From: Psychromonas algarum
Lineage (GTDB): Bacteria; Pseudomonadota; Gammaproteobacteria; Enterobacterales; Psychromonadaceae
Direction of reading: 5' to 3'
NCBI RefSeq assembly: GCF_004376845.1
Contig: NZ_SNUW01000012.1
Coordinates: 1-62,078 of the forward strand
Length of the DNA stretch: 62,078 nucleotides
How positions within the stretch are numbered: the first letter of the stretch is position 1; every line of letters begins with the position of its first letter. The notes under the pieces were generated by a model that did no database searches, was not told the DNA's origin, and was given only the letters and a program-made list of their open reading frames with translations. A program made the translations under genes and the position numbers. Positions 1-62,078 of this stretch are shown here, one piece after another.

Positions 1-78
1 CTGAGCGAATAATAACTATTAGATCACAGAGAGTCAGCTCAATCAAGGTTGTTTTTTGTACAATTAAAGGTAATTAGA

Positions 79-101
79 AAAAACGCATAAAATGCGTTTT
101 T
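79..101. terminator. Hairpin terminator
   Basis: A-rich arm and ACGCAT (83-88) pair with ATGCGT (92-97) across a 3-base loop, and the stem ends in a T run. It can act in either direction because A and T runs flank both sides. It lies just outside the integron cassette and probably serves a gene left of the window. Confidence 0.6.
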
Positions 102-116
102 GGGAGAAATTCTACA

Positions 117-215
117 GCCTCAACGCCCGCTTAAGCGGAAAAAATAGTTGGCTATAATTGTGTAGCGGAGCGAAACAGCCAACTGTTTTTGTTCCGTTTA
201 AAGCGCTTGTTAGGC
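117..215 (-). other. attC recombination site of the cassette
   Basis: On the minus strand the site opens with GCCTAAC (R'' type, 215-209) and AAGCGCTTTAAACGG, contains the inverted pair AGTTGGCT/AGCCAACT (177-184 with 146-153 on the plus strand), and closes with CCGCTTAAGCGGGC and GTTGAGG near 117-124. Length and arrangement match long attC sites of marine gammaproteobacterial integrons. The final core reads GTTGAGG and not GTTAGGC, as expected if the last six bases belong to the recipient DNA. Confidence 0.78.
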
Positions 216-1112
216 AATACTAGCTACTAAAAAAACCATTGAATTCTGATAGGTATGATAGTTTTAGTTGTTCTGCTGTTTTAGGTGTTATCGGTGTTCT
301 GGAAATATCAGCTGATACTTTTAATGTAGAAACAGCTACACCAAATAAAGCAGCAACACCTTGGGGTACATTATCAAGAGCAGGCACAAGTGTTGATAAA
401 TATTCAGCCGCACCTCCACTAGCTAGGTTCTTGTAATCAAAGGATATTGAAGGCTTAAAATTTGTAAGATGGAATCCTCTCCATCTCTCTTTTGTAACCC
501 TCATAGAGGCTTCTACTGCTTTACCAAAATCAGTAACAATAAGGTTTTGAGCTAGAGCCCGATCAGGCTCTTTTTGAACTTGTAAACATAACTCATCCAA
601 ATAATACCAAAGTTCTCCAAGCTGTTCTTTTCTTTGATATTTGAATTCAAGAACATCTTCGATAGGAGTACTTCCAGGTGGGACAGGCATTATATTTGCA
701 ATATCTAGTGTTATATTACTACGGAGTTCAGAATGTTGATCTGCAAGGTTTAATCTATCTCCATCCTGCATGAAAACCCACTTTCCTGGCTCCATACCCA
801 TTAATGCTTCAGCAACGATTGCTTGAGCTTCTAAAAGCGATCTTCCACCATCCCCACCAATTTGATTGAGGGTAACCCTTGGCCGTCTAATTAAACCTTG
901 TTCAATAAGAAGTTCTTCATTTTCTATTCCAAAATGCATTAAGCTATTTGTTGGAATGACTACATCATCCCAATACAGCAAGTAGTACCTAAGCTTCTCA
1001 TTGCTCATACCAACTTTCAGAGAAAATTCATTTTTATGTCTTGATTTGACAGCAACCGGAGCTGCAATTATTCCTCTTTCCATTAGTGACTCACTTTGTT
1101 TGTATTGCCTAA
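118..1112 (-). mobile_element. Single-gene integron-type cassette
   Basis: The 287-residue gene is bounded by GTTAGGC core sites. Read on the minus strand, GTTAGGC (1113-1107) precedes the gene and GCCTAAC (215-209) follows it, opening a 99-bp imperfect palindrome. The 12-base sequence GTATTGCCTAAC at 1102-1113 is the exact inverse of 209-220. This is the expected layout of a cassette, where the 5' end TTAGGC belongs to the same attC as the GCCTAAC behind the gene. No integron integrase gene and no second attC lie in the window, so this may be a cassette at a secondary site or the edge of an array continuing to the left. Confidence 0.75.
220..1083 (-). CDS. Cassette-borne hypothetical protein (287 aa)
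   Basis: I do not recognise a function with confidence. The protein is soluble in appearance, with no signal peptide or membrane segment. It starts MERGIIAAP and carries LRYYLLYWDDVVIPTN near residues 31-46, a pattern reminiscent of DUF6236-type proteins (from memory, unverified). The C-terminal third is rich in small residues (GGAAEYLSTLVPALDNVPQG). It fills the integron cassette and its stop lies 5 bases before the attC core, which is typical of cassette genes. Expression would rely on an upstream promoter outside the cassette or a weak internal one. Cassette cargo in marine bacteria is often defence or toxin-antitoxin genes, but nothing here proves such a role. Confidence 0.8.
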   Translation of the reverse strand: MERGIIAAPVAVKSRHKNEFSLKVGMSNEKLRYYLLYWDDVVIPTNSLMHFGIENEELLIEQGLIRRPRVTLNQIGGDGGRSLLEAQAIVAEALMGMEPGKWVFMQDGDRLNLADQHSELRSNITLDIANIMPVPPGSTPIEDVLEFKYQRKEQLGELWYYLDELCLQVQKEPDRALAQNLIVTDFGKAVEASMRVTKERWRGFHLTNFKPSISFDYKNLASGGAAEYLSTLVPALDNVPQGVAALFGVAVSTLKVSADISRTPITPKTAEQLKLSYLSEFNGFFSS

Positions 1113-1251
1113 CAGCATATTATCCATAATTCACGATAGTAACGGATTATGAAATAAAAAATAACAAAACAATAATAATTAAATCATTACCTGTCAAAGC
1201 CTTATAGTCAAATAAGCGATCTTATTTGGACTATTAACCTTGTAGAAACTA

Positions 1252-1630
1252 AGCACTGCGGCTACATCAACTTCCCGTTATCGTTTTTCTGAATCAATCA
1301 CTACCTTTAGCAAGCTAAGGCATGGATGCCGTTGCTAGTTCAGTTCGCCACAGGGATGTGGCGTATGAACGGTGCGCTAAGAAGGGAGTTATTTATTCAG
1401 ATTAAAAAACGTTACGGGCGAGTTTCTTTTGGTTCTGTTTTCTTTGTTCGTATAAAGAAAATGAACTCGCCGACAGGGCGAAAACACAGTGAATAAACAT
1501 CAAACTGACCGGACGAGCGCAGACGACTTAACACCTATTCATAAAGGTATCAAAGCACATCTAAACCAAGGCAGGATGAATCCTGCGCCCCAAAACCTAA
1601 CCTTTACGCTTTGCTTAAAGTACAGAAATG
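1252..1630 (+). repeat. Structured dispersed repeat, copy A
   Basis: Non-coding. A closing stem pairs 1289-1307 with 1382-1400 (16 of 19 pairs). It encloses hairpin 1 (GGCA-TGGA-TGCC, 1319-1330, extended by AGCAA/TTGCT) and hairpin 2 (1346-1363, arms CGCCAC/GTGGCG, loop AGGGAT) with an outer GTTCA/TGAAC stem. Downstream follow an AT-rich hairpin (1432-1445 with 1454-1466), the constant small hairpin TCGCC-GACAG-GGCGA (1467-1481) and a tail with GCAGGAT/ATCCTGC (1571-1586). It is the most divergent full copy, yet the pairing is kept. Confidence 0.8.
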
Positions 1631-1659
1631 ACAAGTGAATACTCACAACATAAAACCTT

Positions 1660-1990
1660 ACTCTGCATGTCTACAACTAGCCCACCGTTGAGCTTTCCCA
1701 AATAATTAATAACTTTCAGCAACAGCAAACAGGATGTTTGCTGTAAGTTCATTCGGCACATGGACGTGCCGTATGAACTGATGCGTTAAGAAAGTTGTTG
1801 ATTATTTGGATCAGAAAGCGGTTCGGTAGCCAGTTTCTTTGCCTCCTTTCTTTTCTGGTAAAAGAAAGGAGATCGCCGACAGGGCGAAATAAACGCCAGT
1901 AAAAATCAAACTGCCACGACGAGCGCAGACGCCCCGATATCTAAAACTTGAGTAAATACCCTTTCCTACGCACACCATAGGAAAGGACTA
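1660..1990 (+). repeat. Structured dispersed repeat, copy B
   Basis: Closing stem 1698-1717 with 1790-1809 pairs over 20 bases with only two G-U type pairs. Hairpin 1 is 1723-1743 (arms CAGCAAAC/GTTTGCTG, loop AGGAT). Hairpin 2 is 1754-1771 (arms CGGCAC/GTGCCG, loop ATGGAC) inside a GTTCA/TGAAC stem. The AT-rich hairpin is 1843-1854 with 1860-1871, and the constant hairpin is 1873-1887. It lies in the same orientation as copy A, about 100 bp downstream, in the gap behind pnp. Confidence 0.85.
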
Positions 1991-2050
1991 TTATTTAAAA
2001 AAGCAGGCTAAACCCAGCGGACCAAAACACCACCACTTTATTACAGGCAC

Positions 2051-2073
2051 AAAAAAAGCAAGCCGAAGCTTGC
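2051..2073 (-). terminator. pnp terminator
   Basis: On the minus strand GCAAGC, a TTCG tetraloop and GCTTGC (2073-2058) are followed by a seven-T run (2057-2051). It lies about 50 bp past the pnp stop. Confidence 0.85.
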
Positions 2074-2125
2074 CCTATAAAGTTATGCAAAGGTTTACTT
2101 AACTAAAAGCAAACCTTAAGAAAAA

Positions 2126-4237
2126 TTACTCTGCTGCTGCTGGCGCTTCTTCTTTTTTCTCTGCTGCTTCTTTCATAGAAAGACGTACGCGACCTTGGCG
2201 GTCTACTTCTAGTACTTTAACTTTAACTTCTTGGCCTTCTTTCAGGTAATCAGAAACTTTTTGAACACGCTCTTCACAGATTTGTGAGATGTGAACAAGA
2301 CCGTCTTTACCAGGAAGAATGTTAACGAATGCGCCGAAATCAGCTAGACGTACAACTTTACCTGTGTAAATAGTACCTACTTCAACTTCAGCAGTCAGTG
2401 CTTTAATGCGGTTGATTGCATCTTCTGCTTGCTCGCCGGATGTTGCTGCAATTTTAACTGTACCGTCATCTTCGATTTCAATTGTTGTACCAGTTTCTTC
2501 ACAAAGAGCACGAATAACTGCGCCGCCTTTACCAATAACATCGCGGATTTTATCCGTGTTGATTTTCAGTGTGTGAATACGTGGAGCGAATTGAGAAATG
2601 TCATCACGACCTTCAGAAATTGCTTCATCCATTACAGATAGAATGTGTAAACGTGCAGCTTTTGCTTGGTTTAAAGCAATTTGCATGATTTCACGAGTGA
2701 TACCTTCAATTTTGATATCCATTTGTAAAGCTGTGATACCGTTAGTTGTACCCGCTACTTTAAAGTCCATATCACCAAGATGATCTTCATCGCCTAAGAT
2801 ATCAGAAAGAACAACGAACTCTTCGCCTTCTTTAACTAGACCCATCGCGATACCCGCAACAGAAGCTTTAAGAGGAACACCAGCATCCATAAGCGCTAGA
2901 GAAGAACCACAAACAGAAGCCATTGAAGATGAACCGTTAGATTCAGTGATTTCCGATACAACACGTACTGTGTATGGGAATTCTTCAACCGTAGGCATTA
3001 CAGCTAATACACCACGTTTCGCTAGACGACCGTGACCAATTTCACGACGTTTAGGAGAACCAACAAAACCAGTTTCACCTACACAGTATGGAGGGAAGTT
3101 GTAATGTAATAAGAAGTGATCTTTCTTCTCACCCATTAGACTATCGATGATTTGTGCGTCACGTTGTGTACCAAGCGTAGCTGTTACTAATGCTTGAGTT
3201 TCACCACGTGTAAATAATGAAGAACCGTGAGTACGTGGTAAAACACCAGTACGAACGTCAAGTGCGCGAACACTTTCAGGATCACGTCCGTCGATACGTG
3301 GCTCACCTTTAATGATGCGAGTACGTACAACAGTTTTTTCTAAATCATGTAAGTATTCACCTACTTGCTTAGCCGCTAACTCTTCGTCAGCCGCTAATAA
3401 TTTTTCTTTAACTTCAGCAGTGATAGCTTTGATTGCGTCGTAACGCTCGCCTTTGTCACTGATTTGGTAAGCCGCTTCAAAACGTGCTTGTGCTTCAGTT
3501 GCAACAGCCGCATCTAATGCTTCGTTACGAACTGGTGCAGTCCAATCCCATTTAGGACGAGCTACTTCAGCAGCAAATTCTTTGATTGCTTCAACAACAA
3601 CTTGTTGCTCATCGTGACCGTATACTACAGCGCCTAACATTACGTCTTCGCTTAAGATACCAGCTTCAGATTCAACCATTAATACTGCGTTGTCTGTACC
3701 AGATACCACAAGGTCTAGCTCACTTGTTTCTAATTCTGTTTTAGTTGGGTTAAGTAGGTATTGACCTTCTTTGTAACCAACACGAGCACAACCGATAGGA
3801 CCATTAAAAGGCATACCAGAGATAGAAAGTGCCGCAGATGTTGCAATCATAGCAACGATATCTGGGTTAACTTCTGGGTTGATTGAAACAACGGTCGCAA
3901 TCACTTGTACTTCATTTTTGAAACCTTCAGGGAAAAGAGGACGAACTGGACGGTCAATAAGACGTGCAATTAACGTTTCTTCTTCAGATGGACGACCTTC
4001 ACGTTTGAAGAAACCACCAGGAATTTTACCTGCAGCGTATGTTTTTTCCTGGTAGTTAACAGTCAGAGGGAAGAAATCACGCTCTTGATCATCAGCATTT
4101 TTACCAACAACAGAAACGAATACACAAGTATCGTCCATGCTACACATTACAGCGGCAGTTGCTTGACGTGCAATTACGCCAGTTTCTAGTGTTACCGTAT
4201 GTTCGCCATACTGGAAACTTTTTACAATAGGAGTCAT
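2126..4237 (-). CDS. pnp: Polynucleotide phosphorylase
   Basis: 3'-to-5' phosphorolytic exoribonuclease of the RNA degradosome; it degrades mRNA using phosphate and can add tails in reverse. Length 703 aa is usual. Two RNase PH domains (about 1-140 and 325-460) flank a helical linker; a KH domain ([18 protein letters not shown], about 555) and an S1 domain (about 620-690) form the RNA-binding end, followed by an acidic Ala/Glu tail. AAAGGA stands 8 bases before the ATG. In most gammaproteobacteria pnp directly follows rpsO; here rpsO lies 4.8 kb away with five genes between, so pnp needs its own promoter in the 240-bp gap to the divergent transferase gene. Confidence 0.98.
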
Positions 4238-4478
4238 TTTTTTTCCTTTATTAAAATAATTTTCTCTATGCTTTTTATCGCGCCCACAGTATACGTCAAC
4301 CCGACTTTTTTTAAACTTTTTTAGGTTAATTTTTTACGATTTATACGTCACTAAAGAGATAAATTAGCGATAATTATCAATTACCTTAAAAAATAGATAT
4401 AAATATGTGAAGTCATATATTTGTCTCTTAAACTAAATTGCTACACTGCAACTATCCAACAATACCCAAGGTTTCATC

Positions 4479-5147
4479 ATGACACCTCAAACATTGCCTA
4501 TTCTTTACTCTTTACGTCATTGTCCTTATGCGATGCGAGCACGTGTTGCCATTTTTAAATCCAATCTGCCTGTTTTATTACGTGATATAAAATTAAATAA
4601 CAAACCATCAGAGATGCTTGCCCTATCGACAAAAAAAACAGTGCCTATGATGGTGATAAAAACAGATAATTCATTACAGGTGCTCGAAGAAAGTTTAGAG
4701 ATAATGCTAAAGCTATTAACGACAAATGATCCACAGCAATTATTAAGCCCGCCCAATACAACATTAGAAGAAATGCTGTCACTTATTCATTATTTTGAAG
4801 CTGAATTAATTCCTGCAAATGAAGCTTATAAATGTGCCAAACGTTACCAAGAAAAGAATATTGTTGAGTGCCGACAAGCATGTGAGGTTTATCTTCAACA
4901 ATTAGAATTACGATTAACTCAACATCGCTATTTATTATCAGATAATGAAAGCTTAATGGACATTGCTTTAATGCCATTTATTCGTCAGTTTTCAAAAGTG
5001 GAACGTCAATGGTATCAACAATCCCCCTATCCTAAATTAAGAGCTTGGTTAAACCATTATTTGCAGAGCCCTATGTTTACCAAAATAATGGCAAAGCATG
5101 AATTATGGGTAGATTGTCATCGAGACATCATTTTTGGAGCAAAATAA
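4479..5147 (+). CDS. Glutathione S-transferase family protein
   Basis: 222 aa with a thioredoxin-fold N-terminal domain starting PILYSLRHCPYAMRARVAI; the CPYA motif (Cys15) is that of glutaredoxin-2-like or Cys-type transferases. EESLEIM near residue 69 is the usual glutathione-contact element, and an all-helical C-terminal domain follows. Cytoplasmic. The substrate is unknown; thiol-disulfide exchange or dehydroascorbate reductase-like work is likely from the motif. It is transcribed alone, divergent from pnp and convergent with tenA, with a hairpin terminator just behind it. Confidence 0.85.
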   Translation: MTPQTLPILYSLRHCPYAMRARVAIFKSNLPVLLRDIKLNNKPSEMLALSTKKTVPMMVIKTDNSLQVLEESLEIMLKLLTTNDPQQLLSPPNTTLEEMLSLIHYFEAELIPANEAYKCAKRYQEKNIVECRQACEVYLQQLELRLTQHRYLLSDNESLMDIALMPFIRQFSKVERQWYQQSPYPKLRAWLNHYLQSPMFTKIMAKHELWVDCHRDIIFGAK

Positions 5148-5186
5148 GCCAACATAATAGAATAACTAAATGTTGGCTTTAACTTG
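5148..5186 (+). terminator. Hairpin terminator after the GST gene
   Basis: GCCAACA (5148-5154) pairs with TGTTGGC (5171-5177), then a T-rich stretch ending in TGTTTTTTATTG. The loop is long (16 bases), so strength is uncertain. The hairpin lies between two convergent genes. Confidence 0.6.
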
Positions 5187-5190
5187 TTTT

Positions 5191-5838
5191 TTATTGATAA
5201 CAAGCATCAAAAAACTGCTTTTCTAATAATACAGCTTGTTGAAAATACTCTTGCATTGATGCTTGTTGAGTTGCATCTGCTTCATTAAATGCAGTATCAA
5301 GTTGAGAGCGTAAATGCTCAATGACAGATTCAAAATACTCACCTGAATGTAAAGTGATCCATTCACCAAAATAAAAGGGTAATGATTCAACAGCCCCAAC
5401 CATTGGTTCTGCCCAGCTTAAATAAACCCATTCAGCAACACATAATACCGCGATCATATTTACGTATTCACCACTGTTTGCCGCTTTCAGCATTAACGCT
5501 TGGAAATCACTGGTTGGTGTTAATAATTTAGGCGCTGTTCGTTCTGATTCAGGCACATTCAACATATCAAAAGAGCGTTGAAAATAAGTATTCTCAGGGC
5601 CGGCAATGATCCCTAAAAAATGCGCTAACGGTAAACGGTCTGGTAAAGAAGGTGCATGATGAATAGCTGATGCCGCTAAACGCACAAAGTTATCGATGAA
5701 AGTATAATCTTGAGCTAAATAAACTCGCATTTTTTCTAATGATAAACTTCCATCTGCTAGCTCAATACAAAATTTATGGTTAGTTGCAGCTGACCATTCT
5801 GCGATACAAGTTTGTTTTAATTGTTCACTTGGGCGCAT
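5191..5838 (-). CDS. tenA: TenA family aminopyrimidine aminohydrolase (thiaminase II)
   Basis: Salvages thiamine breakdown products by hydrolysing 4-amino-5-aminomethyl-2-methylpyrimidine to HMP in the cytoplasm. 215 aa, all helical. Asp44 (AQDYTFIDNF) and Cys133 in VLCVAEWVYLSW match the catalytic residues of the Cys-type TenA class, and a C-terminal LLEKQFFDAC supplies the family glutamate. It follows an ABC transporter operon in the same direction after an 83-bp gap that contains a good terminator, so the two are related by position but not clearly one transcript. Pairing with an uptake system suggests pyrimidine-precursor salvage. Confidence 0.92.
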   Translation of the reverse strand: MRPSEQLKQTCIAEWSAATNHKFCIELADGSLSLEKMRVYLAQDYTFIDNFVRLAASAIHHAPSLPDRLPLAHFLGIIAGPENTYFQRSFDMLNVPESERTAPKLLTPTSDFQALMLKAANSGEYVNMIAVLCVAEWVYLSWAEPMVGAVESLPFYFGEWITLHSGEYFESVIEHLRSQLDTAFNEADATQQASMQEYFQQAVLLEKQFFDACYQ

Positions 5839-5873
5839 GATAATCCCTCATCCATAATGTTTTTATGTGTAAT

Positions 5874-5897
5874 AAAAAAAGAGCTATAAAGCTCTTT
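5874..5897 (-). terminator. Terminator of the ABC operon
   Basis: On the minus strand AAAGAGC (5897-5891), loop TTTATA, GCTCTTT (5884-5878) and a continuing T run. It separates the ATPase gene from tenA. Confidence 0.8.
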
Positions 5898-5921
5898 CTA
5901 TTTAAGTTGAAAAGTTAAAAA

Positions 5922-6725
5922 TTAAGCGCCTAACAATAGCTTATCATCATCTAACTCTTCACCATCAGTGCGCGCTTGTGCAAATAGGTTTAATAAGTCT
6001 TTAACCTCATAACCAGCACGTTTTTCACCTGATAAGTCAAATATGATTTTACCTTCGTGAAGCATGATAGTACGAGAACCATGATCTAAAGCTTGGCGCA
6101 TAGAATGGGTAACCATCATCACTGTTAATTGTTTTTCAGCAATGATCTGCGAAGTAATATCCATTATTAATGCTGCTGTTTTTGGATCCAGTGCAGCTGT
6201 ATGTTCATCTAATAATAAAATAGTACTTGGTTGCAATGCAGACATTAACAAACTAACTGACTGACGTTGCCCACCTGATAACAATCCCATCTCACTGTCG
6301 AGTCTATTTTCAAGGCCAAGGTTTAAGCGACTTAACTGTTCACGAAAAACCTTACGCATATTACTATTTAAAGCTGATGAAAGACGTCCCCTTTTTCCTC
6401 GACCATAAGCAAGAGCCATGTTTTCTTCGACGGTTAAATCGCCACAGGTACCGGCTAACGGATCTTGAAAAACTCGGGCTATATCTGCTGTTCTTCCCGT
6501 AGCGGGTAACTTAGTAACATCTCGCTCACCAAAAAGGATTTTGCCTTTAGTACTGCTTATATCACCTGCAATGGTATTTAATAAAGTCGATTTCCCGGCA
6601 CCGTTAGAGCCAATTACAGTAACAAATTCACCCATCGGAATAGTTAAATCGATACCACGTAATGCTAATTTTTCAGTGGGTAAACCACGGTTAAAAGTTA
6701 CATGTAAATCTTTACAACAAATCAT
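5922..6725 (-). CDS. ABC transporter ATPase
   Basis: 267 aa ATP-binding subunit of an importer at the inner membrane. Walker A is GSNGAGKST (39-47), the signature is LSGGQRQSVSLLMS and Walker B is ILLLDEHTAALDP. DEHTAALDP is typical of ATPases that pair with ABC_sub_bind-type binding proteins. Its ATG overlaps the permease stop by four bases (ATGA), so the two are translationally coupled. Substrate is not readable from the sequence; the tenA neighbour favours a thiamine-related pyrimidine, while relatives in Firmicutes are linked to tryptophan. Confidence 0.9.
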   Translation of the reverse strand: MICCKDLHVTFNRGLPTEKLALRGIDLTIPMGEFVTVIGSNGAGKSTLLNTIAGDISSTKGKILFGERDVTKLPATGRTADIARVFQDPLAGTCGDLTVEENMALAYGRGKRGRLSSALNSNMRKVFREQLSRLNLGLENRLDSEMGLLSGGQRQSVSLLMSALQPSTILLLDEHTAALDPKTAALIMDITSQIIAEKQLTVMMVTHSMRQALDHGSRTIMLHEGKIIFDLSGEKRAGYEVKDLLNLFAQARTDGEELDDDKLLLGA

Positions 6726-7627
6726 GCTTCATTCCTCGCAGCTTGTTTTGCTTTCCACTCTTTACGTAATTTAGGGAAAATTAATGCTAAAGCAACAAGT
6801 ACCGCAGTTATCAGATTTAAATCTGATGCACTAAAACCTAAGAAATCGGCATTAAGCGCCATAGAAACAGCGATTCGATATAACACAGAACCGACAATAC
6901 AGCTGAGTACAATGACGTACATTGAGCGACTAGCAAATAATGATTGACCAATAATAACGGCAGCTAAACCAACAACAATTGTACCAATACCCATTGTTGA
7001 GTCAGCAAAGCCATTAGTTTGTGCAAACAAAGCACCCGCTAAACCAACTAATCCATTAGACAACGCTAGACCAGCATAAACCTTTTGTTTAACGACAATA
7101 CCGTTTGCTTGCGCCATACGCTTATTAGAGCCAACCGCTCGCATTGCCAAGCCATACTGTGTTCTTAAGAACCAAGCAACTAACAAGCCACCAGCAACAG
7201 CACAGATACCAACAAATATCACCCGCATATACATATCGGGCAGACCAAACAAACCTTCAAAAGGTGTTAATATGGTCGGCTCCATTATAAGCGCGACATT
7301 GGGTTTGCCCATCACACGTAGGTTAATGGTATATAAGGCAGTCATTGTTAAAATACTGGCTAACAAATGCAATATATCAAAGCGTAAGTTCAACCAAGCG
7401 GTTACTAGCCCCGCACATGCTGCGGCAAGAGTACCGGCAAGTGTTGCTACTAACACATTAACGCCCATTACAATCAGTGTTGCTGTAACAGCAGCTCCAA
7501 GTGTGAAACTGCCGTCAACGGTTAAATCAGGAAAATCTAAGATACGAAAAGTGAGGTAAACACCAATGGCAACAAGGCCATAAATCAAACCAATTTCTAA
7601 CGTACCTAAAAAAGAAAAAAGAGACAT
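6722..7627 (-). CDS. ABC transporter permease
   Basis: 301 aa integral membrane protein with about eight to nine hydrophobic segments, resembling branched-chain amino acid permeases (LIYGLVAIGVYLTFRILDFP at the N-terminus is the family opening). It is the single permease of the operon and presumably forms a homodimer. It starts 12 bases after the binding-protein stop and overlaps the ATPase gene by four bases. Confidence 0.9.
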   Translation of the reverse strand: MSLFSFLGTLEIGLIYGLVAIGVYLTFRILDFPDLTVDGSFTLGAAVTATLIVMGVNVLVATLAGTLAAACAGLVTAWLNLRFDILHLLASILTMTALYTINLRVMGKPNVALIMEPTILTPFEGLFGLPDMYMRVIFVGICAVAGGLLVAWFLRTQYGLAMRAVGSNKRMAQANGIVVKQKVYAGLALSNGLVGLAGALFAQTNGFADSTMGIGTIVVGLAAVIIGQSLFASRSMYVIVLSCIVGSVLYRIAVSMALNADFLGFSASDLNLITAVLVALALIFPKLRKEWKAKQAARNEA

Positions 7628-7639
7628 TGTGATCCGTTC

Positions 7640-8599
7640 TTATTTAATAATTTTGGTTGCACGAGCTAACGCATCAGCAGGAATCTCTACACCCATGCGT
7701 TTAGCCATTTTAGGATTAACATACAAGTTTGTACCTTCTGCCATTTTCACATCAATCTCACCTGGCTTTTCACCTTTTAGTATACGTACAACTAAGTCAC
7801 CTGTTTGACGACCTAAATCGAAGTAGTTATAGCCAACAGCAGCGACTGCGCCACGAGAAACTGAATCGGTATCACCAGCAAAAACAGGAATTTGAGCATC
7901 AATCCCCACTTTAACAACTGATTCAACAGCACTAATAATAGTGTTATCAATTGGGCAGTAGATTGCATCAACTTTACCAACTAACTGCTTAGTTGCGATC
8001 ATCACATCAGAAGATTTAGGGGCAGCTGATTCAATAATTTTGATGCCCATTTCAGCAGCAGCTACTTTTAATGCAGCAACGCTTGATACTGAATTGGCTT
8101 CACCTGGATTATACGGAACACCAACTGTTTTTAAATTAGGTATAAATTCTTTCATCAACTCTAAATGTTGTTTCACATTTACCATGTCAGACAAACCTGT
8201 CACATTGCCACCTGGCTGTTTTAAGCTAGGGACCAATTTAGCGCCAATTGGATCGGTTACTGCAGAAAATACAACGGGAATATCACGACTTACACTAACC
8301 GCAGCTTGTGCGGAAGGTGTTGCAATAGCAACAATAACATCAGGTCGGTCGCCTACCATTTTACGCGCAATTTGTGCGGCAATAGCAGGCTGTCCTTGAG
8401 CACTTTCATAAGTGAACTTTAAGTTATCCCCTTCATAACCATTTTCAACTAAAGATGACTTAATTCCATCACGTACGGCATCTAATGCAGGGTGTTCAAC
8501 AATGGCTGTGGTGGCAATATAAACAGGCTTTGCTTGTAAACTAGTAGAAATGACGGCAACAGCCAGAAGAGTACTTTTAAGAATTGAATTGAGCTTCAT
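7640..8599 (-). CDS. ABC transporter substrate-binding protein (ABC_sub_bind family)
   Basis: 319 aa periplasmic binding protein, first gene of a three-gene operon. A signal peptide covers about residues 1-23 (hydrophobic LLAVAVISTSLQA). The fold is the type-1 periplasmic binding protein; VIVAIATPSAQAAVS, DIPVVFSAVTDPIGAKLV and GGNVTGLSDM are hallmarks of the PF04392 family. The ligand is unknown, with thiamine-precursor or aromatic amino acid as the main options from context and family. Confidence 0.9.
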   Translation of the reverse strand: MKLNSILKSTLLAVAVISTSLQAKPVYIATTAIVEHPALDAVRDGIKSSLVENGYEGDNLKFTYESAQGQPAIAAQIARKMVGDRPDVIVAIATPSAQAAVSVSRDIPVVFSAVTDPIGAKLVPSLKQPGGNVTGLSDMVNVKQHLELMKEFIPNLKTVGVPYNPGEANSVSSVAALKVAAAEMGIKIIESAAPKSSDVMIATKQLVGKVDAIYCPIDNTIISAVESVVKVGIDAQIPVFAGDTDSVSRGAVAAVGYNYFDLGRQTGDLVVRILKGEKPGEIDVKMAEGTNLYVNPKMAKRMGVEIPADALARATKIIK

Positions 8600-8972
8600 A
8601 TTTTAGTCCCTTAAATTAGCTTTATTGTTAGAAGGATCAGCATAAAATTTTTGATATGTTAACTCTTTTAACGTGGGTAGGCAGTATTGTACGAGTTCTA
8701 ACCGTATCAGTTAATATTAATTTAACCAATAGGAAATGGATAAAATAGTTAACAAATCACTGCATAATGACAGAGATTTTATCTCTCTTTATAATATTGA
8801 GACTAGGCCGCTTGTTTTTTGTGCATCGCTTGATGTCGTTTTCAACAAAAAAACTAAAGGTTCCTTTAGCAACAGGCTCTAAGTCGATTTTAAGTGCTTA
8901 TAAACGATATAGATCTAATTCAACTTCTAATACCTTTGATGAGTAATAGCTAAATATTCATTAAGCAGAAAC
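8600..8972. other. Gap upstream of the ABC operon
   Basis: No gene of usable length. It should hold the promoter of the ABC operon on the minus strand. I looked for a thiamine pyrophosphate riboswitch, given the tenA link, and saw neither the CTGAGA element nor its partner. A small hairpin GAGATTTTATCTC (about 8771-8783) is the only structure I noticed. Confidence 0.5.
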
Positions 8973-8998
8973 AAAAAAAGAGCCCTTAGGCTCTTTTT
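8973..8998 (-). terminator. rpsO terminator
   Basis: On the minus strand GAGCC (8993-8989), loop TAAG, GGCTC (8984-8980), then a seven-T run. It stands directly behind rpsO and would stop any read-through toward pnp. Confidence 0.85.
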
Positions 8999-9020
8999 GG
9001 AATCAAGATTTAAGTCGAAA

Positions 9021-9290
9021 TTAACGACGTAGACCTAATTCTGCGATTAATGCTGTGTAAGCTGCAACATTTTTACGCTTTAAGTAGTCAAGTAATTTAC
9101 GACGTTGACTAACCATGCGTAATAGACCACGACGGCTGTGGTGATCATGGATGTGCTCTTTGAAGTGACCTTGAAGGTGGTTGATTTGTACTGTGTACAA
9201 TGCAACTTGAACTTCAGGTGAACCAGTATCGCCTTCTGCGCGACCAAATTTTGCTACAATCTCAGCTTTCTGTTCTGCACTTAGTGACAT
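9021..9290 (-). CDS. rpsO: 30S ribosomal protein S15
   Basis: 89 aa, the normal length. S15 binds the 16S rRNA central domain early in 30S assembly. The sequence shows the family core ([51 protein letters not shown]). CGGAGT lies 8 bases before the ATG. The gene has lost its usual neighbours: truB is not upstream and pnp is not downstream, and a strong terminator follows it, so it is a single-gene unit. Confidence 0.98.
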
Positions 9291-9474
9291 AACGTACTCC
9301 GATATTTTGTGGTTATGTGAATAACCTATTTTAATTATTATCGCCGATCACTAATTCAGCGATAAAGTGAACGCCGAATAATACGGACTTTATAGTGACT
9401 GTGCAACTATAAAAGCGGCTTATTTTAGCTGTTCTATTAAAATTGTTAATAAACAGAAAATGGGGGTTAATAAA

Positions 9475-9501
9475 CCGATATAAATGAAGAATTTATATCG
9501 G
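9475..9501 (-). terminator. Hairpin after the ybbP gene
   Basis: CCGATATAAAT (9475-9485) and ATTTATATCGG (9491-9501) form an 11-bp stem 16 bp past the ybbP stop. On the minus strand it is followed by TTTATTAA, so it is a weak terminator at best. Confidence 0.55.
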
Positions 9502-9517
9502 CCTGACCAATCCCATT

Positions 9518-11932
9518 TTATCTTAATGGTTTCAATAATGCTTTAATCACAGAGCTTAAACTAGCAAATACAATTAACACCGCAAGAAGCGGTAATAAAA
9601 ACCACATTGCCGGATGTAATTGGGCAGGCAATTCAAAGCCCCACCTCATCAAAGCAAACAAAATCATTTCAGCAGCAATAGCTGCGACAATACCAGCACT
9701 CAAGCCTAATAAACCATATTCAGCCCACAATGTATGACTAATACGTTTTTTGCTCGCCCCTAAGGTGCGATACAAGGTAATTTCTCTTTTACGTTCATTA
9801 AGACTGAGTCGCAACAAGGTAAATATGAGTAAAATTCCAGCCATAACACCTAAAGTAGCTAAGCCAGTCAAAGACCAAGAGATTTGCCTTAATAAACTTT
9901 GAATTTTATTCGCCATTGTCCGTAAATCTAGTAACGTTACCGTTGGATAGGAACGTGCTAATTGAGTCACCCTGTCAGTTTGATTTTCTTCTGCTCTAAA
10001 ACTCACCATCCAAGTGGCAGGTAAATCAGCAATAGCATCTTCACTAAAGATAAAGACAAAATTAGGTTTCAAACTTTGCCATTCAACAGCTCTAAATGAG
10101 TTGATAGTGGCACTAAAGCTTTGACTATTAACTTCAAAAGTAAGCTTATCGCCCAATTTCAGCCCTAATTCATCAGCAATATTTTGCTCTACTGATACCG
10201 TTTTTTCTCCACTCCACTGTCCAGCAACCACTTCGTTATATTCAGGTAGCTGATCCATCCAAGTAAAGTTAACTTCCCTTCTTAGAATGCGTGTTTCTGC
10301 ACTTTCATAAACGGCCATATCGGTTGTTTGAATGTCATTTATTTCTGTCACTCGTCCACGAATAATCGCAAAAGCATCACTACGGGGCAGCGTTAATGAA
10401 TCTATATCCTGTAAATAAGAAGCGCGTTGTTCAGGACTGATATTAATAGAAAATACATTGGGTGCATCTGGTGATAATGTTTGCTGCCAATCTCCTAGTA
10501 AGTCACTTTTAACAAGCCAAATAAGTGACACCAGCATCAAAGAGCCAGACAAAGCAGCCAACTGCATCATGCTATTTTTAGGCGAGCGACTGATTCGGCT
10601 CAGCGCTAAACTCAGTGCAGCACTCCACTTCAATTTCGCTAATAAAGTTAATAAACCATAACTCAATCCTGCTAGTACAATAAAGAGGATCAACAATCCA
10701 GCTAACACCATCCAAACCAATTTGTTACTACCATAGAAAACAACTAATGCAGTTATTGGGAGCAGCAATAACCACCAGCTTTTTTTAGAGTATTGTACGG
10801 TTTGTTTTTGAATAACATTAATAGCAGGCGCATCTAACAAACGCATTAATGGTATCAATAATGCGGGCAACCCAATACACAGGGAAACACCAATAGCGAA
10901 TAAGAAAGGTTGTATGCCAACACTTGGTAAAACTTTAGGTAGGATATCAACTAAGGGAATACGTAATAAATATTCTAATAATAATCCTAATGAACTCCCC
11001 ACCACAAAAGCAACAACAAACATGATCAATACTTGCGTTGTTAACCAACTACGTAACCAAGCTCTACTTGAGCCCATGCTTTTGAGCATGGAAACAGTTT
11101 CACTGCGATTACGAACATAATGCAGACAAGTTAAAATCAAGGTCACGGCAGCCATTAAAATAACCATTAAAATAGTTAATGATAAATACTGCTTCGCTTT
11201 ATCCATCAACCTAGCAGCTCGACTTTCACTATTTTGGTCAACCCATCTTTCACCAGCTTGTAATTCATAGTTACTTTGAAAAGCTGCGAGAGTCGTTGGT
11301 TCGCCATTAATAAATAAACGATGTCTAACTCTACTGCCTAATTGTATAGCCCCTGTTCCCTCTAAATTACTACTGTGGATAAATAAGTTAGGAATACTGT
11401 TAAATGGGTTATAAGCCAATTCAGGCTCATCAATAATCACACCGCTAATCGTTAATTCTGCATCACCAATTGCAACGGTTTCTCCGACCTTAGCTTCTAA
11501 TATGGACAATAACCTGGCCGATACCCATAACTCATTAGGGTTAACTTGGTGTTTTATCTGCTCAGTTTCATCACGTAAGTTTAATACTCCACGTAATGGA
11601 TAAGTACTTTCAACACTTTTAACCGTAACCAACTGCATTTTGGTATCGCTAAAAGCCATGGTTTGAAAACGACTTTGTGTTGAAACCGTTAATCCGGCCT
11701 CTTCAGCTTGATTAATCAATGAGGGTGAAATAGGGTTAGTGGAGCGTAATACAAGATCCGCAGCCAATAAGGTTTTACCTTGGTTTGTCATCACCTTTTC
11801 AACCCGTAACGCTAAGGTTGATAAAGCAACAACACAAGCAATGATTAAGGTTAATGCCACCATCACAGGCCATAATTGGCCTGACCAAATTTCTCGCCAA
11901 CTCCAGCTAATGATCATTTTATTTGCTTTCAT
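9518..11932 (-). CDS. ybbP: ABC transporter permease, YbbP/FtsX-like
   Basis: About 804 aa with the layout of the MacB/FtsX-type permease superfamily: one N-terminal transmembrane helix, a large periplasmic domain, three helices, a central pair, a second periplasmic domain and three C-terminal helices (LNERKREITLYRTLGASKKR before the last set). I chose the ATG at 11932 and not the one at 11947, because it overlaps the ybbA stop as ATGA. With YbbA it forms a putative exporter or lipid/lipoprotein-handling complex; the substrate is not known in E. coli either. Confidence 0.92.
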   Translation of the reverse strand: MKANKMIISWSWREIWSGQLWPVMVALTLIIACVVALSTLALRVEKVMTNQGKTLLAADLVLRSTNPISPSLINQAEEAGLTVSTQSRFQTMAFSDTKMQLVTVKSVESTYPLRGVLNLRDETEQIKHQVNPNELWVSARLLSILEAKVGETVAIGDAELTISGVIIDEPELAYNPFNSIPNLFIHSSNLEGTGAIQLGSRVRHRLFINGEPTTLAAFQSNYELQAGERWVDQNSESRAARLMDKAKQYLSLTILMVILMAAVTLILTCLHYVRNRSETVSMLKSMGSSRAWLRSWLTTQVLIMFVVAFVVGSSLGLLLEYLLRIPLVDILPKVLPSVGIQPFLFAIGVSLCIGLPALLIPLMRLLDAPAINVIQKQTVQYSKKSWWLLLLPITALVVFYGSNKLVWMVLAGLLILFIVLAGLSYGLLTLLAKLKWSAALSLALSRISRSPKNSMMQLAALSGSLMLVSLIWLVKSDLLGDWQQTLSPDAPNVFSINISPEQRASYLQDIDSLTLPRSDAFAIIRGRVTEINDIQTTDMAVYESAETRILRREVNFTWMDQLPEYNEVVAGQWSGEKTVSVEQNIADELGLKLGDKLTFEVNSQSFSATINSFRAVEWQSLKPNFVFIFSEDAIADLPATWMVSFRAEENQTDRVTQLARSYPTVTLLDLRTMANKIQSLLRQISWSLTGLATLGVMAGILLIFTLLRLSLNERKREITLYRTLGASKKRISHTLWAEYGLLGLSAGIVAAIAAEMILFALMRWGFELPAQLHPAMWFLLPLLAVLIVFASLSSVIKALLKPLR

Positions 11933-12615
11933 ACGCTTTCCTGACATTGACCATCATTAATAATCAGCGTTCGCTGACAGCGCTTAGCAAGTTCAGCATC
12001 ATGTGTAATTAAAACTAATGTTGTTCCCTGCTCTGTATTCATTGCAAATAATAATTCAATAATATTTTGTGCTGTTTGCTGATCTAAGTTTCCAGTTGGT
12101 TCATCAGCAAATAAAATTTTAGGTTGAGTTACAAATGCACGCGCTAAAGCAACGCGTTGCTGCTCCCCACCTGATAGTTGAGTGGGTAAATGTGTTTCTC
12201 TACCGGATAAACCGACTTTTTCTAACAATGCTTTGGCTTTAAGCTCATTGTTTTTTTGATCTTCATTACCACGTAACAACATAGGTAAAGTGACATTTTG
12301 CAATGCTGTTAAAGAAGGAATTAATAGAAAATTTTGAAAGACAAAGCCAATAGACTCACTGCGAATTTTTGCACGTTGTTCATCATCCATTGATGAAATA
12401 GTAGAATCTAATAATGTAATGGAACCTGATGTTGGTTGATCTAATCCTGCTAACAATCCCATTAATGTTGATTTTCCTGCCCCAGATGTCCCCATAATTG
12501 CAATAGATTCACCTTCCATAATATTAAAAGAAATCCCCTTTAATATAGATAATTGGTTATCATTACTGATGACAGATTTTGTAACATTTTCAACACTTAT
12601 AATGGATTGACTCAT
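11929..12615 (-). CDS. ybbA: ABC transporter ATPase, YbbA/LolD-like
   Basis: 228 aa ATPase of the MacB/LolD class. Walker A is GTSGAGKST, the signature is LSGGEQQRVALARAF and Walker B is ILFADEPTGNLD. It pairs with the permease gene that overlaps its stop. Its start codon (12615-12613) overlaps the start codon of divergent tesA (12614-12616), so each ribosome-binding site lies in the other gene (AAGGGA about 12 bases before this ATG). Confidence 0.95.
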   Translation of the reverse strand: MSQSIISVENVTKSVISNDNQLSILKGISFNIMEGESIAIMGTSGAGKSTLMGLLAGLDQPTSGSITLLDSTISSMDDEQRAKIRSESIGFVFQNFLLIPSLTALQNVTLPMLLRGNEDQKNNELKAKALLEKVGLSGRETHLPTQLSGGEQQRVALARAFVTQPKILFADEPTGNLDQQTAQNIIELLFAMNTEQGTTLVLITHDAELAKRCQRTLIINDGQCQESV

Positions 12616-13225
12616 GATTAAACGTATTCCCTTATTGTTTATATTTTTTATTTTAATGGCATCTTCATCTTTGGCTTACAGTACCACGTTACTCATTATT
12701 GGAGATAGTTTAAGTGCTGGTTACCGCATGCCTGTGGAGAAAAGTTGGCCTGTACTATTACCTCAAAAGCTACAACAACAAAACAAAGAAGTTAATGTTA
12801 TCAATGCAAGTATTTCAGGTGATACTAGCGGCAATGGTTTAGCAAGACTCCCTGCATTATTACAACAACATCAGCCAGATTATGTACTGATTGAATTAGG
12901 TGCTAATGATGGTTTACGCGGTTTTTCACCTAATATTATTAGTCAGAATTTAGCGACTATGATTGACCTGATAAAAAAACAAAATGCGCAACCATTATTA
13001 ATGCAAATACGCGTGCCTACCAATTATGGACAACGTTATAGCAACGCTTTTTCTGGGCTTTATCCAAAATTAAGTGAGCAAAAAGAAGTGCCGTTACTTC
13101 CCTTCTTTTTAGAACACGTGATCACCCAACCTGAATGGATGATGAGTGATGGTTTACACCCCAAAGCAGCTGCGCAACCGTGGATTGCAGAATTTGTCGC
13201 AGAAGCGCTCAGCAAAGTAATATAA
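12614..13225 (+). CDS. tesA: Acyl-CoA thioesterase I / lysophospholipase L1
   Basis: 203 aa periplasmic SGNH hydrolase. A signal peptide covers about 1-23. Block I is GDSLSAGY with the catalytic Ser, block II has the Gly of SISGDTSGNG, block III is GAND and block V is DGLHP with the Asp-His pair. It hydrolyses acyl thioesters and lysophospholipids and shows protease-I-like activity in E. coli. It is divergent from ybbAP, as in E. coli. Confidence 0.96.
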   Translation: MIKRIPLLFIFFILMASSSLAYSTTLLIIGDSLSAGYRMPVEKSWPVLLPQKLQQQNKEVNVINASISGDTSGNGLARLPALLQQHQPDYVLIELGANDGLRGFSPNIISQNLATMIDLIKKQNAQPLLMQIRVPTNYGQRYSNAFSGLYPKLSEQKEVPLLPFFLEHVITQPEWMMSDGLHPKAAAQPWIAEFVAEALSKVI

Positions 13226-13294
13226 TAACAATTTATTAACATACCGCAACCACAGTATTTATCAATAAGGATAAATATACATAGAGTGAAGTAG

Positions 13295-14170
13295 ATGATT
13301 AAAAATCAAAAAACAGCCACCTTATTTGCTCTTTTAGCCGTATTGATGTGGTCCACTGTCGCCACTGCTTTTAAAATCACATTAAGCTACTTTAGTGCAC
13401 TACAAATGCTCTTAGTGGCCAGTTTAGTTAGTAGCATTGTATTAGTGATCATTTGTCATTTTCAGCACAAACTGACTTTACTTAAATCGAGTTTTTTAAA
13501 AAAACCATTTTTCTATTTATTAATGGGTGGCATTAATCCCTTTTTATATTACTCATTACTTTTTCAAGCCTATGACTTATTGCCCGCACAACAAGCGCAA
13601 TCATTAAATTATACTTGGGCAATCACCTTGTCTTTATTAGCCGTCCCTGTTTTAGGTCATAAGTTACGTAGAAATGATGTCATCGCTATTGTTTTAGGCT
13701 ATTTAGGTGCATTAGTGATTGCAACTAAAGGTGATTTATTTGCAATTAATTTTGATAGCCCTCTTGGTGTTACTTTAGCGCTTCTCAGCACGATTCTTTG
13801 GGCTTGTTATTGGATATTTAATAGTAAGAACAATGCAGAACCGATCATCGCATTATTGCTATGCTTTTTATGTAGCATGCCTATGATATTTCTCGCAGTA
13901 TTAATCTTTGATGATATTAAATTAATTGCTTGGCAAGGTTGGGTAGGTGCAACCTATATTGGATTATTTGAAATGGGATTAGCATTTGTCGCTTGGTTAA
14001 CGGCACTTAAATACGCGGAAAGCACGAGTAAAATAAGTAACTTAATTTTCATATCTCCTTTTGTCTCATTATTATTATTAAATCAGATTATTGGAGAGAC
14101 TATCTATCCAGCAACAATCATAGGCTTAATTTTAATTATCACAGGGTTATTGATTCAGAAGAAATCCTAA
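13295..14170 (+). CDS. EamA/DMT superfamily permease
   Basis: 291 aa with about ten hydrophobic helices in two EamA repeats (MWSTVATAFKITL at the start, ILWACYWIFNS opening the second repeat). It is an inner-membrane metabolite exporter or importer; the substrate is not deducible. It follows tesA by 69 bp in the same direction but faces the tRNA genes at its 3' end. Confidence 0.88.
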   Translation: MIKNQKTATLFALLAVLMWSTVATAFKITLSYFSALQMLLVASLVSSIVLVIICHFQHKLTLLKSSFLKKPFFYLLMGGINPFLYYSLLFQAYDLLPAQQAQSLNYTWAITLSLLAVPVLGHKLRRNDVIAIVLGYLGALVIATKGDLFAINFDSPLGVTLALLSTILWACYWIFNSKNNAEPIIALLLCFLCSMPMIFLAVLIFDDIKLIAWQGWVGATYIGLFEMGLAFVAWLTALKYAESTSKISNLIFISPFVSLLLLNQIIGETIYPATIIGLILIITGLLIQKKS

Positions 14171-14242
14171 CAGAGAAAGTTGGATGCGAAGATAAACTAA
14201 GTTTTCAAAAGAGATAAATAGCTCATACTCAAATTTTAGGCA

Positions 14243-14267
14243 TAAAAAAACCAGCTAGAAGCTGGTT
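14243..14267 (-). terminator. Terminator of the Gly-Cys-Leu tRNA unit
   Basis: On the minus strand AACCAGC, a short loop, GCTGGTT and a seven-T run (14250-14244), 12 bp after the leucine tRNA. Confidence 0.85.
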
Positions 14268-14279
14268 GATTTATAGAAT

Positions 14280-14365
14280 TGGTGCCCGGAGCCAGACTTG
14301 AACTGGCACGCCTATTGAGCGAGGGATTTTAAATCCCTTGTGTCTACCGATTTCACCACCCGGGC
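14280..14365 (-). tRNA. tRNA-Leu (UAA)
   Basis: Acceptor GCCCGGG pairs with the 3' end before an encoded CCA. The anticodon loop TTTAAAA gives UAA, and the long variable arm is leucine-type. It is third in the minus-strand order Gly-Cys-Leu, matching glyW-cysT-leuZ behind pgsA in E. coli. Confidence 0.95.
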
Positions 14366-14375
14366 AATTCTATAA

Positions 14376-14449
14376 TGGAGGCGGAACCCGGAGTCGAACC
14401 GAGGTGGATGGATTTGCAATCCACTGCATGGCCACTCTGCCATTCCGCC
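14376..14449 (-). tRNA. tRNA-Cys (GCA)
   Basis: Starts GGCGGAAT, has anticodon GCA within TTGCAAA, a standard T arm GGTTCGACTCC and an encoded CCA. Confidence 0.95.
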
Positions 14450-14457
14450 AAAACATT

Positions 14458-14533
14458 TGGAGCGGTACACGAGACTCGAACTCGTGACCCCAACCTTGGC
14501 AAGGTTGTGCTCTACCAACTGAGCTAGTACCGC
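14458..14533 (-). tRNA. tRNA-Gly (GCC)
   Basis: Starts GCGGTACTAGCTCAGTTGG, has anticodon GCC in CTTGGCAAG and ends in an encoded CCA. It is first of the three tRNAs, about 160 bp behind pgsA. Confidence 0.95.
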
Positions 14534-14696
14534 ATCACTATGTTTATCTCAAGAAGAAGTAGTAAACTATTTCCCCTCTCGATGTGTGCGCATTCTAATG
14601 ATTCTTAACAATGAGTCAATATAAATTATCGACTTTTTTACTTCTTTTAATCTGTTCGACGTTTTTTTAGACGAAGCGTTTATATATTCAGCAAAT

Positions 14697-15251
14697 TTAG
14701 AAATCATTACTCTTTTTTAATAAAGGCCATGCAGCTTTTAAATAAACAATCATTGACCATAGCGTTAATGCGGTTGCGATATATAGGAAAGTAAAACCAA
14801 CCCACTCCATTAATGTAGAGTATTCCCAAATTAATAAGAATAATGCAAACATTTGCGAAGCTGTTTTAATTTTTCCAATAGAAGAGACAGCAACACTTGC
14901 TCGCTCTCCTAATTCAGCCATCCATTCTCGTAATGCGGAAATAATTATTTCACGACAAATCATCACCATTGCTGGAATAGTGATCCAAATAACAGCGTAA
15001 TGCTCAACAATCATCACTAAAGCGACAGCCACCATAATTTTATCTGCAACCGGATCTAAAAAAGCACCAAAAGCAGTTTGTTGATTAAGACGACGAGCTA
15101 AATAACCGTCTAATAAATCTGTCACTCCCGCTAACCAAAAAATAAAAGCGGCCATTCCTGCAGACCATGTCATGGGTAGGTAATAAACAACTACAAATAC
15201 AGGGATCAAAAGAATTCGAAAACTGGTTAATATATTGGGAATGTTAAGCAT
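14697..15251 (-). CDS. pgsA: CDP-diacylglycerol-glycerol-3-phosphate 3-phosphatidyltransferase
   Basis: Inner-membrane enzyme making phosphatidylglycerolphosphate, the committed step to phosphatidylglycerol and cardiolipin. 184 aa from the ATG at 15251, preceded by AAAGGAT; the frame stays open upstream, but only this start fits the E. coli protein ([17 protein letters not shown]). The CDP-alcohol transferase motif is complete: [20 protein letters not shown] followed by VAD. It lies between uvrC and the tRNA trio as in E. coli. Confidence 0.97.
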
Positions 15252-15388
15252 TAAAATATCCTTTAAGGTAAGCCCTCTCATTTTGGCATTTTATGCTTTG
15301 CTTTTGCAAATACTTAACTCATAAAAGCGACAATTAAAATTAATCTTACTCTTTCTTACTTTATTTTTAACAACACTTAAGACAGGTA

Positions 15389-17221
15389 TCAATGATGTAA
15401 CACTTCATAAATAGTTTCAGCTAAGTTTTTACTAATACCGTTGAGCTTAGTTAATTCATCAACACTCGCATTTTTAACGCCCTGTAAACCACCAAAATGG
15501 TTCAGTAACATTTGTCGGCGTTTAGCCCCAACACCTGCAATACCTTCTAAGGTACTCGTTCGTCTTACTTTATCTCGCTGCTGTCTATGCCCCATGATCG
15601 CAAATCGATGCGACTCATCTCGGATCTGCTGGATCAGGTGTAAAGCAGGTGAGTGACTATCTATCTCTAATATTTCATGGCTATCAGCTAATATTAACGT
15701 TTCTAAACCTGCTTTACGGGTTACTCCTTTTGCGATACCAATTAATAAAGGGTACTTATGAGGAAAGTTATGTTCGAGTGAACTAATAATCGTTTCAGCT
15801 TGGCTTAATTGCCCTAACCCACCATCAATGAAAATAATATCGGGCGTTGTCTCTTCGCTTTGCACATCCTTAAAACGCCGTGCTAACACCTGTCCCATGG
15901 CAGCATAATCATCGCCAGGTGTAATTCCCGTAATATTAAAACGGCGATAGTCAGATTTTTTAGCGCCTTCACGATTAAATACAACACAAGAAGCCACTGT
16001 TTTTTCACCCATCATATGAGAGATGTCATAACATTCCATACGAGAAATAGGTTGTGTTAACTCTAACTTATCTTCTAATAAGCTATAACGCTGTTGAATG
16101 GATTTTTGTTGGCTCAAGTGAGTGCTCAATGCAATATTGGCATTAGTTTTAGCAAGTTTAGTAAAACGTAAACGCTCGCCCCGCATAACAATTTTAAGTT
16201 TAGTTTTATAACCACTATGTTCAGAAAATAGATCTTCAAATATTTCTCGATCACTAAAATCATTTGTTAATAGAATTTCACGAGGGATTGCCCTACCATT
16301 TTGCCCAGACAAATAAAATTGACTTAAAAAGCTGCTTAAGATTTCTTCTTCAGCACTATTTTTAGGTACTTGAGGAAAGTAATTACGACTCCCTAATACT
16401 CGACCTTGACGAATAAAAAGCATATGAATACTGGCAACACCATGTTGATAAGCAAAACCCAATACGTCTAGTTGTTCAACTTCACCACTCACCCACTGCT
16501 GCTCTTGTACCTTCTTTAAAGACTGAATTTGATCTCGCCTTACCGCAGCTTTCTCAAACTCCAAAGCCTCGCTTGCCGACTCCATTTCAGTCACTAATTT
16601 TTCAATGACATGCTGGCTTTTACCCTGTAAAAAGGACGTAGCTAATTCAACTTGATGAGTATATTCCTGCTCAGGCATGGCATTGACACAAGGGCCAAGA
16701 CAACGCTTAAGTTGGTACTGTAAGCAAGGACGAGAGCGGTTTTTATAATAACTATCTTCACATTGGCGGATAGGAAAAAGTTTTTGCATTAAATGCAAAC
16801 TTTCTCGCACAGCACCACCACTTGGATAAGGCCCAAAATAGGTTCCTTTACGCTTTTTATTTTGAGAGCGTACTAAAGTCAGCTGCGGATGTTTATGGTC
16901 ACTTAAGAATAAGTATGGATAAGACTTATCGTCACGTAGCAACACGTTATATTTAGGTTTATGTTGCTTAATAAAATTATGTTCGAGTATTAACGCTTCT
17001 GTTTCAGTATGCGTAATGGTCACTTCAATACGCACGATATGACTGACTAAAGCCAATGTTTTAGGATGTTTCTGGGTAAGACTAAAATAGCTACTTAAAC
17101 GCTTTTTAAGGTTTTTAGCTTTACCGATATAGATGATCTCATCTTTATCGTTAAACATTCGGTAAACACCAGGTTCAGTTGTTACCGTTTTTAAAAAAGC
17201 ATCAGAGTTAAACTTTGGCAT
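15389..17221 (-). CDS. uvrC: Excinuclease ABC subunit C
   Basis: Nucleotide excision repair endonuclease cutting both sides of a lesion within the UvrBC complex. 610 aa, usual size. GIY-YIG domain (GVYRMFNDKDEIIYIGKAK, about 17-36), UVR/UvrB-binding motif (LEFEKAAVRRDQIQSL, about 205), RNase H-like nuclease (MECYDISHMMGEKTVAS, about 395) and two helix-hairpin-helix units at the C-terminus (LEGIAGVGAKRRQMLL, LTKLNGISKNLAETI). It lies downstream of uvrY, separated by a terminator-like hairpin. Confidence 0.98.
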   Translation of the reverse strand: MPKFNSDAFLKTVTTEPGVYRMFNDKDEIIYIGKAKNLKKRLSSYFSLTQKHPKTLALVSHIVRIEVTITHTETEALILEHNFIKQHKPKYNVLLRDDKSYPYLFLSDHKHPQLTLVRSQNKKRKGTYFGPYPSGGAVRESLHLMQKLFPIRQCEDSYYKNRSRPCLQYQLKRCLGPCVNAMPEQEYTHQVELATSFLQGKSQHVIEKLVTEMESASEALEFEKAAVRRDQIQSLKKVQEQQWVSGEVEQLDVLGFAYQHGVASIHMLFIRQGRVLGSRNYFPQVPKNSAEEEILSSFLSQFYLSGQNGRAIPREILLTNDFSDREIFEDLFSEHSGYKTKLKIVMRGERLRFTKLAKTNANIALSTHLSQQKSIQQRYSLLEDKLELTQPISRMECYDISHMMGEKTVASCVVFNREGAKKSDYRRFNITGITPGDDYAAMGQVLARRFKDVQSEETTPDIIFIDGGLGQLSQAETIISSLEHNFPHKYPLLIGIAKGVTRKAGLETLILADSHEILEIDSHSPALHLIQQIRDESHRFAIMGHRQQRDKVRRTSTLEGIAGVGAKRRQMLLNHFGGLQGVKNASVDELTKLNGISKNLAETIYEVLHH

Positions 17222-17265
17222 AGGCTAAATTTACTTTACTGAATAGATGACAAATCGAATATAAG

Positions 17266-17290
17266 AAAAAGGCACCGCAAGGTGCCTTTA
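17266..17290 (-). terminator. Hairpin terminator between uvrY and uvrC
   Basis: On the minus strand AAAGGCACC, loop TTGC, GGTGCCTTTTT. It probably limits read-through from uvrY and implies a separate uvrC promoter or attenuation. Confidence 0.8.
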
Positions 17291-17297
17291 TTAAATG

Positions 17298-17942
17298 CTA
17301 AAGTGTATCAGCATCTAACATGCCATAACGAATGGCAAGATGTGTTAATTCAACATCTCCATGAACACCTAATTTATCAAATAATCGATAACGATAACTA
17401 TTAATGGTTTTAGGGCTCAAATTAAGCTGTTCTGAAATATCAACCACTCGCTGGCCTTTAGTTATCATGATCATGATTTGTAATTCACGCTCAGACAACA
17501 CACTAAATGGGTCTTCATTACTTGGAGATAATTGTGACAATGCCATCTGTTGTGCAATTTCAGGCGCTAAATAACGTTGTCCTGAATTAACTGCACGAAT
17601 AGCATTTAATACTTCCTCAGGTGCTGCCGCTTTACTTAAATAACCTGCGGCCCCCGCTTGCATTACTTTTGTTGGAAATGGGTTTTCTGTATGCATGGTT
17701 AGCATAATAATTTTAATGTCTTCATTGATGCGTAAAATTTTATGCATCGCATCAAGACCACCGATCCCGGGCATATTGATATCCATCAAAATCACATCGG
17801 GTTCATTACTTCGGCACCACTTAACAGCTTCTTCTCCGCTTTCAGCTTCGCCAATTACTTTCATGCCTCGAACATCATCAATGATACGGCTTATCCCTGT
17901 ACGAACTAATTCATGGTCATCGACCAACAGGATATTTATCAC
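17298..17942 (-). CDS. uvrY: UvrY/GacA-type response regulator
   Basis: 214 aa LuxR-type regulator of the BarA-UvrY (GacS-GacA) system. The receiver carries the phospho-acceptor Asp54 in PDVILMDINMPG; the helix-turn-helix is LSERELQIMIMITKGQRVVDIS to LNLSPKTINSYRYRLFDKLG. GTG start with GGAG nine bases upstream. In gammaproteobacteria this protein switches on CsrB/RsmZ-type RNAs that sequester CsrA. The sensor kinase gene is not in the window. The uvrY-uvrC-pgsA order is conserved. Confidence 0.96.
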   Translation of the reverse strand: MINILLVDDHELVRTGISRIIDDVRGMKVIGEAESGEEAVKWCRSNEPDVILMDINMPGIGGLDAMHKILRINEDIKIIMLTMHTENPFPTKVMQAGAAGYLSKAAAPEEVLNAIRAVNSGQRYLAPEIAQQMALSQLSPSNEDPFSVLSERELQIMIMITKGQRVVDISEQLNLSPKTINSYRYRLFDKLGVHGDVELTHLAIRYGMLDADTL

Positions 17943-18236
17943 TAAAATTTTCTCCGTATGAGTAATAAATTACTCATGATACTAAACAGGTGAGTGTAAA
18001 AATTTGTTAGGTATAGTACCGACTCAGTCAGCTATCGCATATATAAAAAGAGTGATGTTCTGAGCTAGTTAACAATTATCATAAAAGGTAGATTATTTAT
18101 TATTCTAATAATATATCTTCACCTAATTATTTAGACTTTTTAACACATTTAAACAAGCAATGCTCTTATTTTCATTATGAAAATTAAGTCATCAATTAAG
18201 TGACATACATACTATCAAACTATCTACGATTAGATA
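17943..18236. other. Gap upstream of uvrY
   Basis: Low-complexity, very AT-rich DNA with no supported gene. It should contain the uvrY promoter on the minus strand; I could not pin a convincing -35/-10 pair. Confidence 0.4.
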
Positions 18237-18262
18237 TAAAAAAGGCCACTTAAAAGTGGCCT
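18237..18262 (-). terminator. dnaJ terminator
   Basis: On the minus strand GGCCACTT, short loop, AAGTGGCC and a T run (18243-18238), 20 bp behind the dnaJ stop. Confidence 0.85.
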
Positions 18263-18281
18263 ATATTAATAAGAGTTCAAC

Positions 18282-19406
18282 TTACTTACTAATATCATCA
18301 AAAAACGTTTTTAAACTATTTAAAAAACCTTCTGATTTTGGTTTGTGTTTTTTGCTGCTGCTCGAACACAGTGAGTTTTCAAACTCTTTTAATAACTCAC
18401 GTTGTTTACTTGATAATTTAACCGGTGTTTCTACCGTCACTTTACACATTAAATCACCAACAGAATGACTGCGAACTGATTTAACACCTTTATTACGCAT
18501 GCGGAACATACGGCCAGTTTGTGTTTCAGCTGGTATTTTTAATTTAACACGGCCATCTAAAGTAGGCACTTCAATTTCCCCACCTAAAGCAGCTTCAGTA
18601 AAGCTGATCGGCACTTCACAATATAAATCATTGCCATCACGCTCAAATACATCATGAGGACGAACATTCATTTGTACGTATAAGTCACCAGCTGGAGCAC
18701 CATGTTCTCCGGCTTCACCTTCACCACTTAAACGAATACGATCGCCTGTATCAACACCAGCAGGAATCTTAACTGATAATGTTTTACTACGCTCATAACG
18801 ACCGTCACCATGACATTTATTACATGGATCAGTAATGATCTTACCTTTACCACGACAAGTAGGACAAGTTTGGTTAACCGCAAAGAAACCTTGACGCATT
18901 TGTACTTGGCCTTGGCCATGACATGTACCACAAGTTTTTGCATCTGTGCCTTTTTTAGCACCTGAACCATTACATTGTTCACAATGTACTAATGTTGGGA
19001 TTTCAATCTCTTTAGAAATACCTTTAACAGCTTCTTCTAACGTCAGTTCCATATTGTAACGTAAGTCAGAACCTTGCTGTGCACGTTGGCCTCCACCGCG
19101 ACGACCACCACCAAAAATATCACCGAAGATATCGTCAAAACCACCGCCACCAAAACCACCGTGACCACCTTGGCTTTGTTGATTAACACCATCATGACCA
19201 TATTGATCAAATGCTGCTTTTTTCTGAGGATCGCTAAGAATTTCGTAAGCTTCTTTTACTTCCTTGAACTTTTCTTCTAGCGCGTCATCACCTTTAGTAC
19301 GATCTGGGTGGTACTTCATCGCTAAGCGTTTATAAGCTTTTTTAACTTCTTTTTCTGTCGCATCTCGGCTTAAACCAAGTACTTCATAACAATCACGTTT
19401 AGACAT
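18282..19406 (-). CDS. dnaJ: Chaperone DnaJ (Hsp40)
   Basis: 374 aa co-chaperone that delivers unfolded protein to DnaK and triggers its ATPase. J domain with HPD in YHPDRTKGD (about residue 33), Gly/Phe-rich linker ([20 protein letters not shown]) and four CxxCxGxG zinc repeats ([32 protein letters not shown]), then the substrate-binding and dimer regions. The tail is Ser/Lys-rich ([14 protein letters not shown]). It follows dnaK after 102 bp with a hairpin between. Confidence 0.98.
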
Positions 19407-19443
19407 GGATATTTCTCAAATCTCTGTTTATTGAAAACAAACA

Positions 19444-19473
19444 CGCGGATTATAGATAAATCCATAACCCGCG
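19444..19473 (-). promoter_or_regulatory. Long hairpin in the dnaK-dnaJ spacer
   Basis: As minus-strand RNA, CGCGGGUUAUGGAU pairs with AUCUAUAAUCCGCG over 14 positions, two of them G-U, with a tiny UU apex. No U run follows, so it is not a classic terminator. Likely a processing or mRNA-stability element setting the DnaK:DnaJ ratio (inference). Confidence 0.6.
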
Positions 19474-19508
19474 AGTTGAAACGATATAACTTATTAGGGG
19501 TTACCTAA

Positions 19509-21428
19509 TTATTTTTTCTCGTCTTTTACTTCTTCAAACTCAGCATCAACGATATCATCGTCTTGCTTAGCTTTAGCTTCAGGTTGCTCTGCACCAGCTT
19601 CACCAGCTTGTGCTTTTTGTTGAGCAATTTCCATTAGCTTTTGTGACGCTTCTGCAAGTGCTTGAGTTTTAGCTTCGATTTCAGCTTTATCTTCACCTTT
19701 GCTCGCAGTTTCAACTTCAACAATTGCAGCTTCTATTTTCTCTTTCTCGTCAGCTGGTAGAGCATCACCTGCTTCTTCAATTTGTTTCTTAGTACCGTGA
19801 ACCATTGCATCTGCTTGGTTACGAGCCGTTACTACTTCTTCAAATTTCTTATCCGCATCAGCATTTGCTTCTGCGTCATTTACCATTTTTTCAATCTCTT
19901 CGTCAGATAGACCTGAACTTGATTTGATAGTAATTTTTTGCTCTTGGTTTGTATCTTTATCTTTAGCAGATACATGCAAGATACCATCCGCATCCATATC
20001 GAAAGTAACTTCGATTTGTGGTGTACCACGTGTAGCAGCACGAATACCTTCTAGGTTAAATTGACCTAAAGATTTGTTGTCTGCAGCACGTTTACGCTCA
20101 CCTTGAAGAATGTGGATTGTTACCGCACTTTGGTTATCTTCAGCCGTTGAGAACGTTTGTGACTGTTTAGTTGGAATCGTTGTATTTTTATCGATAACTT
20201 TCGTTAATACACCGCCCATTGTTTCGATGCCTAAAGATAACGGCGTAACGTCTAATAGTAGAACGTCAGTTTTGTCACCAGAAAGTACAGCACCTTGGAT
20301 CGCAGCACCCATTGCAACCGCTTCATCAGGGTTCACGTCTTTACGAGCAGCTTTACCAAAGAATTCAGCAACAGTTGCTTGAACTAGAGGCATACGTGTT
20401 TGACCACCAACTAAGATAACGTCATCGATTTCACCAACAGAAAGATCTGCATCTTTAAGAGCAAGACGTAGAGGTTCAAGTGTTGCTTTAACCATATCTT
20501 CTACTAAAGACTCTAATTTAGAGCGAGTAACTTTAACATTTAAATGTTTAGGACCTGTTGCATCAGCAGTGATGTATGGCAAGTTAATTTCTGTTTGTTG
20601 TGCAGAAGACAATTCAATTTTTGCTTTTTCAGCTGCTTCTTTAACACGTTGCATTGCAAGTGGATCTTTAGTTAGATCGAAGTTTTGTTCTTTTTGGAAC
20701 TCGCCTACTAAGAAGTTGATTAAACGGTTATCGAAATCTTCACCACCTAAGTGTGTATCACCGTTAGTTGATAATACTTCAAATGTTTTTTCGCCATCTA
20801 CTTCATCAATTTCAATGATTGAGATATCAAATGTACCACCACCTAAATCGTATACTGCAACTGTGCTGTCGCCTTTAGAGTTATTAACACCGTAAGCAAA
20901 TGCAGCAGCTGTTGGCTCATTGATGATACGTTTAACATCAAGACCAGCGATACGACCAGCATCTTTAGTTGCTTGACGTTGCGCATCGTTAAAGTAAGCA
21001 GGAACAGTGATTACAGCACCAGATACTTTTTCACCTAGGTAATCTTCAGCTGTTTTTTTCATTTTTTTCAAAACTTCAGCAGAGATTTGTGGAGCAGCCA
21101 TTTTTTTATCGCGTGCTTCAACCCATGCATCACCGTTATCAGCCTTGATAATTTTATAAGGCATGATTTTAAGATCACGCTGTACTTCTTCATCTTCGAA
21201 ACGACGACCGATTAGACGTTTAATTCCGAATAAAGTGTTTTGTGGGTTAGTTACAGCCTGACGTTTAGCTGGTTGACCAACTAGGATTTCACCGTCTTCT
21301 GTGTAAGCAATGATTGAAGGAGTTGTACGTTCACCTTCTGCGTTTTCAATGATTTTTGCTACATCACCATCCAGTACAGAAACACATGAATTTGTAGTAC
21401 CTAAATCAATACCGATAATTTTACCCAT
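19509..21428 (-). CDS. dnaK: Chaperone DnaK (Hsp70)
   Basis: Central ATP-driven chaperone, about 639 aa from [15 protein letters not shown]. The frame continues five codons upstream to a GTG, but GGAGAGAG lies nine bases before the ATG at 21428, which I take as the start. N-terminal nucleotide-binding domain ([27 protein letters not shown]), linker [13 protein letters not shown], substrate domain and lid, acidic tail ending [13 protein letters not shown]. Heat-shock control is supported by a sigma-32-type promoter about 85 bp upstream. Confidence 0.98.
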
Positions 21429-21511
21429 TTTAACTCTCTCCACACTTGTTAATAGTTGTTACTTGTTTAGTTGGCTCATCTGCAATTTGCAGTGCCTGTT
21501 TGATACTTTAT

Positions 21512-21539
21512 ATATAAGGGGGTATTTTTTTGTTTCAAG
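21512..21539 (-). promoter_or_regulatory. Sigma-32 promoter of dnaK
   Basis: On the minus strand CTTGAAA (21539-21533) is followed after a heat-shock-type spacing by CCCCCTTATAT (21522-21512). This matches the RpoH consensus CTTGAAA and CCCCATNT well in both halves. Confidence 0.8.
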
Positions 21540-21590
21540 GGCAATTAACAAAATAAATGTATATTTATTAAAAAATATTTAAATTGCCAT

Positions 21591-21615
21591 AAAAAAAGGT
21601 GCCGAAGCACCTTGT
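21591..21615 (-). terminator. grpE terminator
   Basis: On the minus strand AAGGTGC, a TTCG tetraloop, GCACCTT and a long T run. It separates grpE from dnaK, so each heat-shock gene has its own transcript start. Confidence 0.88.
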
Positions 21616-21638
21616 GTCATTACCATCTAACAAGATGA

Positions 21639-22241
21639 TTAATCAGCAGCTTTTGCAACCACAACCATTGCAGGGCGAATAACTTGACCACCGCTTAGTT
21701 CATAACCTTTTTGCATTACTGCAACGATTTGGTTAGCAGGAACACCTTCAACGACTTGCATACTCATTGCTTGGTGTTTTTCTGGGTTTAATACTTCTCC
21801 CACAGGATCAATTTGTTGAATACCGATACTTGAAATTGCTTTTAATAGTTCAGTTAACGTCATTTCAACGCCATCAAGCATAGGCTTAATCGCTTCATTT
21901 TCTTTGTCAGCATGTTGAATAGCTAGCTCTAAATGATCTACTACAGGCGTTAATGCATTCGCAAATGTTTTTAATACTGATTTTCGACGATTTTCAGCAT
22001 CGATACCCGCTTTACGAATTTCATTTTGAGCAAATGCAGTGGCACGAGCAATGCCATCTTTTTGTTCTGCAATCGCTTCTTCTGCAACAGCTAACTTTTT
22101 AGTTAACTCTTCTATTTTAAGAGCTTGCTCATCAACAGGCTCAGCAGCAACTTCTTCTACTTCAGCATTTTGTTCTGCTACATCATCACCTAAAACAGTT
22201 TCAATCGGCTCTTCAACTGTGTTTTTTTGTTCTTCACTCAT
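21639..22241 (-). CDS. grpE: Nucleotide exchange factor GrpE
   Basis: 200 aa; releases ADP from DnaK. Acidic disordered start ([15 protein letters not shown]), a long coiled coil (about 40-90) and the C-terminal beta domain with [14 protein letters not shown] and [11 protein letters not shown]. Its promoter region is shared with divergent nadK, as in E. coli. Confidence 0.97.
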
Positions 22242-22290
22242 ATTTCAATCCTACCTAACATTAATATTGGTCAATTTTATAAGCTCTATT

Positions 22291-22316
22291 ATGGGGATAG
22301 TAATAATAGTTTCAAG
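22291..22316 (-). promoter_or_regulatory. Sigma-32 promoter of grpE
   Basis: On the minus strand CTTGAAA (22316-22310), 13 bp, CCCCATAAT (ATGGGG on the plus strand at 22291-22296). Near-perfect RpoH consensus, about 50 bp before the grpE start. Confidence 0.85.
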
Positions 22317-22383
22317 CCTGTTAATAAAAACATTTATTAGAGGTATACTGAAAATCATCGCATTTTTAGCTAATGGGCATTTT

Positions 22384-23283
22384 ATGAGTCAAGATAGTAC
22401 GCAACAAAGCCAATTTAAAACTATTGGATTAATTGGCAAACCACAACATAGTGAAGCATTGCAAACTTTGACAAGCTTATATCATTTCTTACAAGCCCGA
22501 GGCCATTCAATTATTGTTGATCGCCGTCTATGTGATGATCTTAATCTAGCAAAAATAAAATATGATGATTTAGTGGGTATCGGTCATAAGTGTGACCTTG
22601 CAATTGTTGTCGGTGGTGATGGTTATATGCTTGGAGCAGCTAGAGTACTTGCTCGATTTGATATTTCAGTCATTGGCGTTAACAGAGGTAATTTAGGTTT
22701 TTTAACTGACTTAGATCCTGAAAATTTTGAACAGCCTCTAGCAGAAGTATTAGAGGGAAACTATCAAACAGAAAATCGCTTTTTATTAGAAGCACAGGTT
22801 CATAGCCATGGCCATATGAAAAGTTGTAATACCGCGGTTAACGAAGCCGTTTTACACCCTGATAAAATTGCGCATATGATTGAATTTGAAGTGTATGTAA
22901 ATGATAACTTTATGTTGAATCAACGTGCCGATGGATTAATTTTATCAACACCTACAGGTTCAACTGCTTACTCGCTTTCTGGAGGCGGACCAATATTAAC
23001 CCCTAATCTAGATGCAATTAGCTTATTACCTATGTTTCCACATACATTGAATAGTCGTCCAATAGTGATTGATGCTAATAGTACTGTGAGATTAAAAATA
23101 GCACAGACTAATTCAACCGAAATGCAGATTAGTTGTGACAGCCATGTGAATTTATCCGTTTTACCAGGTGACGAAGTCATTATTAAAAAAACGCAACATC
23201 AATTAAAACTGCTACATCCACAAAACTATAATTACTTTCACGTACTCCAAAATAAATTTGGATGGGGTAATAAACTCTATTAA
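22384..23283 (+). CDS. nadK: NAD kinase
   Basis: Phosphorylates NAD to NADP with ATP in the cytosol. 299 aa from the ATG at 22384 ([18 protein letters not shown]), close to the usual 292. The open frame runs on upstream into grpE antisense, which I discard. Key motifs: GGDG ([15 protein letters not shown]), [11 protein letters not shown], and [14 protein letters not shown]. Divergent from grpE and followed by recN, the classic grpE/nadK/recN order. Confidence 0.97.
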
Positions 23284-23318
23284 TTAAAAATTTAGCATAA
23301 AATCATCACATGACACTT

Positions 23319-23338
23319 TACTGTTTAAAAAAACAGTA
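23319..23338. promoter_or_regulatory. LexA box 1 of recN
   Basis: TACTG-N10-CAGTA: the CTG at 23321-23323 and CAG at 23334-23336 are spaced by exactly ten AT-only bases, with TA flanks on both sides as in the E. coli SOS consensus. Confidence 0.85.
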
Positions 23339-23341
23339 CTA

Positions 23342-23361
23342 CACTGTGTATTAAAACAGTA
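23342..23361. promoter_or_regulatory. LexA box 2 of recN
   Basis: CACTG-N10-CAGTA: CTG at 23344-23346 and CAG at 23357-23359. The two boxes are 23 bp apart, about two helical turns, which favours cooperative LexA binding and tight repression. Confidence 0.8.
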
Positions 23362-23400
23362 GTTTTGTAATCATTATGATCAACATAGGATGTGAATTTT

Positions 23401-25080
23401 ATGCTAAGCCAACTAACCGTTCAGCACTTTGCTATTGTAAAATTTTTGGAACTAGACTTCCGTCAAGGCATGACCACTATTACAGGGGAAACTGGAGCGG
23501 GTAAATCAATCGCGATTGATGCACTTGGTTTATGTCTTGGTGACCGTGCAGATATCAGTATGATCCGACAAGGTACTGATAAAGCAGAAGTCAGTGCAAG
23601 GTTTAATCTTAGTGATACACCAAATGCATTGATTTGGTTACAAAATAACGATCTAGAAAATAGCTTAAGTGACAATCCTAACGAATGTTTATTACGTCGG
23701 ACTATCACCAGAGAAGGTCGTTCTCGCGCTTATATAAATTCTACCCCCGTCCCTCTATCGCAATTAAAAAGCTTAGGGCAACTACTTGTTAATATTCATG
23801 GTCAACACGCGCATCAAAGTTTATTACGTAATGATATTCAGTTATCGATTATTGATGAATATGCAGATCATCAACAACTACTACAAAAAGTGAAAGATAC
23901 TTATCAAGGCTGCCACTTTTTAAAAAAACAATTGAAACAACAGCAATTAAGCCAGCAAGAAAAACAAGCACGTAAACAATTATTAGAATATCAAATTGTT
24001 GAATTAAATGAATTTGCACTAGCAGAAAATGAATTTTCAGAAATAGAATCTGAGCATAAAAGATTAGCAAATAGTGGTGCATTGATAGAAAACACACAAA
24101 TGAGCTTAAATTTATTAAGCGATTCAGAAGAAGTTGATGCTTTGAGTTTATTACAAAAAAGCATTTCACTTATTGAATCACAAGTACAGCACGATGAAAA
24201 ATTATCAGTCATTGTAGATTCTTTACAAGAAGCAGTAATTCAAATTGAAGAAGCGGGTTATGAATTACGTCAATATGCAGAAAAATTAGAACTAGACCCT
24301 GAAGAGTTTGAACAACTGGAATATCGTTTAAGCCAAGCTATGACACTTTCAAGAAAACATCAAGTTCAGCCTGAAATGTTATATTCATTCCATCAAAAAT
24401 TAAGTAAAGAATATCAACAGTTAAATAATAGTGAAGCTGAAATTGAGCAATTAACGATTGAACTTGAAAATGCACAAAAAAACTATGCAAAACACGCAAA
24501 AAAATTAAGCCAGAGTCGCCAACGATATGCAAAAGAGCTAAGTAAAAAAATAACAGAGAGCATTCAAAAGTTGAATATGGAAGATGGACAATTCCACGTG
24601 CTAATTACTCAAAACGAAAGTAATAACCTTAGCCCATTAGGGATTGATAATATTGAATTTCAAGTGGCTGCAAATGCAGGACAAGGACTGCAAAATTTAG
24701 GCAAAGTTGCTTCTGGAGGAGAATTGTCACGTATCAGCTTAGCAATTCAAGTGATCATTAGCCAAAGAGTCTCAACACCAACACTTATTTTTGATGAAGT
24801 CGATGTTGGGATCAGTGGTGCTACAGCAGCTGTTGTTGGTAATTTGTTACGCAAGCTTGGTGAAAGTACACAAATATTTTGTGTTACTCATTTACCGCAA
24901 GTTGCCGGAAATGGCCATCAACAAATGATAGTGAACAAAAAAAGTGACGGTAAAACTACAAATACTAACATGCAGTTATTAGATTCCACTGAACGAATTC
25001 AAGAACTTGCAAGGTTATTAGGAGGAGATGTGATCACAGAACATACATTAGCAAATGCCAAAGATTTACTTATCGCATAA
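23401..25080 (+). CDS. recN: DNA repair protein RecN
   Basis: SMC-like ATPase acting in double-strand-break repair. 559 aa from MLSQLTVQHFAIVKFLEL; an ATG three codons upstream is possible. Walker A is GETGAGKS (about 30-37), long coiled-coil arms fill about 150-370, and the C-terminal half has the signature LGKVASGGELSRI and Walker B PTLIFDEVDVGISG. It is SOS-controlled, as shown by two LexA boxes 40-80 bp upstream. Confidence 0.97.
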   Translation: MLSQLTVQHFAIVKFLELDFRQGMTTITGETGAGKSIAIDALGLCLGDRADISMIRQGTDKAEVSARFNLSDTPNALIWLQNNDLENSLSDNPNECLLRRTITREGRSRAYINSTPVPLSQLKSLGQLLVNIHGQHAHQSLLRNDIQLSIIDEYADHQQLLQKVKDTYQGCHFLKKQLKQQQLSQQEKQARKQLLEYQIVELNEFALAENEFSEIESEHKRLANSGALIENTQMSLNLLSDSEEVDALSLLQKSISLIESQVQHDEKLSVIVDSLQEAVIQIEEAGYELRQYAEKLELDPEEFEQLEYRLSQAMTLSRKHQVQPEMLYSFHQKLSKEYQQLNNSEAEIEQLTIELENAQKNYAKHAKKLSQSRQRYAKELSKKITESIQKLNMEDGQFHVLITQNESNNLSPLGIDNIEFQVAANAGQGLQNLGKVASGGELSRISLAIQVIISQRVSTPTLIFDEVDVGISGATAAVVGNLLRKLGESTQIFCVTHLPQVAGNGHQQMIVNKKSDGKTTNTNMQLLDSTERIQELARLLGGDVITEHTLANAKDLLIA

Positions 25081-25469
25081 GCCCATGCAAATAATAATGA
25101 TACAAAGATATTTACCGATTAATTATTTACAGGGTCTTTTTAATCGGTAAGACTAATCACAATAAATAGCGTATCTATTTTACTGGTTAAAATATCCCAC
25201 TTCCTCGTTATAAACTTTGTAAAAGTAACTACCATTTACGTCAATTTATGCCTTGAATTGAGCTATTTTTTCAGTTCAATATTTAGATGGAATATTGAAT
25301 GTTATCGGTATAAATATTTTTTGATGGGTCCAAAATGCAACAAACAGTAACTTTGTAAATGAATTAAAATAGACCTCTGCCCTACTATTTTTAAATTTTT
25401 ATCTCACAACAAAGCCATCATGCAAATAGTTTGTTATATTAAGTCTACTTTTTATGATTGGTTTTAAAA
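25081..25469. other. Gap between recN and lolB
   Basis: No gene. An inverted repeat TTACCGATTAA (25112-25122) and TTAATCGGTAA (25140-25150) could form a hairpin behind recN with a 17-base loop. The rest is AT-rich and should hold the lolB operon promoter. hemA, which sits beside lolB in E. coli, is absent. Confidence 0.5.
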
Positions 25470-26081
25470 ATGAAAAAGCTCCTATTTATATTCTTCATCA
25501 TCACTTTATCTGGTTGTAGCCAATTGAATCAATCAACGACTTCCCATGAAACGACAAATAAAACCTGGGATGAACAGCAACAACAGTTACAACAACTTAC
25601 CTCTTGGACTATCACTGGTAAATTAGCAATATTTTTAGATAATGAACGCCAAACAGCCAATTTACATTGGCATCAAGAAGGTGATAATTACAAAATCCAA
25701 TTAACTTCATTCATCGGCACTCGTGTTTTACAAATAACTAAAAATGAACAAGGCGTTGAAATTATTAATAATGATGGGGACAAATTTGTAGGGTCTGATG
25801 TGAATACTTTAATAAAAAAACTTGCCCCAAACCTCGCTTTTCCTGTTTCGGCCTTACAACAATGGATCAAAGGTGATCCTGATGAGGCTACTTATATCAT
25901 CAACTCTCAGCAACAGGTTAAAGAATTAACAGGTACCGATAAAAGTGGTAGTTTGTGGACTGTACATTATCAACAGTATCAATCTTTTTCAGGGTATATA
26001 TTACCCACAATGTTGGATCTAAAACGAGATAAAATTCGAGCAAAAATTGCAATTAATCAATGGACAATAGCAACTAATTAG
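25470..26081 (+). CDS. lolB: Outer-membrane lipoprotein LolB
   Basis: Last step of lipoprotein sorting: accepts lipoproteins from LolA and inserts them in the outer membrane. About 203 aa from MKKLLFIFFIITLSGC; the lipobox LSGC puts the lipidated Cys at about residue 15. WTITGKLAIFLDNERQTANLHW is the conserved opening of the beta-barrel fold. Followed after 8 bp by ispE, in the lolB-ispE-prs order. Confidence 0.95.
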   Translation: MKKLLFIFFIITLSGCSQLNQSTTSHETTNKTWDEQQQQLQQLTSWTITGKLAIFLDNERQTANLHWHQEGDNYKIQLTSFIGTRVLQITKNEQGVEIINNDGDKFVGSDVNTLIKKLAPNLAFPVSALQQWIKGDPDEATYIINSQQQVKELTGTDKSGSLWTVHYQQYQSFSGYILPTMLDLKRDKIRAKIAINQWTIATN

Positions 26082-26089
26082 AGCTTACG

Positions 26090-26947
26090 ATGCAAACTAA
26101 AACAATACGTTGGCCTGCCCCAGCAAAATTAAATTTATTTTTATACATTACAGGACAACGTTCCGATGGTTACCACGAACTACAGACCCTCTTTCAATTT
26201 ATTAAACGTTGTGATTATTTAACAATCACAGCAAATAGCAGCAATAACATTACCATAGCCCCCGAACTTAAGAATGTGCCCCTTGAAAGTAACTTAATTT
26301 ATAAAGCAGCAACCTTATTAAAAAATTATGCTTCTTATCCCTATGGCGCGCATATTGAATTAGAAAAAAACCTTCCTATGGGTGGAGGTTTAGGGGGAGG
26401 GTCTTCTGATGCAGCAACAACTTTAGTTGCTTTAAACTATCATTGGGATTTAAATTTAAGCGATAAAATACTATCTGAATTGGGGGCATCTTTAGGGGCA
26501 GACATTCCTATTTTCATCCATGGTAAAGCAGCGATTGCAGAAGGCATTGGTGAAAAACTAAGCTCAGTAGAACCTAAAAAATCACATTATTTAATTGCCA
26601 TGCCAGATTGCCACGTTTCAACACCAGTTATTTTTAATAATCCAGATTTAAAAAGAGATACCCCAAAGCTCCTACATCATGAACTAATGAACAATAAATG
26701 GGAAAATGATTGTGAAAATTGCGTTAAAAAACATTATCCTGAGGTTGCTAATACTATCGACTGGTTGCTAGAATACGCACCTACTCAGCTAACTGGAACT
26801 GGTGCATGTGTTTTCAGCACATTTGACCATGCTGATGAAGCTGAGTTATTAGCTGAAAAAACGCCAAAATGGTTGAATTGTTTCACCTCGGAAGGCTTAA
26901 ATATTTCACCATTACGTGAACTATTATCTACACTAAATAAAAATTAA
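26090..26947 (+). CDS. ispE: 4-diphosphocytidyl-2-C-methyl-D-erythritol kinase
   Basis: GHMP kinase of the MEP isoprenoid pathway, 285 aa. PAPAKLNLFLYI at the N-terminus and the glycine-rich ATP loop LPMGGGLGGGSSDAATTL (about 96-113) are diagnostic; LTGTGACVFS near residue 236 is the third GHMP motif. Probably co-transcribed with lolB. Confidence 0.97.
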   Translation: MQTKTIRWPAPAKLNLFLYITGQRSDGYHELQTLFQFIKRCDYLTITANSSNNITIAPELKNVPLESNLIYKAATLLKNYASYPYGAHIELEKNLPMGGGLGGGSSDAATTLVALNYHWDLNLSDKILSELGASLGADIPIFIHGKAAIAEGIGEKLSSVEPKKSHYLIAMPDCHVSTPVIFNNPDLKRDTPKLLHHELMNNKWENDCENCVKKHYPEVANTIDWLLEYAPTQLTGTGACVFSTFDHADEAELLAEKTPKWLNCFTSEGLNISPLRELLSTLNKN

Positions 26948-27028
26948 TTAGTTGAAATTTCAATTAGTTACACTTGTTAATAATATGATTTTATTAACTA
27001 AATCAACAGGATGAAAGAGGTCCTCACA

Positions 27029-27976
27029 GTGCCAAACATGAAACTATTTGCAGGTAACGCAACACCCGATCTAGCTCAAAAAATCGCAGATCGTCTTTTT
27101 ATCAAATTAGGAAGCGCAGACGTAGGTCGTTTTAGTGATGGCGAAATTCACGTTCAAATCAACGAGAATGTTCGTGGTGATGATATTTTTATCGTTCAAT
27201 CAACTTGTGCACCAACTAATGACAACTTGATGGAATTAATCGTAATGATCGACGCACTTCGCCGTGCATCAGCTGGTCGTATTACAGCGGTAATTCCATA
27301 CTTTGGTTATGCTCGTCAAGATAGACGTGTTCGCTCAAGCCGTGTGCCAATTACTGCCAAAGTAGTAGCCGACTTCCTTTCTAATGTTGGTGTTGACCGT
27401 GTAATGACTGTGGATTTACATGCAGAACAAATTCAAGGTTTCTTCGATGTACCTGTTGATAACGTATTTGGTAGCTCAGTACTACTAGAAGATATGTTAG
27501 AGAAAAAATTAGACAATCCTATGATTGTTTCTCCTGATATTGGTGGTGTTGTTCGTGCTCGTGCACATGCAAAACTGTTAGATGATGCTGATTTAGCAAT
27601 CATTGATAAACGTCGTCCAAAAGCAAACGTTGCACAAGTAATGCACTTAATTGGTGATGTTGAAGGCCGTCATTGTATTATCGTTGATGATATGATCGAT
27701 ACAGGTGGTACATTATGTCAAGCTGCTGCGGCACTTAAAGATCGTGGTGCTTTATCTGTTTATGCTTACGCTACACATGCAGTATTCTCTGGTTCAGCAG
27801 TTGAAAACATCAAAAACTCTGTAATTGATGAATTTATTGTTACTGACTCAATTCCACTTACAGCTGAAATTTTAGCAACAGGTAAAGTTAAACAACTTAC
27901 TTTAAGTGGTATGTTAGCGGAAGCAATTCGCCGAGTAAGTAATGAAGAATCTATCTCAGCGATGTTCCACTACTAA
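27029..27976 (+). CDS. prs: Ribose-phosphate pyrophosphokinase
   Basis: Makes PRPP from ribose 5-phosphate and ATP. I place the start at the GTG 27029 ([17 protein letters not shown]), which gives exactly 315 aa, the E. coli length, with AGAGG about nine bases upstream; an earlier ATG at 27011 is in frame. Motifs: [30 protein letters not shown], the PRPP loop [11 protein letters not shown] strong terminator follows. Confidence 0.97.
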
Positions 27977-28016
27977 AAATCAATGAGATAGCAAGCTCTA
28001 TTTCAATCAGATTTTT

Positions 28017-28053
28017 TAAAAACGCCTATTTATAATAAATAGGCGTTTTTTTT
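28017..28053 (+). terminator. prs terminator
   Basis: AACGCCTATTTA and TAAATAGGCGTT (28021-28047) form a long stem with a tiny loop, then eight T. Confidence 0.92.
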
Positions 28054-28063
28054 GGCATTTAAA

Positions 28064-28100
28064 TTGTACAAAAATGTTTACTGCGTTATTATGGCGCGCC
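28064..28100 (+). promoter_or_regulatory. Promoter of rplY-pth-ychF
   Basis: TTGTAC (28064-28069), exactly 17 bp, TATTAT (28087-28092), then a GC-only discriminator GGCGCGCC (28093-28100). The GC-rich discriminator is typical of promoters under stringent (ppGpp/DksA) control, fitting a ribosomal protein gene. Confidence 0.7.
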
Positions 28101-28205
28101 TTTTTTATACACCCTATTAAGGGGAAGGTGGTTATCGCTGGTCGCAAACGATAATCTATTTTAATTTGAAAAAATAATTTAATTTTTTCAACAATGGAGT
28201 TTACC

Positions 28206-28829
28206 ATGTCAATTACATTAGTCGCTACAAGCCGTACAGATTTAGGGAAAGGTGCGAGCCGCCGCCTACGTCACACAAACCAAACACCTGGTGTTGTATA
28301 CGGTGCAGGAAAAGATCCAGTATCACTTACTTTCGAACATAAAGAATTAATGAAAGTAGAAGCTGTTGAAGCATTTTACTCTTCAATCTTAAACTTAGAA
28401 ATTGATGGTGTTTCTGAGCAAGTATTGCTTAAAGATATCCAACGTCATTCTTTCAAAGACCGTATCCAACATTTAGATCTTTTACGTGTTGATGCTACAC
28501 ATAAATTACACACAACAGTACCTTTACACTTCTTAAACGAAGATACTGCTGAAGCTGTTAAAAACGGTGGCGTAATTGCTCACTTAGCAAACGAATTAGA
28601 AGTAACTTGTTTACCTGCTGATTTACCTGCATTCTTAGAAGTTGATATTGCAAACGTTGAAATTGGTCAAACAGTTCATATTTCTGATGTTAAACTTCCT
28701 AAAGGTGTTGAATCTGTTGAGCTTATTAAAGGTGAAGAATACGATTTACCTCTTTTAGCTATCACACTTAAGAAAGTAGCTACAGAAGAAGCTGAAACTG
28801 AAGCAACAGAAGCTGACGCTGCTGAGTAA
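28206..28829 (+). CDS. rplY: 50S ribosomal protein L25/Ctc
   Basis: 207 aa long-form (Ctc type) L25 that binds 5S rRNA. The L25 domain is residues 1-95 ([21 protein letters not shown]), and the C-terminal beta domain ([18 protein letters not shown]) is the Ctc extension that E. coli lacks. GGAG stands eight bases before the chosen ATG; a further ATG four codons upstream lacks a site. The tail is Glu/Ala-rich. pth starts 2 bp after the stop. Confidence 0.95.
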
Positions 28830-28831
28830 TC

Positions 28832-29422
28832 GTGTCAACTACGATTAAATTGCTTGTGGGCCTGGCTAATCCAGGCCCCGAATATGCAAACACTCGACAT
28901 AATGCCGGACAATGGTACCTACAACAACTCGCCTCTCAAGAAAATATTCAGCTAAAACCTGAAGCAAAATTTTTTGGTCACACCGGACGTATTCAATTTG
29001 CTGGTAACGACATTCGTTTATTAGTTCCAACAACCTTCATGAATCTAAGTGGTAAAGCTGTTATTGCAATGGCAAAATTTTACCAAATTAAACCTGAAGA
29101 AATTTTAGTGGCTCATGATGAATTAGATATTCCTCCTGGTGTTGCAAAATTTAAACTCGGTGGAGGACATGGTGGACATAATGGATTGCGAGATATCATT
29201 TCAAAGCTAGGCAATAATAAAAATTTTTATCGTTTACGTATTGGCATCGGGCATCCCGGTGACAAAAGTCGCGTTAGCGGTTATGTGCTTGGTAAAGCAA
29301 CAAGTACGGAACAAAATTTGATCGAGCAAAGTATCGATGAAGCAGCTCGTTGTACACACATATTAGGTGTAGACGGCATTGAAAAAGCGATGAATCGCTT
29401 ACATAGCTTCAAAGCACAATAA
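28832..29422 (+). CDS. pth: Peptidyl-tRNA hydrolase
   Basis: Frees tRNA from drop-off peptidyl-tRNAs. 196 aa; [19 protein letters not shown] contains the catalytic His in TRHNAG, and [11 protein letters not shown] and [15 protein letters not shown] are the other family blocks. GTG start two bases after the rplY stop, implying coupled translation. Confidence 0.96.
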
Positions 29423-29445
29423 TAGATAATTAATAGGATAAAATC

Positions 29446-30537
29446 ATGGGTTTTAAATGTGGTATTGTTGGTTTACCCAACGTTGGTAAATCAACCCTTT
29501 TTAATGCATTAACAAAAGCAGGCATTGAAGCAGCTAACTTCCCTTTTTGTACAATAGAGCCAAATACTGGGATTGTTCCTGTACCAGACCCACGTTTAGA
29601 TCAACTTGCGGCAATCGTAAACCCGCAAAAAGTGTTACCAACTACCATGGAATTTGTTGATATTGCCGGCTTAGTTGAAGGCGCATCAAAAGGTGAAGGC
29701 CTAGGTAATAAATTCCTAGCAAACATCCGTGAAACTGATGCAATTGGACACGTTGTTCGTTGTTTCCAAGATGAAAATATCGTTCACGTAGCAGGTAAAA
29801 TAGACCCACAAGAAGATATTGAAATCATTAATACTGAGTTAGCATTAGCTGACTTAGAAAGCTGTGATCGCGCTATTTTGCGTTTAGCTAAAAAAGCGAA
29901 AGGTGGTGATAAAGATGCTAAATTTGAATTACCTATTCTTGAACGCATCAAAGCACATTTAGAAGCCGATGGCATGGTACGCGGCTTAGATTTTGAAAAA
30001 GAAGAACGTGCAGCAATCGACTACCTTAGCTTTTTAACATTGAAACCAACAATGTATATTGCAAATGTTGCCGAAGATGGTTTTGAAAATAATCCATACT
30101 TAGATAAAGTACGTGAAATTGCTGAAAAAGAAGATGCAGTTGTTGTTCCAGTTTGTGCATCTATTGAATCTGAAATTGCAGAATTAGACGACGAAGACAA
30201 AGCTGAATTCTTAGAAGGTATCGGTCAAGATGAACCAGGTTTAAACCGTGTAATTTACAGTGGTTATGAACTATTGCACTTACAAACTTATTTCACAGCT
30301 GGTGTTAAAGAAGTACGTGCCTGGACAGTACCCGTTGGTGCTACAGCTCCTCAAGCAGCCGGTAAAATCCACACTGACTTTGAGCGTGGTTTTATCCGTG
30401 CTGAAATTATTGGTTATGAAGATTTCATTGAGTTCAAAGGTGAAGCTGGTGCAAAAGAAGCTGGTAAATGGCGCTTAGAAGGAAAATCATACATCACAAA
30501 AGATGGTGATGTTATCCACTTCCGCTTTAATGTTTAA
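29446..30537 (+). CDS. ychF: Ribosome-binding ATPase YchF
   Basis: 363 aa Obg-family P-loop protein that uses ATP more than GTP and binds ribosomes; linked to oxidative stress response. [15 protein letters not shown] is the P-loop (8-22), [20 protein letters not shown] the switch region; a coiled coil follows and a TGS domain closes the protein ([19 protein letters not shown]). Directly downstream of pth, as in E. coli. Confidence 0.97.
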
Positions 30538-30564
30538 TTCTTTATTCAAAACTGAATAATATCC

Positions 30565-30590
30565 AATGGCAACTTCGGTTGCCATTTTTA
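30565..30590 (+). terminator. ychF terminator
   Basis: AATGGCAAC, a TTCG tetraloop, GTTGCCATT and a T run. Ends the rplY-pth-ychF unit before the convergent regulator gene. Confidence 0.9.
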
Positions 30591-30601
30591 TAAATCTGCT
30601 T

Positions 30602-31363
30602 TTAATCCTTACAAATTTTAATATTGATCCCTTGAGCTTCAAACAAAGAAAGTAATTTTGGATCTGAGGCTACATCAGTCACAAGACAATCTATTTTATG
30701 TGCGTCACAGACTTTATGTTTGCTCATTTTCCCCAATTTAACATTAGAAGCTAATGTCACAACCTGTTCTGATTGTTCAATAATAGTAGAAAGTGTCTCC
30801 GCTTCATCTATATGATTTATGCTTAACCCTTTACTTGGGTGTAAAGCACAAACACCTAGAAAACAGGTATCAAAATAAATTTTACGTAACATGGCATTTG
30901 TTGTGGCTCCTAATGCCATCACTGCAGGTTTAAATATTTTCCCGCCTAATAAAATTAACTCAATATTATTATGATGAATTAATTTAGTAGCAACCAATGG
31001 ACTAGGTGTAACAACAGTAAAATTAAAATCTGTAGGCAGATTCATTGCCAATTGCAAACAAGTTGTTCCTGAATCAATTAAGATGGTTTGTCCTTCTTTA
31101 ATTAAAGGAATGGCCGCTAATGCTACACGCAGTTTCAACGGATCAACTTCTTCGTGTCGTTCTCGATACTCTTGGTTTTGATGCTGTAAAGGTAACGCAC
31201 CACCATGTACACGACGTAATTTCTTTTGTTCATCAAGCAGTTTTAAATCACGACGAACGGTATCTTCAGACACACCGAGTTGCAAACTTAATTCATTTGC
31301 ATAAACACGCCCAAATTGACTTAATAACTCTAGCGTTTTACTGTGTCTTTCTTGCTGTAGCAT
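30602..31363 (-). CDS. DeoR/GlpR family transcriptional regulator
   Basis: 253 aa. The N-terminal winged helix has the DeoR signature (LSLQLGVSEDTVRRDLKLLDEQKKLRRVHGGA, split here as residues about 23-55). The C-terminal DeoRC sensor domain (TILIDSGTTCLQLAMNL) binds phosphorylated sugars in relatives. No sugar-catabolism gene lies beside it, so its targets must be elsewhere; it is flanked by ychF and sbcC. ATG start follows GGGAAATTT. Confidence 0.9.
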   Translation of the reverse strand: MLQQERHSKTLELLSQFGRVYANELSLQLGVSEDTVRRDLKLLDEQKKLRRVHGGALPLQHQNQEYRERHEEVDPLKLRVALAAIPLIKEGQTILIDSGTTCLQLAMNLPTDFNFTVVTPSPLVATKLIHHNNIELILLGGKIFKPAVMALGATTNAMLRKIYFDTCFLGVCALHPSKGLSINHIDEAETLSTIIEQSEQVVTLASNVKLGKMSKHKVCDAHKIDCLVTDVASDPKLLSLFEAQGINIKICKD

Positions 31364-31420
31364 AAATTTCCCTGCACTTCTGTGTGATATTTCTAGATAG
31401 CCACTCTACTCAATAATTTT

Positions 31421-34400
31421 CTATTGGGCTTCATTAAATTGATATTGTTTAGCTAATTGGCTGAATCCAGCTGATGCCCCTTTTGAAACATGAATCTGAT
31501 GGCTAATGCGCTCTTTTAAGGCATCTACATGAGAGATTATACCAATTAACTTACCTGTTGCATTCAAGCGTTCTAACGCTTCTAAAGCAACCTCTAATGT
31601 ATTTGCATCTAAAGTACCAAAACCTTCATCTAAGAATAAAGATTCTATTTGTGTTTTATGACTAACTAAGTTGGATAAAGCTAATGCTAAACCTAAACTA
31701 ACTAAAAAGCTTTCTCCACCTGACAAGGTCTTCACATCACGTATGGTATTAGCTTGCCATAAATCGATTACTTGTAACGCTAACGGTTGATTAATGTTAC
31801 GTTTCAATTGATAACGTTGATGTAGATTCGCCATCTCTTTGTTCGCTAAATAAACTAAATTATCTAGGGTAACTCCCTGCGCAAAGGTTCTAAATTTAGC
31901 CCCATCTGCCGAGCCAATTAATTTATTTAGCAGTGTCCAGTGTTGCGCATTTTCTTGTTTTTGTTGTTGCTGTTTTAATAAATCTTGTTGTTTCAGTTTG
32001 GCATGTTCATCGGCCTGTAACAGCCCTAATTTCGTTGCATAAATTTGCTGATACTGTTCTATTTTACTTTCAGATCCCTTTAATGCTTGCGATGCTTGTG
32101 GCAAATCTAACTCTGTAAGTTTTAATGCTTGTTGCGCTGCGAACTGACTTTCTAACGTTTGTAAGCGTGTTGTTTCAGTTAATAACTGCTGTTGTAATTG
32201 TTGACGTAATGCCATTAGCGACTGCATTTCATCTTGTGTTAAACAGGCATCAAGATAATCAGCTTGGTCAGTGAATAAAGAAACAGCTAATGCATTGCTA
32301 AACTTAGCTTCAACATTGGCTAAGTGATCTTTGTACTCTTTTTCTAATGTAATTAACTGCGAGCTTTCACCTTGTAACGCTTGCTCCGTCGCATTCAATG
32401 CATGAAGTGCTAATTTAGCTTTTTCTACCTGCTCTTGGCAATGTGTTAATTGCTGTTGTGCCTGCTCACGTAACTGCTCTTGAGAAACCTCACCAAATTG
32501 CGACTTTCTCTGCTGTAGAGCGTCATTAATTTGCTCAGTTAAGACATTCATTTGAGTTGTAACTTGCTGTAATAGTTCGCTATGTTGCTGCATCACTTGT
32601 TGAGCTAACAAATGTTGTTGCGATAACTCACTCAATTGCTGTTGTAGCTGCTGCTCTTGCGTCAACTGTTGTTGATAATCTGTAACTTGCTTGGTTGCTT
32701 CAGCTAACCATTGTTCTGGTTGATTAAAGATAGATTCAGGGTTTAAGAATGTTAAATCACTAGATGCCGATAGCTGATATGGTTCTGGTAAACTCGTCAC
32801 AATTGTTTGTTTAACCGCATCCATTTTTAATGTCATTTGTGCAGCATCAGCGGATAACGCATCAAATTGCTCTGTTAATGAATTTTGTATATGCACACTC
32901 TGCTGCTGTGTTAATAATAAATTATTCTTATCAGCTGATAGTGTTTGTATTTTATTTGATTGTTCAGAGTGCAGGCTCTCTAAGCGACGAACCTCTTCTA
33001 TTTTTTGAGTTAACTGTTGTACTTGTAAGGCTAACGACTGTTTTTGCGCTAACAATAACGCATTACTTTGTGCATTATATTCTTGCCCCATCAAATAGGC
33101 ATTACTTGACCACAACTGAAGTTGCGCTTCTCTTTCTAATAACAAAGCTTGTAGCGATGACTGAACTTGCTGTAACTGCTGCTGATTGCTTTTTAATTGC
33201 CCGTTTAATTCACTGTAACGATTACGCGCTTCAAGTAACAGCTGCTGCTGCTCATTTAAACGGGATTGATGGTGTGATGTATCGATTTTTTGATAATTAA
33301 TTAAAGCAGGATGCTCTAACGAACCACATAAAGGACAAGGTTCACTCTCTTCTACCTTCATTTGCAATGCACTCAAGCTTTGTATTATTTGATCCTGCTC
33401 GAGTAACTTTTCAGTATTATTAACCTCTTCAGCTAATTTCTGTCCTTGGCTTTTCCATACTAATAACTGCTCATTTTCGGCTTGTAATGTTGTTTCTAAA
33501 TGGATTTTATTGTCTGTTATTTTCACTAAATCCGCTTCAATACGATCTAGCTTATCCACCAGCGGTAAAGCAGACAGACACTGCTCTAACTGAATTTGTA
33601 TATTGTTTAATTCAGTACTCGCAGCCTTTATTGAAGCATCCGGTAATAAAGAAAGCGCCCTATTAATATCAGATTTAGTCTGTTGTAAGGTCGATTCTAG
33701 CGGTTCAACTTGAGTCATTAATGATTTTATAGCTTGCTGAGCATGAGCATTTGATTTAATAGCATCAAACTTTTTCTGTTCAATCGAGGTTAATATTTGA
33801 GAAAGCGTTAACTGCTTATCTTGCATTTCACTTAGTTGATTTAACTGTAATGAAATAGTGGATAGTTTTTCACTAATTTTTGGAATATAAGCACGAGACT
33901 GCAATGTTAATTGAAGTGTTTGCAGCTGCTGATGATGAGCCGTTATTTGTAGCTGTTGCTCTGCTAATTTCTGTTTTTCTTGTTTTACTGTCGCTGATTT
34001 TTCAAGCTGCTGCTGGTTGAGTTGTTGGGATTGTGATTGTTTATCTGCAATGGCTAACTCTAACGGCATTAAAACACTGTTAATTTCATCTAAGACTTGT
34101 GTCGTTTTTTGCTGCTGAACTTGTAACTGTGTGCTTTTCAACTCTTGATCTTTTAAGGCATCTTCCATCAAGGCTTTATTGCTCTTGCGCTTTTGTTCAA
34201 TCTCTAACAGCTGTTGTTTAACTTTCTCATGTTGTTTAGCCGCTTGTTGCTTTGATTCAAACAGCGGTGTTAACTTTGCCGCTTTCTCTGCATTAATTAA
34301 GGCTTTTTCTTTGCTTTCAAAGTGCTGCTTTTGTTGATTTATCTTAGCAAGCACTTGCGTCTGCGCTTCGATATCAACGGATATTTTTTGGGTTTGTTGC

Positions 34401-35143
34401 AACCAATTAAACGCAGTTTCTAACGCTTTATGCTCTGCTGTTAAGTTTTTTTGCTGCTGAGTTAACGTAGCGATTTCAGCATCTAATTCTGCACGTTGCG
34501 TTTCATCTAATAAACTTAATACTTTAGATTGTTCTGTTAACAAGGTTAATTCAGCTTGGATCTGTTTATTTTGCTGATAAACATACTGCGCTATTTCGCA
34601 ATAGATCTCTGTGCCTGTTAACTCCTCTAACAATTCAGCACGTTCACCGCTAGTTGCATTTAAGAAGGCTGCAAAACCACCCTGTGCTAATAACATGGAC
34701 TTAGTAAAACGAGAAAAATCTAATCCAGTTAATTCAGTCACCAGTTTAAGTACTTCACTGCTTTTAGTCGCTAAGACCTTACCCGCAATTTCTGTTAATT
34801 CGCAAATGGGAGCTTGTAAGTTTCCATCTGCATGGCCACGAGCACGCTTTTGAGACCAATAAACACGATAAGCTTTACCTTTAACGGCAAACTCCACTTC
34901 TGCAAAGCAATCACCACAGCCTCGAGTCATTAACTCATTTTTACTTTGAGTTAATTTATCTAAACGAGGAGTTTGTTGATATAAGGCTAAACAGATAGCG
35001 TCTAAAATAGTACTTTTACCCGCACCGGTTTGCCCTGTGATAGCAAATAAAGCGTTATCCTGAAAAGCTTGATCTTGAAAATCAATTTTCCAATGCCCTT
35101 TTAAAGAATTTAAGTTTTCAAAACGTAATGAAAGGATCTTCAT
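31421..35143 (-). CDS. sbcC: Exonuclease subunit SbcC
   Basis: 1240 aa SMC/Rad50-type ATPase of the SbcCD nuclease, which cuts DNA hairpins and protein-blocked ends. Walker A GQTGAGKST (37-45), very Gln-rich coiled coils on both sides of a zinc hook CPLC (about residue 603), and the C-terminal signature LSGGESFLVSLGLALALS with Walker B SLFLDEGFGTLD. The glutamine richness (many CAA/CAG runs) is greater than I would expect for the family. Its ATG overlaps the sbcD stop by four bases. Confidence 0.97.
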   Translation of the reverse strand: MKILSLRFENLNSLKGHWKIDFQDQAFQDNALFAITGQTGAGKSTILDAICLALYQQTPRLDKLTQSKNELMTRGCGDCFAEVEFAVKGKAYRVYWSQKRARGHADGNLQAPICELTEIAGKVLATKSSEVLKLVTELTGLDFSRFTKSMLLAQGGFAAFLNATSGERAELLEELTGTEIYCEIAQYVYQQNKQIQAELTLLTEQSKVLSLLDETQRAELDAEIATLTQQQKNLTAEHKALETAFNWLQQTQKISVDIEAQTQVLAKINQQKQHFESKEKALINAEKAAKLTPLFESKQQAAKQHEKVKQQLLEIEQKRKSNKALMEDALKDQELKSTQLQVQQQKTTQVLDEINSVLMPLELAIADKQSQSQQLNQQQLEKSATVKQEKQKLAEQQLQITAHHQQLQTLQLTLQSRAYIPKISEKLSTISLQLNQLSEMQDKQLTLSQILTSIEQKKFDAIKSNAHAQQAIKSLMTQVEPLESTLQQTKSDINRALSLLPDASIKAASTELNNIQIQLEQCLSALPLVDKLDRIEADLVKITDNKIHLETTLQAENEQLLVWKSQGQKLAEEVNNTEKLLEQDQIIQSLSALQMKVEESEPCPLCGSLEHPALINYQKIDTSHHQSRLNEQQQLLLEARNRYSELNGQLKSNQQQLQQVQSSLQALLLEREAQLQLWSSNAYLMGQEYNAQSNALLLAQKQSLALQVQQLTQKIEEVRRLESLHSEQSNKIQTLSADKNNLLLTQQQSVHIQNSLTEQFDALSADAAQMTLKMDAVKQTIVTSLPEPYQLSASSDLTFLNPESIFNQPEQWLAEATKQVTDYQQQLTQEQQLQQQLSELSQQHLLAQQVMQQHSELLQQVTTQMNVLTEQINDALQQRKSQFGEVSQEQLREQAQQQLTHCQEQVEKAKLALHALNATEQALQGESSQLITLEKEYKDHLANVEAKFSNALAVSLFTDQADYLDACLTQDEMQSLMALRQQLQQQLLTETTRLQTLESQFAAQQALKLTELDLPQASQALKGSESKIEQYQQIYATKLGLLQADEHAKLKQQDLLKQQQQKQENAQHWTLLNKLIGSADGAKFRTFAQGVTLDNLVYLANKEMANLHQRYQLKRNINQPLALQVIDLWQANTIRDVKTLSGGESFLVSLGLALALSNLVSHKTQIESLFLDEGFGTLDANTLEVALEALERLNATGKLIGIISHVDALKERISHQIHVSKGASAGFSQLAKQYQFNEAQ

Positions 35144-36351
35144 GATTGATGCTCCACAGCAGATAACACTTCTGCGAATAAACCTTTTAACTGCTGCTTC
35201 TGCTCTTCGCTAATATTTTCTTCAATATCAAGACGATGATCAAATAATTGTTCTGGTGTTACATTATCTAAACTTTTTTTATCACTCTCTTGCCATTGAT
35301 TCATTTCGTTAATTTGAGGACTACTCACTTTCAAAATATCAATCTGGGTTCCTTCTACTAGCTCACTTAAATGACTTTGTAGATCTGACATGTAATGCGC
35401 TTGTTTGAGTTTGATTTCAACCCACACACTTTGATTAGACATTTCATTTTTTAAAGTATTAATTTGCTCTGTCATACTTTCTAGATCACCAGAGATAATT
35501 TTTAAAGGCTGAAAAACAGGAATATCTAATTTATCCACTTTTACATCTTCTTTATTAGTAAATTCAATAATATTCACTTGTTTAGTTTGTTTACTTTCAT
35601 CAAAGCTTAATGGAATAGGTGAACCACAATAACGAATAACATCAGATTTTTGTACTCGCTGTGCTTTATGAATATGTCCGAGTGCAATATAGTCAAATGC
35701 AGGAAATAAAGAGGATGGAAATGCAGTTAAAGTACCGATATAGATTTCACGAACAGAATCAGACACAGCACATCCCACGGCAGTAAGGTGACCTGTTGCT
35801 AAAATAGGTGTAGTTTCATCAACACTTTCTACCGCTAACTCATAGATGGTTTGATAAGTATCGGCAATCCCCTGTTGCAAAGACATTTGCTTTTGCTCTG
35901 CCGAACTCCCTTGTTCGCTAAGCATCACATCCGTTGCTCGTAAAAAAGGTAATGCACATAATAAAGCTTGTTGTTTTCCACTTTTATCTTCAAGAGAAAT
36001 AATATGCTCAGATAAATCATCACTTAAACCTGCTAATACAGATACATTTAAAGCTCTTAATAAAGATTTACTTTCATTCAACACCGCAACACTGTCATGA
36101 TTTCCTGAAACAATAACTAACTGAGAACAATAGCTCTGTTGTAATTGCACAATAAAGTCAGCATAGAGTTTGCGAGCATAGGAAGCAGGGGAAGCACTAT
36201 CAAAAATATCACCAGCAACAATAACCGCATCCACTTTATGATCATTAATAACAGCAACTAACCACGTTAAAAACTGTTTATGTTCATTTTCACGGGTTTT
36301 CATCATAAAATATTGGCCAAGATGCCAATCTGAAGTGTGTAATATTTTCAT
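35140..36351 (-). CDS. sbcD: Exonuclease subunit SbcD
   Basis: 403 aa Mre11-type metallophosphoesterase. MKILHTSDWHLGQYF (metal ligands D7, H9), VDAVIVAGDIFD, VIVSGNHDS and GHLTA/LGHIHKAQ supply the full metal site. First gene of the sbcDC operon. The hairpin-cleaving partner SbcC follows. Confidence 0.97.
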   Translation of the reverse strand: MKILHTSDWHLGQYFMMKTRENEHKQFLTWLVAVINDHKVDAVIVAGDIFDSASPASYARKLYADFIVQLQQSYCSQLVIVSGNHDSVAVLNESKSLLRALNVSVLAGLSDDLSEHIISLEDKSGKQQALLCALPFLRATDVMLSEQGSSAEQKQMSLQQGIADTYQTIYELAVESVDETTPILATGHLTAVGCAVSDSVREIYIGTLTAFPSSLFPAFDYIALGHIHKAQRVQKSDVIRYCGSPIPLSFDESKQTKQVNIIEFTNKEDVKVDKLDIPVFQPLKIISGDLESMTEQINTLKNEMSNQSVWVEIKLKQAHYMSDLQSHLSELVEGTQIDILKVSSPQINEMNQWQESDKKSLDNVTPEQLFDHRLDIEENISEEQKQQLKGLFAEVLSAVEHQS

Positions 36352-36510
36352 AGCTCACTAATATTGAGTTTTAATTATCTGCAGTTTATCTTTTTAGTTA
36401 ATATAAAACTCTATTTAGACTTATTTTTAGTTATGTTTGCACAAAATAAAAACAACTTGATTAGCAATTAGGCAAATAAACAAAAAAACGATTTTTTTCT
36501 TAAAAATTAG

Positions 36511-36546
36511 TTGACGATGAACGCTGATATCCGCATAATGCGCCCC
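36511..36546 (+). promoter_or_regulatory. Promoter of the tRNA cluster
   Basis: TTGACG (36511-36516), 17 bp, CATAAT (36534-36539), discriminator GCGCCCC. The GC-rich discriminator is the mark of stable-RNA promoters. It lies about 50 bp before the methionine tRNA. Confidence 0.8.
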
Positions 36547-36596
36547 ATCGAAATGACGCACTGCTTAGCAGTCGTGATAGAGATTAAAGTAAAAAT

Positions 36597-36673
36597 GGCT
36601 ACATAGCTCAGCTGGTTAGAGCACATCACTCATAATGATGGGGTCCCAGGTTCAAATCCCGGTGTAGCCACCA
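36597..36673 (+). tRNA. tRNA-Met (CAU), elongator
   Basis: GGCTACATAGCTCAGCTGG start, anticodon loop CTCATAA, CCA encoded. Closely resembles E. coli metT, including the G-C rich closing; an initiator-type 5' mismatch is absent. Confidence 0.95.
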
Positions 36674-36683
36674 TTTACTTATT

Positions 36684-36768
36684 GCGGAAGTGGCGGAATT
36701 GGTAGACGCGCTAGATTTAGGTTCTAGTATCGCAAGGTGTGAGAGTTCAAGTCTCTCTTTCCGCACCA
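36684..36768 (+). tRNA. tRNA-Leu (UAG), copy 1
   Basis: GCGGAAGTGGCGGAATTGG start, anticodon loop TTTAGGT, long variable arm, CCA encoded. Identical to the copy at 37122-37206. Confidence 0.95.
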
Positions 36769-36823
36769 TTCTTTATTTAATTAAAGAATTCAATTTAGAG
36801 ATTAAACTCTTAAAAATAGTAAT

Positions 36824-36898
36824 TGGGATATCGCCAAGCGGTAAGGCACCGGGTTTTGATCTCGGCATTCAGAGGTTCAAATCCTCTTATCCCAGCCA
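36824..36898 (+). tRNA. tRNA-Gln (UUG), copy 1
   Basis: TGGGATATCGCCAAGCGG start, anticodon loop TTTTGAT, ends in an encoded GCCA. Identical to the copy at 37042-37116. Confidence 0.95.
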
Positions 36899-37041
36899 CA
36901 TTCACTAATTTGTTATTAACAAGTTAGTATCCTTGAAGAAGGTTAAACTTACAATACAGCAATCGGTTATGTATCGAGAGATTTTAATATAGAATCTCAG
37001 CAGTATTAAAAAGAGAATGAACTCTTATAAAATAAAACAAC

Positions 37042-37116
37042 TGGGATATCGCCAAGCGGTAAGGCACCGGGTTTTGATCTCGGCATTCAGAGGTTCAAAT
37101 CCTCTTATCCCAGCCA
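37042..37116 (+). tRNA. tRNA-Gln (UUG), copy 2
   Basis: Exact duplicate of the first glutamine tRNA. In this second block the order is Gln-Leu, whereas the first block is Leu-Gln. Confidence 0.95.
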
Positions 37117-37121
37117 CATTT

Positions 37122-37206
37122 GCGGAAGTGGCGGAATTGGTAGACGCGCTAGATTTAGGTTCTAGTATCGCAAGGTGTGAGAGTTCAAGTCTCTCTTTCC
37201 GCACCA
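37122..37206 (+). tRNA. tRNA-Leu (UAG), copy 2
   Basis: Exact duplicate of the first leucine tRNA, five bases behind the glutamine tRNA. Confidence 0.95.
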
Positions 37207-37231
37207 TATTTAGCCACTCGCTAAAATAATG

Positions 37232-37257
37232 AAACCAGCTTATAGCTGGTTTTTTTA
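37232..37257 (+). terminator. tRNA cluster terminator
   Basis: ACCAGCT (37234-37240), loop TAT, AGCTGGT (37244-37250) and seven T. Confidence 0.9.
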
Positions 37258-37552
37258 TACCTAAAATTCATGAATTAATTATCTAAGTCATACTAAATAA
37301 AGATTTAGGTTCAGCTATTCTAGACCGAATGCTGGAGGTGTGAGGGTGATGGATTAAAAATAGAAGTGTAAAATATTTTAGATGGGTAAGTATTGAGTGA
37401 TACAAATAAAATAATATCTGGAATGAATGCAAAAATTAAAAAGAGTAATAAGTAAATCTTATAAAACCCAATTCAATTAGAGATCGAAATAAGGCCTTAT
37501 AAGAAGGTCATAAATATCTAGCTTTGCTAATGAGCAGAATATTTATTTACTA
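37258..37552. other. Gap behind the tRNA cluster
   Basis: AT-rich DNA without a supported gene; I see no repeat or RNA structure in it. Confidence 0.4.
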
Positions 37553-37888
37553 TTAACCACAACATTTTTTGTATTTTTTACCACTGCCACAAATGCAAGG
37601 TTCATTACGAGTAGGCTTTTTTTCAAAACGTGTTGTAATAGGCTTATTAATTAGTACATCAAGTTCTGTTGTATTTTCTGCTTGTTCAGCATCAACAGTA
37701 ATAGCTATCACTAAATTATGCTCTGTCGCTAATGCTTGGATCTCTTCAGCACGTAATTCACTATTAACCGTTACTTGTGCTGGTAACTCTTCAGTACCCG
37801 CTTTTACAGCACGCTTTGTATTAAAACCATAACTTGAGTGTTTTGGTTTTTTCTCTTTTTTACCTTTGAAGAAAAACTTATCTGACAT
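37553..37888 (-). CDS. SEC-C metal-binding motif protein (PBPRA1643-like)
   Basis: 111 aa small basic protein. The C-terminus [17 protein letters not shown] is a complete SEC-C zinc motif (CxCxSGxxxxxCC), as at the SecA tail, where it contacts zinc and the ribosome or SecB. The N-terminus is Lys-rich ([17 protein letters not shown]). Resembles the vibrio-type PBPRA1643 family from memory. Function unknown; transcribed alone. Confidence 0.85.
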
Positions 37889-37966
37889 AATTAACCTTTT
37901 TTATTCATCGCCTAGCATTTTTCGCACAGTGTACAGTATTCACAACATAATTGATCATACAATTGT

Positions 37967-38443
37967 TCAGACAATTGGGCGCCCACGATAAATTAAAATA
38001 GATGGTAATGCTAAACCAAAGCTTAATGCTGTGAGAATAAATAACGTACGCAAACCATTTTCCATCACTACTTGCATTAGCTCTAAACTATATCCACCAG
38101 TATTAATTTCTACTAGTCCCACCATAGCCGCAAAAGCATAGCTACCCGGGATCATTGGGATCACAGAAGCCACTGTAAAAACAGGACGAGGAATAAGGTG
38201 TTTACGTGACCAATATAGACCTAAAAAACCCATACTGGTTGATGCTATTAATGTAGCCCACTCAATTGGCATACTAAAATGCATTAAAAGAAATCGTAAA
38301 CTATGTGCAAATGCTCCACCTAATGCACAATAGATCAGCATTTTACGTGGCACATTAAACACCATTGCAAAACCAACAGCTGGTATCCATGCAAACCAGG
38401 CATCTAATAGAAACAGATAGAAAGTATCCCAAAATGCTGTCAT
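37967..38443 (-). CDS. yjjB: Threonine/serine exporter family protein, YjjB-like
   Basis: 158 aa from the ATG at 38443, which overlaps the yjjP stop as TAATG; an in-frame GTG 12 bases upstream also exists. Four to five transmembrane helices (AWIPAVGFAMVFNVPRKML, VFTVASVIPMIPGSYAFAAM). It is the small half of the ThrE-like exporter split in two, YjjP plus YjjB, linked to succinate export in E. coli. Confidence 0.9.
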   Translation of the reverse strand: MTAFWDTFYLFLLDAWFAWIPAVGFAMVFNVPRKMLIYCALGGAFAHSLRFLLMHFSMPIEWATLIASTSMGFLGLYWSRKHLIPRPVFTVASVIPMIPGSYAFAAMVGLVEINTGGYSLELMQVVMENGLRTLFILTALSFGLALPSILIYRGRPIV

Positions 38444-39222
38444 TAGTGTGCCCACCCAGATACGCCAGTGACTGTCATTGCCGCCACAATACCAATCGAT
38501 ACACTTACTGCTAATAAGGTTGCAAATACCCAGCGAGCAATACCCATACTAATATACCCTTTTAACATATCAGATACGGCATTAATCAAAGGAAATCCTG
38601 GTACAAGCAATAACACACTTGCAGCCATCGCTATTTGAGGATGTTCTCCAACTTCAAGCACAACGCCTAAACTCGTTACTGTAGTCGCCACAAATGCCGC
38701 CGAAGCAAAAATAACAAAAGGATTATGATGCCTATGTGCTAACTCTTGGCGTAATAACATCGCTAAGCTTGAAGCAACAAAAGTGGTCCAATAAACGGCT
38801 GTATCTCCATCAAAAAAATGGCTGAAACTCGCACATGAAAAACCAATCATTAATACCACTAACCAACGGTTGTGTTTAAAAGGTTTTAAACGTTGAAGCC
38901 TTTTTTTTACTTCCTGTGCATCTAATAGTTTTTTCTCTGCCATGACACAAATACGTTGTACATCGCACACCATTTGCATATTGATACCACGGTCGAAACA
39001 ACGTCTTGTTGTGGTCACGCAGTGTCCAGAAATTAATGTCGTTACAACAATGGCATCAGGACTGATTGACAATTCAATATTATCAGCCCCCAACGCAAGA
39101 CCTAGGCGTTGTGTAGTTTGTTCAATTAAACGACTTTCTGCACCATGTTGGTGTAAGGTTTGTCCAGCTAACACGGCAATGCGTGTTAACTCTGTTTGTT
39201 GCTCTTTTGATAAGTTCATCAT
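38443..39222 (-). CDS. yjjP: Threonine/serine exporter family protein, YjjP-like
   Basis: 259 aa. Soluble N-terminal part (QTLHQHGAESRLIEQTTQRL) and about five C-terminal membrane helices (ASVLLLVPGFPLINAVSDML). The large half of the ThrE-like pair. Its ATG follows the stop of the reductase-like gene without any gap (TAAATGATG), so the three genes form one coupled operon. A second ATG directly follows the first. Confidence 0.9.
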   Translation of the reverse strand: MMNLSKEQQTELTRIAVLAGQTLHQHGAESRLIEQTTQRLGLALGADNIELSISPDAIVVTTLISGHCVTTTRRCFDRGINMQMVCDVQRICVMAEKKLLDAQEVKKRLQRLKPFKHNRWLVVLMIGFSCASFSHFFDGDTAVYWTTFVASSLAMLLRQELAHRHHNPFVIFASAAFVATTVTSLGVVLEVGEHPQIAMAASVLLLVPGFPLINAVSDMLKGYISMGIARWVFATLLAVSVSIGIVAAMTVTGVSGWAH

Positions 39223-40179
39223 TTATAATTGTGATTCAGCGAGTTTCAAATCTAAGGTTGCTTTAAGTAATTTGAATAATAATATAGCTGCGTCTATCTC
39301 TTCTTTGCGATTAGTTAAACTTTCAATGTTTAATCCTAATGGAATATTTAAAGGTAAGACGGCTTGCAAAACTTGTTCAAAATTATTACGGCTAATTTGC
39401 AGTGATTCTTTTAATGGATTATCAGATTCTAAAATACGTAATGACGTTGCTTCTGGAACAGAAATACCTAACCACTCAATAAATTCTAATGTCTTAGCAC
39501 TACCACAAGGTGAGAAAGTCAAAATAACACGTTTAGGTTGTACACCTTGTTGTTTACATTCACTTGCATAGCGCGTTAATAGATCAATGGTTGCTTGTGC
39601 ATTATACACAGCCTGAGTAATAAAATATTCACAGCCCTGCTCTTGTTTATGAAGTAAACGTAAATGCTCATCTCCTTTAGCAACATGGCGTTCCGCAATT
39701 GTCACTCCTCCTAAATAAAAGTTTTGAGGGTGTGCTTGTAAAGTATTGTACGCATCGGCTAACGATAATTTAATTTCCCCCTCAGATGAAGGAGAGCCAA
39801 CTAATACAATATCGCGCACTGAAAATTGATGCCAAGCATCAGATAACCATGATGAAAAATCTGCTGCATCACGTTGTGAAACACTTTTATAAGTGATCAC
39901 CGGCTTACCTACTTTATCGTGTAATAATTTGGAATATAAACGTGAATCATGTGTGTATTTAAATGGAAATGGGCGAGGTTTATCAATACGCGAGGTTTCA
40001 TCTTGAATATCATAAACAATAAAACCGTCGTAATCGATCTCTTCTAATCGTCCTAATAATTTATCCGCAATACCTGAAACTAATTCCAAGTCGGTATCTT
40101 GTTTAGGGGGGGTAGTACCAATGAAATAAACACCACGCTTGGGGTCGGTAGTAATACTTTTTAACTTAGAGTTATACAT
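39223..40179 (-). CDS. Methylenetetrahydrofolate reductase-like protein
   Basis: 318 aa TIM-barrel protein. GGVTIAERHVAKGDEHLRLL and EQGCEYFITQAVYN match the FAD/folate-binding blocks of the MTHFR superfamily, but the protein differs from E. coli MetF through most of its length and is probably a paralogue. Reaction likely on a C1-folate or related substrate (inference). It opens an operon with yjjP and yjjB. Confidence 0.8.
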   Translation of the reverse strand: MYNSKLKSITTDPKRGVYFIGTTPPKQDTDLELVSGIADKLLGRLEEIDYDGFIVYDIQDETSRIDKPRPFPFKYTHDSRLYSKLLHDKVGKPVITYKSVSQRDAADFSSWLSDAWHQFSVRDIVLVGSPSSEGEIKLSLADAYNTLQAHPQNFYLGGVTIAERHVAKGDEHLRLLHKQEQGCEYFITQAVYNAQATIDLLTRYASECKQQGVQPKRVILTFSPCGSAKTLEFIEWLGISVPEATSLRILESDNPLKESLQISRNNFEQVLQAVLPLNIPLGLNIESLTNRKEEIDAAILLFKLLKATLDLKLAESQL

Positions 40180-40400
40180 AACAAGATCCTAAACCATCAC
40201 ACAAAATAAAATTAAAAAATTATCCCATATCTTGTAGTGAATTGATATTAAGGAAATAACAATTAAATCACTCTCTTCATAATATTTTCAAAATAATGAA
40301 TCAGGTTAAATCGTATTGTTAATTGATCCTATTAAGCAATAGCGATATGCAAAGTTTTCGCGTTATACTAAGCCTTATTTATAATCAAAAAGTCACTCTT

Positions 40401-41129
40401 ATGCGCAATCCACGTTTTTATGAACCACAACCATTAGCTGAAAATACATATATTGAGTTATCCGATGATGCAGTCCAACATATACGTGTTTTACGTTTAA
40501 GCATCGGTGACCAAATTAGCTTGTTTAACGGTCAAGGTGGACAATATTTAGCACAATTAAGTGAAGTTCAAAAACGTCATTGCCAAGCTAAAATTATCTC
40601 ATTTCAAGAAACTCATAATGAAAGCCCATTACATTTACATCTAGGTCAAGTTATCTCTCGTGGTGACCGTATGGAATTTGTGATACAAAAAGCAGTAGAG
40701 TTAGGTGTTAATGAAATAACACCTCTAATCAGTGAGCGTTGTGGGGTTAAATTAAATGCTGAGCGCATGGCCAAAAAACAACAGCAATGGCAAAAGATTG
40801 CTATTGCAGCTTGTGAGCAGTCAGGTAGAAACCTAGTACCAACAATACATCCAACTCAAACACTTGTAGAGTGGAGTGAAATAGATATTGATTGCTGTAA
40901 ATTAACTTTACACCCAAGAGCTAAGTATTCAATTAATACCTTACCAAGTGATATTAATCATGTACGATTATTAATTGGCCCTGAAGGTGGATTAAGTGAT
41001 GATGAAATAACACTGACAGAATCATTAAATTTTACAGAAACATTATTAGGACCACGTGTTTTGCGTACTGAGACAGCGGCATTAACAGCGTTAACAGCAT
41101 TACAATGTCGTTTTGGTGATTTAGCTTAA
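40401..41129 (+). CDS. rsmE: 16S rRNA m3U1498 methyltransferase
   Basis: 242 aa SPOUT methyltransferase. Start chosen at MRNPRFYEPQPLAENTYIEL, the family N-terminus; the frame stays open 26 codons upstream. Knot motifs: LLIGPEGGLSDDEI and LGPRVLRTETAALTAL. It modifies the 30S decoding region using SAM. It opens the conserved rsmE-gshB-yqgE-ruvX series. Confidence 0.96.
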   Translation: MRNPRFYEPQPLAENTYIELSDDAVQHIRVLRLSIGDQISLFNGQGGQYLAQLSEVQKRHCQAKIISFQETHNESPLHLHLGQVISRGDRMEFVIQKAVELGVNEITPLISERCGVKLNAERMAKKQQQWQKIAIAACEQSGRNLVPTIHPTQTLVEWSEIDIDCCKLTLHPRAKYSINTLPSDINHVRLLIGPEGGLSDDEITLTESLNFTETLLGPRVLRTETAALTALTALQCRFGDLA

Positions 41130-41184
41130 GCTGTTGCAGTTAATTACTAACATACTTTAAATATATTTAAGAATAGGAAAATAT

Positions 41185-42138
41185 ATGACTATTAAAATTG
41201 GCATCGTGATGGATCCCATTGCTAACATCAACATTAAAAAAGATTCAAGTTTTGCTATGTTATTAGAAGCGCAGTCTCGTGGCTGGGAGCTTTATTATTT
41301 AGAAATGAAAGATTTGTATCTTGAAAATGGTCGTTGTTATGCAAGTAGTCAAAAACTAACAGTACAGCGTGAAGAAGGTAATTTTTATCAATTAGAAGAA
41401 ACGGTTGATCACCCTCTTTCTGATTTAGATGCTGTATTAATGCGTAAAGATCCTCCTTTTGATACAGAATATATTTACGCAACTTATTTATTAGAGCGTG
41501 CAGAAGATGAAGGTTGTTTAATTGTTAATAAACCACAATCATTACGTGATGCAAATGAAAAACTCTATACCGCTTGGTTTAGTGAATTTACACCAACAAC
41601 TTTAGTAACTCGTCGAGCAGATAAAATCCGTGCATTCCACCAGCAACATAAAGATGTTATTTTAAAACCTCTTGATGGTATGGGCGGCGCATCTATTTTC
41701 CGTATCAAAGAAAATGATAGTAATATCGGCGTGATCATTGAAACCTTAACAGAACATGAGCAACGTTATTGCATGGCACAAGCCTTTATCCCAGAAATTA
41801 AAGCCGGTGATAAACGTATTTTAATTGTTGATGGCGAGCCAATGCCTTATGCATTAGCACGCATTCCTGCTAAAGGTGAAACTCGTGGTAACTTAGCAGC
41901 AGGCGGAACAGGTGTTGCACAACCCCTATCTGAGTCTGATTGGCATATCGCAAATACCATAGGTACAAAGTTAAAAGAAAAAGGACTTATTTTTGTTGGC
42001 TTAGATGTTATTGGTGACAAAGTGACTGAAATCAACGTGACTAGTCCTACTTGTATTCAAGAAATTGATAAAGCTTACGGTACTAATATTAGTGGTAAGT
42101 TAATGGATGCTATTGAAAAACGTGTAAAAGGCGCTTAA
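41185..42138 (+). CDS. gshB: Glutathione synthetase
   Basis: 317 aa ATP-grasp enzyme joining gamma-glutamylcysteine and glycine. IGIVMDPIANINIKKDSSFA opens the family; VILKPLDGMGGASIFR is the ATP loop and EINVTSPTCIQEID the metal site. AGGAAAA precedes the ATG. Confidence 0.97.
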   Translation: MTIKIGIVMDPIANINIKKDSSFAMLLEAQSRGWELYYLEMKDLYLENGRCYASSQKLTVQREEGNFYQLEETVDHPLSDLDAVLMRKDPPFDTEYIYATYLLERAEDEGCLIVNKPQSLRDANEKLYTAWFSEFTPTTLVTRRADKIRAFHQQHKDVILKPLDGMGGASIFRIKENDSNIGVIIETLTEHEQRYCMAQAFIPEIKAGDKRILIVDGEPMPYALARIPAKGETRGNLAAGGTGVAQPLSESDWHIANTIGTKLKEKGLIFVGLDVIGDKVTEINVTSPTCIQEIDKAYGTNISGKLMDAIEKRVKGA

Positions 42139-42239
42139 TCAAGCAACTTATATATTTCCTCACTCATCACATAATAAAGTTTGAATTTATTGCCAACTTT
42201 AAAATGGCAATAAATTCATCTGTAATGAAGGGTCACACC

Positions 42240-42887
42240 ATGATTGATAAAAAAAAACCTTTTGCAGATCCTGATATCAATTCAGATAATGATTCAGCCA
42301 ACATCAGTAATCCTTCTGCGACAGAAATCATTAGTTCATTAAAGGATCACTTCTTAATTGCAATGCCATCATTGACAGACCCATACTTTAAGCAGTCTGT
42401 AGTGTATTTGTGTGAGCATGATGAACAAGGTGCAACAGGGTTTATTATTAACTTTCCGGTAAAGCTGACATTACAAGAACTATTAAAAAATGTAGAAAAT
42501 ATCGATTATGAGCCTAATCCCCCACTCACTGAATCTGTATTTTTAGGTGGCCCATTAGATATGGAGCGTGGATTTGTCTTACATACCCCTTTATCTGACA
42601 ACTCCAAAAGTACACAACTTAATGAACAATTAATGATGTCTAACTCTAGTACTATTTTAGCATCACTAGGTACTGATGATGCACCTGAGAAATATATGGT
42701 AGCTTTAGGTTATGCTAGTTGGGATTCAGGACAATTAGAAGAAGAGATGAACCAAAACCAATGGCTCACCATCGACTTTGAAAACGATATTATTTTTAAT
42801 ACTCCTGTCGATCAACGTTGGATTTCTTCTTTACAACGTTTAGGTATTGACCCATCACATTTAAGCAGCGCAGTAGGCCACGCATAA
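42240..42887 (+). CDS. yqgE: YqgE/AlgH family protein
   Basis: UPF0301 protein of unclear role, 215 aa from the ATG at 42240, which has GAAGGG eight bases upstream; earlier ATGs at 42204 and 42225 lack a site. The core begins [20 protein letters not shown] and includes [16 protein letters not shown]. It has a polar 25-residue N-terminal extension compared with E. coli. Its stop overlaps the ruvX start (TAATG). Confidence 0.93.
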
Positions 42888-43321
42888 TGACAACAAAAGA
42901 AATACCAACCACATTATTAGGATTTGATTTTGGCACTAAAAGTATCGGTGTTGCTACAGGGCAGATGATCACAGCAACAGCTCAACCAATTTTAGCAATC
43001 AAAGCAAATGATGGGATCCCTAATTGGGATATAGTTGAAGCTGTTATCAAAGAGTGGAAGCCAGATTTAGTTGTCGTAGGCTTGCCTCTTAATATGGATG
43101 GTAGCGAACAAGCTATCACCCAACGAGCTAAAAAGTTTGGTAACCGCTTAACGGGTCGTTTTGGTGTAAAGACAGTATTCCAAGATGAACGCTTAACAAC
43201 AGCAAGTGCCAAAGAGTTTATTTTCGAGCGAGGTGGTTACAAAGCGCTTGAAAAAGGTAAAGTCGATAGTGTTTCAGCTGCGCTTATTTTAGAAAGTTGG
43301 ATGGAAAGTTATTATCAATAA
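42887..43321 (+). CDS. ruvX: Holliday junction resolvase-like pre-16S rRNA nuclease RuvX/YqgF
   Basis: 144 aa RNase H-fold protein. [17 protein letters not shown] carries the first catalytic Asp, [13 protein letters not shown] the family block, and [12 protein letters not shown] and [15 protein letters not shown] the remaining acidic residues. Acts in 16S rRNA 5' maturation. Coupled to yqgE by a one-base overlap. Confidence 0.96.
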
Positions 43322-43383
43322 CCCCCATATTTAACGACTATATTTCATTTTTAATGACTTCCGCTTACAAGGATATAAGCAAT

Positions 43384-43890
43384 ATGCAACTTACAGAAAT
43401 CAATCCAGAGCGATACCGTCAGCGTTTAAATAAAGTGATATTTGCTTGTATTGGTACTTTAACAATTGGTAGTTTAGGAATAAGTCAGCTCCTTATTTTA
43501 TTAATGCCCTCTTCTGAAGGTAGCCATTTCCATTGGAATTTATTTGGTGTTGTTGTTACTAGCCTGGTTGTTTTAATTACCTTATTAAAATTAAAGTCTC
43601 ACGATTTTTTTTATGAAGTGAGTTATGTTTGGGATTTAAAACAAGCATTAAACAAAATTAACCGACGCATTAAAAAAATTGAAGCAGCAGCAAAGCAAGG
43701 TGATACCGTAGCGATGCAAATACTACATTTCAGTTACTCAGCTTCGCGACAACTTTGGGAATTAGACAATAACACGATTACATTGGGGCACTTAGCCTCA
43801 CTAGAAAAAAAACTTCAAGAATTAGCTGACACGCATCAAGTCACTCTTGATATTAACCAATATAACAGCACACAACTAGCGAACTACTAA
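43384..43890 (+). CDS. DUF3087-like membrane protein
   Basis: 168 aa from MQLTEINPERYRQRLNKVI, with AAGGAT upstream. Two hydrophobic helices (about 17-40 and 50-70) followed by a soluble part with charged helices (LNKINRRIKKIEAAAKQGD). Assigned to the DUF3087 family from memory. Function unknown. Its stop overlaps the start of the next gene (TAATG). Confidence 0.8.
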   Translation: MQLTEINPERYRQRLNKVIFACIGTLTIGSLGISQLLILLMPSSEGSHFHWNLFGVVVTSLVVLITLLKLKSHDFFYEVSYVWDLKQALNKINRRIKKIEAAAKQGDTVAMQILHFSYSASRQLWELDNNTITLGHLASLEKKLQELADTHQVTLDINQYNSTQLANY

Positions 43891-44519
43891 TGCCTATTTT
43901 ACATATTGAAGCTTTTTTAATTGCCATTACCATCTTAACGATGACCCCGGGTTTAGATACAACACTGGTCATTCGAAACACCAGTCGAGGTGGCGAAAAA
44001 GATGGTTTTATTACTAATTTAGGAATTTGTTGTGGTTTATTTTTCCACGCATCGTTATCTGCAATTGGTATTTCACTCATACTGTCGCAGTCACCGACAC
44101 TATTTCAAACGGTACAAATTATTGGTGCAATATATATTCTATATCTTGGGGTACAAGGATTAAGACACAGTTTTTCAGTATCCGCAAAAGATCCAGAAAA
44201 GTTATCTTGCAACGGCAGCTTTAATTTCATTAAAAGTTTTAGAGAAGGTTTATTATCTAATGTCTTAAATCCTAAAACAGCCATTTTTTACCTCGCTTTT
44301 TTACCACAATTTATTAATCCAGAATATTCAGCGTTCATGCAATCAATGCTCATGGCAACCATTCATTTTGTGATTGCATTATGTTGGCAAGCTTTTATAA
44401 GCCGTATGATAGTCACAGCTCAAAAACGTTTTGATGGTGGTAAAACACAGCTATTAATGGAGCGTTTAACAGGTGTTGTTCTTATTGCTCTCGCTATTAA
44501 ATTGTTATTAGGGAACTAG
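43890..44519 (+). CDS. LysE/RhtB family amino acid exporter
   Basis: 209 aa with five to six membrane helices. MTPGLDTTLVIRNTSRGGEKDG is the family opening (positions about 15-36) and GLLSNVLNPKTAIFYLAFLPQF the second signature. The exported amino acid is not deducible. Translationally coupled to the DUF3087-like gene. Confidence 0.9.
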   Translation: MPILHIEAFLIAITILTMTPGLDTTLVIRNTSRGGEKDGFITNLGICCGLFFHASLSAIGISLILSQSPTLFQTVQIIGAIYILYLGVQGLRHSFSVSAKDPEKLSCNGSFNFIKSFREGLLSNVLNPKTAIFYLAFLPQFINPEYSAFMQSMLMATIHFVIALCWQAFISRMIVTAQKRFDGGKTQLLMERLTGVVLIALAIKLLLGN

Positions 44520-44567
44520 GCTAGGTTAAATTAAGTAGGATTAAGTTAAACACAAAATGAGTAAACG

Positions 44568-45179
44568 ATGAATTTATTTCGCCAATCAATCATCAACCCA
44601 GAAAACCTTCTTCCTAAAGAAGGTACTGCTTTATATTATGGTGAGCTACTTTCCTTAGATGCTTCAGATAGTTATTTTCAGCATTTATTAACAAATATTG
44701 CATGGAAACATGATCAAGCTGTGATCAATAATCAAACTATTACCACTAAAAGAAAAGTGGCATGGTATGCAGATCAAGCTTTTAAATACACCTATTCAAA
44801 AGTAACAAAACAAGCCCTTCCTTGGACAAGTGAATTACTACAATTAAAAGTAATGGTAGAGCAAAGAACGGGTGAACAATTTAATGCTTGTTTACTGAAT
44901 TTATATCATGATGGCAATGAAGGCATGGCGTGGCATAGTGATGCAGAAAAGGATTTAAAAATAAATGGAGCCATCGCATCCTTAAGTTTTGGTGCAGAAA
45001 GAGTTTTCTCTTTTAAACATAAAACAACCCAAGAAATGATTTCAATCATTTTAGAACACGGCAGTCTGCTAGTGATGAAAGGCACAACTCAACAATATTG
45101 GTTACATCGTTTACCTCCGAGTAAAAAAATAACAGAACCTAGAATTAACTTAACCTTTCGTACTATATCTCCAAATTAA
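44568..45179 (+). CDS. AlkB-like 2-oxoglutarate/Fe(II) dioxygenase
   Basis: 203 aa. Iron ligands are visible in MAWHSDAEKDL (HxD) and the distal His of YWLHRL; the 2-oxoglutarate contact is in EPRINLTFR. Layout is closer to ALKBH2/3-type repair enzymes than to E. coli AlkB. Likely removes alkyl groups from DNA or RNA bases. Confidence 0.92.
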   Translation: MNLFRQSIINPENLLPKEGTALYYGELLSLDASDSYFQHLLTNIAWKHDQAVINNQTITTKRKVAWYADQAFKYTYSKVTKQALPWTSELLQLKVMVEQRTGEQFNACLLNLYHDGNEGMAWHSDAEKDLKINGAIASLSFGAERVFSFKHKTTQEMISIILEHGSLLVMKGTTQQYWLHRLPPSKKITEPRINLTFRTISPN

Positions 45180-45255
45180 AACAATTCACTCGTACCCAAC
45201 TATTTCAAAAACTCATCACTAAACAGCAACGTAGTCCAAAAGTATCATCGGTGGT

Positions 45256-45519
45256 TTGATGATGACAGATGCGCCCAAACAAGAAGTATCAACTCAATCA
45301 AAAACAGCTGTTGCACCACGTGACTTCACACTTACAGAAGCGATGAAAAGACCACAGTACTGGTTATTAGGTTTAATCTTCACAACTGTTTGTATGAGTG
45401 GTCTATATGTTATCGGTGTGGCTAAATATATCGGTGAAAACTATGTACATTTAACAATGACAACTGCTACAACCTCGGTCACTATCATCGCTGTTGCTAA
45501 CTTCAACGCCAGTAAATAA
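45256..45519 (+). pseudogene. Fragment of an OFA-type MFS transporter
   Basis: 87 codons that resemble only the middle of an oxalate/formate-antiporter-like MFS protein: the cytoplasmic loop (APRDFTLTEAMKRPQYWLL) and the next two helices (FTTVCMSGLYVIGVAKYIGE, TTATTSVTIIAVANF). The N-terminal six helices and the C-terminal four are missing. The reading frame ends inside the left arm and loop of a terminator hairpin, so a deletion apparently joined the gene middle to its own 3' end. Confidence 0.75.
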
Positions 45520-45537
45520 GTCTGCTGGCGTTTTTTT
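45505..45537 (+). terminator. Terminator after the MFS fragment
   Basis: AACGCCAG (45505-45512) pairs with CTGGCGTT (45525-45532), then a T run. The fragment's stop codon (45517-45519) lies in the loop. Confidence 0.9.
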
Positions 45538-45557
45538 ATTCTATTAATACCTGAATA

Positions 45558-46253
45558 CTACAAAGGTGGATCAACTTTATCTGTGACTGAAGTATTAACC
45601 CGAAACCAACCAGCAATAGAATAACGATCTCGATTAGCTGCTAATACCTCATGAGGAAACTCCTCGCTTAAAAAAGCCACAATGGTCCCCATTAAAGGAA
45701 CCACTTTAATTCCTTCTTTATCAAGGTCATCTTTATATAACACTAATTCTCCAGCATCACTTGGTAGCCACTGACTATTAAAATAAACCACAATTGATAA
45801 CACTCGATTTGATTCGCCTTTAAAAGCATCATAATGACGTTTGTAATAATCACCAGGGCGATAATGTGCGAAATGACTTTCAAAGGAAAATAATCCTAGA
45901 AATAATCGTCGATTTAAATAACGTTGCAATTGTGTCGTCCAATCTAACCAATCTTGACCTGCAGCTGTATTATCTGTGATCCAACTGATTGCGTCGGTCC
46001 TTACAAATTCATTTTTTAAATACGCTTTCCCCCTACCTATGCCTGCATTTTTAAATTTATCCACTTGCATTGTTTGTTGATGAACAAATAAAGTATTAGT
46101 TAATATATCAGGTAAAGCAGCAGGTAAAACACTATATCCACGCTGTTCAATATCTTGTGCAATAAGGGCAAACAAAGATTCATCGATGGTATCGTTGCCT
46201 GCAAAGTGGCTAACTGTACTTGTAGCTAACAAAGTGGTGTCCTTTCCTAACAA
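45558..46253 (-). CDS. 2OG-Fe(II) oxygenase, prolyl-hydroxylase type
   Basis: 231 aa. HYDAF (HxD), FPHEVL (distal His) and RYSIAGWFR (2-oxoglutarate Arg) form the P4Hc-type facial triad; RVLSIVVYFNSQW is the core strand. Bacterial relatives include the Pseudomonas prolyl hydroxylase acting on EF-Tu, so a protein substrate is plausible. Faces the MFS fragment. Confidence 0.88.
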   Translation of the reverse strand: MLGKDTTLLATSTVSHFAGNDTIDESLFALIAQDIEQRGYSVLPAALPDILTNTLFVHQQTMQVDKFKNAGIGRGKAYLKNEFVRTDAISWITDNTAAGQDWLDWTTQLQRYLNRRLFLGLFSFESHFAHYRPGDYYKRHYDAFKGESNRVLSIVVYFNSQWLPSDAGELVLYKDDLDKEGIKVVPLMGTIVAFLSEEFPHEVLAANRDRYSIAGWFRVNTSVTDKVDPPL

Positions 46254-46459
46254 AATTGATATAAAAATTTCGTTAAAATATTGAATAAACGTACTAAGAC
46301 CTATTAATAATAAAAATATAAAAGCATAGGCGAATTCAAACCCTAAGAGCTTGATTGAGGAGGCTAGTTATTGGTAGTAAAAACTCAAAAGAAATGTGTC
46401 AGCATAGTGACAGTTTTAAGTGAAAAGAAAAGCTTTATTAAATAGTTATTGGTAAATAA

Positions 46460-46494
46460 AAAAGCCGCTCTCTAAATACATAGAGAGCGGCTTT
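46460..46494. terminator. Bidirectional terminator
   Basis: AAAGCCGCTCTCTA (46461-46474) pairs with TAGAGAGCGGCTTT (46481-46494), a 14-bp stem. A and T runs flank both sides, so it can end the hemerythrin gene transcript. Confidence 0.85.
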
Positions 46495-46518
46495 AAAAAT
46501 AAAAAATACTAATTTAAA

Positions 46519-47064
46519 TTATCGCTTAACCAATTTAAGACTATCAGCTAGCGCTTTAAATTCATTACTAATTTTATCACCAAATAATGGTTCAACATAT
46601 TCGTTATGTTTCCATTGTTGATTTAAGTTTAACCAGTCATCCGGTGATAAACTGCTTTTGATTGCAGGGAAAATTTCTTCTTCTTCATAAGTTAAATGTT
46701 GTTTTTGTTTAACCACAAATTGCTCAAGCTTTTCAATAAACAACTCTTTAGAAATAATCGCATCCAATAAAATCATGCCTAACATTTCATCAAGTTCTTT
46801 AGTGATTGTTTTTAATTCTTGGTGATCTTGACTTAATCGGTTAGCTACTTCATCTGGCACAACTCTATATTTTAGGTAGTGTGCATAAATTAAATTTTCC
46901 ATTGGGTGATGATATTTGTCAGAATAATTTTTAAGGTAGCTCATAATAGATTTTACAATCTGATAATCTATTTTTTTATCTTCTTTTAAAAATTCTACTT
47001 TGTCACTCAAAGCATTTAACAATAGCATAATGTTTTTATGGTCTTGATGGATACGATCAATCAT
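46519..47064 (-). CDS. Hemerythrin domain protein
   Basis: About 181 aa from MIDRIHQDHKNIMLLL, with GGGAC before this ATG; another ATG lies four codons upstream. The His/Glu pattern of a di-iron four-helix bundle is present: HQDH, HHPMENLIYAHYL, DHQEL, HLTYEEEEIFP. Probably binds oxygen or nitric oxide, or acts like RIC-type iron-centre repair proteins (inference). Confidence 0.9.
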   Translation of the reverse strand: MIDRIHQDHKNIMLLLNALSDKVEFLKEDKKIDYQIVKSIMSYLKNYSDKYHHPMENLIYAHYLKYRVVPDEVANRLSQDHQELKTITKELDEMLGMILLDAIISKELFIEKLEQFVVKQKQHLTYEEEEIFPAIKSSLSPDDWLNLNQQWKHNEYVEPLFGDKISNEFKALADSLKLVKR

Positions 47065-47179
47065 TGTAAGTCCCATTTAATAATTAAATAAAATTCTATG
47101 TTTCGATTATAGTCAAAGTAACTTAATAAAATCCTGAACTAAATCAAGAAAGTCTCAATGACTAAACACTCATTAGAGG

Positions 47180-47830
47180 TTACCAATTTATAGCAGAATC
47201 TCCTTGCGCTAATAATAATTGGTTAGCTTTAGAGAAATGCTTACAGCCAAAAAACCCTCGATAGGAAGACAAAGGTGAAGGATGTACTGACGTTAAAATA
47301 TGGTGTTGTTGAGCATCTATTATCTTAGATTTTTTTATGGCATCACTTCCCCACAACAGGAAAACAACACCTTGTTTATGCTCATTAATATGTTTTATCA
47401 CATTATCAGTAAATTGCTCCCAGCCTTGTTTTCGATGACTACCCGCACGCCCTTTTTCGACGGTTAAAACGGTATTTAATAACAAGACACCTTGTTTTGC
47501 CCATAACGTTAAGTCTCCACTCTCAGGCATCACTGTACGGGAAAGATCATCTGCAATCTCTTTATATATATTACGTAATGATGGTGGCAACTTGATCCCT
47601 TCAGGAACAGAAAAACTCAAACCATGAGCTTGCTTTTCACCATGATAAGGGTCTTGTCCTAAAATTACTATTTTGACATTTTCTAACTCAGTTAATAAAA
47701 ATGCTTTAAAACGATCTTCTTCAGCAGGATAGATGATTTTTCCAACAGAAATTTCATGATCAATAAACTGCTGAAGTTTTATAAAATATGCCTGTTGCTG
47801 CTCTTTCTCTATAAAATTTATCCACGACAT
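47180..47830 (-). CDS. ung: Uracil-DNA glycosylase
   Basis: 216 aa family-1 enzyme that excises uracil from DNA. Catalytic water-activating motif GQDPYHGEKQAHGLSFSV and the minor-groove loop HPSPLSSYRGFFGCKHF are intact. Divergent from grcA across the FNR-site region, as in E. coli where ung and grcA are neighbours. Confidence 0.98.
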   Translation of the reverse strand: MSWINFIEKEQQQAYFIKLQQFIDHEISVGKIIYPAEEDRFKAFLLTELENVKIVILGQDPYHGEKQAHGLSFSVPEGIKLPPSLRNIYKEIADDLSRTVMPESGDLTLWAKQGVLLLNTVLTVEKGRAGSHRKQGWEQFTDNVIKHINEHKQGVVFLLWGSDAIKKSKIIDAQQHHILTSVHPSPLSSYRGFFGCKHFSKANQLLLAQGDSAINW

Positions 47831-47996
47831 ATTTATCCCTTGTTAAAACGCATTAAAAATTCAAGAAAAATATAGCATATAAGTATTTGTTAATTATTAA
47901 GTTTAAATTAAATATTTCCCGTTTATTTTTTTATAATAAAACAACAATTAAAACAACTTTAATAACCCATCAAAAACAATGACTTGCAATTTTACA

Positions 47997-48010
47997 CTGA
48001 TCTATCTCAA
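47997..48010. promoter_or_regulatory. Upstream FNR-like site of grcA
   Basis: CTGATCTATCTCAA fits TTGAT-N4-ATCAA with two mismatches. Its centre lies 52 bp upstream of the perfect site, close to the spacing of the two FNR sites known at E. coli yfiD. Confidence 0.6.
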
Positions 48011-48048
48011 TTTAAGCGCAAATAAACCACACAAATAACAGGTGAATA

Positions 48049-48062
48049 TTGATTTACATCAA
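48049..48062. promoter_or_regulatory. FNR site of grcA
   Basis: TTGATTTACATCAA is a perfect FNR palindrome. A TATAAT (48076-48081) follows, so FNR probably activates grcA without oxygen. Confidence 0.85.
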
Positions 48063-48211
48063 TCCCTAGCAGTAATATAATCTTAAGCAGATTAATTAAC
48101 CACCACCGTTATTTGTATATTTACTACCATTTTGTAATTTAATTACACAATTGATTGTAAAAAAACATTTAACATACATTAAGTATTTTTAACCAATATT
48201 AAGGAAATATC

Positions 48212-48592
48212 ATGGCTTTAGGTATCCAAATCACTAAATCAGATAACGCTTCATTATTAAACTCTTTCTGGTTATTAGATGAAACAAATTCTCAAGCACG
48301 TTGTTTATGTGTGAAAGACAATGCATATGCAGAAGATCAAATCATCTCTTTAGCTGAATTAGGCGACATCGAATACAAAGAAGTTGCTGTTCAAGCTCCA
48401 GCTATCCAAGAAGGTGGTCAACACTTAAACGTGAATGTTTTACGCCGTGAAACATTAGAAGATGCAGTTAAACACCCTGAAAAATACCCGCAATTAACTA
48501 TTCGTGTATCAGGTTATGCAGTACGTTTTAACTCATTGACTCCAGAGCAACAACAAGACGTATTAACACGTACTTTCACTGAAAGCATGTAA
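48212..48592 (+). CDS. grcA: Autonomous glycyl radical cofactor GrcA
   Basis: 126 aa spare C-terminal part for pyruvate formate-lyase, used when oxygen has cut the radical site. [19 protein letters not shown] and [17 protein letters not shown] carry the radical Gly. AAGGAAA precedes the ATG. Two FNR sites upstream and a strong terminator downstream. Confidence 0.97.
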
Positions 48593-48630
48593 GCTAATCG
48601 CTTATTAGTTGTGTAAAAGTTTAAAACTAA

Positions 48631-48660
48631 AAAGGGAAGCAAAGCTTCCCTTTTTTTTAT
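48631..48660 (+). terminator. grcA terminator
   Basis: AAAGGGAAGC and GCTTCCCTTT around a 3-base loop, followed by eight T. Confidence 0.92.
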
Positions 48661-48855
48661 ACCTATCATATTATTTTATAATCCATACCCATCAAAATAC
48701 TCAATGAATTTTCTATACTTGTTGATAACTAACGTAGCTATCTAAATGATTTTTGTAAAAAAGCTTCAGTTTATTATTCCACTGTTTCACCATCAAATAT
48801 TATGTACTAACTTTTTCATATTTCCTTATATGTTTAGCCACAATAAAAAGTAAAA

Positions 48856-49536
48856 CTATCCTGTTGTTGCTAAAGCTAACTTAATTGCAAATCCCATAAA
48901 ACCAACGCCCACACCACCAGCAGAAACAGAACTGACTTTTTGACGTTTTCTAAACCCTTCCGCCAACCTTTGTCCAGCATAAATCAGCACAACTAAATAA
49001 GTAAAACTTAATATTTGCAGTGTTATAGCTAAAATTAAGAACGGTATTACAGGCTGTGGGTAGCTAGGATCAACAAACTGAGCAAAGAACGAAATAAAAA
49101 ATAGAATTGCTTTAGGGTTTAGCAAGCTCACCAATAATGATTTACGGAAGGCTTTGCCGTTACTTGTTTTTTTCTCAGTAATGGAATTTTGTATATCCTG
49201 ATCTGCTACATTTTTCCAACCTTTAATTGCATCTTTAATTAAGTGATAACCTATATAAAGTAAATAAGCAGCACCGGCATATTTAATCACCATAAATACA
49301 GCAGGATAACTCACCAAAATAGAAACAGCCCCTAATGCAGTTGCTAGCATTAATATTGAATCACCTACTAGAATGCCAAATAATGCAGACCAACCAAATC
49401 GAGCGCCTTGTCGAGCAGACAAAGCTAATACATACAAAGAGTTAGGCCCGGGTAATAACACAATAAATAATGCACCAATAAAATAAGTGACATAATTCAC
49501 CACACCGAGATCTTGTAAATTTAAACTTTCTAACAT
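48856..49536 (-). CDS. leuE: LysE-family exporter, LeuE-like
   Basis: 226 aa, six membrane helices. GALFIVLLPGPNSLYVLALS and SLLNPKAILFFISFFAQFVD match E. coli leucine exporter LeuE closely. GGGAG precedes the ATG. Amino acid specificity is inferred from similarity. Confidence 0.85.
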   Translation of the reverse strand: MLESLNLQDLGVVNYVTYFIGALFIVLLPGPNSLYVLALSARQGARFGWSALFGILVGDSILMLATALGAVSILVSYPAVFMVIKYAGAAYLLYIGYHLIKDAIKGWKNVADQDIQNSITEKKTSNGKAFRKSLLVSLLNPKAILFFISFFAQFVDPSYPQPVIPFLILAITLQILSFTYLVVLIYAGQRLAEGFRKRQKVSSVSAGGVGVGFMGFAIKLALATTG

Positions 49537-49589
49537 TTTAACTCCCTAAGATAACTTTAAAGCTCAATCCATTTTTCACGAGTATACTA

Positions 49590-49658
49590 GCTTAAAATAT
49601 TGGACACCGTATGTAATGAGTATTATTAAGTTTAATGTTTAGATGTCCACTACTTTCC
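49590..49658. repeat. Copies of a short dispersed motif
   Basis: AGATGTCCACTACTTTCC (49641-49658), and an inverted weaker form near 49595-49610 (TATTGGACACCGTATG). The same motif recurs near 55526, 55629 and 58655. Confidence 0.45.
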
Positions 49659-49772
49659 AATAATATAGATTTCAACATCTTAGATAAAAAGCTATTGTAG
49701 TTGTTTTAATCAGTAAAATAGATCTGCTATTGCTATTCGTTTCACTCATCAACATACAAAAGGACTGTAACT

Positions 49773-51065
49773 TTGCAAACAAGTTTTATCGATGGAACAA
49801 CTTTATATCGTCAGCACAATTTCAAATTACCACTTGATCACAATAAACCAGATGCAATACATATAACTGTTTTTGCACGTGAATTAGTTGATTTAGCCAA
49901 AGATAAACAAGATTTACCCTGGTTAGTTTTCTTTCAAGGAGGCCCAGGCTTTCAATCTCCGCGAGCAAGTGGAGAAACAGATTGGTTAAAGCGATTATTA
50001 CAAGAGTATCGAGTACTACTATTAGATCAACGTGGTACAGGACACAGCTCAGAGATCAGCCAAGCATCCTTAGCAGGCCTATCTGCAATCCAGCAAGCAG
50101 AATACCTAACACACTTTAGAGCTGACAATATAGTACGTGATGCAGAAACGATCCGTATTAAACTTAACATCGAAAAATGGGCTACTTTAGGGCAGAGCTT
50201 TGGTGGCTTTTGTACATTAACTTACCTGTCATTATTTCCCGAAAGCCTTTCTCGTTGTTATGTAACAGGTGGCATCCCCTCAATTACTCGACATGCCGAT
50301 GAGGTTTATCAAGCAACTTATCAACGTACAATTGATAAAAATAATGTATTTTTTGAGCAGTTCCCAGCAGCACAAAAAATATGTAACGATATCGCACAAT
50401 ATTTATTGGATCACGAAGTAAGCTTGCCTAATGGTCAACAGTTTACAGTTGAGCAATTTCAGCTTATAGGTATTAACTTAGGTCGCTGTAATGCAAATTT
50501 AGCACTCTACTACCTATTAGAAAGTGCATTTATACAAGTTAATGGCTGCAAACAACTTAGTTACAGTTTCTTAAACCAAATGCAGCAAGAACAAAGTTAT
50601 CTTACCAACCCTCTGTATGCCATTTTGCATGAATCTATTTATTGTCAAGGCACAGCCTCAAACTGGTCTGCACACCGAGTACGTGAACAATATTCACAGT
50701 TCAACTATCAAACAGGTAAAGCATTTATCTTTACTGGAGAGATGGTTTACCCATGGATGTTTGAGCAGTTAGAAACATTAAAACCATTGCGCGAAACAGC
50801 CAATTTATTAGCTAAAAAGCAAGATTGGGGCAATTTATACGATGCCGATATATTAAATAAAAACAAAGTACCACTAGCTTGTGCAGTATATGCGGAGGAT
50901 ATGTTTGTAGAACTTGATTATAGTCGTGAGACTTTAGCTAACATCCCAATGTCTAAAGCTTGGATAACCAATGAATATGAACACAATGGAATTGGTGTAG
51001 ACGGAGAGAAAATTCTAAGTCGTTTAATTGAAATAGCCAATACGTTAGATAATTTACCCAAGTAG
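49773..51065 (+). CDS. Alpha/beta hydrolase, proline iminopeptidase-like (S33)
   Basis: 430 aa. Oxyanion motif FQGGPGFQSPR, nucleophile elbow GQSFGG (Ser about 146), late Asp and His (AVYAEDMFVE, EYEHNGIG). TTG start at 49773 with AAGGA about nine bases upstream. Probably releases N-terminal proline or another residue from peptides in the cytosol; relatives of this size are common in marine bacteria. Confidence 0.88.
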   Translation: MQTSFIDGTTLYRQHNFKLPLDHNKPDAIHITVFARELVDLAKDKQDLPWLVFFQGGPGFQSPRASGETDWLKRLLQEYRVLLLDQRGTGHSSEISQASLAGLSAIQQAEYLTHFRADNIVRDAETIRIKLNIEKWATLGQSFGGFCTLTYLSLFPESLSRCYVTGGIPSITRHADEVYQATYQRTIDKNNVFFEQFPAAQKICNDIAQYLLDHEVSLPNGQQFTVEQFQLIGINLGRCNANLALYYLLESAFIQVNGCKQLSYSFLNQMQQEQSYLTNPLYAILHESIYCQGTASNWSAHRVREQYSQFNYQTGKAFIFTGEMVYPWMFEQLETLKPLRETANLLAKKQDWGNLYDADILNKNKVPLACAVYAEDMFVELDYSRETLANIPMSKAWITNEYEHNGIGVDGEKILSRLIEIANTLDNLPK

Positions 51066-51190
51066 TTTTTTATTATTTTAGCGTTCAACAAATAAGATCA
51101 ATAGCACCTAGTATTACAGAAAATGGATTCATAGGCTGAGTATTACTTGCTTTTTAAAAAGCAAAAACTAAGCCCATCGATTACTTTATA

Positions 51191-51586
51191 TTATGCGCTA
51201 AACTCTTTTAACGCAGATATTGCTTGCTCTGCTTTATTAGTTTGTACAAAAATATGATCGTGATAATACGCAGCGATCACGTTTGCACTGATGCCTTTGG
51301 ATGACAACTTATTAGCGACTGCAGCAGTAAGTCCAACGGCATCTAAACTAGAATGGACTGTTAACGTAATTTGGCTATACGTACCCTCAAAAGATAAGCC
51401 CGCTTTTTCCGCTATTGATTTTTCAACAACAAGTGTTAGACCTTCGGACTCAATAAAAGTAGCAATCGGGTTTAAATCCACATACTCTTTGAGATCAGCT
51501 GAAACGGTACAAAAAACAAACTCAGCATCAATCAGTGTTGGACTCATTGAACGCAATAACTCATCTAAATCTGTAATGCCTGACAT
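51191..51586 (-). CDS. ACT domain protein (DUF2241-like)
   Basis: 131 aa with two small ACT-like halves (about 1-65 and 66-131: ITLTVHSSLDAVGLTAAVAN, SANVIAAYYHDHIFV). Such proteins bind amino acids and regulate enzymes; the ligand is unknown. AAGGAAG lies nine bases before the ATG. Confidence 0.88.
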   Translation of the reverse strand: MSGITDLDELLRSMSPTLIDAEFVFCTVSADLKEYVDLNPIATFIESEGLTLVVEKSIAEKAGLSFEGTYSQITLTVHSSLDAVGLTAAVANKLSSKGISANVIAAYYHDHIFVQTNKAEQAISALKEFSA

Positions 51587-51691
51587 AGGGACACTTCCTT
51601 ATAATATTAATGTCCAAATAACGGACGAATAAAGCTTGGCTATATAAACATAACGAACCAAGCTGCCATTTTACTGGTTAAACTTAACTTA

Positions 51692-53485
51692 TCACGACGA
51701 GCAACTAAGATGAGAGACACCGCCCATATTAAAGAACTCAAGCGGTTTTAATCGATAGAACTTATCTTCCACCTCCGGCGACTGCTCCGTATAAGGTTGT
51801 GTCATCACTTCTTGTAACTCTCGAATGAAAGCGTAATTCCCAAGGGTTGCTTGCTGATAAGCAGGCACAACAAACCACTCACGCAAAATGTATTTGGGGT
51901 TAACCAACTTCATCTGCTTAGAAACGGCTTCAATGCTGCTACCATTTGCATCACAATCGATGTTGATCAATGCTTTCCATTTTGACAACCACTCTATCCA
52001 ACGTGTATCTGTCTGATTGCTATCTGACTCATGTGCCGTATTATTTGAGCTATTGTAAAAGCTTTTTTTAAGTGGACGAATATCATTCGGTATCGATGAA
52101 AGTTCTCGAAAGAAAATAGTATAATCCACAGGCATTTGTATCATCAACGTTTGTAATTCATTAAGCAGCGCCTTGTGAGCTGCATTGTCCAAGGTACTAA
52201 AACCCAGTTTAGCTGCCCACATGCTTTGCATTTTCGAATGCATAAGCGTCGAGAATCCTCGTTGAATTTCATCAAGTGCAAGCAAAGCATCCTGGTGTTC
52301 TACCAGTAACGGGCGTAATGCCGAACAAAACATCTCAAAGTTACTTTCTGCAGCTTTAGGTTGGTTCATAAACGAAAAGTGATGACCACCACCTGTCCAA
52401 GGCTGATATTGTGGATTAAACACATCGCAAAAACCAAACGGACCATAATCAAGCGTAAAACCACCTGCAGCACAGTTATCGCTGTTAAAGTTACCTTGGC
52501 AGAAACCAACACGGATCCAGTTTGCTATCAATGACGTCACGCGGTCACGAAACCCACTTGCCAACAACACTATTTTTTCAGACAACAAAAGTTGCTTATC
52601 GATAACATCAGCGTAATCACGATCAATTAAATGCAGCACAATTTTTTCAAGCTCTTGCATTGCTTTAAGTTGCTCATCAAACTGCTCATCTTCACGAGTA
52701 CGGCGAGCAAAAAGTTCAAGTTGGCCAACACGAAGGAATGACGGAGCAACACGTGTTGTAATAGCAACGGGTTCAGATATCAACATATCAGGATTTTCAG
52801 AACGGGCCCCCTCTGAGTACCATCCACGCTTTACAGTTTCTGTTTTTGAAACATACAAACTCAACGAACGAGATGTAGAGACACCAAGTGCATGCATGTG
52901 TTCCTGAGCCAAGAATTCACGGACACTAGAGCGTAAAACTGCACGGCCATCTGCACCACGACAATAAGGAGTACGACCACCACCTTTTAATTGCATTTCC
53001 CAGCGTTGCTCCTTGATAACAGCTTCAAGTACTGAAATCGCACGACCATCTCCATAACCGTTACCCGTTTGGAACGGACATTGATGAATAAATTCAACAC
53101 CATAAATAGAAAGCGCATATCCAGTCGCCCAACCTAGTTTGTTCATCGGCGCTGGCACCTGAGAAAGATCGCCAGAGAACATACGCATAAAGTCAGCAGA
53201 CTCTGCCATCGAATCAGTTAAACCAAGCTCAGCAAAAAAAGGTTTACTATGCGTAACATATTCAGGATCTTTAATTGGTGTTGGTTTGACAGGAACATAA
53301 TGACCCGAGAAAACTTGTCGAGCTTCATAATCAACACCATTTTCTGTCGCGTCAGGATCGCAGTTAAGTGACTCCATTAAGGAATAATCAGCTAATTTAG
53401 CAAGATCCGCTAACGTCGATATGGCAGGTATATTCGGTATAGAAGATGTAGACGAGTCTTTTTTCTGAGGCTGCTGATTTGTCAT
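51692..53485 (-). CDS. selO: Protein adenylyltransferase SelO (long form)
   Basis: 597 aa pseudokinase-fold enzyme that transfers AMP to proteins. Substrate loop [18 protein letters not shown] and the metal-binding segment [19 protein letters not shown] are clear. The C-terminus ends SCSS, with Cys at the place of the selenocysteine of eukaryotic SelO. It is about 100 residues longer than the usual bacterial SelO, with a polar N-terminal extension and an Asn/Ser/Asp-rich insertion near residue 485 ([14 protein letters not shown]). Confidence 0.92.
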
Positions 53486-53619
53486 AGTTTTTTATACCAA
53501 GGTTCGTAAAAATAAATGTTAATAGTTTGTATCTTACCTTGTTATTTTAGAGAGATCTGTAGTTGTTCTAATTTGAAAAATATTAGTATGTTGTAGATTG
53601 AGTTTGTTGATATTGACTT

Positions 53620-53760
53620 TGTTGAGTTCGTCTACACTCATCGAGTCAGTCTGATATTTTTAACTTTAGATGTCACCCTTTCATCGAGTTACTTTTTTCT
53701 CTACCAGCAGAGACTGGCACCTAATCGCTTTCTTGATCCAAGAAATGCACTCATTTTAAT
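53620..53760 (-). repeat. Decayed structured repeat, fragment D
   Basis: Read on the minus strand it matches the 3' half of copy C: TTGGATCAAGAAAGCGATT, GGTGCCAGTCTC, GAGAAAAAAGTAACTCG, then TCAGACTGACTCGATGAG. The constant small hairpin is broken and the left arm of the AT-rich hairpin is shortened. Confidence 0.65.
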
Positions 53761-53814
53761 AATTAACTAATTGATATTATTGGCTTCAATGTATAGGGAG
53801 CAATACTTTGCTTC

Positions 53815-53960
53815 TTTTTTTGGGGCGTAGGATTGATCCTACTGTTTTTTAAATATCTTCTCGTTCCTATGGTCTACGTGGAAAACCATATTTTAGTATT
53901 CAGATTGTATTGGCTCGTCTGCGCTCGTTGAGTTGAGTTGATATTGTTAGCTTTAGATTT
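53815..53960 (-). repeat. Decayed structured repeat tail, fragment G
   Basis: Minus-strand tail module with AACGAGCGCAGACGAG and the hairpin GTAGGAT/ATCCTAC (53827-53842), a paired change compared with GCAGGAT/ATCCTGC in copies A and F. Confidence 0.6.
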
Positions 53961-53974
53961 CCGCGCTAACGACG

Positions 53975-54150
53975 TGTTACTGTCTTTTGCGTGCCCAAAA
54001 GATCCACACCAACAAAAGCAAAGAAAAAGGCACTCCGACTGGATGAGCGCAGACGAGATAATACCTGTTCATAAAAGTACCAAACCACATTCAAACCAAA
54101 GCAGGATGGATCCTGCGCCTCAATTACGTTTCAACTAAAGTACAAAAAAC
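53975..54150 (+). repeat. Decayed structured repeat, fragment F
   Basis: Plus-strand 3' part: short AT-rich hairpin TCTTTTG/CAAAAGA (about 53983-54002), GATGAGCGCAGACGAG, TACCTGTTCATAAAAGTACC and hairpin GCAGGAT/ATCCTGC (54101-54116). Aligns with the tail of copy A over about 110 bp. A 66-codon frame here is spurious. Confidence 0.65.
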
Positions 54151-54280
54151 ATAAACGAAATTAGCAAATTAAACCTTGTAAACTTATTCCTACATTTGCA
54201 TAGTAAAGTAACTAAAACCAAACAATGAGTATTAATCAACATTCAGTGACAACCTACTTTCATGTAGAAAAGGAGTAAAT

Positions 54281-55393
54281 ATGAAATTTTGGCAGACACT
54301 ATTCTTCATTCACCTAAGTCTTTTAGCCACTTCAGTTCAGGGTATGCAAACACTTTCACTCACTGAAGATAAAACACCTTACAAAACAAAAGTGCTGTGG
54401 TCTGATATAAGCATCCCTTGGGGAATGACTCAATTGCCGAATGGAAAAATATTAGCGACCGAACGTTCTGGTAAGTTGTGGTTATTAACCGAGGGGAAAC
54501 CTCCCGTGGAAATTATCGGTTTGCCTGCAATAGATGTGAATGGCCAAGGCGGTTTACTGGATATTGCATTACACCCTAAATTTTCAATCAATCATCTTAT
54601 ATTTTTCACCTATGCGAGTGAAAACAAAACCGGAAGCAATACGGCTTTAATGCGCGCCAAGTTAGATATTGAACATAATCAGCTAGCTGAGCAGAAAGTA
54701 TTATACCTTGGCGAAGGAGACTCAACCCGAGGAAACCATTATGGTAGTCGTATCGCCATCACAGATGAGTTTATCTACTTTTCAATTGGTGACCGTGGGC
54801 AGCGTGATAAAAATCCACAAAACTTATCCCTTGATGGTGGTAAAATTTATCGATTAAATCTTGATGGCACCATCCCAGCCTCCAACCCTTTTTATCAACA
54901 AGCCAATGCTAAAAAGGCGATTTATTCCTATGGTCATCGTAATCCACAAGGGTTAATTACGCTCTCTGAACGTAATCAAGTTTGGTCACATGAGCATGGT
55001 CCAAGAGGTGGTGATGAAGTTAATCTGATTGAAGCTGGTAAAAATTATGGCTGGCCAGTGATCGGCTATGGCACAAATTATATTGGTACCAATTATACCG
55101 ACATCACTAGAAAAGAAGGAATGGAGCAACCTAAATTATACTGGGATCCTTCTATTGCCCCATCAGGAATGGCGTATATTACCAGTAACAAATACCCTCA
55201 ATGGCAAGGCAAAATATTACTCGGTTCAATGAAGTACGGATATTTAGTGTTACTAGAAATAAACAACGAACGCATTGTTAAACAAACTAAATTACTCGCA
55301 GATGTAGGTAGAGTAAGAAATGTTATTCAAGGTAATGATGGATATATTTATCTGGGTATTGATGGCAAAGGGATCTTAAGGTTAATGCCGTAG
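54281..55393 (+). CDS. PQQ-dependent sugar dehydrogenase (soluble aldose type)
   Basis: 370 aa periplasmic six-bladed propeller, the size of E. coli YliI. Signal peptide about 1-22 (LLATSVQG). GQGGLLDIALHPKF, YGHRNPQGL and HEHGPRGGDEVNLIEAGKN are the family hallmarks, the latter with the catalytic His and metal loop. GGAGTAA before the ATG. Oxidises sugars at C1 with PQQ and passes electrons to the respiratory chain. No PQQ biosynthesis genes are in view. It is bracketed by decayed repeats on both sides. Confidence 0.93.
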   Translation: MKFWQTLFFIHLSLLATSVQGMQTLSLTEDKTPYKTKVLWSDISIPWGMTQLPNGKILATERSGKLWLLTEGKPPVEIIGLPAIDVNGQGGLLDIALHPKFSINHLIFFTYASENKTGSNTALMRAKLDIEHNQLAEQKVLYLGEGDSTRGNHYGSRIAITDEFIYFSIGDRGQRDKNPQNLSLDGGKIYRLNLDGTIPASNPFYQQANAKKAIYSYGHRNPQGLITLSERNQVWSHEHGPRGGDEVNLIEAGKNYGWPVIGYGTNYIGTNYTDITRKEGMEQPKLYWDPSIAPSGMAYITSNKYPQWQGKILLGSMKYGYLVLLEINNERIVKQTKLLADVGRVRNVIQGNDGYIYLGIDGKGILRLMP

Positions 55394-55439
55394 TTTACTT
55401 GCTAAAATATTGGAAAAATTCAATAGTGAGGAGATCATA

Positions 55440-55535
55440 GCTATTTTTAGTTTTGATCCGTCTCCGCTCATTGGATCTAATTGATTTTTATTGGCAGAGG
55501 TTTATCCCTGTCCGCGACTTCAATGTATGGCTATC
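55440..55535 (-). repeat. Decayed structured repeat tail, fragment E
   Basis: Minus strand: GTCGCGGACAGGGATAAAC (derived from the constant hairpin), AATAAAAATCAATTAGATCC, AATGAGCGGAGACGGATC. Corresponds to the 3' tail of copies B and C. A copy of the short motif (ATGGCTATCCACTACTTTT) lies at 55526. Confidence 0.55.
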
Positions 55536-55728
55536 CACTACTTTTAAGACTGAGCCATAGCGAACGACCTTCAAAATGCAGAAATAAACAGTTTTAAAAG
55601 ATAGTTTAGGTTTTAAATTAATTCAAAGTAGATGGGTATCCGCTAATTTTCACTAACTTTGTCTATGATGAGTTACTCTATGTAGGATAATTCGCCGCTA
55701 CATTGTTTTTATTTCCCACTTAAATTGA
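55536..55728. other. Gap behind the kinase gene
   Basis: No gene. Contains another copy of the short motif (TAGATGGGTATCCGCTAATTT, trimmed, at 55628-55648). Confidence 0.4.
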
Positions 55729-57045
55729 TTATCTTTTCACTGAGCTATTCGCATCAGGTTTATAAGATAAAGGTAATATGATGTCAAAGCTGGGACCACT
55801 TCGGCCTTCTGTGACGAAAATATCTCCGTTATGTTGTTTTATAATTTGCTTAACGATTGCGAGCCCCAACCCATGCCCACCACTTTGTCGACCTCGTGAT
55901 TTTTCAAGTCGAATGAAAGGTTCAAAAATGCTTTTACGATCTTCAACTGGAATATTAAGACCATCATTTTCAATACTAATACGCATTTCAGATTCCGTTT
56001 GATGTATTGATATTGTTACCTCTGACTTTGCATATCGATACCCATTACGAATAATATTTCCCACGGCCCGTTGGAATGGGCGTACTGAAATCGGGGCATA
56101 ACAAGACATTGATGTTGCTAAAATAAGTTTTTTGTCAGTTTCAAACTGCAAGTGAGTTAACTGTACATCTAGCAGGTTATGTATATCTATTTCTTCAAGA
56201 TCAAACTGGCTATCAAGGCGCTCCATTTTAGCAAAATGCAATAACTCTTCGACCATACTGCATAGCTCATCTAAGTCTCCCTGCACTCCCTCAAGATAGG
56301 GCAATTGTTCAGGACGGACACCCGTATCGTCTAGCATGTCTAGGTTACACTGAATACGAAAAATGGGTGTTCTAAACTCATGCGCAACTGCATTGGTTAA
56401 ATTACGATTACTACGAATAAGCTGGGCTATTCGCTCTACCATCGAATTTAGTGTTGAATTGAGGTTGCCAACGCGGTATAAAAAATGTGTAGAAGCTCGT
56501 GCATCAAGGTCACCCTCAGCAAAAGCCACACATACTTTTTCTAAGCACCGCAACCTTCTGCCTAACATCAAAAAGACAATAAATGTAATAACAGCAAGCG
56601 CCAGACAAATTTCAAGCAAAAAGAAAAATTCATATTTACTTTCTTGCTGCCAAAATTCAGATTTATAATCCGTTTCAATTTTATAAATATGCTTTTTATT
56701 ACCAAAATTAAAGTAAACAAGCATGGCATCAACATCTTCAATAAATAAGTTTTCTTTCTCGATTTTAGATATTATTTTATTATTAAGCGTTGGATCTTTT
56801 GCTTCATATATTGATAACTGAAAGTGCATTTTTTGCGTGAACGTTTGTAATGCTTGCTCAGCATGATCCTGACCTTTAGCCTGTGCTATTTCGTCGAGCA
56901 GGTAACTGGTCGCAGTAACATTTTGCTGAAGGTCTTGCTCATCCCATTTATCTGAGGAAAATAACGAAAATTGTTCCATTACAAGTACGGTGATAAAAAA
57001 GGTGACAATGATTAATAAATAGGCTGAAATAAAAAGCTTTTTCAT
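55729..57045 (-). CDS. rstB: Sensor histidine kinase, RstB-like
   Basis: 438 aa inner-membrane kinase. Two membrane helices (about 4-24 and 150-168) flank a periplasmic sensor domain; HAMP region (LEKVCVAFAEGDLDARAS), phospho-acceptor His in VAHEFRTPIFRIQ, and ATP-binding boxes ISIENDGLNIP and GGHGLGLAIVKQI. Starts 26 bp after the regulator gene stop in one operon. In E. coli the RstB signal is linked to PhoP/acid; here the signal is unknown. Confidence 0.9.
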   Translation of the reverse strand: MKKLFISAYLLIIVTFFITVLVMEQFSLFSSDKWDEQDLQQNVTATSYLLDEIAQAKGQDHAEQALQTFTQKMHFQLSIYEAKDPTLNNKIISKIEKENLFIEDVDAMLVYFNFGNKKHIYKIETDYKSEFWQQESKYEFFFLLEICLALAVITFIVFLMLGRRLRCLEKVCVAFAEGDLDARASTHFLYRVGNLNSTLNSMVERIAQLIRSNRNLTNAVAHEFRTPIFRIQCNLDMLDDTGVRPEQLPYLEGVQGDLDELCSMVEELLHFAKMERLDSQFDLEEIDIHNLLDVQLTHLQFETDKKLILATSMSCYAPISVRPFQRAVGNIIRNGYRYAKSEVTISIHQTESEMRISIENDGLNIPVEDRKSIFEPFIRLEKSRGRQSGGHGLGLAIVKQIIKQHNGDIFVTEGRSGPSFDIILPLSYKPDANSSVKR

Positions 57046-57071
57046 AGATGAACCTTAAATTGTAAAAAACA

Positions 57072-57773
57072 TTACCAACGCTCTGGCACAAACAGATAAC
57101 CTTTGCCTCTAACGGTAATTATTTTTCGTGGTAAGGCCGGATTATCCCCCAGCTTTTTGCGTAATATGACGACTTTATTGTCTATAGTACGATCAACACC
57201 GTCATATTCTATGCCGCGTAGTGTTTTAACAAGAAATTCGCGAGAAAGTACTTCCTCTGCATGAGAGGAAAGTAACCACAATAAATCAAATTCACTACTG
57301 GTCAGTTTGATATTGAGGTTGCTGAGTAAACACTGTTTACGTTGTTTATCTAAAGACAATTCGCCAAAGTTTATTTGATTAGGGTCTAATGTTGGCGTAA
57401 CGAGGTTATTTTGTCTACGCAATAACATTCTAAGACGTGCCAGTAGTACTCGAGGTTGCACTGGTTTAGATACAAAATCATCTGCCCCCATTTCCAATGC
57501 GGTAACCTGATCAAAGTCATCTTCACTTGCCGTTAAAAATAACGTTTTCCCCTGATATGAGGGTTTAATCTGTCGATAAATAGTGAAACCATCTGCATTG
57601 GGTAGCATCAAATCTAAAATCACGATGTCTGGCTGCTGCGTAATAATAACGGCCGCTGCTTCAGCACCATCATTAACGCAAGTTACATCGAAATTATTAT
57701 TACTTAAATAACAGGAGAGTAGTTCACAAATCTTCTCGTCATCTTCAACGAGGACTGCTCGGACATTAGTCAT
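57072..57773 (-). CDS. rstA: OmpR-family response regulator, RstA-like
   Basis: 233 aa from the ATG at 57773 (MTNVRAVLVEDDEKICELL); the frame is open 32 codons upstream but that extension is hydrophobic and unlike the family. Receiver Asp in PDIVILDLMLPNADG; winged helix with LRGIEYDGVDRTIDN and ITVRGKGYLFVP, near-identical in layout to E. coli RstA. The divergent small lipoprotein gene has phased direct repeats that could be its operator. Confidence 0.92.
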   Translation of the reverse strand: MTNVRAVLVEDDEKICELLSCYLSNNNFDVTCVNDGAEAAAVIITQQPDIVILDLMLPNADGFTIYRQIKPSYQGKTLFLTASEDDFDQVTALEMGADDFVSKPVQPRVLLARLRMLLRRQNNLVTPTLDPNQINFGELSLDKQRKQCLLSNLNIKLTSSEFDLLWLLSSHAEEVLSREFLVKTLRGIEYDGVDRTIDNKVVILRKKLGDNPALPRKIITVRGKGYLFVPERW

Positions 57774-58180
57774 ATTTGGTATCTGCATTAAAAATAGATT
57801 AAGAACTAGCTTAACACTAGGTATCTCGATTATACAGATGCTCATCATCAGCACAATTAAGCTCAGCATTTGCTATTTATTCGATCATTAAAATAAGCAA
57901 TATTCATAAAACTAAATATGAGCAAATAGCCAGTAAGTGCTGGTGAAATTTACTTGCGATATAAATAAAAAATTAGTGAATAGAGAACGAACTACAAAGT
58001 CTACGACACTCCGCAATAGCTGGGGTGAAACACTATTTACGCATTGCTCTAAATGAAATAAGTGATGTTTTTTAATCTATTTTCGATTTAATTTACGACC
58101 TCATTTTTACCATACCTGCTCATTATTTAGAGTGATATAGTTGTGAATCACTGACAGGGACGTTAGGTAAGTTAACAGCA
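57774..58180. other. Gap between rstA and the small lipoprotein gene
   Basis: No supported gene. AT-rich and probably holding the divergent rstAB promoter; the operator-like repeats start at 58186. Confidence 0.4.
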
Positions 58181-58185
58181 GAAAA

Positions 58186-58225
58186 GCCATACAAATCCAT
58201 ACAAAGTAAGACAAACTCGGACAGA
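58186..58225 (+). promoter_or_regulatory. Four phased direct repeats, likely OmpR-family operator
   Basis: ACAAA at 58191, 58201, 58211 and ACAGA at 58221 repeat with an exact 10-bp period, so all lie on one face of the helix. OmpR-family regulators bind such tandem direct half-sites. A TATTAT (58245-58250) follows at a distance suiting an activated promoter. The rstA-like gene next door is the obvious candidate regulator. Confidence 0.6.
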
Positions 58226-58297
58226 CATATTGCATCCGTCGTTTTATTATCTCGTCAACAAAATAACTTACCCATTAAACTATCAGGAACTATTATT

Positions 58298-58591
58298 ATG
58301 AATATTAAACATTACTTAATGCTGGCTGCGTGCGTGACTGTAATTACGGGCTGTTCTGGTCACCGTACTACCGAAGAAGCATTCACAACACATGCAGAAA
58401 GTGCCAATATTCTATTTTTCCAAATACCATCAACAGATACAAAGACTCGTGCACTCGCGCTTGCACCTGAAAATGCAAAAATTGAAACGATGACGACTAC
58501 ACCAAATGACTTGAGCTCGGTAAGTGGGGTGCTAAACAGAATCATTGGTGTTGATCGAACGACTATTACCGGAACAATTAACAAAGACTAA
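58298..58591 (+). CDS. Small putative lipoprotein
   Basis: 97 aa. Signal peptide with lipobox ITGC puts the lipidated Cys at residue 19. The mature part is short and Thr-rich, without a recognised domain (SSVSGVLNRIIGVDRTTITG). AGGAACT precedes the ATG. Divergent from rstAB with operator-like repeats upstream. Unknown role; perhaps an envelope stress effector or an accessory of the kinase (inference). Confidence 0.75.
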   Translation: MNIKHYLMLAACVTVITGCSGHRTTEEAFTTHAESANILFFQIPSTDTKTRALALAPENAKIETMTTTPNDLSSVSGVLNRIIGVDRTTITGTINKD

Positions 58592-58649
58592 TTTTATTTT
58601 TATTAGACAAGTGGCCATTAGCAAGGCCACTTCAATTCTATGCATCTAG

Positions 58650-58700
58650 AAAAAATAGATGGGTGTCCTCTACTTTCTCTACTTTCTCTACTTTCGGTCA
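58650..58700 (+). repeat. Short dispersed motif plus 10-bp tandem repeat
   Basis: GATGGGTGTCCTCTACTTTC (58659-58678) is the best copy of the short motif; it runs into TCTACTTTC repeated three times at a 10-bp step (to about 58695). It lies between convergent genes. Confidence 0.6.
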
Positions 58701-58719
58701 ACACACATACTGTATAAAA

Positions 58720-59391
58720 TTAGAACTGATAAGCTCCTGTTAAAATAAAGTTATCGGCTTTTGATGAAGAACTATCGTCAAAAAGATTATATTTTATTTG
58801 AGTGAAGCGATATTTAAAGCCAGCCCCCCAATGCTCATTGAACATATAAGTGCCACCAAGCTCAGCAACCATTCCTATAGCATGCTCAGAATCAGAGTTA
58901 TCAAACTTATGAATGTCTGTCGTTCCATTTGTATGATCAATGTCTAAATAAGTGCCTTTAGAATTAACATTGATAAAAGAGAAAACACCACCAACACCCG
59001 CATATAATTTAACTTTATTAATAGGTGAATAGAATATCTTAGGAACAACATAGAAATTGTTAGTTGTTAGATTCGAAGTTGCATCTGTTTGATCAGTATA
59101 ATCAGGATCACTATTATCAATGTAAAAAAAGTCTTCTTTATTATCAGTATGATCTAATCCAGCACTCAAGCCTAAATAAATATTATTATCTGCAGAAATG
59201 TCCATTAAAACACGAGTGTAATCTGCACCAAAACTATAACCACCAATATGTTCCCCATCAGCCTTAAATTTTGATAAACCAGCACCAACAGTTATCCATT
59301 GATCGCCTACTTGAATGGTATCGTTTGTTGAAGCTACAGCATTAAATGTAATAACGCTTGTTATCAGAGACGTTAGTATTATATTTTTCAT
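58720..59391 (-). CDS. Outer-membrane beta-barrel protein
   Basis: 223 aa. Signal peptide about 1-20 (ITFNAVAS). Alternating strands with aromatic girdles, about eight strands, and a terminal Phe (GAYQF), the barrel-assembly signal. It resembles small OmpW/OmpA-like barrels without a close family I can name. Long polar loops rich in Asp, Thr and Ser (DNSDPDYTDQTDATSN). Follows the large lipoprotein gene after 37 bp, likely one operon. Confidence 0.82.
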   Translation of the reverse strand: MKNIILTSLITSVITFNAVASTNDTIQVGDQWITVGAGLSKFKADGEHIGGYSFGADYTRVLMDISADNNIYLGLSAGLDHTDNKEDFFYIDNSDPDYTDQTDATSNLTTNNFYVVPKIFYSPINKVKLYAGVGGVFSFINVNSKGTYLDIDHTNGTTDIHKFDNSDSEHAIGMVAELGGTYMFNEHWGAGFKYRFTQIKYNLFDDSSSSKADNFILTGAYQF

Positions 59392-59428
59392 CTTATTATT
59401 CCTATTTGAGTATCTGTTCTAGCCGTTA

Positions 59429-60892
59429 TTATCTAAAATCAGGAACTAACTTCCAATTAATGTCATCATCACTAATGTAACATTGCAATGAATTTGAATT
59501 ATCACGCATTGTTTTTCGAAATGAGATGTCCTTTATCCCATTTGTTGTTTTTATATCTTTGTAGTGAGATAAGATATTTGAGTCATGTGAGAAAGGTGGT
59601 AAACGAAGCGATAAAGTAAGTGATTCAGCTCCATATAAATCATCAGATTCAAGATCTTTGGGGATTGAATCTAAAAAGGTGATTAATTGATTAAAATCTA
59701 TATTATTTTCTAAATCAAAAAAATCACTTAGCGGACTATTTTGATTTTGATACGTTAATGAAACGTCAAAATAATGGTTATCAAGTAAAAAATAACTTGC
59801 AGATAAAACAGTATTTGTATCAATATCATTAAAACTTAAATTTAAGCAATCATAATCATCAACATCTCTATTTAAACGTCTACCTTTATAAAATGGAGAA
59901 TTTGATAAAGTATTTGATAAACTATATTTTTTATTTATTAAAATAGATTCTCTAGCAGTGCAGCTTCCTGCAAAATATTCGCTAACAGGATAATAAAATT
60001 CTTTACTAGATTTAATTTTAATACCATTATTTTCATACTGGTATACAGATTCTTTGTCTTTTAAAGTGAAATTACCATATAAATCATCAGACTCATGATA
60101 ATTAGTTATTATTAGATGATGTTGATCGGTCATTTTTGCTATAGTCTTGGACCAAATTACTCCTTCCTGCTTATAAGCATTTTTTTCTGGAAGGTAAATA
60201 ACCTCAATTAACTTATTTTCCGGTTCATCATTTAATATTTTTGATTTTTCTTCAAACGATTTAATCAGGGATTCTTTCACTAAAGATGCAATGTTTTTTA
60301 ACTCTTGATTGTCTGTTTTATCATAATTTTCATAAACCATTGCTTCAGTTAAAGATAAACTATTATAACTTTTACTTATTGTTGATGTTATAAATAAATT
60401 ACTTTTGCAAGTTGAACTTAGCGATTCATCAGACGAATTAGAAAAATAAAATGAAGAGGTAGTTTTTCGTTGATTTACGTAGAGTGATGTTATCGGACTG
60501 ATAACTAACGGGAGGTTGCCAGAGTCAAGCGCACTGAATACGAGCCCAGGTTTAGAGGAAAAACTAGCAACTAAAGGAACTACTCCCCAATATATAGCGC
60601 CATCACATTCTACATCTTTATAAATTAATGCTTGATCATAATTTAATGCGATAGAAAACTTTCCATCAGAATCGCTTACAGTCCCTGGCTCGGTATGGCT
60701 ATCCCACTGGCCATTATGATTAATATCAAGAAATACTGTCGCAGAATCACTAAATCCATCAATGACAGTTCCCTCAATGGTAGAGCCCAAATGAGTTATT
60801 TCATCACTACTTTGATTACCGCATGAAGCTAATATAGCAACAGAAATGATAATAATTGAAATTTTGAAGAGAATATTGTTTTTAATCATCAT
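59429..60892 (-). CDS. Large putative lipoprotein
   Basis: 487 aa. Lipobox LASC gives a lipidated Cys near residue 24. The first 80 mature residues look like a carboxypeptidase-regulatory/SdrD-type beta sandwich (EGTVIDGFSDSATVFLDIN, then HNGQWD with a dockerin-like Asp/Asn calcium-type loop). The rest is unrecognised, Ser/Asp/Tyr-rich and probably beta. First gene of a pair with the barrel protein. No strong ribosome-binding site is visible. Confidence 0.78.
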   Translation of the reverse strand: MMIKNNILFKISIIIISVAILASCGNQSSDEITHLGSTIEGTVIDGFSDSATVFLDINHNGQWDSHTEPGTVSDSDGKFSIALNYDQALIYKDVECDGAIYWGVVPLVASFSSKPGLVFSALDSGNLPLVISPITSLYVNQRKTTSSFYFSNSSDESLSSTCKSNLFITSTISKSYNSLSLTEAMVYENYDKTDNQELKNIASLVKESLIKSFEEKSKILNDEPENKLIEVIYLPEKNAYKQEGVIWSKTIAKMTDQHHLIITNYHESDDLYGNFTLKDKESVYQYENNGIKIKSSKEFYYPVSEYFAGSCTARESILINKKYSLSNTLSNSPFYKGRRLNRDVDDYDCLNLSFNDIDTNTVLSASYFLLDNHYFDVSLTYQNQNSPLSDFFDLENNIDFNQLITFLDSIPKDLESDDLYGAESLTLSLRLPPFSHDSNILSHYKDIKTTNGIKDISFRKTMRDNSNSLQCYISDDDINWKLVPDFR

Positions 60893-60931
60893 TGAATTTT
60901 ATGGAGCGAGACACTTGTAACACTTTATGCC

Positions 60932-61075
60932 TTAATAAATCACCTCACTTTGATTTAAATCATCAAACAAGGCAATATCATTCCAAGCATTACAAACCTC
61001 ATCAACAATGTTCTCATAACCATTAAAAGTACGGTTTGCTAAGTGATGTTGTCGCATCCAGCTCCGCGAATAAAC
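60932..61075 (-). pseudogene. IS630-family transposase remnant (C-terminal end)
   Basis: Translating the minus strand from about 61075 gives SWMRQHHLANRTFNGYEN, then IVDEVCNAWNDIALFDDL and a stop at 60932. This is the conserved end of IS630/Tc1-type DDE transposases (W-LRQ-HLANR-F-YE-I-D-C-AWN). Everything upstream, including the DDE residues, is missing. Confidence 0.75.
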
Positions 61076-61082
61076 CTGGAAT

Positions 61083-61246
61083 AAACCTAGACATCCATTC
61101 ATTTATATTACGCTTAATATACTATTTCTGTTATCCACAAACCAACTCAATAATGGGAATAGTTGAGTAATAAAACCTAATGCATAGAATTTATAAGTAA
61201 ATAGCTAAAATTCATCAGTTTTTGTATACAGGAAAGCTTAGCGAAT
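61083..61246 (+). repeat. 160-bp direct repeat, left copy
   Basis: About 93 percent identical by eye to 61914-62078, from TAAACCTAGACATCCATT to GAAAGCTTAGCGAATG. Non-coding. The left edge abuts the IS630 remnant. Confidence 0.85.
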
Positions 61247-61373
61247 GCTAATTACAAAATAATTATGAATGAAATGAATTAACGATGAACTAATGCAGCC
61301 GTAATTGATTTTTACTCGCTATCCAACGTTTTCCTGTGTTACTTGCATAAGCGGATAATGCGTCTAACGACCC

Positions 61374-61417
61374 CACGAAAAGTCATGGACAGCCACACGA
61401 AAAGTCATGAACAGCCA
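61374..61417 (+). repeat. 22-bp tandem duplication
   Basis: CACGAAAAGTCATG, then GACAGCCA in the first unit and AACAGCCA in the second, directly adjacent, one base different. Possibly the end of a lost insertion element. Confidence 0.7.
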
Positions 61418-61459
61418 TAAATTGATATCAGCAATATCAATCAGTTACGATAAAACTTC

Positions 61460-61800
61460 TAACAACACGGCTACAACTCCCCCACCGTTGAGCTTTCCCA
61501 AATAATGAATAACTTTCAGCAACAGCAAACAGGACGTTTGCTGTAAGTTCATTCAGCGCATGGACGCGCTGTATGAACTGGTGCGTTAAGAAAGTTATTG
61601 ATTATTTGGATCAGAAAGCGATTCGGTGCCAGTCTCTTTTGGTTACTTTTCTCTTCTGGCAAAGAGAAAAGTAACTCGCCGACAGGGCGAAAACACAGCT
61701 AATAAACCTCAATCTGACTCGACGAGCGTAGACGAGACAGCACCTTATATTCCAATAACACAACTAAATATGAATTCCCACGGAGACCGCGGGAACTAGA
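61460..61800 (+). repeat. Structured dispersed repeat, copy C
   Basis: Closing stem 61497-61516 with 61589-61608 pairs at 19 of 20 positions. Hairpin 1 is 61522-61542 (loop AGGAC), hairpin 2 is 61553-61570 (arms CAGCGC/GCGCTG, loop ATGGAC) within GTTCA/TGAAC. The AT-rich hairpin is a perfect 14-bp stem (61641-61654 with 61661-61674), and the constant hairpin is 61675-61689. A tail hairpin TTCCC-CGG/CCG-GGGAA lies at 61774-61794. Confidence 0.85.
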
Positions 61801-61829
61801 AAAAGCAAAACCTAAAAACTAAACTATGT

Positions 61830-61851
61830 ATTCCCACAGAAGACAGTGGGA
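61830..61851 (+). repeat. Tail hairpin module
   Basis: TTCCCAC (61830-61836) pairs with GTGGGAA (61845-61851). Related to the hairpin at 61774-61794, 57 bp away, with partly changed arms that still pair. Confidence 0.6.
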
Positions 61852-61913
61852 ACGAGACAACCAAAAAGCTAAGACCAACCGCTACCCTTTCAATTCCGTC
61901 AATTTCAACCTCG

Positions 61914-62078
61914 TAAACCCGGACATCCATTAATTTATTATGCTTAATATACTATTTCTGTTATCCACACACCAAGTCAATTAATGGGAATAGTTGGGTA
62001 ATAAAAGCTAATGCATAGAATTTATAAGTAAATAGCTAAAATTCATCAGTTTTTATATACAAGAAAGCTTAGCGAACG
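61914..62078 (+). repeat. 160-bp direct repeat, right copy
   Basis: Partner of 61083-61246 in the same orientation. It reaches the window edge, so its true right end is not visible. The two copies bracket about 670 bp holding the tandem duplication and structured repeat C. Confidence 0.85.

Follow-up and report, generated by a model that had tools for sequence, protein, structure and literature searches.

The stretch of DNA analysed here (hereafter the window) comprises 62,078 nucleotides of a Psychromonas algarum contig (NZ_SNUW01000012.1) and is part of a 3.07-Mb genome. Near its left end two copies of a structured repeat, A and B, lie between a DUF6236 gene and pnp, and a third copy, C, lies near its right end. 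The features are as follows.

220..1083, minus strand: DUF6236 gene 5′ of copy A, a possible accessory neighbour (PF19749, 2.5e-23).
1254..1535, plus strand: copy A, whole repeat (model positions 4-286 of 286; nhmmer 237.1 bits).
1266-1426, plus strand: RF01731 match of copy A (64.2 bits).
1289..1308, plus strand: closing stem of A, 5′ arm, paired with 1381-1400 with 3 mismatches (direct reading; helices 1-2 of the covariation test).
1313..1336, plus strand: hairpin 1 of A, loop AUGGAU (direct reading; helix 4 of the covariation test).
1338..1370, plus strand: hairpin 2 of A, inner arms CGCCAC/GTGGCG, loop AGGGAU (direct reading; helix 5).
1381..1400, plus strand: closing stem of A, 3′ arm (direct reading; covariation test).
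1431..1467, plus strand: AT-rich hairpin of A (fold prediction; class median z -2.6).
1467..1481, plus strand: constant small hairpin of A, TCGCC-GACAG-GGCGA (direct reading; without energy or covariation support).
1512..1526, plus strand: conserved 3′ end of A, GACGAGCGCAGACGA (flank profile).
1661..1939, plus strand: copy B, whole repeat (model positions 2-284; nhmmer 240.7 bits).
1675-1836, plus strand: RF01731 match of copy B (69 bits).
1698..1809, plus strand: core of B, closing-stem arms 1698-1717 and 1790-1809 (predicted fold of copy B; covariation test).
1722-1744, plus strand: hairpin 1 of B, loop AGGAU (predicted fold of copy B).
1746-1779, plus strand: hairpin 2 of B, loop AUGGAC (predicted fold of copy B).
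1843..1871, plus strand: AT-rich hairpin of B (fold prediction; class-level z).
1873..1887, plus strand: constant small hairpin of B (direct reading; without folding-energy support).
2126..4237, minus strand: pnp, the landmark gene, its 3′ end facing copies A and B.
53622..53756, minus strand: repeat fragment, model positions 133-283 (nhmmer 48.5 bits).
53909..54038, minus strand: repeat fragment, model positions 165-283 (nhmmer 44.4 bits).
55452..55523, minus strand: repeat fragment, model positions 212-283 (nhmmer 34.1 bits).
61463..61742, plus strand: copy C, whole repeat (model positions 4-284; nhmmer 268.9 bits).
61488-61620, plus strand: RF01731 match of copy C (64.5 bits).
61498..61609, plus strand: core of C, closing-stem arms 61498-61517 and 61590-61609 (direct reading; covariation alignment).
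61522-61544, plus strand: hairpin 1 of C (direct reading).
61546-61579, plus strand: hairpin 2 of C (direct reading).

The DUF6236 gene gave no PADLOC match at 1e-5 and was absent, by tblastn, from 20 other stretches downstream of pnp, while pnp itself was found in all 24 genomes of the genus searched (in G012 only through a weak partial match). An S15 leader (RF00114) at window 9234-9367 precedes pnp by about 5 kb, and ABC-transporter-like genes occupy the space between them (window 2126-8599); the usual order has rpsO next to pnp. In several Psychromonas species the last 30-60 codons or so of pnp recur as one to three further copies downstream of the gene, along with an apparent terminator (L100/L149 in G006, L150 in G020, L151 in G014, L152 in G019, L153 in G011, L154 in G023 and L155 in G016), and some of these tandem tails contain a CTGCGAAACTGCGTTTCGG hairpin. 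The possibility that this duplication of the pnp 3′ end forms part of the repeat was considered and rejected; the tails are a separate feature.

Copies A, B and C are members of the Rfam family RF01731, TwoAYGGAY. All three score above its gathering cut-off of 43 bits, as expected of a non-coding RNA family, one of the two natures proposed in the original prediction, and in each of them two hairpins with AYGGAY-type loops stand within a closing stem; the second loop residue is absent from loop 1 of B and of C (AGGAC in the latter). Direct reading confirmed in all three the layout that had been claimed, namely a closing stem around two hairpins followed by an AT-rich hairpin and a constant small hairpin. 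The closing stem of about 20 bp is present in A and B, perfectly paired in B and less so in A, and the hairpin-2 arms of copy C, given earlier as 61553-61570, actually occupy 61554-61571, one base away.

A profile built on A, B and C, iterated and searched against the window and 86 loci, gave 242 matches, 137 of them nearly full length. Conservation begins near a 5′ ACTCAATGYGGCTACAAC and stops after the 3′ GACGAGCGCAGACGA, as judged from the flank profile. The unit is thus about 285 bp long with conserved ends of its own, so that RF01731 covers only part of it. This longer multicopy repeat around RF01731, with its loop cassettes and divergent pairs, is new here. The 215 aligned copies contain 64 insertions of at least 15 nt, located in the hairpin-1 loop (25), beside hairpin 2 (3), at model position 97 (1), at positions 168-176 (7) and in the AT-rich hairpin at positions 190-215 (28). 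One double-hairpin cassette of about 55 nt, cassette 1, is nearly confined to the repeat (33 occurrences inside, 3 outside), and another type of about 42 nt occurs 22 times inside the repeat and 16 times elsewhere, the tandem pnp tails included. Judging from its sequence, the hairpin-1 cassette could pair with the GGA and thereby hide it. Two further kinds of sequence were also seen: REP-like palindromes, TTCCCACGGAGACCGCGGGAAC and relatives, at window 61765-61860 and beside copies in other species, and three tandem units of about 110-135 bp resembling the 3′ part of the repeat (L097, G000:C9:26382-26754), preceded by a gene that resembles hrpA.

A pattern written for the 3′ part of the repeat and matched exactly occurs in 71 named genome stretches, all from Psychromonas. 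Carriage by viruses found no support, as this single pattern had no exact match in viral contigs. With strict filters, RF01731 matches were found in 20 of the 24 genus genomes, 2-35 in each, and none in G003, G010, G017 or G022; full scoring with E up to 1 gave 32 matches in G008 and 34 in G019, 25 of the latter above the cut-off. In an order-wide draw in which only six candidates per genome were scored, 90 of 394 genomes matched RF01731, 71 of them above the cut-off, in 22 of 115 genera, and five genomes of other genera hold 12-20 matches each. Eleven of 20 loci from other genera matched the Psychromonas profile at 1e-3, eight of these past model position 200. By reading, other genera show the same arrangement, with two ANGGA hairpins enclosed by a long stem and a long hairpin after them; in some of these genera the same loops sit on GC-rich stems. 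For 63 of 128 copies the nearest neighbour is a copy in the same genome, a proportion that neither proves nor excludes recent bursts.

The fold was assessed on 43 Psychromonas core copies, consisting of 41 copies below 85% mutual identity (including C) together with A and B, and pairs were scored against the predicted fold of copy B (45 pairs, 1878 cells). Pairing was retained in 87.3% of the cells, compared with 64.8 +/- 0.8 in shuffles and 35.2-42.3 when partners were slid by 1-3 columns. Double-change cells numbered 473, against 163.4 +/- 11.8 in shuffles and 78-131 after sliding; 39 of the 45 pairs have changed on both sides, and none of 500 shuffles attained any of the five pairing measures. 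RNAalifold, unaided, recovered 32 pairs, 26 of them with double changes, and left out the outer closing stem. The proposal that paired changes in the arms reflect selection for a folded RNA or single-stranded DNA is therefore well supported across the family. G-U wobbles (111) and A-C mismatches (28) compare with 226.5 and 152.8 expected from the column make-up of the core alignment; since G-U is tolerated and its mirror A-C is not, it is the plus strand that folds. This asymmetry indicates a fold of one strand and not a cruciform, and is compatible with RNA as well as with single-stranded DNA.

Folding energies of 44 non-redundant copies point to the same parts of the repeat. The core has a median z of -5.8, below -2 in 98% of copies, and the AT-rich hairpin, which had been predicted correctly, a median of -2.6, below -2 in 68%. 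The constant small hairpin, CGCC-GACAG-GGCG, which was part of the same prediction, was not supported by this analysis (median z -0.3); its lack of covariation follows from its constant sequence. Neither a possible 5′ hairpin (median z -0.3) nor the 3′ tail (-0.1) received support in the same set.

While the stems vary, both loops retain the ANGGA motif. Of 157 copies, 153 keep GGA in hairpin 1, 152 keep it in hairpin 2 and 149 have it in both loops; among 41 non-redundant copies, 35 have it in both. Frequent loops include AACAGGACGU, ACAUGGAUGU and ACAGGGAUGU. The motif CA(N)GGANG is present in loop 1 of 149 and in loop 2 of 151 of the 157 copies, and in both loops of none of 3140 shuffles. 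According to a review of CsrA (PMC7652899), the SELEX consensus is RUACARGGAUGU in hairpin loops and CsrB repeats carry CAGGA(U/A/C)G; the hairpin-2 loop of copy A, AGGGAU, fits the ACARGGAUGU portion of this consensus. The same source indicates that most SELEX ligands had stems shorter than the stable 6-10 bp that are found in the TwoAYGGAY repeat, and that longer stems may weaken CsrA binding. In the accessible text of a 2014 study, TwoAYGGAY was proposed as a possible CsrA binder for Clostridia (PMC4333381). A role in CsrA binding is thus a published prediction and not a new one, which the loop sequences strengthen without proving it. Literature searches returned nothing on CsrA with intergenic repeats in Psychromonas and, among the matches listed, nothing relevant that linked CsrA to repeats, sponges or mobile elements.

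Each copy might accordingly be viewed as an ordinary host-selected small RNA that sequesters CsrA, the high copy number raising the dose of the sponge. Such a role would agree with the CsrB-like loop motif, with the prediction published for the family and with the occurrence of csrA in 23 of the 24 genus genomes, the one without it being 79% complete. Yet CsrB itself is already present: RF00018 matches were found in 23 of the 24 genomes, 12 of them above the cut-off, so that the repeat would not be needed as the only sponge. A role as CsrA decoys of any kind is also weakened by four genomes of the genus in which csrA or near kin occurs without an RF01731 match. As a separate observation, RF00018 CsrB matches occur as neighbouring copies in G009:C4, G015:C26, G000:C37, G019:C2 and G020:C1.

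The position of the copies relative to genes also sits badly with a host-selected sponge, since copies occur in every orientation to their neighbours and share no upstream promoter: no conserved promoter or other block was detected in the 80 bp 5′ of the repeat in 137 copies. Of 135 copies located between two ORFs, 55 have both neighbours on the opposite strand and 28 have both on the same strand (two-sided p 0.004), and the remaining 52 have mixed neighbours (27 + 25); the gene on the 3′ side is on the same strand in 55 and on the opposite strand in 80. A cis-regulatory leader, as the Rfam type label 'Cis-reg' of RF01731 would have it, was rejected on these mixed orientations, and in the available part of their report Weinberg et al. 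scored the TwoAYGGAY motif 'n' for cis-regulation (PMC2864571). We regard a leader as highly improbable.

A different picture emerges when orthologous copies are compared. Fourteen orthologous pairs were found by their flanks between genomes G008 and G019 and ten were analysed, in a small test that uses one member's own predicted fold. Twelve single changes break a pair, seven keep pairing and one double change keeps it (20 in total); the 7 of 19 single changes that kept pairing compare with 3.3 expected under equal substitution, and substitutions affected 21 of 862 paired sites (2.4%) and 16 of 488 unpaired sites (3.3%). Individual copies thus appear to be under weak constraint, although pairing across the whole family stands at 87%. 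Whether changes in the arms disrupt pairing as frequently as they preserve it hence has two answers: they do not across the family, but they nearly do between orthologues of these two close species. The latter weighs further against host-selected sponges, an explanation that, on the sequences, we consider decidedly unlikely. Since orthologues so often lose pairs, turnover and not copy-by-copy selection may keep the fold; the breakage fits amplification of the repeat, most simply with intact copies giving rise to new ones or replacing older ones. One element is 99% identical at two loci (L142 and L074) whose surroundings are less similar.

Alternatively, the repeat may be non-autonomous mobile DNA, whose plus strand would form single-stranded hairpins for some transposase or integrase to recognize; the loops would then resemble CsrA sites by coincidence. 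Its defined ends, its dispersal, the nested loop cassettes, the fold on one strand only and the apparent decay of copies after insertion would all be expected of such an element. A site between two core genes, X and Y, is instructive in this respect. The distance between the two genes is 29 nt in G018 and 12 nt in G014, and in G000, G002 and G011 they are separated by 160-306 nt with no profile match, so that five genomes have no element at this site; four others, G019, G020, G006 and G008, have one to three repeat copies there, with differing enclosed genes. By reading, G002 and G011 appear to retain two inverted 3′ ends, and loss of elements from the site is thus possible. At the pnp site, G018 has copies where A and B sit (79% and 84% identity) next to a different neighbouring gene. 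Both sites fit repeats that persist as borders while their contents change; gain, loss or exchange could each have produced such a pattern.

Against mobile DNA of this kind, no target-site duplication of at least six bases was seen in the 14 divergent pairs with both outer ends readable, these pairs scoring no better than mismatched ones, and no transposase for the repeat was found at the loci examined. Nor did G008 and G019 differ by any clean single-element insertion; their differences resemble tandem change or array expansion, deletion, or exchange limited to the element. Two flanking accessory sequences used as queries retrieved orthologues in the close relative G008 only, or nothing beyond a 23-base match, and hence no empty site. 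The close match of the loops to a protein–RNA consensus is a further difficulty. We therefore see mobile DNA, taken by itself, as a rather unlikely explanation. A reverse transcriptase gene (RVT_1, L064:3550-4539) was observed near repeat copies in G013, and presumably accounts for the RT_I-B match (2.8e-117) in the pooled PADLOC scan.

The spacing of copies provides another clue. A census of 290 copies and fragments at 97 loci, which had been chosen around matches and preferably around clusters, gave 23 divergent, 4 convergent and 27 tandem neighbours at 0.5-4 kb, and 14 divergent, 4 convergent and 87 tandem neighbours less than 150 bp apart. The 23 divergent pairs include orthologous sites; collapsed by hand, they leave 16 divergent versus 4 convergent (p 0.012). 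In the 71 named Psychromonas stretches, 12 divergent pairs compare with 1 convergent (2 versus 0 among those not overlapping the first set), and RF01731 matches at most 4 kb apart were divergent rather than convergent in G019 (5 versus 0), G005 (3 versus 0, from 9 of 11 matches listed) and G008 (1 versus 0, from 27 of 32 matches used). Close inverted dimers, 40-80 bp apart and with one partner often lacking the 3′ end, were seen separately at L056, L057, L086 and L087 (G007, G009).

The divergent pairs enclose accessory, partly defence-like genes. Twelve of 34 enclosed proteins (35 were counted, and one orthologue was dropped) matched Pfam at 1e-3, compared with 14 of 20 randomly drawn outside proteins, so that enclosed genes are more often unfamiliar; the matches include GmrSD_N, SIR2-like, AAA_21, KAP NTPase, SLATT_5, Bro-N, ASCH and DUF2971 domains, among others. 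When scanned singly against PADLOC at 1e-5, 11 of 29 enclosed proteins matched, in 8 of 22 intervals; the other 5 of the 34 went through a pooled scan only. Examples are PDC-M01A/B (1.8e-208, 2.9e-116), PDC-S20, PDC-S49 and PDC-M11A/B, although many PADLOC names stand for candidate systems that are themselves only predicted. Regions outside the pairs hold some defence genes too: 34 outside proteins, scanned together as a control, gave matches to 66 PADLOC families, of which the 25 listed point to at least two proteins; this control is not strictly matched to the single-protein scans of the enclosed genes. Genes between tandem copies (5 of 31, chosen by size) were ordinary where they matched (GGDEF, Na/H exchanger, MerR-methyltransferase, Ig-like). 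Literature searches found nothing on intergenic repeats with defence cargo.

These pairs raise the possibility, new here, that outward-facing TwoAYGGAY copies border exchangeable gene cassettes that are swapped by homologous recombination, the RNA being secondary. The excess of divergent pairs, the PADLOC matches between them and the X-Y site, where one site holds differing enclosed genes and the left copy has a similar outer flank in G019, G020 and G006, would be accounted for in this way. On the other hand, the loci were selected around matches and clusters, tandem pairs at the same distances are equally frequent, and inverted repeats are expected to invert, not excise, the intervening DNA by simple recombination. 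In addition, the matches in five genomes from outside the genus showed no gene-sized brackets; the pattern may thus be restricted to Psychromonas or to genomes rich in copies. Cassette borders as the main explanation consequently seem to us rather unlikely. If it could be upheld, such a role would offer a simple route of gene turnover for defence genes in marine gammaproteobacteria.

Taken together, the data are on balance best explained, and we think somewhat more probably than not, by a dispersed repeat of about 285 bp with a TwoAYGGAY centre, whose loops would be decoys for CsrA and which would be renewed by turnover. Because no shared promoter is seen in the repeat flanks, copies would be transcribed mainly by read-through. 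In a transcribed copy, the two loops may jointly serve as decoys for a CsrA dimer, in the manner of CsrB-type RNAs. The repeat would spread and be renewed within genomes by some process, and structure would consequently be maintained among those copies that amplify, single copies decaying after insertion. It is tempting to go further and to speculate, with a small chance of being right, that the repeats constitute an unrecognized cassette system, in which outward TwoAYGGAY pairs border exchangeable accessory and defence genes and the repeats themselves are self-amplifying CsrA decoys. This would mean that a selfish structured RNA both taps the Csr network of its host and supplies recombination borders for gene turnover. 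The TwoAYGGAY family dates from 2010, and the portions of its literature available to us contain no functional test. With TwoAYGGAY as the core of a multicopy repeat, the question shifts from the function of an sRNA to why the repeat keeps two CsrA-like sites. CsrA binding could be tested directly on the dozens of natural copies, in which the stems vary freely and the loops are fixed.

Several known systems resemble the repeat in part. Integron attC sites are folded sites with variable stems next to accessory genes, arranged in gene-attC arrays; the repeat shares the fold, the variable stems and the adjacent accessory genes, but its orientation to genes is mixed, not constant downstream of each cassette gene, and its flanking pattern is divergent. 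REP/BIME and other dispersed hairpin repeats, MITEs and IS200-derived elements are, like the repeat, multicopy intergenic palindromes that sometimes form clusters or inverted pairs. The repeat is much larger, with a strongly covarying one-strand fold and conserved loops resembling protein sites, and it showed no target-site duplication in the 14 divergent pairs. The double-hairpin elements of fungal mitochondria are small hairpin cassettes in loops of other structures, as are the cassettes described here, which differ in residing in a bacterial chromosome and, for cassette 1, in being nearly restricted to the repeat. The sponge RNAs CsrB, CsrC and RsmX-Y-Z likewise expose GGA in hairpin loops, in a CAGGAYG or ACANGGAUGU context; in contrast to them, the repeat has two sites per copy and not many, is dispersed and shows no promoter, and in Psychromonas a separate RF00018 CsrB match exists beside it. 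The closest relative is RF01731 TwoAYGGAY itself, with which the copies share sequence and structure, including the two AYGGAY-type hairpins within an outer stem. Beyond TwoAYGGAY as presented in the accessible part of its published description, the Psychromonas repeat forms a unit of about 285 bp with conserved ends and a long downstream hairpin, and adds loop cassettes, a high copy number and divergent pairing.
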